Assembly (NCBI GenBank): GCA_021741325.1
Contig: JAIOYC010000004.1
Location: 1-39,655, forward strand
DNA length: 39,655 nucleotides
Reading direction: 5' to 3'
Source of the DNA: Alphaproteobacteria bacterium
GTDB taxonomy: Bacteria > Pseudomonadota > Alphaproteobacteria > Micavibrionales > Micavibrionaceae
The notes beneath the pieces were generated by a model. The model saw nothing but the letters and a program-made list of their open reading frames with translations. It searched no databases and was not told the DNA's origin. Of this stretch, positions 1 through 39,655 are shown in pieces. The translations under genes were made by a program, and so were the position numbers. Positions within the stretch are counted from its first letter, which is position 1; every line of letters starts with the position of its first letter.

Positions 1-237
1 ATTTGTCAGGCTTTCGGCGGCCTCCAGAAGCGCCAGCTTGGCCGCGATGGTCATGTCCGCTTCGGCCTGTGCCCGGCGATTTACCTCAACCATGGTGCTG
101 AGAGGCCCGCGCATGGTCGCCATGATCCCGGCGCCCAAAACACCCACGATGGCGACAGCTCCAAACAGAGTAAAGAACACGTTCCCGCGCTCGGATTGCC
201 TGAGGCCCGGTGCTTTGACAGGGAATTTCGCGCTCAT
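1..237 (-). CDS. N-terminal part of a pilin-like single-pass membrane protein (cut by window edge)
   Basis: This is an open leftward frame of 79 codons from an ATG (MSAKFPVKAPGLRQSERGN) to the window edge, so the C-terminus is missing. About 18 polar residues are followed by a hydrophobic segment (FFTLFGAVAIVGVLGAGIMA, roughly residues 21-40) and then an amphipathic stretch rich in Ala and Glu. A short leader, a hydrophobic helix and then an alpha-helical region is the layout of type IV/type II secretion pilin-like proteins, but I cannot name the family. The start is the first ATG after an upstream region without coding signal. It could equally be a generic membrane protein. Confidence 0.6.
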   Translation of the reverse strand, partial: MSAKFPVKAPGLRQSERGNVFFTLFGAVAIVGVLGAGIMATMRGPLSTMVEVNRRAQAEADMTIAAKLALLEAAESLTN

Positions 238-371
238 TGCCGCATTTCGCCCGACGGTTATCTTTTTTTCAGGAGTACTTGATCAGTGTTCAGTATAGCG
301 CAGAAATATTTAAAGAATCTTAGCAACTCGGGCTTTGCTTTAGAAGGGGCTAATTTTCAAGTGCCAAAAAT

Positions 372-1709
372 TCAAAGGCCGAAATCGGCCAAGGCTTTTT
401 TCTGTTTTTCGGCAAGAATCCGCTCATCGAACCCCTCGATCAGCTCATTGAAGACGCGGTGCCAGTTGATCTCGGCGCGCAGGCGCAAAAACACCGAGCC
501 CAGCCCCAGCGCGGCCCGGTCCATGAAGACAAATTCACGCGGAATCCGGATTGTGCCGGATTCTTTCAGTTTTCTGTGGACTTTTTCTGCAGTCTCCCGT
601 CCGTAGACTCCCTTTGTGATCTCTCCGATAGGCCGCACCCGGTCTTCCAGAAGGGGCGCATAGAGGAAATTCGCCCAGATATTAAGCGTTTCGACCTGGT
701 CTCGGCTTAAATTCTGAAATCCCCATGTTTCATAAGCATGAACGGCCAAATTGAAATCCCGGGTCATCATGGCCTTATACAGATCAATGACTCCCCCAAT
801 AAAAGAAGGAGGAAAGACCCGGACACATCCAAAATCCAGGAGATTGATACTAAAATCCGACCGTACGGTATAATTTCCTGGGTGCGGATCGCCGTGAATA
901 ATCCCAGCAAAATATAGCGGTACATACCATGCACGGAACATATTTAGGGCGATTTCGTTTCTTACCGACTGGTCGGCATCTTTGGGATTAAGAATAGGCG
1001 TTCCTTCCAGCCAGCTCATGGTGAGCAACCGCCCGGTCGAGAGATCGTCCAGAACCTCCGGCACATGCACTGTTCGCTCTTCCCGCAACAAGGAGCCATA
1101 GAGTTTCGTATGACGCGCTTCCCGATCATAATCCAGCTCCTCCCGCAGGCGCGCCGCCAATTCCTCCTGAATGCCCTGCATCTGAAAAGACCCGTCATAC
1201 CGTTCATAGAGGGAAAAAAGCATCTGAAGCTGGTTCAAATCGGCCTGAAGGGCGGATTCCATATCCGGATACTGAAGCTTGCAGGCTAAAACTCTCCCAT
1301 CATGCGCGCGTGCCTTATGAACCTGTCCCAAACTGGCTGCCGCCGCCGCTTCTTTTTCAAAAGACGCGAATTTTCTTTCCCAGTCTGGACCAAGCTCCCC
1401 TTTCATGCGGCGGCGGACAAACGGCCAACTCATGGGAGGGGCATTGGATTGGAGCTGCTGAAAGGCCTGAGCGTATTCAGGCGGCAGAGCCTCGGGAATC
1501 GTCGCTAAGATCTGCCCGATCTTCATGATCGGTCCCTTAAGATTGCCTAAAACCTTCCCCAGCTGCTCAGCATGGAGGTTGCGCTCAATGGGAAGCCCAA
1601 GATAGCGCTCGCCCGCAACGCGGGCGGTCAAGCCCACAACCGCGCTGGAGACTTTGCCGTAGCGGGCAAGGCGTCCGGTCAGCGTATTTTCCTTATCTTG
1701 ATTGCTCAT
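372..1709 (-). CDS. ABC1/UbiB (ADCK/COQ8) atypical kinase family protein
   Basis: This 445-residue protein of the ABC1 family is related to UbiB/COQ8, which supports ubiquinone biosynthesis through an unusual ATP-dependent protein-kinase-like fold. The family signatures are visible in order: the KxGQ motif (KIGQ, about residue 63), an Ala-rich loop with SLGQVH (about 127-132), the VAVK-like lysine segment (ACKLQYP), the catalytic loop HGDPHPGN (about 273-280) and the metal-binding DFG. It is shorter than E. coli UbiB and lacks the C-terminal membrane anchors, so it is closer to the COQ8/ADCK core. The gene diverges from the DotI-like gene at 1804. A function in quinone or lipid homeostasis is inferred from the family, and the exact substrate is unknown. 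Confidence 0.9.
   Translation of the reverse strand: MSNQDKENTLTGRLARYGKVSSAVVGLTARVAGERYLGLPIERNLHAEQLGKVLGNLKGPIMKIGQILATIPEALPPEYAQAFQQLQSNAPPMSWPFVRRRMKGELGPDWERKFASFEKEAAAAASLGQVHKARAHDGRVLACKLQYPDMESALQADLNQLQMLFSLYERYDGSFQMQGIQEELAARLREELDYDREARHTKLYGSLLREERTVHVPEVLDDLSTGRLLTMSWLEGTPILNPKDADQSVRNEIALNMFRAWYVPLYFAGIIHGDPHPGNYTVRSDFSINLLDFGCVRVFPPSFIGGVIDLYKAMMTRDFNLAVHAYETWGFQNLSRDQVETLNIWANFLYAPLLEDRVRPIGEITKGVYGRETAEKVHRKLKESGTIRIPREFVFMDRAALGLGSVFLRLRAEINWHRVFNELIEGFDERILAEKQKKALADFGL
377..390 (-). terminator. Possible terminator hairpin at the end of the ABC1 kinase gene
   Basis: A 5-bp perfect hairpin (GGCCG, loop ATTT, CGGCC read leftward) overlaps the last codons of the kinase gene. 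It is followed within 16 nt by a T-rich stretch (TTTGAATTTTT). It is weak as an intrinsic terminator but sits in the right place. Confidence 0.3.
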
Positions 1710-1803
1710 AGCCCTAGATGTGAGGCGTTCCCGCAGGAATGTCTAGAAAAATTGTATTTTTAAGAGCACAATAGAAGGGACCCTGCTGGAGGAGAATAAA
1801 GAT

Positions 1804-2472
1804 ATGCTGCGGCTTTTGGTTTCCGCCTTTCTGCTCTGCGCGTTGGTGAGCGGAATGCCTCACCGCCCCGCACGCGCCGATCTTGTTGAGTTCTTTTTCC
1901 CGGCCCTGAAGAAAAAGGCGCCCGATCCAAGTGAAACCCTCACCGCCCCCTTTGCCGATCTTCCCAAGGGAGAAAGCAATGATAGCGGTGGGAATGTTAT
2001 CTTTAAAGACCTCCCGCTAGAAAATGCCCACCGCACCCGGGAGGAAATCGGGCAGTGGCTGATGATGAGCGTCTCGGAAACCCTGACGTTCGACGAGTAT
2101 GAATTTGGAGATGTTCCGAAGACAAACCGCCGGTTTTTTGATGAAAGCGGGTTTCGCTTTTATAGGGATTTCTTGGAAGATCAGAGTATTTTGAAGGTTC
2201 TCCGCTCGGGAAAATTTCACATGCGCAGCATCATCCAGGAACATCCGCTTCTCCTTAACGAAGGGCCTGTCGACGGACGTTACCGGTGGTTGTTTGAGGT
2301 GCCCGTTCTCCTGAGTTTCATCGACAAGAACGCCCGGGACTATAAACAAACCCAGCCCATCAATCAGATGATGATCCTCACCGTACAGATTGGCCGCTCG
2401 GACGATTCCCCCAACGAACATAAAATCTTGATCGAGCGCTGGTCTGGGCGAGCGATTAATCGCTCGCCGTGA
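1804..2472 (+). CDS. DotI/IcmL/TraM-like exported protein
   Basis: This 222-residue protein begins with a signal-peptide-like N-terminus (MLRLLVSAFLLCALVSG, then an Ala-rich cleavage region ARA around residue 26). Residues about 75-215 follow the DotI/IcmL pattern: a Trp/Leu opening, TLTFDEYEF, FFDESGFRFYRDFLEDQ, a GRYRWLFEVPVLLSF core strand pair and a final MILTVQIGR/ILIERW pair. In type IVB secretion systems DotI/IcmL is an inner-membrane core component. Here a cleavable signal replaces the usual membrane anchor and no other dot/icm gene is near, so it is probably a stand-alone periplasmic relative. A GGAGGAG Shine-Dalgarno lies 9 nt before the ATG. The deacetylase gene follows 16 nt downstream, so the two are probably co-transcribed. 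Confidence 0.7.
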   Translation: MLRLLVSAFLLCALVSGMPHRPARADLVEFFFPALKKKAPDPSETLTAPFADLPKGESNDSGGNVIFKDLPLENAHRTREEIGQWLMMSVSETLTFDEYEFGDVPKTNRRFFDESGFRFYRDFLEDQSILKVLRSGKFHMRSIIQEHPLLLNEGPVDGRYRWLFEVPVLLSFIDKNARDYKQTQPINQMMILTVQIGRSDDSPNEHKILIERWSGRAINRSP

Positions 2473-2488
2473 TTAAAGGACAAGAACT

Positions 2489-3280
2489 ATGAGCGCCCCG
2501 ACGGCCTTTTTAACCATTGATGACGGCCCCTCCGTCTCCACCCGGACGCTCAGCGATTTTCTGGTTGAAAGCTCCATCTCCGCGCTGATGTTCATGCGTG
2601 GCGATTTTCTGGAGCAGAGGATGGACGACGCTGTCTATGCCGTCAAACGTGGAATGACGATCGGAAACCATCTCTACAGCCACACCCGCGCCTCCCGACT
2701 GGGCTTTCAGGAAACACGTATAGAAATCTTGAAAACGGAAGAGCTGATTGAACTGGCATACAAACAGGCAGAAACCGCGCGGCCAGGAAAATATTTTCGA
2801 TTCCCTTACATAGATCGCGGAGACGGGGATGAAATAGAGCGGCGGTTTCCCGCCATGATCAGGGCGGCCGCAACCGGAGTTCCGCCCGCGATCGCGCAAA
2901 ACGAAAATGTTGAATGCCTTCAGAATTTTCTACGGAGTGAAGGATTCGAACAGCCCTTTGGCATGCTCACTCATCCGATTTATAATATTCCCGAAATATC
3001 ACAAGCCGCCGATTGCCTGTTCACCTATTCCACGTGCGACTGGATGCTCGCCGAGCGGCACCTGAACAAATGTGTGGAAGGCGCGTTTCCGCACAAGACC
3101 GTCGAAGACCTTAAACAAGCGATGGACAGGGATCCGTTCCTGCGAGATGAAAAAAGCGGCCCGGCAATCGTTCTGATCCATGATTCTCCTGAAATTCACA
3201 CGATCTCAGTGAAACTTGTAGAGCACATGCTGGCCCACGGCTTTGTATTTCATAGTTTTCCACGACTCCAGCAAGCTTGA
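2489..3280 (+). CDS. Polysaccharide deacetylase (NodB/CE4) family protein
   Basis: This 263-residue protein shows the NodB-homology motifs: TIDDGPS near the N-terminus (the TFDDGP metal/catalytic motif), GNHLYSHTRAS (the H-x3-H zinc motif, about residues 66-76), RFPYIDRGDG (the RxPY motif) and a late VLIHDSPE that supplies the C-terminal His. It lacks a signal peptide, which is unusual for an enzyme acting on envelope glycans, so either the N-terminus is atypical or it acts in the cytoplasm. An AAAGGA Shine-Dalgarno precedes the ATG. It shares a transcription unit with the DotI-like gene. The substrate cannot be read from the sequence. Confidence 0.85.
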   Translation: MSAPTAFLTIDDGPSVSTRTLSDFLVESSISALMFMRGDFLEQRMDDAVYAVKRGMTIGNHLYSHTRASRLGFQETRIEILKTEELIELAYKQAETARPGKYFRFPYIDRGDGDEIERRFPAMIRAAATGVPPAIAQNENVECLQNFLRSEGFEQPFGMLTHPIYNIPEISQAADCLFTYSTCDWMLAERHLNKCVEGAFPHKTVEDLKQAMDRDPFLRDEKSGPAIVLIHDSPEIHTISVKLVEHMLAHGFVFHSFPRLQQA

Positions 3281-3425
3281 TCTTTGCAATAAAAGACGCT
3301 ATCCCTGTTGCGTTCGTACACGTCTGCCTTGAAAAAGACAAACAAGCGAAACTAGGATTAAGAATTCTTGATTTTTCTGTCGGAATAGGACTTAAGTTAT
3401 CGTCTCGTTCGACAGGTTTTTTCAA

Positions 3426-3499
3426 GCGGGTGTAGCTTAGTGGTAAAGCACTAGCCTTCCAAGCTAGCTATGAGGGTTCGATTCCCTTCACCCGCTCCA
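3426..3499 (+). tRNA. tRNA-Gly (UCC), integration target of the downstream element
   Basis: The full cloverleaf can be read. The acceptor stem GCGGGTG pairs with CACCCGC, followed by T and an encoded CCA. The anticodon stem CTAGC/GCTAG encloses the loop CTTCCAA with anticodon TCC, and the T arm GAGGG-TTCGATT-CCCTTC is present. The last 20 nt form attL of the element that begins here, so integration preserves the intact tRNA on the left side. Confidence 0.96.
3480..3499 (+). repeat. attL core (direct repeat in the tRNA-Gly 3' end)
   Basis: GATTCCCTTCACCCGCTCCA spans the T-arm 3' half, the acceptor strand and CCA of the tRNA. It is repeated at 12701 with a single missing C. Confidence 0.85.
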
Positions 3500-3622
3500 A
3501 TTTACTCTTCCCCCACGTTCACCCACATTCACTGATGTTCACGAAACCCTTGCAAAACAAGGGTATTTCTTATCATTTCCGTTCATGGTAAGATTTACTC
3601 GTTCACCAGCAATCGCCAATTT

Positions 3623-3685
3623 TGGGGGCATCGTTGGGGGCAGATCAGAAAACGTGGGGGCATCGAAGCCTCAAAATTGGGGGCA
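3623..3685 (+). repeat. Four TGGGGGCA repeats between attL and the integrase (candidate arm-type sites)
   Basis: TGGGGGCA occurs at 3623-3630, 3635-3642, 3655-3662 and 3678-3685, immediately before the integrase ATG at 3688. A matching pair with the same 12-nt spacing occurs inside the right end (12623 and 12635). Paired direct repeats inside both ends are what arm-type integrase binding sites look like. Their position also lets the integrase repress its own promoter. Confidence 0.7.
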
Positions 3686-3687
3686 TC

Positions 3688-4917
3688 ATGAAGTTATCGG
3701 ACAAAACATGCAAAGCGTCAAAAGCCAAGGAAAAGCCTTATAAACTGGCCGATGGCGGGGGTTTGTATCTCGAAATCATGCCCAACGGCTCCAAATGCTG
3801 GCGAATGAAGTACCGTTACCTCGGTAAGGAGAAGCGGCTGGCGTTCGGCGTGTACCCCGTTATCAGCCTCGCTGATGCCCGTACAGCCCGCGACAGGGCC
3901 AAGAAGCTGCTGGCGCAGGGGATTGATCCATCCGGCGCGAAGAAGGAAGAGAAGCGGGAGGCGATCCGTAACGCAGAGAACACCTTCAAGGCCGTGGCAC
4001 TGGAATGGCACGAAAAACAATTATCGCGGTGGACACCGCACCATGCGCTCAATGTTACCCGCCGTTTTGATGTCGATATTTTCCCTTTTATTGGAAACCG
4101 GCCCATTGCGGAAATTGACCCGCCAGAATTGCTTGAGGAAGTCCTGCGGCGCATTGAAAAGCGCGGGGCGTTGGATGTTACGGCGCGGGTAAAACAGATT
4201 TGTGGACAGGTCTTTCGCTACGGCATTGCCACTGGCCGTTGCCAGCGCGATCCGACCGCCGACCTGAAAGGGGCATTGAAGGCCAACCAAACCCAGCATT
4301 TCGCATGTCTTGATATTAAGGAAATGCCGGAGTTTCTGGGCAAGCTGGAAAAGAACGATGCACGGCTTTTCCCTCGCACCCGCCGCGCTATCCGGCTTTT
4401 GATGCTCACCTTCGTCCGCACCAATGAACTGATTAACGCGACATGGGATGAATTCGATCTTGATAACGCCCTTTGGGAAATTCCTGGCTGGCGCATGAAA
4501 ATGCGAAACCCGCACATTGTTCCTCTGTCACGGCAAGCGGTAGCCCTGCTGCGGGAGCAGAAGGAAGAAACGGGCCATCTCAATACGCCGTGGGTGTTTC
4601 CCAGCCAGGTCCGCCCGAAAGACCCAATGAGCAACAATACCATCCTGTTTGCCATCGGACGCATGGGCTATAAAAAGCGCATGACCGGCCACGGCTTCCG
4701 CGCCCTTGCAATGTCGAATATCAAGGAAAAGCTGGGCTACCGGCACGAGGTTGTTGACCGCCAGCTTGCCCATGCCCACAGAAATAAGATTGACCGCGCA
4801 TATGACCGGGCGCAGTTTCTTGATGAGCGCACCACGATGATGCAGGAATGGGCTGATTATCTCGATGGTGTGGCTTGTAGTAAGATTGTGATTGGAAACT
4901 TTAAAAAGGCCAGTTAA
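3688..4917 (+). CDS. int: P4-type tyrosine recombinase (integrase)
   Basis: This 409-residue integrase has an N-terminal DUF4102-type arm-binding domain (KLADGGGLYLEIMPNGSKCW, ending near residue 85), a central SAM-like core-binding domain (about 95-185) and a C-terminal catalytic domain. Catalytic residues visible are the Arg in TFVRTNELINATW, the HxxR in TGHGFR, a His in LAHAHRN and the nucleophile Tyr in DRAYDRA. An in-frame TTG at 3622 would add 22 residues encoded by the TGGGGGCA repeats, so I prefer the ATG at 3688. It should catalyse integration into, and excision from, the tRNA-Gly site. Confidence 0.95.
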   Translation: MKLSDKTCKASKAKEKPYKLADGGGLYLEIMPNGSKCWRMKYRYLGKEKRLAFGVYPVISLADARTARDRAKKLLAQGIDPSGAKKEEKREAIRNAENTFKAVALEWHEKQLSRWTPHHALNVTRRFDVDIFPFIGNRPIAEIDPPELLEEVLRRIEKRGALDVTARVKQICGQVFRYGIATGRCQRDPTADLKGALKANQTQHFACLDIKEMPEFLGKLEKNDARLFPRTRRAIRLLMLTFVRTNELINATWDEFDLDNALWEIPGWRMKMRNPHIVPLSRQAVALLREQKEETGHLNTPWVFPSQVRPKDPMSNNTILFAIGRMGYKKRMTGHGFRALAMSNIKEKLGYRHEVVDRQLAHAHRNKIDRAYDRAQFLDERTTMMQEWADYLDGVACSKIVIGNFKKAS

Positions 4918-5020
4918 CAACATGGGGGGTGTACCACCGGGGGGGGCAAAAAACAAACTGGCATCGCTGTAAATTGGGGTCCCCTTAAAGACGAATTTTA
5001 TAATTTTTTATATACGCACA

Positions 5021-5650
5021 TTAAGACTTTTTTCTTTGTCTATAGGCCTTCATTTTACAAGCATCTGAACAATATTTTTTTCGCACAGTGCCGCCCGTAT
5101 GTTTTCCAATAGGGTAAGTCTCATCGCACACAAAACATTTTTGCCATTCGCGGCCATCAGTTATTTCGGCAGCAAAAGAAAGCCATATGTACGAAAGCAA
5201 AGTTCTGGGAACAGGGTATATTTGAAAAATAGCTTTTCCGCTTATTTTATCGATTTGTGTTGTAAGATTTGGCCCCGCAGATAGATTAAAAATCTTGGCA
5301 GCTTGTTCTAAATCGTCTTTATTAATTTTGTTTCGTAGTTTTTCTACTAAACGCTTGTAAGAAATTATTTCGTCATATGCCTCACAAGTTTTTATATTGC
5401 CTATGCCTAGCAGACCGTAATCTGAAATAAAGGATAATACGTCCTGCTTTGTTTCATTAAGCCCCCCAAATTTCCAATGTATGTTTTTAATTTTTTGATA
5501 AGGACAATAAGTTTTCATTTTATTGCTTTTTTGCCTGATAAAAATTTGTGGCTTTAAATTGGTCGATATACCTACTTTTCTAGCAGGAAAAATTTCTTCA
5601 ATTTCATAGCCATCCTCACAGACTGCCCATTCAAATCTATCAAGATACAT
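5021..5650 (-). CDS. Unknown element protein with C-terminal zinc ribbon
   Basis: This is a 209-residue protein that I do not recognise as a whole. The C-terminus (about 170-209) contains CFVC, then 16 or so residues later YCSDAC, followed by KMKAYRQRKK. That is a four-cysteine zinc ribbon with a basic tail like those ending CGNR-type and related phage or host regulators. The upstream 160 residues have no motif that I can name. It is transcribed divergently from the AlpA-like gene across a repeat-rich promoter region and convergently with the integrase. The sequence is AT-rich compared with the chromosome. It could be an element regulator, but that rests only on position and zinc ribbon. Confidence 0.75.
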   Translation of the reverse strand: MYLDRFEWAVCEDGYEIEEIFPARKVGISTNLKPQIFIRQKSNKMKTYCPYQKIKNIHWKFGGLNETKQDVLSFISDYGLLGIGNIKTCEAYDEIISYKRLVEKLRNKINKDDLEQAAKIFNLSAGPNLTTQIDKISGKAIFQIYPVPRTLLSYIWLSFAAEITDGREWQKCFVCDETYPIGKHTGGTVRKKYCSDACKMKAYRQRKKS

Positions 5651-5664
5651 CCAATATGCCTTTG

Positions 5665-5715
5665 CGTTACGGAATCGTTACGGTACTTAGAATAGAACTT
5701 ATATGAACGTAACGG
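5665..5715. promoter_or_regulatory. Operator-like CGTTACGG repeats between divergent genes
   Basis: CGTTACGG occurs at 5665-5672 and 5676-5683. CGTAACGG occurs at 5708-5715, whose first seven bases are the inverse complement of the CGTTACG core. A possible rightward promoter is TTACGG (5678) with TATATG (5700) 16 nt later, so the repeats overlap the -35 element. This arrangement suggests a regulator, perhaps one of the two flanking proteins, controlling both directions. Confidence 0.5.
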
Positions 5716-5756
5716 TATTGTGAAGAGAACATGGTTATTCACGAAAGGGCAGCCAA

Positions 5757-5945
5757 ATGACATCTCAAATCTTAACCAAACCTCTCTATTCAGTATCGGA
5801 AGCGGCGCAGCTTATCGGCATCGGCAAGACGCGCTTTTATCAGGAACTTGCCGAAGGGAAGATTGCGGCCAAAAAACTGGGGCGCAGAACTCTCATTACA
5901 GCAGACGCGATTCAAAATTATATCGCCAGTCTTCCGGCTCTTTAA
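5757..5945 (+). CDS. AlpA/excisionase-type helix-turn-helix protein
   Basis: This 62-residue protein is essentially one winged-HTH domain: YSVSEAAQLIGIGKTRFYQEL forms the helix-turn-helix, then a wing (KIAAKKLGRRTLI) and a closing helix (DAIQNYIASL). It is the AlpA/MerR-like 'excisionase family' fold (helix_turn_helix_17). In P4-like elements AlpA activates integrase expression and favours excision. It is the first gene of the rightward replication operon, and the next gene starts 15 nt after its stop. The start ATG follows an AAAGGG Shine-Dalgarno. Confidence 0.88.
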   Translation: MTSQILTKPLYSVSEAAQLIGIGKTRFYQELAEGKIAAKKLGRRTLITADAIQNYIASLPAL

Positions 5946-5960
5946 AACGGGAGGGTTCAA

Positions 5961-6272
5961 ATGAATAATGATCTTAGCCCTTGGCAAAAGTCCGATAATG
6001 AATGGTTCGATGTAAATCCCAATCGTTCATATCGCATTCGGCAAGCTATTCCCGGCGAGCCTTTATTAAAAAAATATGGCGGAATTCCAACAATAGATTG
6101 TTGGGTTGTGGTGCGGCTTATCACGCACCGCGTTTATTCTGGCATCCGCTTCATTTCAAAATCACCTCCACTTGATAATGAAGCCATTTTGCAAGGTTTC
6201 TATGAGGCAAAAAAATCTTTGCAAGAAGTAAGTGTATTAAAGGGTCGCACTTTCATTGTGCTGGGAGACTGA
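5961..6272 (+). CDS. Small hypothetical protein of the replication operon
   Basis: This 103-residue protein is of no family I recognise. It has no membrane segment or cysteine cluster, and a mixed Trp/Tyr-rich N-terminus (PWQKSDNEWFDVNPNRSYRIR). A strong GGGAGGG Shine-Dalgarno lies 6 nt before the ATG, and its stop codon sits directly before the prim-pol start, so it is co-translated with the replication genes. The reading 'YRIRQAIPGEP' followed by VVVRLITHRVYSGIRF suggests a compact alpha/beta domain. A role as replication accessory or control protein is possible from position only. Confidence 0.7.
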   Translation: MNNDLSPWQKSDNEWFDVNPNRSYRIRQAIPGEPLLKKYGGIPTIDCWVVVRLITHRVYSGIRFISKSPPLDNEAILQGFYEAKKSLQEVSVLKGRTFIVLGD

Positions 6273-6273
6273 A

Positions 6274-6861
6274 ATGGCACAAGTCATCAAATCAGCGCCA
6301 TTTCAAAAACTCGTGGCAAATGGGTATCTGGAATATATGATCCCAATAGCACCGCCAGATGCAAAAATTCTGCATGGCAGTGCATTGAGAGCGCCCGGAA
6401 AGATGCCGGGAAAATACTTGTCTCAAAAAAAAGCGTGGTGCGGTTTTCCGCGCTGGCAGGATCATGTGACAACGCTCGCCGACATAGCAGAATGGGCAAC
6501 CTGGCCTAATGTTGGGATTGGCATTCGGACGGGCAGGCTTATCGGTATCGACATTGATATTTTACATCCCGACCTTGCCGCTGGCGTGGCGCTAGATTTT
6601 CAAATGGAATTTGGTTTTGCGCCGTGTCGTACTGGGTGCGCACCGAAAAAATTATTGCTTTACCGTCTGGACGGTGAGCCGTGTCAGAAAGCTATTCTTG
6701 ATTTTCAGGGAAATTATAGCGGCAGAATTGAAGTTCTGGGAGCGGGCAATCAATTCGTTGCCTTTGGAACTCATCCATACACCTGCCAGCCTTATAAATG
6801 GGACGGTGGAAGCCCTGCGAACATAACCTTTAATAATTTGCCGGTGCTTTCCAATGGGTAG
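6274..6861 (+). CDS. Prim-pol (bifunctional DNA primase/polymerase N-terminal domain) protein
   Basis: This 195-residue protein consists of the archaeo-eukaryotic prim-pol domain alone. The metal-binding D-x-D is in LIGIDIDI (Asp93 and Asp95), preceded by NVGIGIRTG, and the conserved EVLGAGNQFVAFGTHP block (about residues 150-166) supplies the nucleotide-binding His. Prim-pols prime and extend DNA in plasmids and satellites. The start ATG at 6274 is preceded by GGGAG at good spacing. A TTG at 6256 would overlap the upstream gene. Its stop overlaps the next gene by 8 nt, and the PriCT-like region normally fused to prim-pol is encoded at the beginning of that gene. Confidence 0.9.
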   Translation: MAQVIKSAPFQKLVANGYLEYMIPIAPPDAKILHGSALRAPGKMPGKYLSQKKAWCGFPRWQDHVTTLADIAEWATWPNVGIGIRTGRLIGIDIDILHPDLAAGVALDFQMEFGFAPCRTGCAPKKLLLYRLDGEPCQKAILDFQGNYSGRIEVLGAGNQFVAFGTHPYTCQPYKWDGGSPANITFNNLPVLSNG

Positions 6862-8440
6862 CCTTAATAGAGCAGTAGGGAGCTTGACGGCTTATCTGGA
6901 GAAAAACGGTTACAGCGTTCATTCAGGAGGTGGTGGGAAGACAAGTGACTTGAAGCCACAAAAAGAATTTCCAATCGAATTTCTTGATGAAGAATACATT
7001 ATTAAGAAAGCTATCGCATGGCTTGAAGATGAAGCGCCTATTGCTGAAGAAGGTAATGGCGGAAATGAAACTACTTTTAAAATTGCCTGCGAGCTTTCCA
7101 ATAGAGGCACTTCAGAGGGCAAGGCGCTTGAATTGATGCTTGAACACTGGAATGAGAACAAAGCTGACCCGCCGTGGGACCCCGAAGAACTTCAGTCCGT
7201 GATTAGAAACGCTTATAAATATAATAAGGGCGGTCTTGGATCGAAGCACCCACGTATGATTTTCAACCCTGTGGAAATCAAGCCGGATAGGAATGGTGAA
7301 CATCAAAATCGTTTTGCACCTATTTCATGGGAAGATATCGACAAGCTGCCGCGAAAAGCGCCTCTGATAAAAGGGTTGTTGGATTGTGGGGGAACCAGTG
7401 TTGTCTTTGGCCCGTCGAATTGCGGAAAAAGTTTTTTTGTTCTCGATATGGCGCTTCATGTTGCACTGGGGAAACTATGGAGTAGCCGAAAAATATGCCA
7501 AGGGGCCGTTGTATATATCGCGGCGGAAGGCGGTTTAGGGATCAGGGAGCGACTAGAAGCACTTTACAAGCATTATAAAATCAATAAAAAGCCACCACTT
7601 TACATTATCCCGATCAGCCCAGATTTCTGTAATTCTTCAAAGGATGTTGAAGAAATTATTGCCGCAATATCGGGCCTGTACAATGTTAAATTGATCGTGA
7701 TCGATACATTGAGCCGTGCTATGGCGGGTGGCAATGAGAACAGTCCCGATGATATGGGCGCATTTATAAGGAACTTTGAAAAACTCAAAGATGGAACCGG
7801 CGCGCATATTCTCATTATCCATCACAGCGGCAAAGATAATGCGCGGGGCGCGCGCGGCCATAGTTCCTTGAAGTGCGCAATTGATACAGAAATAGAAATT
7901 ACAAAAAATGGCGATAAGGATGAACAGATTGTAACGGCAGAAATTAAAAAGCAGCGGGACGGACGGACAGACGTTAAGTTCAGCTTTGTTCCTAAAGAAG
8001 TGCAGCTTGGGCAAGACGAGGATGGGGAATGGCTTTCATCCTGCGTTCTCATTCCGGTGGAGGGGGCCGGGCGCAACGTTAAAAAACTATCTGGTCAAAA
8101 GGGACGGGCCTTGAATATTTTGCATTATTGTATCGAAAAAGAAGGAAAAGAGCGCACAGTTAAAAAAGGCTCTCCGCCTGTCATGTGCGTGAAGATCGAG
8201 GAATTCCGCGATGCTCTAAAAAACGGAAATATTAGCAATGCGGACAATCCGGATAGCACCAGACGGATTATTGGGCGTCTCATAAATGACTTAAACGAAC
8301 TCGGGCTTTCCGATACTTACGGCGATCATATCTGGCTGGCGGAAAAACCCGGACAAACTGGGTCGAGCAATCTGCATCAAGCGGACGGACAGGACAAACC
8401 CTATAAGGGTTGTCCGTTGTCCCTTGATTGCTTAAATTAA
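6854..8440 (+). CDS. RepA-like hexameric helicase/ATPase with PriCT-like N-terminus
   Basis: This protein has 528 residues. Residues about 50-125 (ETTFKIACELSNRG, then LMLEHWNENKADPPWDPEEL) resemble the primase C-terminal helical domain that follows prim-pol. Residues about 178-380 form a RecA-like AAA_25/RepA ATPase: Walker A GPSNCGKS (186-193), YIAAEGG, Walker B LIVIDT (280-285) and the sensor region ILIIHHSGKDNARGARG. The C-terminal 120 residues look like a winged-helix tail. With the prim-pol it forms the initiator/helicase of the element. The start ATG overlaps the prim-pol stop (ATGGGTAG), so translation is probably coupled. Confidence 0.9.
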   Translation: MGSLNRAVGSLTAYLEKNGYSVHSGGGGKTSDLKPQKEFPIEFLDEEYIIKKAIAWLEDEAPIAEEGNGGNETTFKIACELSNRGTSEGKALELMLEHWNENKADPPWDPEELQSVIRNAYKYNKGGLGSKHPRMIFNPVEIKPDRNGEHQNRFAPISWEDIDKLPRKAPLIKGLLDCGGTSVVFGPSNCGKSFFVLDMALHVALGKLWSSRKICQGAVVYIAAEGGLGIRERLEALYKHYKINKKPPLYIIPISPDFCNSSKDVEEIIAAISGLYNVKLIVIDTLSRAMAGGNENSPDDMGAFIRNFEKLKDGTGAHILIIHHSGKDNARGARGHSSLKCAIDTEIEITKNGDKDEQIVTAEIKKQRDGRTDVKFSFVPKEVQLGQDEDGEWLSSCVLIPVEGAGRNVKKLSGQKGRALNILHYCIEKEGKERTVKKGSPPVMCVKIEEFRDALKNGNISNADNPDSTRRIIGRLINDLNELGLSDTYGDHIWLAEKPGQTGSSNLHQADGQDKPYKGCPLSLDCLN

Positions 8441-8441
8441 C

Positions 8442-8594
8442 ATGGTCAGAAAAATCAGTAGAAGTGAAAAACGCTCCTTTCATAAAGGAAATGAGAACAA
8501 AGTCTTTGTAATTTCAATAGCCAGAGTGGCCATAGGGTGCCTAAGCCTGTTCAGCACTAGCAAATGTTCTCACATAGGCATTGGTAGAAAATAA
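8442..8594 (+). CDS. Possible 50-residue basic peptide after the helicase
   Basis: An ATG starts 1 nt after the helicase stop and opens a 50-codon frame (MVRKISRSEKRSFHKGNENK at its N-terminus), with a basic N-terminal half and a mildly hydrophobic C-terminal half. No Shine-Dalgarno is visible, but termination-reinitiation coupling is possible. The stretch also contains short hairpins (for example 8475-8489), so it may simply be untranslated. I report it with low confidence. Confidence 0.2.
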   Translation: MVRKISRSEKRSFHKGNENKVFVISIARVAIGCLSLFSTSKCSHIGIGRK

Positions 8595-8654
8595 TAGCAT
8601 TTTGTCGCTTTTTCTTTATGCTGGGCCTTGGTCTGTGTACGGGCAGACTTGGGC

Positions 8655-8797
8655 TTAAGAACCCATGAATCCTAAGTGGCAGGCATGTGCCACTAAACAT
8701 GTCGCTTTCTCGGTCTATGACCGGGGGGCGGCAGTGTATGTCCAAGCCTCGCGGCTAAAGACTGTCGCGCCATTGTCTTAGGATTCATGGTTCTTAA
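8655..8797. repeat. Long inverted repeat (21 bp arms)
   Basis: Arm 8655-8676 pairs with arm 8777-8797 over 21 positions with one extra C in the left arm. The outer GGG (8651-8653) can also meet CCC (8800-8802). The 100-nt interior is not coding. No target-site duplication flanks it, so it does not look like an insertion-sequence remnant. Confidence 0.85.
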
Positions 8798-8833
8798 CTC
8801 CCGGTCGCCAGACCCGTACCGGCGATTTGGGAG
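8798..8833 (+). promoter_or_regulatory. Hairpin sequestering the Shine-Dalgarno of the gene at 8840
   Basis: CTCCC (8798-8802) pairs with GGGAG (8829-8833), which is the Shine-Dalgarno of the ATG at 8840. Inside, TCGCC (8805-8809) pairs with GGCGA (8821-8825), leaving an 11-nt loop that holds CCCGTAC. Because the loop can pair with loop A at 8637-8643, and CCC 8800-8802 can alternatively pair with GGG 8651-8653, ribosome access could switch with folding of the upstream element. Confidence 0.6.
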
Positions 8834-8839
8834 CATAGA

Positions 8840-9793
8840 ATGAAAATCATAGATAAACTTGATACACCTTTTAAGAGGCTGTCGATTTTGACAGCTCTGG
8901 TGGGACTTATTGTTCTCATTTCTTCATTTTCTATATGGCTGATAAATTCGTACCCCATAACGCTGCTACAAAAAAATTACGTTTACGCATGGCGAACCGA
9001 TGGAGGCAAGCTAAAAGAAAAGGTATGGCGCGTTGACGGAAAATGCGTGTCGGATAAATTAATCCCGTTTATCGATAAAGCTCAGCGTGAATTGAGCGAT
9101 AGAGAAAGTGAGATTTTTGCGCTTGAGAATAAGGATAATGAAAATTCGATTGAAACGATTATAAATAGAAATTTAACTCAAGAAATCGCTTTAAAAGAGA
9201 GAAGGCTACAAATTCAAACACAGCTAAATCTTTTAAAAAGCCATGTTAGTCATTACTTGGGCAACCCGGCCGTAAGCGAAAGTGAATACGCTTTAAACAA
9301 AAATTCGGATTACCAAAACGCCATTAAAATGTTGGCAGAAGGCGGGTTTTCCGAGCAGGAAATTCTTGATTGGATTGAGGAGCGGGGCTTACCCCGAACA
9401 GCGTGCATAGTTGGCGGTATAGGGCATAAGCCTGTGGCGTGTAACACTCTTGAAGATAATTTTGAAGAAAACGCACAAAACTCATTATTGAAATCATTAA
9501 ATTCTTTCGACCTATCGAAGGAAGAAAAAAGCGCTATAAAATCAGAGTGCGTTGAAGAAGCGGAAATCTCGTTTGTCCCCACGCAATCATATTACGTTTC
9601 AGATTTGTCGAAATGGTTGGATAATAATTCTTTTGTAATCTGGCTTGGTGTTATCCTTGTAATCTGTGGCGCGGCAGGGTCGGTCTTTTATAACCGCTCT
9701 CGCGCCCTCTACAATCGAATCCTACGCCCTGCCAAGTACTTTCTCCAAAAACTCTTGCGCTGGATCAAAACGGGTAAAATTGACGGTCAGTAG
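8840..9793 (+). CDS. Two-TM membrane protein with central coiled coil, unknown function
   Basis: This 317-residue protein has one predicted membrane helix near the N-terminus (about 15-36), a long soluble middle part with a charged helical region likely to form a coiled coil (about 78-135), and a second membrane helix (about 265-284) followed by a basic tail. Both termini should face the cytoplasm and the 230-residue middle part the periplasm. It contains four cysteines in that part (Cys69, 189, 201 and 237), compatible with disulfides. I do not recognise a family. Its Shine-Dalgarno GGGAG is buried in the hairpin of the structured element just upstream. It could be element cargo (exclusion or defence) or a growth-inhibiting membrane protein under RNA control, but that is inference. 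Confidence 0.8.
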   Translation: MKIIDKLDTPFKRLSILTALVGLIVLISSFSIWLINSYPITLLQKNYVYAWRTDGGKLKEKVWRVDGKCVSDKLIPFIDKAQRELSDRESEIFALENKDNENSIETIINRNLTQEIALKERRLQIQTQLNLLKSHVSHYLGNPAVSESEYALNKNSDYQNAIKMLAEGGFSEQEILDWIEERGLPRTACIVGGIGHKPVACNTLEDNFEENAQNSLLKSLNSFDLSKEEKSAIKSECVEEAEISFVPTQSYYVSDLSKWLDNNSFVIWLGVILVICGAAGSVFYNRSRALYNRILRPAKYFLQKLLRWIKTGKIDGQ

Positions 9794-9901
9794 GTCTTTT
9801 GTGAAAAAGCCTATAGTAGGGGCCGGGTTTTGAGGGCAATGAAATAGAATTATGGATAGACAGAACATGAACTGGAAATCGAATGGAAAAACGGCGTATT
9901 C

Positions 9902-10012
9902 ATGCTTGCTCAAAACACAATCGGACAAAATTCACAAGACCGCGAGATTTATGCTGAAACTGCGTATTTATTAGCCCTTGAAAAGTTACAGCAGCGGGGA
10001 CAGAGAGCTTGA
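9902..10012 (+). pseudogene. Short coding-looking remnant downstream of the membrane protein
   Basis: The 360-nt stretch 9794-10153 has no full gene. A frame opening after a TAG at 9857 and ending with TGA at 10012 encodes acidic/hydrophilic sequence with protein-like composition (from the ATG at 9902: MLAQNTIGQNSQDREIY...). It has no Shine-Dalgarno, so it looks like the 3' remnant of a small gene. A hairpin CTTGAT/ATCAAG (10008-10027) overlaps its stop. A perfect TTGTCA-TGT-TGACAA palindrome sits at 10113-10127, just beyond the methyltransferase stop. Confidence 0.3.
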
Positions 10013-10153
10013 TACAAAAAAATCAAGCAAGCTACGTCGCCTCGTTGATTAAGGGCATGTAGGAAACCAAGGGTATAAGTATTTTTTATTTTTTCTGCGT
10101 TCGTTTCCCTTGTTGTCATGTTGACAAAACTAAAGACGACAAACAATATCGGT

Positions 10154-11035
10154 TTATGCTGTGCGGTATTGAGGCCTATTTGCTTGTCGACCTCTTATCT
10201 CGAGAGGCAGGCGCAATCCTTTCGAGGCTATAAGAAGCTCGGAGCCAACGCGCTTTGTCTGAATGGAATAATTTATATCAAACAAAAATTGCCGACGGTC
10301 CGCATAGAGGTCTTTTATCTCCGGGGTGTAATCGTAAGTCACAATCCACGGATGCCTCAGCTTTAAAATTGTTTTGGCCACGGCCGCATGTTCATCTGTG
10401 CCGTAATAGTTTGCATACAACGCTGATCCTTTATTGAAGTAAGGAGGGTCAATACAAAAAAACGTATCGTCCGGCAGCGTTTTTTGCGACTGCTTCATAA
10501 ACTCTATCGCATCGAGATTGCTTAGATGAATCCGGTTGCGATATTTTGCAATCCGCGCAATGCGCCCCTTCAACTCCTGGCGATTGAAACGGCAATCAAT
10601 TTTGTAATCTCCCGTTTGGGATAAGCCTCCTATGATCCCTGCGCCTTTAATAATTCCAGAGCGATTGGTTCTATTCAGAAAGAAAGTCGCAAACGCAAGT
10701 CGAAGGATATCCCTCTTGCTCGATTGGCTATAAATTTTCTTTTGCCGCTGCCATTCTTCGACGGTAACGGGCGTAGTTTCCACTAACTCTATAAATTCGT
10801 CAGTTCTGTCGAGCACACACTTCCAGAAAGACCAGATAGAAACGTCTAAATCGTTTATATGAATGTCACTGACATGCCCGCCATACAGCAGCGCCAACGC
10901 CAGCCCGCATCCCCCGGCGTAAGGTTCGACGTAATGCCCGCGCTCTAAACGGTTCTCTTGAAGGATACTGGATACCAGATCATGCAGGCAGGACTTTCCG
11001 CCGGGGTATCGCAGTGGTGAGGTTGCCTTTGCCAT
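10154..11035 (-). CDS. D12-class (Dam-like) N6-adenine DNA methyltransferase
   Basis: This 293-residue enzyme has the D12-class motif order: motif X RYPGGK (residues 9-14), motif I VEPYAGGCG (36-44, AdoMet binding), a middle target-recognition region with FLNRTNRSGI, and motif IV DPPY (196-199, catalytic). Family members methylate adenine at short palindromes such as GATC or GATATC, and the target here cannot be deduced. No restriction endonuclease gene accompanies it. It lies 66 nt downstream of the ParB/Srx gene on the same strand, so the two form an operon. Possible roles are protection of the element DNA, gene regulation, or the modification half of a defence pair. Confidence 0.9.
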   Translation of the reverse strand: MAKATSPLRYPGGKSCLHDLVSSILQENRLERGHYVEPYAGGCGLALALLYGGHVSDIHINDLDVSIWSFWKCVLDRTDEFIELVETTPVTVEEWQRQKKIYSQSSKRDILRLAFATFFLNRTNRSGIIKGAGIIGGLSQTGDYKIDCRFNRQELKGRIARIAKYRNRIHLSNLDAIEFMKQSQKTLPDDTFFCIDPPYFNKGSALYANYYGTDEHAAVAKTILKLRHPWIVTYDYTPEIKDLYADRRQFLFDINYSIQTKRVGSELLIASKGLRLPLEIRGRQANRPQYRTA

Positions 11036-11101
11036 GCCTAAAACGCTTGTCTTCCATAGGTTTCAAGGCATTATAACAAAAAGCAATTCTCACGGCCAGC
11101 T

Positions 11102-12379
11102 TTATTTTCCTTTGGCTTCCTCTGCTAATTTGCAGATGACTTCTTTCAGAGTGTCCATATCATTGGCGAGTTGTTCTCCGTTGAAAGTCGCGGACTTATC
11201 GCTATGTTTCGTCGTGTTTCCGCAGTCTGAAATTCTACCCACTGCTTGCCGAATTGAATTGACGCTTTCTCTGGCGGTGAGGCCCAGTGCGTTGAGTTTA
11301 CTTTTGCTCAAGTAGTCTGGAAAGGAGGTATTGGAATTGCGTCCGGCGCGCGCGGTCAAAGATTCAAAAAATGACCACACCCCCACTGAAATAAGCGGCG
11401 TATGTTTTTCGAGAAGAATATCACAAAGGGAGTGGTATATATGCTCCAACTTATAGCTTGGTATCTCTTTTAATTTTTCAGCAATTTCTTCTTCATAAGG
11501 GATGCTGGTGGGCCTATCCGGTTTCTTCGGGGCTTTACGCTTCTTTTTTCGTGCGCCGGGCGCAGCTGATAAAGATTCCGGAGTCTCGCGTTTTCCTGTC
11601 AGTCCCTTGGTGGCTCCAAGGCTTCTGGAATATTTCTTAATATCCTCTGCATTAGCACGGGAATTTGCACCACCACTCACCAAATCATCCATGAATTTTT
11701 TGAGTAAAATATCGAAATCGGCTTTTGGCCTATCGCGGGAAATGTCTTCAAGATTGCTGGTATCAATTCCAAGAGTCTCTCGCAGGAAGGCATTACCCAG
11801 ATAACGCTGCGCCGTCGTAAGTTTCCCTTTTCGATCTTCTCCTTTTAGAAAGCCTTCCTTTTCTGCATAGTCGAGAATAGCCTGCGCCACCACATTCTTC
11901 TTGTCGCCTATATGGCGGGTTTTTTGTTCCGCGTTCCACGGTTTCCGTCCGATGCCGCCTTGTACACCTCCATGTATCCTGTCGAGCCACGAATCCACCA
12001 AAGCTTTATCGGTAAATACGACCCCAAGTACCTTGGTTACCGAAGAAAATCCTTCTGCCAATTTCTTAAAATCCTTGCGCTGGTTGGCAGGTGCCAGGTC
12101 TGGATCATTCAAAAGTTTGATTGCGCACATACGCCGGTTGCCTTCGGCAACCACAAAGGAAAGCGAGCGGGATTTCGACTTTCCCTTTTCCAACGGCATC
12201 AACGCAAAAACTTCCAATGGATTTAATCCCATCTTCACTATATCCTTAGCGAGCGCGTATACTTGTTCTTCTCGGCAAAGGTATTCGATCACTTCTCCCT
12301 CAGTTTTGTACGGCTCGTGCCGGGGGTTTGAGCGGTCGAGAAAAATACGGTCAGCGGAAATTGTTTGTATATTAGTCAT
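11102..12379 (-). CDS. ParB/Srx-domain protein with helical, HEPN-like C-terminus
   Basis: This protein has 425 residues. The N-terminal 110 residues fit the ParB/Srx-like nucleotide-handling fold: ISADRIFLDRSNPR (the NPR motif), then IVKMGLNPLE and FVVAEGNRRMCAIKLL (the GNRR motif). Next comes a W/H-rich linker (HGGVQGGIGRKPW), a helical segment, a Lys-rich hinge (GARKKKRKAPKKP, about 283-296) and a helical C-terminus that ends in a GNTTKHS block. That block is reminiscent of HEPN-type RNxxxH motifs, but with Gly in place of Arg. It is not a chromosome-partition ParB, as it lacks a classical HTH and ParA partner. AAGGA precedes the ATG. It is co-transcribed with the methyltransferase. A role in defence or DNA modification is inferred. 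Confidence 0.78.
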   Translation of the reverse strand: MTNIQTISADRIFLDRSNPRHEPYKTEGEVIEYLCREEQVYALAKDIVKMGLNPLEVFALMPLEKGKSKSRSLSFVVAEGNRRMCAIKLLNDPDLAPANQRKDFKKLAEGFSSVTKVLGVVFTDKALVDSWLDRIHGGVQGGIGRKPWNAEQKTRHIGDKKNVVAQAILDYAEKEGFLKGEDRKGKLTTAQRYLGNAFLRETLGIDTSNLEDISRDRPKADFDILLKKFMDDLVSGGANSRANAEDIKKYSRSLGATKGLTGKRETPESLSAAPGARKKKRKAPKKPDRPTSIPYEEEIAEKLKEIPSYKLEHIYHSLCDILLEKHTPLISVGVWSFFESLTARAGRNSNTSFPDYLSKSKLNALGLTARESVNSIRQAVGRISDCGNTTKHSDKSATFNGEQLANDMDTLKEVICKLAEEAKGK

Positions 12380-12450
12380 TCGTATTTCCTTAAAAAGATT
12401 AATAAATCAACCTAAGATGGAACGAATGAAAAGGCTACTAAAAACGGAAG

Positions 12451-12582
12451 CTAAAGTAAGGCGTATTTTAAAACTGCATATTTTTCCGTGCCGGTAGGCG
12501 CGTGTTTTAGCGCAGGAATTTGGCTCCCTCCAGGGGGCGGTTCATCGCGATTGAATCCTCCCAGCGGATGTGGTTTATTCAT
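12451..12582 (-). CDS. Possible 43-residue proline-rich peptide ahead of the ParB/MTase operon
   Basis: An ATG with a good GAGGGAG Shine-Dalgarno (leftward) opens 43 codons (MNKPHPLGGFNRDEPPPGGS at its N-terminus). It stops 71 nt before the ParB/Srx start. Pro and Gly dominate and no domain is visible. It may be a leader or a small operon protein. Confidence 0.35.
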   Translation of the reverse strand: MNKPHPLGGFNRDEPPPGGSQIPALKHAPTGTEKYAVLKYALL

Positions 12583-12622
12583 CGGTGTTCTCCCTCGTTC
12601 ATTACGGCCTCAAAATCGAATG

Positions 12623-12642
12623 TGGGGGCAGATTTGGGGGCA
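12623..12642 (+). repeat. TGGGGGCA pair inside the right end (candidate arm-type sites)
   Basis: There are copies at 12623-12630 and 12635-12642, 12 nt apart like the first two copies at the left end. They lie 59 nt inside the right core repeat, which suits binding by the N-terminal domain of the integrase. Confidence 0.65.
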
Positions 12643-12700
12643 GACGGGAAATTCACATCGGGCTAAACTGATTCCAATCAAAGCCTTAGATTTTAAATGT

Positions 12701-12719
12701 GATTCCCTTCACCGCTCCA
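12701..12719 (+). repeat. attR core (imperfect copy of the tRNA-Gly end)
   Basis: GATTCCCTTCACCGCTCCA equals the attL core except for one deleted C in the CCC run. Beyond it, the sequence returns to the chromosomal intergenic region before the OmpA-like gene. Confidence 0.75.
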
Positions 12720-12849
12720 CATGCCTTTCCCAAGCCCTTCTGATCCCTGCATTCGTAAAAAAGCCCTTAAATGTTGACCCAGGGACGGATTTTGATTATG
12801 GGCTGCCTGACGGTAAGCCACCAAAAAAATTGAAAGATTTACCCATGAA

Positions 12850-12879
12850 AAAAGCCGGGACCTTCCAGTCCCGGCTTTT
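12850..12879 (-). terminator. Rho-independent terminator of the OmpA-like lipoprotein gene
   Basis: A 12-bp perfect stem, AAAAGCCGGGAC (12850-12861) with GTCCCGGCTTTT (12868-12879), has a 6-nt loop. In the leftward direction it ends in a run of T. It lies 21 nt past the stop codon of the lipoprotein gene. Confidence 0.9.
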
Positions 12880-12899
12880 GATGATTATAAGCTGCACTC

Positions 12900-13805
12900 T
12901 TAGTTGAAGGAGATGTTCGCGCGGCGATTGGCCGGCTCGCGAACACCGTCAGGCGTGGGAACCAGAGGCTCGTCCTCACCCTTCGCGTCGACGGCCAGCA
13001 TCGCGGGATCAATCCCGCGCTGGATCAGTGCCTCACGCACAGCATTCGCACGCTTGAAAGCAAGACGCTGGTTGTAATCGCGCGGACCCGATTTGTCGGC
13101 ATGGCCTACGACGTTCACACTCTGGGGCGGATTTTTTGCCACTTCCTGAGCCACAGCGTCAAGGACATTAAGAGCTCCGGCTGTCAGCTCAGTCGAATCC
13201 CAGTTAAAGAATACAAGGTACATTGCATTCTCGGCAACCATCGGGGCTCCCGCATCCACGCCAAAGGGTCCGGCATCCGCCACGGGGGCAGGAGCCGCTG
13301 GCGCGACCGGAGGCGCATTCGCTTCGAGCTGGTTCATGGCGTCCATAAATTCGTTTTTGCAACCCATATTGCCTGAGTCGCTCCAGTTTTCTTCCTGGCC
13401 TTCGATCCAGCAGTCAAACTTGGCCTGCGCGCGCGCGGCAACTTCCGGCATCGTCTCACGTGCGCCCATATCATAGGCGAGGATCAGACGACCACGGGCG
13501 GCACCAAGTTCAGCGATATGCTGCTCGTCCAGGTTCCAGTCGGCAATCGGCTCGGGCAGGACAACTTCTCCGCCAGCCGCGGCCAAGCCCTTACGGGCGA
13601 AGTGCAAGGCATCGGGATAATCGAACATGTCCTTGAGCTCGGAATTTGCAAAAGTGCGATATTCACCGGCCAGAGCCTGCGTGAAAGGACTGCCCACGGC
13701 CTGAGCCTCGTTCAGGGCATCAACCTCGCTAAAGCTCGTGAAAGCCGTACAGCCTCCCAGAACCATAATCCCTAAAACCAGAAATGCAGTGCGCAGCGTG
13801 TTCAT
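12900..13805 (-). CDS. OmpA-family outer-membrane lipoprotein
   Basis: This is a 301-residue lipoprotein with a signal ending in the lipobox LGGC (MNTLRTAFLVLGIMVLGGC), so Cys19 should be acylated. The middle part is variable, with an Ala/Pro linker (PPVAPAAPAPVADAG). The C-terminal 105 residues form an OmpA/MotB peptidoglycan-binding domain: YLVFFNWDS, a VVGHADKSGPRDYNQRLAFKRA block and the terminal EPANRRANISF. The start at 13805 is supported by GAGGGAG 6 nt upstream, while the longer frame from 13820 is not. The protein should tether the outer membrane to peptidoglycan, like Pal, but no tol genes are adjacent. A strong terminator follows. Confidence 0.9.
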   Translation of the reverse strand: MNTLRTAFLVLGIMVLGGCTAFTSFSEVDALNEAQAVGSPFTQALAGEYRTFANSELKDMFDYPDALHFARKGLAAAGGEVVLPEPIADWNLDEQHIAELGAARGRLILAYDMGARETMPEVAARAQAKFDCWIEGQEENWSDSGNMGCKNEFMDAMNQLEANAPPVAPAAPAPVADAGPFGVDAGAPMVAENAMYLVFFNWDSTELTAGALNVLDAVAQEVAKNPPQSVNVVGHADKSGPRDYNQRLAFKRANAVREALIQRGIDPAMLAVDAKGEDEPLVPTPDGVREPANRRANISFN

Positions 13806-14062
13806 TAAGTGCTCCCTCAAACTAACTGTTGGCGAAATTTAAGTCCTAAAAGTCCATATATTTATGTTGTAGCTCTATGGGTTTAATCATACGGAACCCA
13901 AATGTAAAGAAGTGTTATGCATTTTTGAGGCAAATTTTTTCACAGTTTTAACAGCTAGCCCTGGAAATAATTCTTGACATATCTTTCACAAGCGAGGAAG
14001 TTCTGCGCTGGATTTCTTAGCCTTTGCTAAAAATCATCAAAAAACCCAAGGAGTTCAAAACA

Positions 14063-14620
14063 ATGCAAAAATCACTTACAGGCAAAAGAGTGGCGGTGTT
14101 GGCGGATAATGGATTTCAAGAACAAGACTTAACGACGGCCCAGCGGGCCCTTCAGCCCCTAGGCGCGAGCGTTAGGGTCATCAGCACGGGCAGCGGCCTT
14201 ATTACAGGCTGGAACGGCGAAGGATGGGGACTGGGTTTCGCGGTCGATTCGCCGCTTAACACCGCTCTGGCCGCGGACTTCTCTATTTTGATCATTCCCG
14301 GTGGGGAACGCAGCGTCCGCAAACTGGAGCTAACCGCTCATACGCGCCGCTTTATCGGAGGATTCCTGGACGCAGGTAAACCGGTGGTGACTTTCGGGGA
14401 GGGACTGGACCTCATCATCTTCAGCCAGCGCGCGGCGGGCCGCACACTCAGCGGGCCGGACAAGTTGAAAGGCTCGACCTCCCAAGCGGGGGCGATCTGG
14501 TCGGACACGGCTTATACTATTGATGGAACCCTTTTGACGGCCAAACAAGCGAATTCCGATACGCTTAAAGCCATGATGGATTTCCTGCTAAATGACACGG
14601 GCATGGAAAGAGCGGCTTGA
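14063..14620 (+). CDS. DJ-1/PfpI-family protein lacking the nucleophile cysteine
   Basis: This 185-residue protein has the DJ-1/PfpI (ThiJ) fold signature: KRVAVLADNGFQEQDL at the start, FSILIIPGGERSVRKLE in the middle and KPVVTFGEGLDLI at the nucleophile elbow. In active members the elbow reads AxCHG. Here Cys is replaced (TFGEG), and the conserved acidic residue after GF(E/Q)E is Asp. Glyoxalase, protease or deglycase activity is therefore unlikely, and a structural or sensor role is more plausible. AAGGAG lies 9 nt before the chosen ATG. An in-frame start at 14024 lacks a ribosome site. The gene stands alone, with a strong inverted repeat directly after the stop. Confidence 0.85.
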   Translation: MQKSLTGKRVAVLADNGFQEQDLTTAQRALQPLGASVRVISTGSGLITGWNGEGWGLGFAVDSPLNTALAADFSILIIPGGERSVRKLELTAHTRRFIGGFLDAGKPVVTFGEGLDLIIFSQRAAGRTLSGPDKLKGSTSQAGAIWSDTAYTIDGTLLTAKQANSDTLKAMMDFLLNDTGMERAA

Positions 14621-14621
14621 C

Positions 14622-14651
14622 ATTTGACAAACCCATGGCGGTTTGTCAAAT
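14622..14651 (+). terminator. 12-bp inverted repeat after the DJ-1-like gene
   Basis: ATTTGACAAACC (14622-14633) and GGTTTGTCAAAT (14640-14651) pair perfectly around a 6-nt loop, starting 2 nt after the stop. No long T run follows, so it may be a weak terminator, an mRNA 3' stabiliser or an operator ahead of prfB. Confidence 0.5.
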
Positions 14652-14679
14652 ATTTCACTACCATTATTTCACTACCATT
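14652..14679 (+). repeat. Perfect tandem duplication of a 14-mer
   Basis: ATTTCACTACCATT occurs twice back to back (14652-14665 and 14666-14679), between the inverted repeat and prfB. It is probably a replication-slippage duplication and may affect the prfB leader. Confidence 0.8.
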
Positions 14680-14723
14680 TTTAATTGAAATATTTTCGAA
14701 ACTAAAAAAAGCCTCAACACCCC

Positions 14724-15834
14724 ATGAAAGCCGAAACCGAGAGCATCGTACGGGAAATTGAAAGTGCCCTGACGCTGCTCAGGAGGCATCTTTGACTGGG
14801 ACGTCGCGCTTAAAAGACTGGAAGAGCTAAATGCGCTCAGTGAAGCCCCTGATTTGTGGGATAAACCTGAAAAAGCGCAAAAAATTATGCGCGAGCGTAC
14901 ACATCTGGACCAACAGATACAGGCCGTACGCATCCTCGAAAACAGCCTTCAGGATAATATAGATCTAATCAAACTCGCAGAGGAAGAGAGCGAGAGCACC
15001 CTCGTCCAGGAGGGCGAATCGGCCCTCGAAAAACTCAATATTGAGGCGCAGCGCCGCCAGCTCGAAAGCCTGCTTTCGGGAGAGGCGGATTCGAACGATG
15101 CCTACCTGCAGGTTAATGCGGGCGCGGGCGGCACAGAGGCGCAGGACTGGGCACAGATGATCCTGCGCATGTATACGCGCTGGGCCGAGCAAAATGGATA
15201 CAAGGCCACGCTTCTGGAAAAAAGCGACGGGGAGGAGGCGGGCCTGAAATCCGCCACCATCAAGGTGGAGGGAAATCAGGCTTATGGCTGGCTGAAAAGC
15301 GAAAATGGTGTCCACCGGCTTGTCCGGATTTCCCCCTATGACTCTAGTGCCAGACGGCATACAAGCTTTGCGTCCGTTTCCGTTTCCCCGGTCGTGGACG
15401 ACGATATCGACATCACGGTGGAGGAAAAGGATCTGCGCATTGACACCTACCGTTCTCAGGGCGCGGGTGGGCAGCACGTCAATACAACGGACAGCGCCGT
15501 TCGCATCACCCATATCCCAACGGGAATTGTCGTGGCTTGCCAGACAGAGCGTTCCCAACATCAGAACCGGGCGCACGCGCTGCAGATGCTGAAAGCGAAG
15601 ATGTACGAAGAAGAATTGCGTAAGCGCGAGGAAGAACAGGCAAGAGCCCACGGTGAGAAAACCGATATCGGCTGGGGTCACCAGATCCGCTCCTATGTGT
15701 TGCATCCATACCAAATGGTCAAGGACTTACGGACCGGGGTGGAAACCAATCAGTCGGACGTGGTTCTGGATGGGGACCTCGGTCCCTTTCTGGAAGCGGC
15801 GCTGGCCCACCGGGTGAATAAGGGAAAAGGATAA
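14724..15834 (+). CDS. prfB: Peptide chain release factor 2, made by programmed +1 frameshift
   Basis: The zero frame runs from ATG 14724 for 23 codons and ends at an in-frame TGA (14793-14795). Translation resumes in the +1 frame at GAC 14794, giving 369 residues in total (E. coli RF2 has 365). RF2 recognises UAA and UGA stop codons. The GGQ peptidyl-hydrolysis motif is in QGAGGQHVN, and the tripeptide codon reader is SPY (in RISPYDSSARRHTSF) instead of the more usual SPF. It has the RF2 N-terminal helical domain and C-terminal domain 4. Shortage of RF2 slows termination at the TGA and promotes the frameshift, an autoregulatory loop known in many bacteria. Naive annotation would start too late, inside the second frame. 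Confidence 0.95.
14781..14796 (+). promoter_or_regulatory. prfB recoding site (Shine-Dalgarno-like AGGAGG plus CTTTGAC)
   Basis: AGGAGG (14781-14786), CAT and then CTT TGA C (14790-14796) match the canonical RF2 frameshift signal: an internal Shine-Dalgarno 3 nt before the slippery CUU followed by the poor-context UGA C. Confidence 0.95.
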
Positions 15835-15858
15835 GAAAGTCCTCAAAACGGCCTCGGA

Positions 15859-16968
15859 TTAATTCAAAATGTTCTCTATCTCGGCCTTCAGCGTCGCATT
15901 GTCCGATTCAAAGGACCATTCTCCCTCTTTCAGAAGAAGTTTCCCGCTGGCCGGACCGATCTCGGCACCGGCCAAAATCGTACGATCCGAGGAAAAATTA
16001 ATGGCCGCGGCCGCGCCTGCGGTGCGCGCGCCTGGCACTGTTTTGCGGCTGAACACCTCGGACAGAAATGTCAGACCCCGACGCAATCCCGTGTCCTTGG
16101 CGAATTCGCGGGAGTCAAAGACCGCAAAATCCAGCCGTCCGGAAAAGACGGCCTGTGCCCCCGACAAATCAACCTGCACATACGGTCTAACCACCGTTCT
16201 GTAAGGCGCAAAGGTCAATTCACCGGTCACGACAAAAGCAGGCTTTTCCAGACCTTCGGCATGCAATCTGCCCGCCGCGACCCTCATATTGTCGTATGAA
16301 AAAGCGAGCTCCTCCAAAATGGCCAGACCTCGGCGGCTTTTCAGAACCCCGGAGAGGAAAGCTGGGCCGAGCGAAATTCCTACAGGGCGTTCTTCGGCAA
16401 AACCAAAGCGGCGCCCTTCTCCCCGGCCTTTGGCCTCCAGATTCATGACGGCGGAAAATTCATGGGCTCCGATCGCACCCAAGGCTTTCAAAAATCCCTG
16501 GGCCTCATTATCTCCTTCCGTGATATAAAGATGTTCCAGAGAAATCGGTTTATCCAGTATGATTCCAGACGTAATAAAGGCGTTTTGAATATCCAGGGTT
16601 TTTATTGTGCCCGCAGAAAGGGCTACATCCCAAAATCCCACCGCGAATTTCACCGATTCGACGGTTACGACCTGGTTGGGAGACTCCGGGGCGGTGCGCA
16701 GATCGAGGTCCTCGAAATCAAAGGCAATATCCGGGAAAAAGCGCATATCGTTCAGCTTTGAGACGGCGGCGTGATATCCCGTCGTTTCCGCGGCATATTC
16801 CTCAATCACCTGACGGTAAGAGTCACCGTTACCGCCAATATTCGCCAGTACCGAAAACAGGACGAATAGAAACAGAGCCGCGCACAGAATAACTTTGGCC
16901 GCTGTCCGCCAGCCACTTTTTTTCACGGGGGGCAATTCTTCTGATTCTTCGCAGGATGGATTAGACAT
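15859..16968 (-). CDS. AsmA-like inner-membrane protein
   Basis: This 369-residue protein has a short cytoplasmic tail, one membrane helix (about residues 24-44: VILCAALFLFVLFSVLA) and a long periplasmic beta-rich part. The first periplasmic segment (TTGYHAAVSKLNDMRFFPDIAFDFEDLDL) resembles the conserved start of AsmA-family proteins, which are linked to outer-membrane assembly and lipid transport. It is much shorter than typical AsmA/TamB proteins, so the assignment is to the superfamily only. It lies 67 nt downstream of the rluC-type gene on the same strand and probably belongs to the crcB-rluC operon. Confidence 0.6.
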   Translation of the reverse strand: MSNPSCEESEELPPVKKSGWRTAAKVILCAALFLFVLFSVLANIGGNGDSYRQVIEEYAAETTGYHAAVSKLNDMRFFPDIAFDFEDLDLRTAPESPNQVVTVESVKFAVGFWDVALSAGTIKTLDIQNAFITSGIILDKPISLEHLYITEGDNEAQGFLKALGAIGAHEFSAVMNLEAKGRGEGRRFGFAEERPVGISLGPAFLSGVLKSRRGLAILEELAFSYDNMRVAAGRLHAEGLEKPAFVVTGELTFAPYRTVVRPYVQVDLSGAQAVFSGRLDFAVFDSREFAKDTGLRRGLTFLSEVFSRKTVPGARTAGAAAAINFSSDRTILAGAEIGPASGKLLLKEGEWSFESDNATLKAEIENILN

Positions 16969-17035
16969 TCCGAAACTATATCCGCCTTTTCAAAAAGACG
17001 ATACCGCCCTTGGACCATAATCCACGCCGATTTTT

Positions 17036-18085
17036 CTAGAGCCCGCCTTTAAACGGACGGCCCTTGAAAGAAGGGTTGAATCCCAGTGCCTTCCAGCTTT
17101 CCGCCAAGACCGGCGGCAAGGGGGCTTCGATCTCAAGCATTCCAGGCCGGGCCGGATGGGGAAGAACAATCCGGCGCGCATGAAGATGCAGAGTATTGGC
17201 AATTTTTTCCATGTCCGCCAGGGATTCCGAACGGCGTACGCCGTACTTCCAATCCCCCAGCACGGGGCATTCCAGTACAGAAGCCGCATGTACGCGGATC
17301 TGATGCGTACGGCCCGTACGGGGGCGAAATGCAATGAAAGCGGCCTGCCCATGCATCTCGTCGATCACAGCATAATCGGTCACAGCATGTTTGCCTTCCT
17401 TATCGTCTACGATCACCCGTTCTTTGTCTTTTCCACCTGCCTTGATAAGGGGAGCGCGAATTGTGCCCTCCCGAATCTCCGGCACCGGGGCCACGATTGC
17501 CCAGTAAGTTTTCTCCACGTCCTGACCCTTGAACAATTCGCCCAGTTTTTTCGCGACGCTGGCCGAGCGAGCGAGCAGCAAAACTCCGCTTGTGTCCTTG
17601 TCAAGACGGTGAACAAGGCGGGGACGGACCCCGTTTTTCCCTGTCAGTTCGTCCAACATCCCGTCAACATGATCGCGGGTTTTGGTTCCTCCCTGAACCG
17701 CCAGACCGGCGGGCTTGTTGAGGGCGATCACCTCGCCATCATCGTATATAACCATGGAAGCAAGAGAGGGTAGATTGGCTCGCGGAAGGCTTTTGCTCAT
17801 GCCCACAGGAGGCAGTAGGTCCGTGGCTTTATCACCATAAGATGTATGCGGCATTGAAGCGCGGCGAGGCCCGGCGGAACCCTGCACAGGAGGAATGCGT
17901 ACATCCTGGCCTTCCTGAAGGCGTGCGTCGGTCTTGACCCGCTTCCCGTCCACGCGGAGCTGGCCGTCGCGAATAATTTTCTGCGCGAGTCCGTAAGGGA
18001 TTTCGGGCGCATGCTTCTTCAGCCATCGCCCCAGCCGTTGTCCATCCTCATCAGCGGTGACCTTAATGTGTTTGACCTCGCTCAT
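17036..18085 (-). CDS. rluC: RluC/RluD-family 23S rRNA pseudouridine synthase
   Basis: This 349-residue enzyme has an N-terminal S4 RNA-binding domain (about 8-60, GRWLKKHAPEIPYGLAQKII) and a PsuA/RluA catalytic domain. The catalytic motif is RLVHRLDKDTSGVLLLA with the essential Asp (LDKDTSG). RTGRTHQIRVH gives a second conserved motif. RluC converts uridines in 23S rRNA to pseudouridine. Choosing RluC over RluD follows from the S4 domain and the crcB neighbour common in alphaproteobacteria. Positional specificity is not proven. Its ATG overlaps the crcB stop (ATGA), so translation is coupled. Confidence 0.88.
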   Translation of the reverse strand: MSEVKHIKVTADEDGQRLGRWLKKHAPEIPYGLAQKIIRDGQLRVDGKRVKTDARLQEGQDVRIPPVQGSAGPRRASMPHTSYGDKATDLLPPVGMSKSLPRANLPSLASMVIYDDGEVIALNKPAGLAVQGGTKTRDHVDGMLDELTGKNGVRPRLVHRLDKDTSGVLLLARSASVAKKLGELFKGQDVEKTYWAIVAPVPEIREGTIRAPLIKAGGKDKERVIVDDKEGKHAVTDYAVIDEMHGQAAFIAFRPRTGRTHQIRVHAASVLECPVLGDWKYGVRRSESLADMEKIANTLHLHARRIVLPHPARPGMLEIEAPLPPVLAESWKALGFNPSFKGRPFKGGL

Positions 18086-18465
18086 GACACAAACTTCCAG
18101 ATTAAAGCGCTACCCGCGAATACAGCGGCTATGGACAACCCCATAGATGCGAATACATACACTATGGCGCCCACCGGATCTCCACGACTCCAGAGCGTCA
18201 TGGTATCGAGCGAAAAGGCCGAAAAAGTCGTGAAACCGCCTAGAAACCCGACCGTCAGAAAAGCCCGCAAAGCCTGGGGCGGAGACCAGAAAGCTCCGAA
18301 AGCGGCCACAAGCATGCCCATCACAAAGCATCCCAGAATATTCACGCTCAGGATCGCCACGGGAAACGGCACCTTCACAAGCAGGGTGATCGCTGAATTC
18401 ATATAATGACGAGCCACAGCGCCTGTGGCGCCTCCCGCCGCAATAGCGGCTATTGTACCCGACAT
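18082..18465 (-). CDS. crcB: CrcB/Fluc fluoride ion channel
   Basis: This 127-residue protein has four membrane helices and Fluc motifs: GGATGAVARHYMN at the start, NILGCFVMG in helix 2 and GFLGGFTTFSAFSLD in the helix 3 break, which lines the fluoride path. Fluc dimers export fluoride and protect against its toxicity. The ATG at 18465 has GGAGG 4 nt upstream. A longer frame from 18543 would run into the divergent transporter gene and is rejected. No fluoride riboswitch is evident in the 43-nt divergent spacer. Confidence 0.93.
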   Translation of the reverse strand: MSGTIAAIAAGGATGAVARHYMNSAITLLVKVPFPVAILSVNILGCFVMGMLVAAFGAFWSPPQALRAFLTVGFLGGFTTFSAFSLDTMTLWSRGDPVGAIVYVFASMGLSIAAVFAGSALIWKFVS

Positions 18466-18508
18466 GATTCCTCCATAGACTTCTGTTCTTTTTCCCAGGT
18501 TAAAAACA

Positions 18509-19405
18509 ATGTCTAGCACGCTCTCCCCGATCCACAAAGCCATGTTGCTCTCGGCGCTTGGCTATGCGGGATTTTCCGCCAGCGACGCGGCTGTGAAATT
18601 CCTGACACAGTATTATTCGATTTTTGAAATCATCGTTCTGATCAAGCTCTGCGCGGGATGTTTCCTACTGCTGCTTGCCCCTCTCATTTGCCGGGGGCGG
18701 AAACTTTTTACCACGAAAGTACCCCTTCTCCATGCACTGCGAGGGGTTTTGAATGCCCTCATCAGCATTATTGTCGTACTCGCATTCTCAAAACTCCCTA
18801 TGACGAACGTCTACGCGGTGTTGTTTACAGGGCCCTTTTTCGCCGTTTTGCTCTCTATTTTTCTGTATGGCGAGCGCCTGACGCAGGGGCGGTCAATCGC
18901 CATTGCGGCCGGATTTTCAGGCGTTCTTATCGCCATGCGGCCGGGCACTGCGGCGGCGGACCCACTTTTGCTACTGCCTTTATGCTCAGCAGCCATGGCC
19001 GCACTTTTATTTACGGTTTCGCGGTCTCTGCGGGATGAATCCATATTTTCCCTGGGGTTTTGGCCGGTCATGGGAGCGGCGCTGTTTTGCCTGCCGCTGG
19101 CGTGGCCTGATTTCATAATTCCAACGCCTGTTCATATTCCGCTGTTTTTTATCAGCGGCGCGGGGATCGTTACAGGCTTGCTGTGCGTTTCTCTCGCCTT
19201 CCGGGCCGCCCCGGCGGCCAGCGTTACGCCCTTCCACTATACCCAGATTATCTGGGGAACGATCTACGGTCTTCTGATTTTCGGGGATCTGCCGGATATG
19301 TGGACCTTCGCGGGCGCGGCTGTCATCATCGCCAGCGGACTTTATTTGGTTAGGAAGGAAAGAAAAAATATCGCTTACCGCCCTCCCCGTAACTTATCCC
19401 AATAA
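18509..19405 (+). CDS. EamA/DMT-superfamily transporter
   Basis: This 298-residue protein has about ten hydrophobic helices in two EamA repeats (the first ending near FSGVLIAMRPG, the second near FAGAAVIIASGLYLVRKE). This is the RhaT/YdcZ-like drug/metabolite transporter layout. The N-terminal helix carries GYAGFSASDAAVKFL, typical of family members described as S-adenosylmethionine or amino-acid exporters. The substrate cannot be assigned. It is divergent from crcB. Its last 31 nt overlap the 3' end of the convergent rarA gene. Confidence 0.88.
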   Translation: MSSTLSPIHKAMLLSALGYAGFSASDAAVKFLTQYYSIFEIIVLIKLCAGCFLLLLAPLICRGRKLFTTKVPLLHALRGVLNALISIIVVLAFSKLPMTNVYAVLFTGPFFAVLLSIFLYGERLTQGRSIAIAAGFSGVLIAMRPGTAAADPLLLLPLCSAAMAALLFTVSRSLRDESIFSLGFWPVMGAALFCLPLAWPDFIIPTPVHIPLFFISGAGIVTGLLCVSLAFRAAPAASVTPFHYTQIIWGTIYGLLIFGDLPDMWTFAGAAVIIASGLYLVRKERKNIAYRPPRNLSQ

Positions 19406-20673
19406 TCGAGGCGTTTTTTGATCTCCCGTTCAAAACCACGCTCTGGCGGATCATAGAACCGAACCCGCTCCATATTGTCCGGAAAATAATCCTGTCCGGA
19501 GAAAGCGTCCGCCGTGTCATGGTCATAGGCATATCCCTTGCCGTAACCTTCCTGCTTCATCAGCTTTGTCGGCGCGTTTAGGATATGCTTGGGCGGCATG
19601 AGAGAGCCGGTTTCCCTCGCGCTCCGCTTTGCCGCCCCGAAGGCTGTATAGACCGCGTTGGATTTAGGAGCTGTGGCCAGATAGACCAAGGCTTCGGCCA
19701 AGGCCAGTTCCCCTTCCGGGCTTCCAAGCCGCTCATAGGTTTCCCATGCAGCGAGGCACAGCGGCAAAGCCTGTGGATCGGCCAGTCCGATATCCTCGGT
19801 GGCCATGCGAACCATCCTCCGGGCGATATATTCAGGGTGCTCGCCTCCGGCCAGCATCCTGCAAAACCAATACAGTGAGGCATCGGCGTCGGAGCCGCGC
19901 ACGGATTTATGCAACGCGGAAATCAGGTTGAAATGGGCATCATCCGCTTTGTCGTAGAGCGGAGAGCGGCGCTGCACGATTTTCAAGAGCGCGTCGGTGT
20001 CCAGCGTTTCTGGCTGCCCGAGCACCTGCTCCGCCATGGAAAGCGCGTAGCGGCCATCACCGTCCGCTATAGCCTTAAGAGTGGCGCGGGCCTGCTCGTC
20101 GAGCGGGAGGGAGCGCCCCGCATCGGTTTCAGCGCGCTTCAAAAGTTCCTCCAGCGCGGTGTCATCTAGACGTTTTAGTACCAGCACCTGACAGCGCGAA
20201 AGCAGCGCGGCGTTAAGTTCGAAGGACGGGTTTTCGGTCGTCGCGCCAATGAGAATAATAGTCCCATCCTCGACCACGGGGAGAAAGGCGTCCTGCTGGG
20301 ATTTGTTGAAACGGTGGATTTCATCGACAAACAGAAGCGTCCCATGCCCTTTGCCTTTACGAATTTTGGCGGTCTCGAAGATTTTTCGCAGATCCTGAAC
20401 ACCTGAAAAAATGGCCGAGATCTGCTCGAAATGAAAATCCGGAGCGTGAACGTTTAAAATCCGCGCCAGCGTGGTTTTCCCGCAACCCGGTGGACCCCAC
20501 AGAATCAGGGAGGACAGCCGCCCGTTGCTGATCATCCGGTGCAAAGCCCCGCCTTCCGCCGTCAGATGATCCTGCCCCGTGATCTCCGCAAGCGTTTGCG
20601 GCCGTAGCCGGTCGGGCAGCGGACGGTAGCCTTGGGAGGCGGGATCGGCGGTTCCGGAAAACAGATCAGGCAT
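19375..20673 (-). CDS. rarA: Replication-associated recombination protein A (RarA/MgsA AAA+ ATPase)
   Basis: The protein has 432 residues from the chosen ATG ([10 protein letters not shown]). The AAA+ core has Walker [12 protein letters not shown], Walker [20 protein letters not shown] and the sensor region [18 protein letters not shown]. The C-terminal tetramerisation domain contains [18 protein letters not shown] and the conserved [15 protein letters not shown]. RarA acts at stalled replication forks together with RecA and clamp-loader functions. In-frame ATGs at 20697 and 20706 are possible, but the family usually begins close to MPDLF. It converges with the transporter gene with a 31-nt overlap. 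Confidence 0.95.
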
Positions 20674-20742
20674 GGATATAATGTAGGGCGGTCGCATCCT
20701 AGGCACAATAGATCCCCTCAGTCTTTTACGAAGGAGATTCTT

Positions 20743-20772
20743 ATGATTTTAACAGCAGGCCAAACCCCTTGA
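20743..20772 (+). CDS. Possible 9-residue leader peptide upstream of transketolase
   Basis: AAGGAG stands 6 nt before an ATG that opens MILTAGQTP and then stops. The following 76 nt hold two GTGGGCCCG copies, each with a GGGCCC palindrome, which could pair with each other. It may be a translated uORF controlling transketolase, or only a chance start. Confidence 0.3.
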   Translation: MILTAGQTP

Positions 20773-20848
20773 CCGTGGGCCCGCGCAGCGGCATTGTGGG
20801 CCCGGTTCACCCGCATATTGCACTCTTGAAACAGCAACGAGACGCCCC

Positions 20849-22894
20849 ATGAAAAACGCGCCCGCCGCTTCCTCCCCAAAACCGCAAAATTCTGTTGACC
20901 TTCGGCCTATGGCCAACGCGATCCGGGCTCTGGCCATGGACGCCGTGGAAAAGGCGCAAAGCGGACATCCGGGAATGCCCATGGGCATGGCGGACGTGGC
21001 CACGGTGCTCTATTCCAAGTTTCTTAAATTCAATCCCCAGGACCCGCAATGGCCGGACCGGGACCGATTCGTTTTGTCTGCCGGTCACGGCTCCATGCTG
21101 CTCTACGCATTGAATTACCTAACGGGCTATGAGGCCGTCACGCTGGAACAGATTAAGAATTTCCGCCAGCTCGGCGCGCTGACCGCAGGTCACCCGGAAG
21201 TCGAGCATCATGCCGGAATCGAAACCACAACGGGGCCCTTGGGACAGGGCATCTCCACCGCCGTGGGCATGGCGCTAGCCGAACGGATCCTGAACGCCCG
21301 CTTCGGGGATGATCTGGTGGATCATTACACCTATGTCATCGCCAGCGATGGCGACCTGCAGGAGGGGATCAGCCATGAGGCATGCTCCTTGGCCGGACAT
21401 CTAGCGCTCCGCCGCCTGATTGTTCTATATGACGACAACGGCATTTCCATCGATGGACCCACATCCCTGTCCTTTACCGACGACACGCCGAAGCGATTCG
21501 AGGCGTATGGCTGGGACGTACAGACTGTCGACGGTCACGATTTCGATCAGATCCAGGCCGCGATTGCAAAAGCGCGTCAGACATCCGGACCCGCACTGAT
21601 CTGCTGCAAGACCCATATTGGCTATGGCGCACCCACGAAGCAGGATAGCGCCTCTTCCCATGGCTCTCCGCTGGGAACGGAAGAAATCAAGGGCACCCGG
21701 GAAAAACTCGCCTGGCCGCACGCCCCATTCAGCATTCCCGAAGATATCCTGTCCTGGTGGCGGAAGGTTCCTTCTGCCCCGCGTCCGCCCGAGACAAACG
21801 GCACCCCCGCAACTCCTGATTCCCTCTACACAAAATGGCAGGCGCGGCTTAGAAAGTCAGACCAGCGCGCCGAATTCGAAGCGGCTCTTAGAGGGGATGT
21901 AGCCAAGGTAATCGGCCCCATCATTCAGGATCTTAAAAAATCCATCGCGGAGAAAAAACCCAAGGACGCGACCCGAAAATGCTCGGGCAATGTGCTGGAA
22001 AAACTCATCCCTGCGTTGCCCACGCTGGTGGGCGGCTCGGCAGATCTGACGGGCTCGAACAATACGCAGATCAAAGGACCGGCGATTGTCACGAAGGCCG
22101 GCTATAACGGCCAGTATATCTACTATGGCGTACGAGAACACGGCATGGCCGCGGCGATGAACGGCATGGCGCTGCACGGCGGGGTCATTCCCTATGGCGG
22201 TACCTTCCTGATTTTCACGGATTACTGCCGCCCCTCCATCCGACTGTCTGCATTAATGAATCAGCGGGTGGTCTATGTGATGACCCATGATTCTATAGGG
22301 CTGGGCGAAGACGGTCCCACGCATCAGCCGGTCGAGCATCTAGCCAGTTTGCGCGCCATGCCCAATCTTCTCGTTTTCCGTCCCTGCGACGGAATCGAGA
22401 CGGCGGAGGCCTGGGAGCTGGCGCTGAATCACAAAACCAGCCCCAGCGTGCTCGCGCTGACCCGCCAGGGCCTACCGACATTGGCTCCTGGCAGCGCAGA
22501 GAATAAATCCGCCAAGGGCGCCTATACGCTCAAGGAAAGTGGCGGAAAGCCACAGGTCACGTTGTTTGCCTCGGGCTCGGAAGTGTCTCTCACGCACCAA
22601 GCCTATGAAACGCTGGTCGCGGAAGGCTATGCCGTGCGCCTCGTCTCCGCGCCGTGCCTGGATCTATTCTGGCAGCAAAACGAGGATTACATCCAGCACT
22701 TCCTGCGCAATGACAGCCTGAAGATCGCTGTGGAAGCCGCCGGACGCGAAAGCTGGGACCGGATTTTAGGCCATGATGGCGTATTCATCGGCATGAAAGG
22801 CTTCGGCGCGTCCGCCCCGGCGGAAGATCTCTACCGTCATTTTGGAATCACGCCGGATGCGATTGTGGACGCGGTGCGCGATCGGTTGGGGTAG
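20849..22894 (+). CDS. tkt: Transketolase
   Basis: This 681-residue protein is full length for the family. Visible are the N-terminal AVEKAQSGHPGMPMGMADV (TPP site His), ETTTGPLGQGISTAVGMA, the thiamine-diphosphate motif GDGDLQEGISHEA, the pyrimidine-domain Glu region YYGVREHGMAAAMNGMALHGG, and SIGLGEDGPTHQPVEHLASLR. The enzyme transfers two-carbon ketol units in the non-oxidative pentose phosphate pathway and supplies erythrose 4-phosphate for aromatic synthesis, whose first enzyme lies at 29633. It is divergent from rarA. Confidence 0.97.
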   Translation: MKNAPAASSPKPQNSVDLRPMANAIRALAMDAVEKAQSGHPGMPMGMADVATVLYSKFLKFNPQDPQWPDRDRFVLSAGHGSMLLYALNYLTGYEAVTLEQIKNFRQLGALTAGHPEVEHHAGIETTTGPLGQGISTAVGMALAERILNARFGDDLVDHYTYVIASDGDLQEGISHEACSLAGHLALRRLIVLYDDNGISIDGPTSLSFTDDTPKRFEAYGWDVQTVDGHDFDQIQAAIAKARQTSGPALICCKTHIGYGAPTKQDSASSHGSPLGTEEIKGTREKLAWPHAPFSIPEDILSWWRKVPSAPRPPETNGTPATPDSLYTKWQARLRKSDQRAEFEAALRGDVAKVIGPIIQDLKKSIAEKKPKDATRKCSGNVLEKLIPALPTLVGGSADLTGSNNTQIKGPAIVTKAGYNGQYIYYGVREHGMAAAMNGMALHGGVIPYGGTFLIFTDYCRPSIRLSALMNQRVVYVMTHDSIGLGEDGPTHQPVEHLASLRAMPNLLVFRPCDGIETAEAWELALNHKTSPSVLALTRQGLPTLAPGSAENKSAKGAYTLKESGGKPQVTLFASGSEVSLTHQAYETLVAEGYAVRLVSAPCLDLFWQQNEDYIQHFLRNDSLKIAVEAAGRESWDRILGHDGVFIGMKGFGASAPAEDLYRHFGITPDAIVDAVRDRLG

Positions 22895-22982
22895 AGAGGC
22901 GAGCCACCGCTTCTAAGTTTGATGATAGTAATGCCTGGCCCACCGCGATAATCATAATCCCACGCTTTCGGGAACATAGACT

Positions 22983-23120
22983 TCATTTCATGCCCAAGAT
23001 CGTCACATGTTCCAAGGGATTACTAGAAATGGCTTCCATCAATTTTGCGAAGCCTAATGGCAGATCGTATGGCCCGAAGTGTCGTCCGTGCTTTTCAAGG
23101 CCACCTCTTTTGTGAAATCT
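22983..23120 (-). other. Gene-free stretch 22895-23161 with a short coding-looking remnant
   Basis: Between transketolase and grxD no intact gene is present. A leftward open stretch of 45 codons without a start codon ends at 22983, and its C-terminal part reads FGPYDLPLGFAKLMEAIS. Reading continues in another frame across its stop (LGHEMKSMFPKAWDYDYRGG). This looks like a frameshifted gene fragment, but I cannot identify its parent. Confidence 0.25.
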
Positions 23121-23161
23121 TCATTCAGATCCGGCACGATACGCCTGCCTTTTCAGAAAGA

Positions 23162-23503
23162 TCAGGCTGCGCTCTTATTGTACGCAATGCCTTTTTCATC
23201 AAGCAAAGCCTGCAGCTCGCCCTCGGCGGCCATCTCGCGCACAATGTCGCAGCCGCCCACAAGCTCGCCTTTTACAAAGAGCTGGGGGAATGTAGGCCAC
23301 TGGCTGAAATCCTTCATATGCAGGCGAACTTCTTGCTCTTCCAGAATATTCACGTCCCGGAAAGAAACCCCCAGGCCCGAGAGAATTTGAGACACCGTAT
23401 AGGAAAAGCCGCATTGGGGCTGCCCCGCCGTGCCTTTCATGAAGAGCACGACATCATTATTATCAAGATATCCCTGAATTTGCTCAAAAGCGGCTTGTGT
23501 CAT
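23162..23503 (-). CDS. grxD: Monothiol glutaredoxin, Grx4/GrxD family
   Basis: This is a 113-residue single-domain glutaredoxin. The active site is QCGFS (one cysteine, CGFS type), preceded by VVLFMKGT and followed by SQWPTFPQLFVKGELVGGCDIV, which contains the cis-Pro TFPQL and the glutathione-binding GGCDI. CGFS glutaredoxins carry [2Fe-2S] clusters with glutathione and pair with BolA proteins. A BolA gene lies about 430 nt upstream on the same strand. The start at 23503 (MTQAAFEQI) is the usual family N-terminus, and a longer frame from 23542 is not favoured. Confidence 0.95.
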   Translation of the reverse strand: MTQAAFEQIQGYLDNNDVVLFMKGTAGQPQCGFSYTVSQILSGLGVSFRDVNILEEQEVRLHMKDFSQWPTFPQLFVKGELVGGCDIVREMAAEGELQALLDEKGIAYNKSAA

Positions 23504-23610
23504 AGTTTTTTCTCTACATGGCTGAAGGAAATCCAGAGCCATCCTGCAACGTCGAGCCGGTCTGCGTCAATGCATATTCCGGCTGCTCCGTTTTACATTT
23601 GAAAGCTTGC

Positions 23611-23832
23611 TTAGTTGTAAGGCCCAAATTGCTTTTGGCACCAGTCGCGCATACCCACATGGGAAACGAGCTTCTTATTATTCTCCCCGTATGAATCAAA
23701 ACAATCCTTAAGATGTCGGGCATCTCTTTGAAAACAGTCAACAACCTGCTGGTCGACCGCAGAAAGAAGAATTTTTGTTCCGCTTTTTTGCGCGCCGAAG
23801 GATCCGGGTAAATTTCCATTAAAGCCAGTCAC
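23611..23832 (-). CDS. Small cysteine-containing hypothetical protein between bolA and grxD
   Basis: This 73-residue protein starts at GTG, with GAGG 6 nt upstream. The C-terminal half has three cysteines (DCFQRDARHLKDCFDSYGENN, then DWCQKQFGPYN), reminiscent of helical hairpin proteins with paired cysteines. The composition is protein-like and the position within the prs-bolA-grxD run suggests a real gene. The family is not recognised, and metal or cluster handling is only a guess from the neighbours. Confidence 0.5.
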   Translation of the reverse strand: MTGFNGNLPGSFGAQKSGTKILLSAVDQQVVDCFQRDARHLKDCFDSYGENNKKLVSHVGMRDWCQKQFGPYN

Positions 23833-23928
23833 AGAGAGCCTCTTTGTTCTTAGTTTTAAGCAAAAATCTTGAGTGATAATCAGGATTTTTGAATACGGAA
23901 AAAATTTATAAAAAATAAAACAGCTATG

Positions 23929-24171
23929 TCAATTTTTTTCTTCCGGCAAGCCAGTCCGCAAAGCCAGGGCATGAAGCTCTCCGCCCATTTTACCCTGCAT
24001 GGCGTCATAGACCATCTGGTGCTGTTGGACCCGGCTTTTCCCCTTGAAGGCGGTGGAAATGATCGTGGCCGCGTAATGGTCCCCGTCCCCGCGCAGATCC
24101 TCGATAATAATCTTCGCGTCCGGAAATCCGGTGCGGAGAAGGGCCTCGAGGGTATCCTGGTCCATAGGCAT
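23929..24171 (-). CDS. bolA: BolA-family protein
   Basis: This protein of 80 residues, MPMDQDTLEALLRTGFPD onward, has the BolA core: DAKIIIEDLRGDGDHYAATIIS, then FKGKSRVQQHQMVYDAM and a final strand GELHALALRT. The short form with DLRGDGDHY is the cytosolic BolA type that partners CGFS glutaredoxins in iron-sulfur trafficking and iron sensing. The ATG at 24165 is an alternative start. It ends the short gap after prs (10 nt), so it is in the prs transcription unit. Confidence 0.93.
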   Translation of the reverse strand: MPMDQDTLEALLRTGFPDAKIIIEDLRGDGDHYAATIISTAFKGKSRVQQHQMVYDAMQGKMGGELHALALRTGLPEEKN

Positions 24172-24181
24172 ACCTGATACC

Positions 24182-25114
24182 CTAACGGAAAAGGGCCGAG
24201 ATGGAGCGCTCCTCGCTGGTGCGGCGGATGGCTTCACCAATCAGGGGGGCCACCGTCAACACCTCGATCGCCGGGGACGAACGCATTGTTTCAGTGGCAA
24301 GAATGCTGTCAGTAATCACGAGTTTTTCCAGCGGGGATGCCGAAATTCGCGCCACAGCCTCTCCGGAAAGCACACCGTGTACGACATAAGCATAGACTTT
24401 CTTCGCCCCTTGATCCTTGAGGGCCTGAGCGGCGTTACAAAGAGTCCCCCCGGAATCCACAATATCGTCGACCAGAAGGCATACCTTGCCCTTCACATCG
24501 CCGATTACATGCATGACTTCGGATTCTCCCGCCCGCTCTCGGCGTTTATCGATGATAGCCAAATCCGAATCCAGGCGCTTCGCCAAAGCCCTTGCGCGCA
24601 CCACACCACCCACATCGGGGGAAACGATGCAGAGATCCTCGCCCGCGAATTTTGTTTTGATCTGGGGCACGAACACGGGCGCCACAATCAGATTATCGAC
24701 CGGGATATTGAAAAATCCCTGGATCTGACCGGCATGGAGTTCCATGGTCAGAACCCTGTCCGCGCCCGACGCGGTGATCAGATCAGCAACAAGCTTCGCG
24801 GAAATAGGCGTGCGACCTCCGGTTTTACGATCCTGGCGCGCATAACCGAAATAAGGAATTACCGCAGTGATTCGTCTGGCGGAACCACGTTTGAGCGCAT
24901 CCATGGCGATCAGGAGCTCCATGAGGTTGTCGTTGGCGGGATACGAAGTGGATTGAATAAAAAATACATCCTCGCCGCGGATGTTATCCATAATCTCCAC
25001 AAAGACTTCCATGTCGGAAAAGCGCTTGATGTTCGCCTGTGTCAAGGGAAGGTCAAGATACGCCGAGATGGCTTCGCCCAGCGGACGATTTGAATTTCCC
25101 GTAATCAGTTTCAT
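24182..25114 (-). CDS. prs: Ribose-phosphate pyrophosphokinase
   Basis: This 310-residue class I PRPP synthase shows the ATP-binding region [34 protein letters not shown], the divalent-cation motif [12 protein letters not shown], the regulatory flexible loop [10 protein letters not shown] and the PRPP-binding [18 protein letters not shown]. It makes PRPP from ribose 5-phosphate and ATP for nucleotide, histidine and NAD synthesis. NadC at 31045 in this window uses its product. A convincing promoter lies at 25156-25183, and bolA follows. Confidence 0.97.
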
Positions 25115-25155
25115 GGGCGCGGATCCTGTCGGATTCGATGTTGACGGCTTGCCGC

Positions 25156-25183
25156 ACTATAAAAAAAGTCCCGAAAAAATCAA
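25156..25183 (-). promoter_or_regulatory. Sigma70-type promoter of prs
   Basis: Read leftward: TTGATT (25183-25178), 16 nt, TATAGT (25161-25156). The expected transcription start is near 25149, about 35 nt before the prs ATG. Confidence 0.6.
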
Positions 25184-25334
25184 TATGTTTCAATCATCTT
25201 TCTGTTCAACTGTGATGCAAAGTTGTTTTACCGCATATGGAATCGCCCCGGAGGTGAGTTTACAAGGAAGGCCCGTTGGAGGATAATTAGGAGTCTTCTA
25301 CGTCGATCTTCTTCCTCTATCCATCCGGATTTTT

Positions 25335-27416
25335 ATGGTAGACCGCCCTTCCACTGATGATCCGCCGGGCAAAGCCGGAGAAAAAATCCAGAACCCTGGC
25401 CGGAAAGCTCTGCCGGTGATTTACAAAAAGGACTTGGAGATTTATCAGGACACCCCACTGAAGCAGTACGATACTGGCCCCATCAAAGCCTATGCCGCCC
25501 GAGGCACTGAAAAATTTGAAGGCAATTTTTTCGTTCTGGTTTGCGAACCCTCCCTGATCCCGCGGACTGGCAGCACCTCTCATTACGCCAATGTGAGAAA
25601 CTCTTCGTTGGTCCCCTTGGTTGACAAAGGCGTCGTCTATTGGCCACCGGCTGCACAAGAACGTCAGATTTTCATCTACCGGGACGTGCTGGGCCAAAAA
25701 ATTCTTGAAGATGGCCCGCCTGCCGCGCTCGGCTGGCGGCCAGAAGAAGCCATGGCATGTTTCATCCGGCCTATGATCGAGATCCTTCAGGATTTCAGGA
25801 ATCGGGATTTTGTCCATGGCTCCATACGCGCCACCAATATCTACGATGGAGGAGCCCTAAAAAAAACTCCGATCATGCTGGGAGACTGCCTCTCTTTGCC
25901 GCCGTCTTGGGCGCAGCCCGTGCTGTACGAAACCATTCCTCGGGCTCTGGCCAGCTCCATCGGCCGCGGTCAAGGTTCTCTGGCTGACGATATCTATGCC
26001 TTCGGGGTTACCCTGGCCGTACTCTTGCGGGTAAATGATCCGCTGGCCAAGATGAGCGACGAGGAGATTATCCGCTGCAAAATAGAGCATAGCAGCTATA
26101 TCGCGCTAACCGGAAAAGACCGGTTCAAGGGTTCGCTGTTGGAACTTCTGCGGGGTGTGCTTCATGATCAGGAGAACGAGCGTTGGACCATAGATGATAT
26201 CATGATCTGGCTGGATGGACGGCGGCTCAGCCCGAAACAAGTGACACGTCCCAAAAAAGCCTCGCGAGCCCTGACCTTTATGGGACGCAAATATTTTTTC
26301 CTGCCCTTTTTGCTGGCCGACATGCAGGCGGAGCCTTCTGAAGCCGTGAAGATTCTTGAAAATGGAGAAATGGATCAATGGATCCAGCGCTGCCTGGAAA
26401 ACGAAGAGGCTGCTGAAGAGGTCCGGTTGGCCATTAGCCATTCCATGACTGACAATAAAGCACCCGGCTATGAACACAAGCTCATGGCGCGCCTGCGACC
26501 TCTCCTGGACGAGAACGCCCCCGTCCAATATAAGAATCTCCGGCTCAGGCCGGACGGTTTTGGACGCGCATTGGCACAGGATCTGATTCAAAAAAAAGAT
26601 CCGAGCCCTTTTATTGAGCTCGTTCGCGAATCCACGGTTCTAAGCTGGATTTCGGCCAGAAGAGATAAAAATCTTGATGTCGGGGCCTTGGTTCCAAAAT
26701 TTGAAAGCTGCAGAAATTTTATCCGGAATACAAAAATCGGTTTTGGGCTCGAGCGTTGCCTCTACGAGCTTTGCCCTGAAGCTCACTGTCTCAGTGATAA
26801 ATTTACAAATTATCTTGTCCATAATGCGGAAGAGATGATTCGAATTCTTGAAAAGCTTTGCAAGGAGAATAAAGCCAAACCCCTGTTTTTGGACCGCCAC
26901 AGCGTCGCATTTCTTTCGGTAGTAGACCCAAAGACGATTGACCCCTTCCTTCATGATCTGGGCACTCCAGAAAAATACAAATACATTTTGGGGAACCTTA
27001 AATGCCTTGCAGCTATACAAAAACGATATGATATGGAGCCGTTCCCGTCGATCAGCAAGGCATTCATAGAGTTTTTAGCTCCTGTGTACGAGCGCTTTCA
27101 TGATCGCGTAATGCAACAGAAAGTCAAAAAAGATGTGGAGCAATTCGCGGAGACGGGCTCCCTGATCAAAATGCTAAACGCTCTTGCAAATTCCGAAATC
27201 ATCAGTAGAGATTACAGCAGCTTTCAGGCTGCTGGGGCAGAGTATGCGTTCCTTCTATCCGAGGAAAAAAGCCTAACGCGAGAGCTTCAAGATAGAAATA
27301 CCTTCGCGCGAGCGACCGGTCGCCGCATATCAGCAGGAATTGCGATTGCAATAGCAATTATTGTAATTTCCTTCGTATCTTTTGCCTTTTTTGTGAACAA
27401 AGCCCCCTTATTCTAG
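25335..27416 (+). CDS. Tail-anchored kinase-like protein (probable pseudokinase)
   Basis: This protein has 693 residues. Residues about 110-310 follow a Ser/Thr-kinase C-lobe: FVHGSIRATNIY (160-170) in place of the HRD loop, LGDC (182-185) in place of DFG, and ADDIYAFGVTLAVLL as the helix-F region. The catalytic Asp of HRD is replaced (HGS) while the later Asn is kept, and no clear glycine loop or VAxK lysine is visible. Catalysis is therefore doubtful. Residues 320-660 are helical and unrecognised. One membrane helix at the very C-terminus (about 668-688) leaves a short outside tail, so the protein faces the cytoplasm. The gene for a membrane protein starts 4 nt after its stop. Confidence 0.75.
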   Translation: MVDRPSTDDPPGKAGEKIQNPGRKALPVIYKKDLEIYQDTPLKQYDTGPIKAYAARGTEKFEGNFFVLVCEPSLIPRTGSTSHYANVRNSSLVPLVDKGVVYWPPAAQERQIFIYRDVLGQKILEDGPPAALGWRPEEAMACFIRPMIEILQDFRNRDFVHGSIRATNIYDGGALKKTPIMLGDCLSLPPSWAQPVLYETIPRALASSIGRGQGSLADDIYAFGVTLAVLLRVNDPLAKMSDEEIIRCKIEHSSYIALTGKDRFKGSLLELLRGVLHDQENERWTIDDIMIWLDGRRLSPKQVTRPKKASRALTFMGRKYFFLPFLLADMQAEPSEAVKILENGEMDQWIQRCLENEEAAEEVRLAISHSMTDNKAPGYEHKLMARLRPLLDENAPVQYKNLRLRPDGFGRALAQDLIQKKDPSPFIELVRESTVLSWISARRDKNLDVGALVPKFESCRNFIRNTKIGFGLERCLYELCPEAHCLSDKFTNYLVHNAEEMIRILEKLCKENKAKPLFLDRHSVAFLSVVDPKTIDPFLHDLGTPEKYKYILGNLKCLAAIQKRYDMEPFPSISKAFIEFLAPVYERFHDRVMQQKVKKDVEQFAETGSLIKMLNALANSEIISRDYSSFQAAGAEYAFLLSEEKSLTRELQDRNTFARATGRRISAGIAIAIAIIVISFVSFAFFVNKAPLF

Positions 27417-27420
27417 AGCC

Positions 27421-27966
27421 ATGTCAAACTCGGAACTCCAGGAAAAATCCGCTTCTCGAAAGAGAAAAAAAGAAAAGTCGCAGTGGCAGTCGCGCGCTTT
27501 CCTAATTATTTTTGCCCTCATGGGGGCCATGTTTATGCCCACAACCTTCATGTTGACTATAGGAATGCTACCCACCCTTATGGTTTTATATGTCGACCGT
27601 ACGCGTGGAAAGGCACAGGCGATCACGGTAGGGGCCATGAATTTGGCGGGGTGCTCTCCGTTTCTCTTCCATCTGTGGGGACAGGGGGGGGGATTTGACA
27701 GAGCCATTACCCTCATATCCTCCCCCAAGGTTATTGTCGCTATTTATATGGCAGCGGCCATCGGCTACTTGCTGGATTGGGCCATGTCCGGAATCATTTC
27801 CAGTCTTCTGCACCAAAAAGGCATTATGCGCATGACAGCTATACAAAAGCGCAAGGAAGAACTTCTAGAGCGCTGGGGGCCGGAAATCACCGGCAACATT
27901 AAACTAGATCGCGATGGCTTTGCGTCCGTCCAGGAAACCGGGAGGGACGAAATCTCGCCTGAATAA
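27421..27966 (+). CDS. Inner-membrane protein co-transcribed with the pseudokinase
   Basis: This 181-residue protein has a very basic N-terminus (RKRKKEKSQW), two close hydrophobic segments (about 26-60), another around 105-125 and a hydrophilic C-terminal tail of about 50 residues (KRKEELLERWGPEI). No family is recognised. Only 4 nt separate it from the upstream stop, so the two are translated together. A complex of the kinase-like protein with this membrane protein is a reasonable guess. Confidence 0.75.
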   Translation: MSNSELQEKSASRKRKKEKSQWQSRAFLIIFALMGAMFMPTTFMLTIGMLPTLMVLYVDRTRGKAQAITVGAMNLAGCSPFLFHLWGQGGGFDRAITLISSPKVIVAIYMAAAIGYLLDWAMSGIISSLLHQKGIMRMTAIQKRKEELLERWGPEITGNIKLDRDGFASVQETGRDEISPE

Positions 27967-28091
27967 GGATTCCCTTGCCCACATATATTGCCTCTTGCCG
28001 ACAACACAATATTGAGATACTAATAAAATGCTGTGTAAACTTTACCCACCTTTAAATCAAATCACGATAGCCTGTATATATGACGGTTGAA

Positions 28092-28110
28092 GCCCCGGTA
28101 TCCCCGGGGC
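28092..28110 (+). promoter_or_regulatory. GC-rich leader hairpin upstream of the Flp pilin gene
   Basis: GCCCCGG (28092-28098) pairs with CCGGGGC (28104-28110) around a 5-nt loop in the probable 5' leader, 42 nt before the pilin ATG. It may stabilise an abundant mRNA. Confidence 0.5.
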
Positions 28111-28152
28111 GTGGGTTAGACCGGAATATCAACTCAAAAAGGAGAAACTAGT

Positions 28153-28356
28153 ATGTTCAAGAAACTTTATGCCTTCAGAGAAGCATATCTGCGCGATGAA
28201 AACGGCGCAACGGCCATCGAATACGGCCTGATTGCCGCCGGTATCTCGCTTGCGATCGCTTCGGTCGTGTTCACGTTCGGGGATGACCTGACGGCTCTGT
28301 TCACGACGATGGAAGGCACGCTGGAAGACGCGGACTCCGAAGTCACGGGCCGTTAG
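28153..28356 (+). CDS. flp: Flp/Fap-type pilin (type IVb)
   Basis: This 67-residue prepilin has a leader MFKKLYAFREAYLRDENG, then ATAIEYGLIAAGISLAIASVVF, the hallmark Flp hydrophobic helix with the Glu-Tyr pair after the processing Gly. TadV-type prepilin peptidase would cleave after the Gly. Flp subunits form Tad pili for adhesion. A strong AAAAGGAG Shine-Dalgarno, a leader hairpin and a strong terminator suggest high expression. The tad secretion genes are not in this window, so assembly depends on genes elsewhere. Confidence 0.95.
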   Translation: MFKKLYAFREAYLRDENGATAIEYGLIAAGISLAIASVVFTFGDDLTALFTTMEGTLEDADSEVTGR

Positions 28357-28381
28357 GATTTTTCTGACTTTTGAATTCAGG

Positions 28382-28407
28382 AAAGCCCGCCAATGGCGGG
28401 CTTTTTT
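28382..28407 (+). terminator. Rho-independent terminator of the Flp pilin gene
   Basis: AAAGCCCGCC pairs with GGCGGGCTTT around the loop AAT, followed by a run of T (28402-28407). Confidence 0.95.
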
Positions 28408-28451
28408 GTGTAATAAAAACATAGCTATTAGGGAATCAATATCTTCCCTGA

Positions 28452-29528
28452 CTAGGCAGAATCTTCAAAGCGCAAATTCCCTGCCTTGAAATCCGCCTCC
28501 GCCAGAGCATATATGCGGGCCATAGCGGCGCCATAAAGTTTCTGCCCCGCGTCGGTAAGGAATTGCCGATGACAAACTAGATTCAAAAAATCTAGCACAT
28601 GCTCTGGACAAGCATCGTTTCGGCCCAATTCTCGGCGAAACAGAATTGTTTCCTCCTTGGTGATCTCGTAAGAAACCCCCGCCGAAGTTGCTATATCGGC
28701 CTCGTGCAGCACCAGGCACATCTGTGCCAGCATGGAATCGCTCCGCAAGCGCTCCAGTTCTGGGTTCAGCTTAAGCGCGCCCGGATCTGCCCCCTGCCCG
28801 TCCAAAAAATGAAAACGATAGGCGGCCTTTGCCTGATGAATGGGGTTGGAGCGGCTGTTCAGGGGGCTTACATCCGTACACAGCAACATGATCTTCAATG
28901 CTTCCAGCTCTGTGGAATCATCCAGTCCAGAAGCCCTGAGATAGGAAGCGGCCAGCTCGAAGGAACGGCGTTCCAAACGTCCGGGTTCATGGACGCCTCC
29001 TACTGTATTACCTTGTCCGTCATGATCCAGATCGTGAATGCAGGCCGCGACCATGAGCGAGACAGTCTGCCGCGGACCCAGTGCCCGTGGCGTATCCTCG
29101 TAAATCTCGTTATGCGCCGCGATCATCCGCAGCATTTGCAACAGGACCTTCCGATAATGAAGACTGTTATGATAAGGTGAGGCATTGGGCACCTCTCCCA
29201 GAAGAGCCGCGGTGAGCAAAGGCCCCGCATTCTTTGGAGACAGGGGTATACGCAGATCCGTTACTCCCGCAACAGCTAGCGCAATAAGCGAGGGACCTGC
29301 CACCCCTTTGGACCAATTCTCGAATATAGGCGCAGGATCTTTAAAGACGGGTAAGGATCTATTTAGATCCGCTCCTGCCTTCTCAATCAAAAGGTTGAAA
29401 ACAGGGTGTTTGGGCCAGTCGATCTCCTGGCGCACGTCCTCTGCCCAATCCGCAATTCGATCCAGTGTGCGCAGCCATAGGCGCACAGCGTTGGCCGGCG
29501 GCATATTTAAAAGGGTTTTGTTCTTCAT
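28452..29528 (-). CDS. Class I (eukaryote-type) 3',5'-cyclic-nucleotide phosphodiesterase-like protein
   Basis: This 358-residue protein has the PDEase_I pattern. YHNSLHYRKVLLQM (about 130-143) matches the substrate-binding YHNxxH, and AACIHDLDHDGQGN (about 172-185) is the HDxxHxxxxN metal signature. A later LHEADIATS supplies the distal Asp. Such enzymes hydrolyse cAMP or cGMP in eukaryotes and in a few bacteria. It lacks GAF or transmembrane regions, and the N-terminal 110 residues are unassigned. The selectivity glutamine near the C-terminus cannot be placed with confidence. The gene is isolated, between the pilin terminator and DAHP synthase. Confidence 0.78.
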   Translation of the reverse strand: MKNKTLLNMPPANAVRLWLRTLDRIADWAEDVRQEIDWPKHPVFNLLIEKAGADLNRSLPVFKDPAPIFENWSKGVAGPSLIALAVAGVTDLRIPLSPKNAGPLLTAALLGEVPNASPYHNSLHYRKVLLQMLRMIAAHNEIYEDTPRALGPRQTVSLMVAACIHDLDHDGQGNTVGGVHEPGRLERRSFELAASYLRASGLDDSTELEALKIMLLCTDVSPLNSRSNPIHQAKAAYRFHFLDGQGADPGALKLNPELERLRSDSMLAQMCLVLHEADIATSAGVSYEITKEETILFRRELGRNDACPEHVLDFLNLVCHRQFLTDAGQKLYGAAMARIYALAEADFKAGNLRFEDSA

Positions 29529-29632
29529 CCGATTTTGTTTTTCAGTGGCTTTTTCAGGGAAGCGGTTCTATGACTACACTTTCGCCCCGGCCCTGATTTT
29601 AGTCTAAGGCATAAAATCTTACGAGGATATTA

Positions 29633-31027
29633 ATGAATTTGACGTATAATCAATGGACTCCCGCGGGCTGGCGGAAAAAGCCCGCCCGGCAACTGCCCGC
29701 CTATGAGAACTCTGAAGCCTTGAACACCGCGGAAAAGCAGCTTTCCGGCCTTCCTCCACTGGTGTTTGCCGGGGAAGCGCGCAGTCTTCAGGAAAAATTG
29801 GCCCGCGTGGCCGAAGGAAAGGCTTTTTTGCTCCAAGGGGGCGATTGCGCCGAGAGTTTTGCGGAATTCAACGCCAGCAAAATTCGCGACACATTCCGGG
29901 TGATTCTCCAGATGTCCGTGGTTCTGACCTATGCCGGGTCTCTGCCCGTCGTAAAAGTCGGACGAATCGCCGGACAGTTCGCCAAACCCCGCTCCAGTGA
30001 CACGGAAACGCAAAATGGCCTCACTCTTCCGAGCTATCGCGGCGATAACATTAATGGCCTTGAATTCACAGCCGAATCCCGTCGGCATGATCCCGAGCGA
30101 ATGCTGAAATCGTATCACCAATCGGCCAGTACCCTGAACCTTCTCCGCGCTTTCGCGATGGGGGGATATGCGGATCTTAACCGCGTTCACGGCTGGAACC
30201 TGGATTTTATCAAAGATAGCCCGCTAGGAGCGCGCTACGAGGATTTGGCCAGTCGAATCGACGAAGCGTTGCGCTTCATGGCCGCGTGCGGCGTAACCGG
30301 CGACACTGTGCCCGAATTGCGCCAGACAGCGTTTTATACCTCCCATGAGGCCCTTTTGCTCAATTATGAAGAGGCCATGACCCGCACCGACAGCCTGACA
30401 GGAGAATGGTACGACACGTCGGCTCATCTGCTGTGGATCGGGGCGCGTACGCATCAGGAAGACCATGCGCAGATTGAATTCGTCCGTGGCATTAAAAACC
30501 CGCTGGGCTTGAAATGCTCTCCCTCGCTGAGCCCCGATGAGCTTTTGCGACTGACCGATGCTCTAAACCCAGAAAATATCCCCGGACGGCTGACCTTGAT
30601 CGCTCGCATGGGGCAAGATCAGGTGCTGGAAAAACTGCCGCCGCTTGTACGTGCCATTCAGCGTGAAGGACGCAGCGTGGTCTGGTCCTGCGATCCCATG
30701 CACGGCAACACTCTTACTTCTTCCAGCGGCTATAAAACACGCCGCTTCGATCATATTCTGGACGAGGTCAAAGGATTTTTTGCCGTTCACAAGGCCGAAG
30801 GAACCCATCCAGGCGGAGTGCATTTCGAAATGACGGGGCAGAACGTGACCGAATGCGTCGGGGGCGCTCAGGATATTACGGATGAAGATCTCTCCAGCCG
30901 CTATCATACCCACTGCGACCCACGATTAAATGCGAATCAGGCGCTGGAGCTGGCATTCCTGATCGCCGATGAGCTCAAAGGCGCGAGTCAGCATGCCCGA
31001 AAAATCCACGACTCCGCTGCGGAATAA
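29633..31027 (+). CDS. aroG: 3-deoxy-7-phosphoheptulonate synthase, class II
   Basis: This 464-residue plant-like (class II) DAHP synthase begins [20 protein letters not shown]. It has [12 protein letters not shown] (metal/PEP site), [42 protein letters not shown] and the late CDPMHGN and [14 protein letters not shown]. It condenses phosphoenolpyruvate with erythrose 4-phosphate, the first step of the shikimate pathway. The full length and start MNLTYNQW fit the family, and GAGG lies 7 nt before the ATG. It converges on nadC with an 17-nt spacer. Confidence 0.96.
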
Positions 31028-31044
31028 GACTGCGCACCGCCCTC

Positions 31045-31902
31045 CTATTCAAAATCCAGTCCTATATCCAAGGCTGGAGCACTGTGCGTCAAGGCACCCA
31101 CCGCTATAAAATCAACGCCGGTTTCGGCCACGGCCTGAACGGTGTTGATGTTTATTCCCCCGGAAGCCTCGGTGAGAATTCGTCCGTCGACGAGACGTAC
31201 GGCCTCCCGCAAGGTAGAAACATCCATATTATCCAACAAAACGGCAATATCACTGCCTTGACCAGGCAGATGATCCAGAAGGCTGGATAACTGTTCCAGT
31301 GTATCCACTTCGATCTCCACCGGAAGAGCTTTATTTCTACGATTGCCTAAAGCCCTCAAAACAGGCTCTATTCCTCCCGCCATGGCGATGTGGTTGTCCT
31401 TGATCAAAATCGCATCTCCCAGACCGAAGCGGTGATTTATTCCCCCGCCCGCCCGTACAGCCTGCTTTTGAAGCATACGCAGGCTAGGAAGAGTTTTCCG
31501 CGTATCCCGTATACGCGCCTTGGTATGAGAAACCATCTGTACGTATTGATGGGTCAAGGTCGCGATCCCAGACATATGGGTCAAAAAATTCAGCGCGGTG
31601 CGTTCCGTTTCCAGAAGCCTGCGCGCTAAGCCCTCAATGCGGGCGAGAACAGTACCGGGAAGCATCTTATCCCCGTCGCTCAGGAAAGAGTCCATCTGTA
31701 TGTCTTTTCCTCCTTGCAAATTAAAGGCGCAGCGTACGGCGTCCATTCCGGCCAGAACGCCTTCCGCACGGCTGACAAGAGCGACCCGCGCCCGCGCGTC
31801 GGGAGGGATGACAAGAGTCGATGTAACATCTCCGCTCTCACCTAAATCTTCGGCCAACGTAGCGCGTACATGGTCTTCAAGAGAGGACTCCCAGGGCATC
31901 AT
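31045..31902 (-). CDS. nadC: Nicotinate-nucleotide pyrophosphorylase (quinolinate phosphoribosyltransferase)
   Basis: This 285-residue enzyme of NAD synthesis makes nicotinate mononucleotide from quinolinate and PRPP. Motifs are LAEDLGESGDVTS at the start, TALNFLTHMSGIAT, RDTRKTLPSLRMLQKQAV, GGGINHRFGLGDAILIKDNHI and the late EASGGININTV. It starts at one of two adjacent ATGs after AAAGG. It is the last gene of the leftward argS-Fic-nadC run, 12 nt after the Fic stop. Confidence 0.96.
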   Translation of the reverse strand: MMPWESSLEDHVRATLAEDLGESGDVTSTLVIPPDARARVALVSRAEGVLAGMDAVRCAFNLQGGKDIQMDSFLSDGDKMLPGTVLARIEGLARRLLETERTALNFLTHMSGIATLTHQYVQMVSHTKARIRDTRKTLPSLRMLQKQAVRAGGGINHRFGLGDAILIKDNHIAMAGGIEPVLRALGNRRNKALPVEIEVDTLEQLSSLLDHLPGQGSDIAVLLDNMDVSTLREAVRLVDGRILTEASGGININTVQAVAETGVDFIAVGALTHSAPALDIGLDFE

Positions 31903-31914
31903 AAAACCTTTCCC

Positions 31915-32841
31915 TTACATCAAGGCATACCAAGTGGAACGGGCCTGCCCGTAACGACGCAAATACCCCGCTTCCACCAACTCCCCAAGCCTGAGCTTCA
32001 ATGTCGAGCGTCGCGCCCCGGTGAGTTTTTCAATTTCTTTCATCTGAAGACGTCTGTGATCCCGGAAAAGATCCATAACTTTGCCAGACAGACCGGGAGT
32101 GGAGGCCAGCACGCCCTTATCCTGAACAAGGCGCTCCCGCAGTCGGTTTTGTTGTTCCGCTAAAAGAGAGAAAAAAAAATTAATCCAGGCCGACCAGTCT
32201 GTTTTTTCTTGGGATAAGAGATCCTGTTGAGATTTCATAGCCTCATAAAATTCCCCTTTACGGGCCTTTACAAGCGGTTGAAGAGAAAGGTAGGGGGCAT
32301 AGGCATAACCCGCCTTGAGCATAATGATTGTGATCAAAAGCTGCAAAAGCGTGTGGTTTCTATCCGCAAAGGGTGATATTTGCAAAAATACGCAAGAAAA
32401 GACGCCTGCAATAATGAGAGGATGAATCTCTCCCTGCCGTAACGCCTCATTCACCCATCCCGCCAATTTACCCGTCAGGATTAATACGTCCTCAGGATCT
32501 GCAGTCTCCAAACTTGGAGCCGCTTCATTTTCGGAAAGGACGAGCGGCTTTATCCTGAAGGGACTGGGCTCTTTTTCGCCGTGCAGGCCAGCATGAAGAC
32601 GCTGGATAATATCAGGAGTCAAATCCCTGTCTTTGAGCGCGGCCAGAGAGCTTCTAAATTCCTGGCCATAGGCGGCCACATCCGCCAGGAGATGCAGGCT
32701 GGTGGTATGTTCCTCCAAGCCTGCCCAATATCCTTTGAATTGATCCAACCCACACAGGGTCTTCAACAGCAAAGGAGTAATTTTTACGGTTTCAATTCCA
32801 AGCATTTGGCCGTTATTAGCCGAAAATTTCGGCGGCGGCAA
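31915..32841 (-). CDS. Fic-domain protein with degenerate active site and C-terminal winged helix
   Basis: This 308-residue protein has the DUF4172/Fic/HTH layout: an N-terminal helical region, a Fic core (about 75-200) and a C-terminal winged helix (about 255-305, LTGARRSTLKLRLGELVEAGYLRRYG). The Fic loop, normally HPFxDGNGR, reads SPFADRNHT (156-164). The catalytic His is Ser, both glycines of GNG are changed and the Arg is Thr. AMPylation is therefore not expected, and DNA binding or scaffolding may remain. The start is uncertain: TTG 32841 gives the longest frame, and ATG 32805 is an alternative. It sits between argS and nadC in one operon. Confidence 0.8.
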   Translation of the reverse strand: MPPPKFSANNGQMLGIETVKITPLLLKTLCGLDQFKGYWAGLEEHTTSLHLLADVAAYGQEFRSSLAALKDRDLTPDIIQRLHAGLHGEKEPSPFRIKPLVLSENEAAPSLETADPEDVLILTGKLAGWVNEALRQGEIHPLIIAGVFSCVFLQISPFADRNHTLLQLLITIIMLKAGYAYAPYLSLQPLVKARKGEFYEAMKSQQDLLSQEKTDWSAWINFFFSLLAEQQNRLRERLVQDKGVLASTPGLSGKVMDLFRDHRRLQMKEIEKLTGARRSTLKLRLGELVEAGYLRRYGQARSTWYALM

Positions 32842-32881
32842 CTGCTTTTTCGGGTTCGAAGAACTCTATACAAACGGAAGA

Positions 32882-34678
32882 TTACATGCGGGCGGGGATC
32901 TCGATGCCCAAAAGATCTAAAACGAGTAAAAGCCTACCCAGGGTGAGTTCGCACAGTGCCAGACGCCCGGCCCGTACGTCATTATTCTTCTCCGAGAGAA
33001 TATGACAGTTTCCGTAGAAAGAGCTGAATTCCTGGGCCAGCCGGAAAGCATAATCACATAGAATATGAGGGGTATAATTCCTCAGGGCCGCATCGAAATG
33101 ATCTGGAAACTCCGCCAGCAAAAGCGCCAAGGGTCGATCAGCGGAAGAGAGAGAAATTCCGGCCTTCTGGGGATCTCTCAGAGCGGAATTACCGCCCTCC
33201 GGCAGATCCGCCTTGCGCAAAAGTGATTGAATGCGTACAGCCTGATAAAGGAGATAAGGACCTGTTTTACCCTCAAAAGAGGTCATGCGGTCCAGATCGA
33301 AAATATAATCCGAGAGCCGGTTGTTCTGAAGATCTGCGAATTTAAGGGCTGCCACCGCAACCTTACGAGCAACCTCCTGGCGTTCCTTCTCATCCATATC
33401 CGCGGCCAGCTCGGCCTCGTTCAGCCGGGCAAGAGCTTTATCTATTCCTCCGGTGATCAAGTCTTCCAGTTTCATGACCCCTCCGACGCGGGTCTTGAAA
33501 GGCTTGCCGTCGGGCCCATTCATGGTCCCAAAGCCGGCGTGCACCAGAGTTTCAGGATTGGAGACAATCCCCCCCAGCCGGGCAGCCCGAAAAACCTGCT
33601 CGAAATGCAGGAACTGCCGTTGGTCCACGACATAGATAATCCTGAAGGGGTTATAATCCCGTACGCGTTCTACAATCGTGGCTAAATCAGTCGTGCCGTA
33701 CATAACGGCGCCATCGCGTTTCGTGAGAATGAGGGGCGGAAATTCTTTTTTGTCGCTCTCCTCACCCACCTCAACAACCAAGGCGCCATCGCTTTCACGG
33801 GCCAAGCCTTTTTCCCGGAGATCTTCGATCATAGGGGCAATAAGCTCGTGTACGCTTGCCTCCCCCTTCCAGAGGTCGAAATGTACTCCCAGCGCTCTAA
33901 AATTGGCTTGCATGCCGGCCACGGATACATTGATAAAATGCTCCCAAAGCGCACGATAACCCGCGCGGCCATTTTGCAAATCCCGGGTCGCAAGGCGAGC
34001 CCGCTCCATACGCCCCTCGTCCAGCTTGCACGCTTGGGAAGCGGCTGGGTAAATTTCCTCCAGATCGTCCATGGTAACCGGACTTTCCGCAGGGTACGGG
34101 CCTCTGTACGCGTCATCAAAATACGGCCATTCCGGATAACGTGTTTCCAGCTCGGCCAAAATCTGCCCCATCGGCAGACCCCAATCGCCTAAATGGACAT
34201 CCCCCAGCGTACGATAGCCCGCAAACAGGCAAATCCGGCGCAGGGAATCTCCAATGATCGACGCGCGCAGATGTCCTACATGCATGGGCTTGGCAATGTT
34301 CGGCCCTCCGTAATCGAGAACAATTGTCTCTCCTGATATTATTGTGGGTACGCCCCAGCGCCCGTCACCCGCAGTTTCCGAAAGATAGCGGGAGAGGGTT
34401 TCATCGGTGATATCCAGATTGATGAAGCCCGGGCCGGCAATTTCGATTCGGGAAAAATCCTGATTTTCCTTCAGGCGAACAACAATCGCCTGGGCGACCT
34501 CCCGGGGATTTTTTCCGGCGCTTTTCGCCGCAGCCAGCGCACCGTTGCACTGAAACTGCGCCAGATCAGGACGATCCGAAACCCTCACCACGCCGAAGGC
34601 CGTCGAAAGCCCTTCGGCCTCAAAGGCCGCTGCGACAACACCGGAGAGAATATGGGCGAGGGATGACATGCACGGCAT
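32882..34678 (-). CDS. argS: Arginyl-tRNA synthetase
   Basis: This is a 598-residue class I synthetase. The HIGH motif is in GGPNIAKPMHVGHLRASIIGDSL (HVGH), the KMSKS-equivalent loop is TRVGGVMKLEDLI, as often degenerate in ArgRS, and the C-terminal anticodon-binding DALR domain ends LGRLLLVLDLLGIEIPARM. The N-terminal Arg-tRNA synthetase N domain is present. The ATG at 34669 (MSSLAHIL) is an alternative start. It is first in a run with the Fic-like gene (40 nt) and nadC. Confidence 0.97.
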   Translation of the reverse strand: MPCMSSLAHILSGVVAAAFEAEGLSTAFGVVRVSDRPDLAQFQCNGALAAAKSAGKNPREVAQAIVVRLKENQDFSRIEIAGPGFINLDITDETLSRYLSETAGDGRWGVPTIISGETIVLDYGGPNIAKPMHVGHLRASIIGDSLRRICLFAGYRTLGDVHLGDWGLPMGQILAELETRYPEWPYFDDAYRGPYPAESPVTMDDLEEIYPAASQACKLDEGRMERARLATRDLQNGRAGYRALWEHFINVSVAGMQANFRALGVHFDLWKGEASVHELIAPMIEDLREKGLARESDGALVVEVGEESDKKEFPPLILTKRDGAVMYGTTDLATIVERVRDYNPFRIIYVVDQRQFLHFEQVFRAARLGGIVSNPETLVHAGFGTMNGPDGKPFKTRVGGVMKLEDLITGGIDKALARLNEAELAADMDEKERQEVARKVAVAALKFADLQNNRLSDYIFDLDRMTSFEGKTGPYLLYQAVRIQSLLRKADLPEGGNSALRDPQKAGISLSSADRPLALLLAEFPDHFDAALRNYTPHILCDYAFRLAQEFSSFYGNCHILSEKNNDVRAGRLALCELTLGRLLLVLDLLGIEIPARM

Positions 34679-34755
34679 TCTTAGGGAACCGGGGACACAG
34701 CGTCAAGACAGAGGCTCGGGTGTTCGTAAGGAAAAGAAGCCGGCCATAAAATATT

Positions 34756-34784
34756 TTGACAAAAATACGAAATCTTCATAATAT
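34756..34784 (+). promoter_or_regulatory. Consensus sigma70 promoter
   Basis: TTGACA (34756-34761), 17 nt, TAATAT (34779-34784). It is nearly perfect and points rightward into the decayed gene and the LysE-type exporter at 35236. Confidence 0.7.
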
Positions 34785-35137
34785 GACAATCTTCGCTATG
34801 GAGAGTACGACATTGGCAATCCCGCCTGGAAAAGCATCGCCGAGGGCAACAAGCTGCTGATCTATGTGGGGGAAGACCGGACGGCGGAGATCCTTCCGAC
34901 CAGTGGTATCAGCTTGAGGAAATGGGGCGTCTTGTCGAATGGGGCCGTACGCAAGGCATGGAATTCAACTTCCACGGCGAAAATTCCCTGAGCGAGGCCG
35001 TCCTGATGAAGGGGCAGGCCGCGACGCTGGCTTACGATCCGGGCAGCGCCCTCAAGCCCGGAATGCGGATCAAGGGTATTTTGCCCGCTTCCGCACCTTC
35101 TTTTTCCGCGCAACAACCGGATTCCACGCCGTCCTGA
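34782..35137 (+). pseudogene. Frameshifted gene remnant upstream of the LysE-type exporter
   Basis: One frame reads YDNLRYGEYDIGNPAWKSIA and on to LLIYVGEDR without a start codon. It then loses coding character near 34890, while another frame reads DQWYQLEEMGRLVEWGRTQG and LSEAVLMKGQAATLAYDPGS to a stop at 35137. Together they look like one protein interrupted by a frameshift and lacking its 5' end, with host-like base composition. An ATG at 34922 could still make a 71-residue C-terminal piece. The parent family is not recognised. Confidence 0.45.
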
Positions 35138-35235
35138 TCCGCGCATCCTCCTCCGGCAAAACTTGACAGACCGGGGGTTTTGGCGGACAAAGAAAGGCGT
35201 CCGCAAAGCAACGGGCGCATACACTGGATATTCTG

Positions 35236-35883
35236 ATGGACATTTTTCTAAAATGGCTGCTCTTCGCATCCGTCAACGCGGCGGCGATCGTCTGGCCGGG
35301 GCCCGCCTTTGCGATGACGGTGCGCAGCGCGGTAGCCCACGGGAGGCGCAGCGCGATTTTAACCGCCGTCGGGCTGGGGCTGGGGGTCGGCGTGCATGTG
35401 CTGCTGGTCCTGGGCGGGATCGCGGTTCTGGTTTCCCGTTCCGCCCTGACATTCAGCATCCTTAAATATACGGGTGCCGCCTATCTGGTCTATATGGGCA
35501 TCCAAGGCCTGCGTATCCGTCAGAAGAACACTGCCACAATGGGGCCTTTGGAGAAATCGGAAAGCGGTCCCCACGACCCTCCTGAAACCAAAACCTTAGT
35601 GTGGAATGGAATCCTTACCAATCTTCTCAACCCCAAGGCTGCGATTTTCTTCACGGCGGTGTACTCCCAATTCATCACCCCGGACATGCCGCCCGGGCTT
35701 CTTGCCCTGTACGGCTTGACCTCGGTGGCCGGAGAGATTATCTGGTTTTCGATGGTAGCCCTTTTCCTAACCGATCACCGCGTAAAGGCCTGGTTTTTAT
35801 CCCTCTCACATTGGATAGAACGGGCGTGCGGCGGGCTTTTAATTCTCCTGGGTATCCGTCTCGCACTCAGCCGGATAAATTAG
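35236..35883 (+). CDS. LysE/RhtB-family amino-acid exporter
   Basis: This 215-residue protein has about six membrane helices. The N-terminal helix FASVNAAAIVWPGPAFAMTVRSAVAHGRR carries the family's GP(A/N) motif and the conserved G-R region. LKYTGAAYLVYMGIQGLR is the third-helix signature. WNGILTNLLNPKAAIFFTAVY is the conserved NPK block. These exporters release amino acids or homoserine lactones, and the substrate is open. lptB starts 9 nt after its stop, so the two are probably co-transcribed, likely from the promoter at 34756. Confidence 0.9.
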   Translation: MDIFLKWLLFASVNAAAIVWPGPAFAMTVRSAVAHGRRSAILTAVGLGLGVGVHVLLVLGGIAVLVSRSALTFSILKYTGAAYLVYMGIQGLRIRQKNTATMGPLEKSESGPHDPPETKTLVWNGILTNLLNPKAAIFFTAVYSQFITPDMPPGLLALYGLTSVAGEIIWFSMVALFLTDHRVKAWFLSLSHWIERACGGLLILLGIRLALSRIN

Positions 35884-35892
35884 GTTAATCCC

Positions 35893-36651
<759 letters not shown>

Positions 36652-36686
36652 AACCCTTACGCCCCTTTTGCCTCATTCTGGCCAAT

Positions 36687-37022
36687 TTAGACTTTCTCGG
36701 ATACATACACGGCCCCGCTACCCTCAGCCGCCAAAACGGCGATATGGGTGTGGTGCGCGGTTTCCTCACCTCCGATGGCCACATCATAGTAGAGCCCGGC
36801 GGGGAAATAATGATCCGTGGCCGTCGCCGTCACCGACAATCCGCCGAAATTGATATAAACGGGAACGTCCGCATATACCCCGATCACCCGTGTGCCAGCA
36901 TCAAAGGCCGTGGCGTTGCGCGTAGAACTGCCGCTTGCGCTGAGACTGTGCGCGCCGCCGGAGCGGAAACGCAGGACCGGAATGGGGGTATTGTTGGAAT
37001 CGCGGGGCAAAAAAGTTGTCAT
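36687..37022 (-). CDS. Small beta-rich hypothetical protein (phage-structural-like composition)
   Basis: This 111-residue protein is of no family I can name. Gly/Ser/Thr/Val-rich sequence with alternating strands (IPVLRFRSGGAHSLSASGSS, then VYINFGGLSVTATATDHYFPAG) and a histidine pair (EETAHHTHIAVLAAEG) suggests a beta-sandwich like small phage decoration proteins. The ATG at 37022 has AAGGAG 7 nt upstream. An in-frame TTG at 37028 is not needed. It is convergent with lptB, and no other phage genes are near. Confidence 0.65.
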   Translation of the reverse strand: MTTFLPRDSNNTPIPVLRFRSGGAHSLSASGSSTRNATAFDAGTRVIGVYADVPVYINFGGLSVTATATDHYFPAGLYYDVAIGGEETAHHTHIAVLAAEGSGAVYVSEKV

Positions 37023-37224
37023 GAACAATCTCCTTGTTGTTTAAAAGACCATAAAAAAGCCGCGATCCTTCTTACGAAAGACCAGCGGCGAACCCGGAAC
37101 AGACTCCAGGCGTTATGAGTCAAGAATGAAGGAGAGGAATGGAAATGTCAAGGAATTTTTTCCTAATTCCTTCAGCGTACGCTCATGAACTGCTTTATAA
37201 AAGGGCGCCCAGAGACCAAAGAGG

Positions 37225-38058
37225 TTAAGCCGCAGACTTGTTATTGATCGTAAGCACGTGCTCCACAAGCTGGGAGCCTACAGGCAGCTGAACGAGCTCC
37301 ACCCGGATTTGAACGGGAAAATGGACCGCCGGATCGTTGATTTCATATTTCGCAAATGCTTCCGCAAAGCGCGCCGCAGCTTCCAGCGGTTCGGTTTCAT
37401 AAATCGGCCGCTGGAGCAAAAGGACATATTCATTTTTCCCGGTTTGCCCAATAATATCGCTCTGGCGACGCAGATGGACCAGGTGACGGCACAGTTTGGC
37501 TACTGCATAATCCGCCGAATAACGGCCATCCAGCTGTAAAATTTCCCCGTAATTATTCATGCTGATAAACAGCAGGCATGTACGCTCCCCATAACGATCG
37601 GCCCGGTCGATCGCAGACAGGAAAAGCTGGTTGAAAGCCGATTTGGCGATCACTCCTCCAGCGCTTGGAAAATCTTCCGAATCATCCCCCAGATGCTGAA
37701 CCAGCTTTATAAAACGGCTGGCGTTGTCGGCCACTTCCTGCAAAAGCGCCGGATCCACAGGCTTCAGCAGGATATCGTTCGTTCCCGCCTTGATAGCGTC
37801 TTCCTGCGCTCTTTCTTCAGAGGACAAAAGGACCATATAAGGATAATTTTGGACGCCGCGCCTTATATTCAACACGACAGGCCGCGCGCTGGTCAGCGGA
37901 GCAGGATCCAGAAACACCACATCATACGCCTGGGATGCAAGGCGCTCGAGCGCCTTGTTTTTGTCGCCCTCGACATCCACTGTATGGCCCGCGGCCGTCA
38001 GGGTGTTTTTTATAAATTGGGAGGACGCCTCATCCCGGTCTGCGATAAGAATTTTCAT
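37225..38058 (-). CDS. Response-regulator receiver with degenerate GGDEF-like domain
   Basis: This protein has 277 residues. Residues 1-120 form a receiver domain: ILIADRDEASS (acidic pocket), VVFLDPAPL with the phosphoacceptor Asp (about 51), LLSSEE (Thr/Ser) and LLKPVDP with the conserved Lys. After a linker, residues about 135-265 resemble a diguanylate-cyclase fold (FNQLFLSAIDRADRYGERTCLLFISMNNY), but the signature GGDEF is GKNEY, so cyclic di-GMP synthesis is not expected. It probably acts as a c-di-GMP- or protein-binding output. No histidine kinase is adjacent. Confidence 0.75.
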   Translation of the reverse strand: MKILIADRDEASSQFIKNTLTAAGHTVDVEGDKNKALERLASQAYDVVFLDPAPLTSARPVVLNIRRGVQNYPYMVLLSSEERAQEDAIKAGTNDILLKPVDPALLQEVADNASRFIKLVQHLGDDSEDFPSAGGVIAKSAFNQLFLSAIDRADRYGERTCLLFISMNNYGEILQLDGRYSADYAVAKLCRHLVHLRRQSDIIGQTGKNEYVLLLQRPIYETEPLEAAARFAEAFAKYEINDPAVHFPVQIRVELVQLPVGSQLVEHVLTINNKSAA

Positions 38059-38119
38059 TCCCGTATGATCCCTAAAAAAATGCCGGAAGGAAAGAGTTAT
38101 TTTAGATGTGAGTGTTTGT

Positions 38120-38147
38120 TTGACATCCGGCGGCGAGTAATATACCT
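38120..38147 (+). promoter_or_regulatory. Possible promoter of tRNA-Leu
   Basis: TTGACA (38120-38125) is a perfect -35, followed after 16 nt by the poor -10 ATACCT (38142-38147). The expected start is about 35 nt before the tRNA. TAATAT at 38138 is closer to consensus but only 12 nt away. Confidence 0.4.
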
Positions 38148-38188
38148 AGTTCTCCTGTTGTCTTTAAACGTAACGAAAGACACACCGC

Positions 38189-38275
38189 GCCCAGATGGCG
38201 GAATTGGTAGACGCGCAGGTTTCAGGTATCTGTGGTAGTAATACTGTGGAGGTTCGAGTCCTCTTCTGGGCACCA
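38189..38275 (+). tRNA. tRNA-Leu (CAG)
   Basis: This is an 87-nt class II tRNA. The acceptor GCCCAGA pairs with TCTGGGC, then A and CCA. The anticodon stem CAGGT/ATCTG encloses TTCAGGT (anticodon CAG). The long variable arm TGTGGTAGTAATACTG and the T arm GGAGG-TTCGAGT-CCTCT are present. Confidence 0.95.
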
Positions 38276-38347
38276 CGCTTTATATAGCGCTGGCGTGGCG
38301 TGAATGACGATGAGTATCCGGAAACGGCGGCGCTGGGAATTTGTTTC

Positions 38348-38959
38348 ATGACCATCACACTCCATAAGCACGACCTACCTTCAGGCCTGGATTTCGGCGA
38401 CAGCGTGGCCATCGACACCGAAACTCTCGGCCTTGTCCCCGGACGCGACCCGCTCTGCCTCGTGCAACTCTCGGCGGGTGACGGCACGGCCCATATCGTT
38501 CAGCTCGACCGCTCCGCCTATGATGCGCCCCGGTTGAAAAAACTGCTGGCCAATACGGCCATCACCAAAATTTTTCATTATGCGCGCTTCGACATCGCGA
38601 TTATCCGCCATTGCCTCGGCATCGACTGCGCGCCCGTCTTTTGTACGCGCACGGCCTCCCGCCTGGTGCGGACCTATACAGACAGGCACGGGCTGCGGGA
38701 TATATGCCGCGAGCTCTTGGGGGTGGAGCTGAATAAACAGCAACAATCCTCTGACTGGGGGCGCGATGATTTAAGCGAGGACCAGCTCCTCTACGCGGCC
38801 AACGACGTTTTCCATCTCCACCGCCTGCGGGACGCGCTGAGCGTCATGCTACGGCGGGAGAAGCGCCTGGATCTGGCACAACGCTGCTTTGACTTCCTGC
38901 CGGTACGCGCGGAGCTGGACTTAGCGGGATGGCTGAATATCGATATTTTCGAGCATTGA
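38348..38959 (+). CDS. rnd: Ribonuclease D-type 3'-5' exonuclease
   Basis: This 203-residue protein is the DEDDy exonuclease domain alone. Exo I is VAIDTETLGL (Asp, Glu), Exo II is IFHYARFDIAII, and Exo III is LLYAANDVFHLHRL (Tyr and Asp). It has no HRDC domains, so it is the short alphaproteobacterial form rather than E. coli-like RNase D. The ATG at 38348 is preceded by GGGA. An in-frame ATG at 38300 lies closer to the tRNA and is less likely. In alphaproteobacteria this gene commonly sits next to kdsD, as it does here. Confidence 0.9.
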   Translation: MTITLHKHDLPSGLDFGDSVAIDTETLGLVPGRDPLCLVQLSAGDGTAHIVQLDRSAYDAPRLKKLLANTAITKIFHYARFDIAIIRHCLGIDCAPVFCTRTASRLVRTYTDRHGLRDICRELLGVELNKQQQSSDWGRDDLSEDQLLYAANDVFHLHRLRDALSVMLRREKRLDLAQRCFDFLPVRAELDLAGWLNIDIFEH

Positions 38960-38967
38960 AAAAAAGA

Positions 38968-39366
38968 TTATTCCAGCGTTCTCACTTTATCGGAATTTCC
39001 TGAGATTTTTAAAACCTGATTTTCGGCCTTTTGCCGTTCAGCCAATTCTTTAGGGGAAAGATTTTGATCGCGCGCATAGTCTTTTATAAAAAATAAATAA
39101 TCCTCGGTTAATTTTTTACCATGACCCACTCCTGCCAAAGCTTGGCCATATAAATCCGCCATAGTCAGTTTGCCGATACATTGCCCGCAAGAGCATGTAT
39201 AGATAAGTGGACAACCCTCTTCTTTTTTTTGCCGTAGATCGGCAATAAATTCAGCTATAAAAAATCTCTCCGTTTCCAGATCCATAGGAATATCCTCAGG
39301 ATTGATCGGCAAAGATGGAGCCGCAAGAGATTTTTCTCCAAATCCGGCAATGAGAGATTTTTTCAT
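38968..39366 (-). CDS. Hypothetical protein with a CxCxxC motif
   Basis: This 132-residue protein has a C-S-C-G-Q-C cluster (about 59-64) preceded by a further Cys (EEGCPLIY), so four cysteines could bind zinc or a cluster. The N-terminal third is disordered-looking with Pro and Glu, and the C-terminal half is helical and charged. The sequence is more AT-rich than its neighbours. No family is recognised. It separates rnd from kdsD and points the other way. Confidence 0.65.
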   Translation of the reverse strand: MKKSLIAGFGEKSLAAPSLPINPEDIPMDLETERFFIAEFIADLRQKKEEGCPLIYTCSCGQCIGKLTMADLYGQALAGVGHGKKLTEDYLFFIKDYARDQNLSPKELAERQKAENQVLKISGNSDKVRTLE

Positions 39367-39468
39367 GCAAGGTCTTTCATTTTATGGCATTTAAGAAATT
39401 ATTAGCGATATTAATTTCTGACGTCAAGCATTCTCGCCATTTTATCCGGGAGGTGTTATATACGCCCC

Positions 39469-39655
39469 ATGAATACGCGAAATCCTCCTGACGACATCGC
39501 CGCCGCCCGCCGGGTCCTGGAGACAGAGACCGAGGGGCTGGCGCAGCTGGCCCGCAGCATAGACGATTCCTTTACACAGGCAGTGGGGGCAGTCCATGCG
39601 ATGAAAGAAAAACACGCCGGGCGCCTGATCGTCGCGGGAATCGGAAAAAGCGGCC
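39469..39655 (+). CDS. kdsD: Arabinose-5-phosphate isomerase KdsD, N-terminal part
   Basis: The 62 complete codons before the window edge encode the start of a SIS domain. Helix RRVLETETEGLAQLARSID is followed by the family strand RLIVAGIGKSG, whose GKSG binds the sugar phosphate. KdsD/KpsF converts ribulose 5-phosphate to arabinose 5-phosphate, the precursor of Kdo for lipopolysaccharide. The catalytic and CBS domains lie outside the window. A GGGAGG Shine-Dalgarno-like sequence lies about 15 nt before the ATG. Confidence 0.88.
   Translation, partial: MNTRNPPDDIAAARRVLETETEGLAQLARSIDDSFTQAVGAVHAMKEKHAGRLIVAGIGKSG

Follow-up and report, generated by a model that had tools for sequence, protein, structure and literature searches.

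A pseudoknotted RNA in a Micavibrionales integrative element as a distant member of the sRNA-Xcc1 family and probable leader switch

The RNA at positions 8630-8833 on the + strand of the window (the whole 39,655-nucleotide stretch of Micavibrionaceae DNA that was analyzed) belongs by homology to a large RNA family, of which it is a Micavibrionales representative; sRNA-Xcc1, described as trans-acting, is the family's best-known member. The window RNA probably acts in cis, as a leader switch for the gene starting at 8840.

Within an integrative element, the RNA follows a helicase gene and precedes a 317-aa ORF. As judged from family matches, this element carries a tyrosine integrase of the Arm-DNA-bind_3 phage type (Phage_integrase, Arm-DNA-bind_3; 3622-4917, +), a Prim-Pol type primase (6256-6861, +), and a replicative helicase (AAA_25, PriCT_1; 6854-8440, +). 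The integrase gene adjoins a tRNA-Gly (TCC) gene (3426-3499, +), which is the probable attachment site. Within the window, no direct repeat was found to delimit the element on its far side, and no promoter stood out at the 8630-8833 locus. The gene behind the RNA (8840-9793, +), known from its ORF translation, encodes an orphan protein: it had no Pfam or PHROG match and no relatives in 143 genomes. Reading of the translation suggests that the product is likely membrane-anchored. A D12 class adenine methyltransferase gene, possibly cargo of the element, adjoins the orphan gene (10154-11035, -).

Fold and covariation of the RNA at 8630-8833

The segment folded with -109.6 kcal/mol, compared with -79.1 (S.D. 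4.9) for shuffled sequences (z -6.2), and none of 200 shuffles folded as well. A preliminary description, made from the letters of this DNA, had drawn a 21-bp stem with one bulge, three enclosed hairpins, and flanking hairpins, and each of these parts was found where it had been placed. All features given below lie on the + strand. The 5' hairpin P0 (8630-8649) is followed by hairpin H1 (8649-8665, UGGG/CCCA), whose loop UUAAGAA belongs to strand A (8655-8676), the 5' half of the long stem P1. In this stem of 21 bp, 8655-8663 plus 8665-8676 pair with 8777-8788 plus 8789-8797, and C8664 is bulged. Enclosed within P1 are hairpin P2 (8676-8693; GUGGCA/UGCCAC, 8676-8681/8688-8693), hairpin P3 (8704-8729; 8704-8715/8719-8729), and P4 (8729-8768), which bears the conserved core GUAUGUCCAAGC and the inner hairpin P5 (8745-8756), a 4-bp tetraloop hairpin. 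Two features go beyond the earlier stem model. One is a pseudoknot (8682-8703) formed by the P2 loop 8682-8688 with 8697-8703, which covaries in 44 homologues. The other is the alternative helix Px, ACCGGGAG:CUCCCGGU, in which the 3' strand of P3 (8719-8727) pairs with 8798-8806 instead. P3 and Px are mutually exclusive because one strand is common to both.

Strand A', the 3' half of P1 (8777-8797), is directly followed by segment X' (CUCCCGGUC, 8798-8806), which has three possible partners: 8719-8727 in Px, GGG at 8651-8653 in helix P1a, or the Shine-Dalgarno sequence GGGAG at 8829-8833, complementary to CUCCC at 8798-8802. The 3' hairpin (8803-8828) has the loop CCCGUAC at 8813-8819 and lies where homologues carry an intrinsic terminator; only UUU comes after it here. 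Its base is also taken up by Px. The window copy thus combines a weak T-run with a perfect CUCCC:GGGAG pair. Pairing between 8599-8618 and the region of the start codon, considered as a peculiarity of the window, was discarded, as it did not stand out among copies.

In a 13-copy alignment (A3), 97.6% of cells were paired, compared with 86% after shuffling and 35-50% in slid controls, and 21 of 51 pairs showed double changes. Helices were then counted one by one on 44 copies. P1, P2, the pseudoknot, P3, P4, P5, Px, H1, and P1a all covaried, and each of the inner 10 pairs of P1 showed double changes; for H1, P1a, and Px the shuffle maxima were exceeded only narrowly. Conserved G-U pairs support a + strand RNA, as the preliminary description had held, and the compensatory changes that it expected in P1, P4, and the two outer loops are present in the homologues. 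These results showed that the RNA is real and that its structure is under selection.

A kissing contact between GTACGGG (8637-8643) in P0 and CCCGTAC in the 3' hairpin had also been proposed. The 7-nt complementarity is as described, while the claim that both segments lie wholly in loops had to be narrowed: only 6 of 7 nt are strictly in the first loop, because G8643 closes the hairpin as a U-G pair. The contact was assessed on 100 distinct copies by counting consecutive Watson-Crick matches between the 32 nt before P1 and the apex of the 3' hairpin. Complementarity of at least 7 nt occurred at 9 of 100 loci (1.04 expected by permutation) and of at least 6 nt at 14 of 100 (3.8 expected), and 0 of 5000 permutations reached the observed values; the permutation tests preserve composition, not phylogeny, and thus do not fully remove relatedness among loci. 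The kissing sequences themselves differ among loci. An adjacent control segment gave no excess (P 0.46). The proposed contact is borne out across loci by this excess.

Homologues and their genomic position

A DNA-only search of related genomes found the RNA core many times, in Micavibrio-type Alphaproteobacteria. A covariance model (R1) was built from the alignment and structure of 13 copies. The structure was assembled by hand from individual folds on a cleaner alignment; a plain MAFFT consensus mixed alternative helices. Of 142 genomes from the order Micavibrionales, 97 had full-length copies by R1, the most in any one genome being 8; in a sample of 398 Pseudomonadota genomes, 22 had such copies. 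The Micavibrionales form gave only chance matches in phage and plasmid collections, and the IMG/VR sequences matching a 17-mer of P1 (L022-L024) contained no such RNA. Two copies are present in the genome of the window itself. The second (L276, G000:C7:17000-23000; RNA 2218-2372, +) is in another integrative element, where it adjoins helicase (AAA), primase, and AlpA-like genes and precedes a lipoprotein gene.

A hairpin stood directly 3' of the RNA in 106 of 107 copies, mostly beginning inside X', and 90 of these hairpins carried a T-run. Of the 107 copies, 100 also had a Shine-Dalgarno sequence and start codon behind the RNA, the median distance being 48 nt. The earlier suggestion of an ncRNA class or cis regulator is supported. 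The ORFs behind the copies are unrelated to each other and encode lipoproteins, membrane proteins, and HTH, zinc ribbon, GIY-YIG, Uzume, and type III methylase proteins; no common function was found among the Micavibrionales downstream genes. It had been advised to collect homologues upstream of relatives of the 8840 gene, a guide that fails because the protein has no relatives while the RNA is widespread before unrelated genes. GGGAG, complementary to CUCCC of X', preceded 39% of the downstream ORFs and 3.9% of the other long ORFs in the loci, a background that is loose because many of these other ORFs are not genes. In L077, L079, L080, and L082-L084, from other Alphaproteobacteria, the 3' end is of a third kind, with a conserved GCGGGGGCGcACCGC hairpin after CUCCCC.

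Among 134 sampled neighbouring proteins, the commonest families were AAA_25 helicase (5) and phage integrase (4), and rarer ones included genes for VapE, AbiTii, and methylases. Many of the remaining neighbours are unremarkable genes of the chromosome. The neighbours being of mixed kind, the unit of RNA plus gene therefore lies partly, not always, in recognisable mobile elements. Small paralogous proteins (40-80 aa), each behind its own RNA copy, were observed at L006, L034, and L050 of one genome and at L247, L256, L289, L251, and L290, a pattern suggesting joint duplication of RNA and gene. UzuA of the Uzume defence system was matched twice among the Micavibrionales downstream proteins; similar sequences indicate that these matches probably stem from the ORFs downstream of L053 and L060.

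Relation to sRNA-Xcc1 and the phage members

At curated thresholds, Rfam recognized only two tRNAs in the whole window. In E-value mode, the window copy matched RF02221 (sRNA-Xcc1) with 25.7 bits (E 0.024), below the gathering threshold of 53 bits. The best score among Micavibrionales copies, 44.8 bits for L005, was also below it, and 7 of 20 Micavibrionales copies matched at E 0.01. Model positions 1-87 were aligned in full in the window and its relatives, indicating homology of the 87-nt core; the aligned region of the window is 8719-8814. In the other direction, R1 matched RF02221 loci end to end (L107, L110, L115, L106, L096, and L236). Because these matches start ~100 nt before the Rfam model, RF02221 covers the 3' part of a longer RNA, and conserved, covarying sequence was found ~100 nt 5' of the model in phage and genome loci. 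The RF02221 model thus appears to be truncated, covering 87 nt out of a ~200-nt RNA, and on these alignments we place the window RNA as a distant, unannotated branch of the sRNA-Xcc1 family. The earlier statement that the RNA belongs to no known class is therefore accurate at Rfam gathering thresholds and does not apply to its 3' part, which is homologous to sRNA-Xcc1.

sRNA-Xcc1 was cloned as an 88-nt RNA in Xanthomonas and seen on Northern blots (PMC2996969). It has been reported in an integron cassette, upstream of symE (PMC12444791), and seven times in Xylella, where five copies are spaced ~381 bp apart (PMC12189769). Resembling this spacing, tandem RNA copies 240-380 bp apart were observed at L260 (1636-1779 and 1915-2057), L296 (2476-2657 and 2850-3037), and L185 (7043 and 7286). 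The window RNA and sRNA-Xcc1 have in common the 3' part, the Px stem, the P4/P5 core, mobile context, and multiple copies. They differ in that sRNA-Xcc1 is represented by an 87-nt Rfam model and described as trans-acting, whereas RNAs of the window type measure ~150-210 nt and add H1, P1, and the pseudoknot, and in Micavibrionales also P0 and the 3' hairpin.

The exact core pattern was matched by at least 120 IMG/VR contigs. The proteins downstream of phage members (n = 52) matched P22_AR_C (12), KilA-N (11), Rha (8), AntA (8), ORF6N (6), P22_AR_N (5), and Bro-N (5), with overlaps. Judged by these genes, the RF02221 family in phages is a putative 5' leader of antirepressor genes, a role of which no description was found in the open-access literature. 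E. coli prophages contained two tandem RNA copies, each before an antirepressor gene. In Escherichia phage PPwrbA_EH2201 (L236, 1860-2620), two tandem modules of leader plus AntA antirepressor lie 540 bp apart, and 385 E. coli genomes carry related sequence at antirepressor genes.

De novo covariation analysis of the phage members recovered Px, P4, the pairing of the H1 loop with A', P1, and the pseudoknot helix. In these members, the counterpart of A' can also pair with the Shine-Dalgarno region. A' against the locus's own Shine-Dalgarno region gave -23.7, compared with -17.8 for permuted combinations, in 22 beta/gamma-like genome loci, and -18.05 compared with -13.25 (0/5000) in 54 non-redundant viral loci. 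At 49 of the 54 viral loci, A' had at least 6 Watson-Crick matches on both its upstream and its downstream side (permuted mean 13.1, maximum 24), and 36 of 50 downstream matching segments overlapped or abutted the Shine-Dalgarno sequence (6.0 expected). We interpret this dual complementarity as the signature of a three-strand switch. In addition, a T5 run lies within the 5' part of the RNA in 57 of 68 phage members, at the place where the pseudoknot helix is terminator-like in form. In Micavibrionales, complementarity of A' to the Shine-Dalgarno region was not above permutation (P 0.07), so the argument for a switch there proceeds from homology and overlapping helices, namely the overlap with the terminator, and from the GGGAG:CUCCC pairing, which is partly what any Shine-Dalgarno sequence would show.

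Proposed switch, alternatives, and known systems

In the mechanism that we propose, the knotted core would hold or release a strand able to silence the gene. We infer that the gene would be on as long as the folded RNA keeps hold of A' and of the CUCCC next to it. In the phage type, released A'/CUCCC would pair with the Shine-Dalgarno region and turn the gene off by occlusion. In the Micavibrionales type, the gene would be off when the 3' terminator, whose base overlaps Px, is left intact. Since the terminator of the window copy is weak, control there is more likely to be exerted where CUCCC (8798-8802) can pair with GGGAG (8829-8833). The trigger might be a ligand or a protein, or else a shorter isoform might act in trans, of which IsrK is a demonstrated case.

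A stand-alone small RNA with its own promoter and terminator might instead act in trans, with the ORF behind it as a passenger. A strong terminator in most Micavibrionales copies (90 of 107) and the pairing of the two outermost hairpin loops, by which a finished RNA would have its ends tied together, suit this reading and count against the leader switch, and sRNA-Xcc1 is itself an 88-nt cloned RNA detected on Northern blots (PMC2996969). That 100 of 107 copies lie a median of 48 nt before the start codons of unrelated genes is unexpected for a free small RNA, and the Shine-Dalgarno regions in phages match A' locus by locus; we regard the stand-alone reading as rather unlikely. Both modes would be combined if a short terminated isoform of the leader freed the Shine-Dalgarno sequence of full-length transcripts in trans, as IsrK does in Gifsy-1. 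That precedent, the internal T5 run and terminator-like pseudoknot helix of the phage members, and the presence on such a short product of strand A, complementary to A', speak for it. Micavibrionales copies are devoid of an internal T-run and no match to IsrK (RF01394) was obtained, and we consider this combination very unlikely.

A function at the DNA level, as replication origin, single-strand recombination site, or MITE with 21-bp terminal inverted repeats, could be imagined from the long inverted repeat and from the position after the primase and helicase genes. The conserved G-U pairs, and pairs preserved through G-U changes, fit an RNA. A MITE or terminal inverted repeat is rejected because P1 varies in sequence from copy to copy and yet stays paired. 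Only two copies exist in the window's own genome, the second with different cargo, and nearly every copy is followed by an ORF of like orientation. The replication origin, raised in the preliminary description, is further disfavoured by several copies per genome, mostly without adjoining replication genes and nearly always just before an ORF. A DNA-level element is thus extremely improbable, and the cis-acting leader switch is the reading that we prefer.

More tentatively, and with more doubt than confidence, the family could be a new RNA switch class with members in phages and integrative elements throughout Pseudomonadota. It would answer a common signal, be it a ligand, a host factor, or a short isoform of the RNA itself, and turn on antirepressor and other accessory genes, and sRNA-Xcc1 would be a fragment of it. 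If so, the timing of prophage and satellite activity would depend in part on the RNA. In many temperate phages, antirepressors take part in the choice between dormancy and induction, and a conserved RNA switch before them would be a shared control point, hidden in annotation under a small-RNA name. For predatory Micavibrio-like bacteria, the analysis adds a previously unannotated multi-copy RNA.

Among known systems, retrons (msr-msd) are not indicated, since the genes beside the RNA had no match to a reverse transcriptase family; likewise, no covariance-model match to HEARO or omega RNA and no adjacent IscB or TnpB gene was found. Control of a phage antirepressor by RNA is known from the C4 antisense RNA of phages P1 and P7 (RF01695), which, unlike the window RNA, works as an antisense RNA. 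Riboswitches controlling a terminator or Shine-Dalgarno sequence are alike in having one conserved core, different expression platforms, and mutually exclusive helices, and unlike in that the downstream genes here point to no metabolite; no Rfam riboswitch matched in the window. A structured domain with a mutually exclusive platform before a gene was found in the phage members, and in Micavibrionales the corresponding findings are a terminator base overlapping Px and an A'-Shine-Dalgarno test that was not significant. Neither IsrK (RF01394) nor C4 (RF01695) gave a covariance-model match in the window, L005, or 10 phage loci. IsrK of Gifsy-1 has no sequence match to the window RNA family, and it differs in fold and in exerting control through an upstream ORF. 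It is alike as a prophage leader before an antirepressor operon, with terminated and read-through isoforms, and provides an experimental precedent for alternative structures in such a leader deciding translation (PMC4825925).
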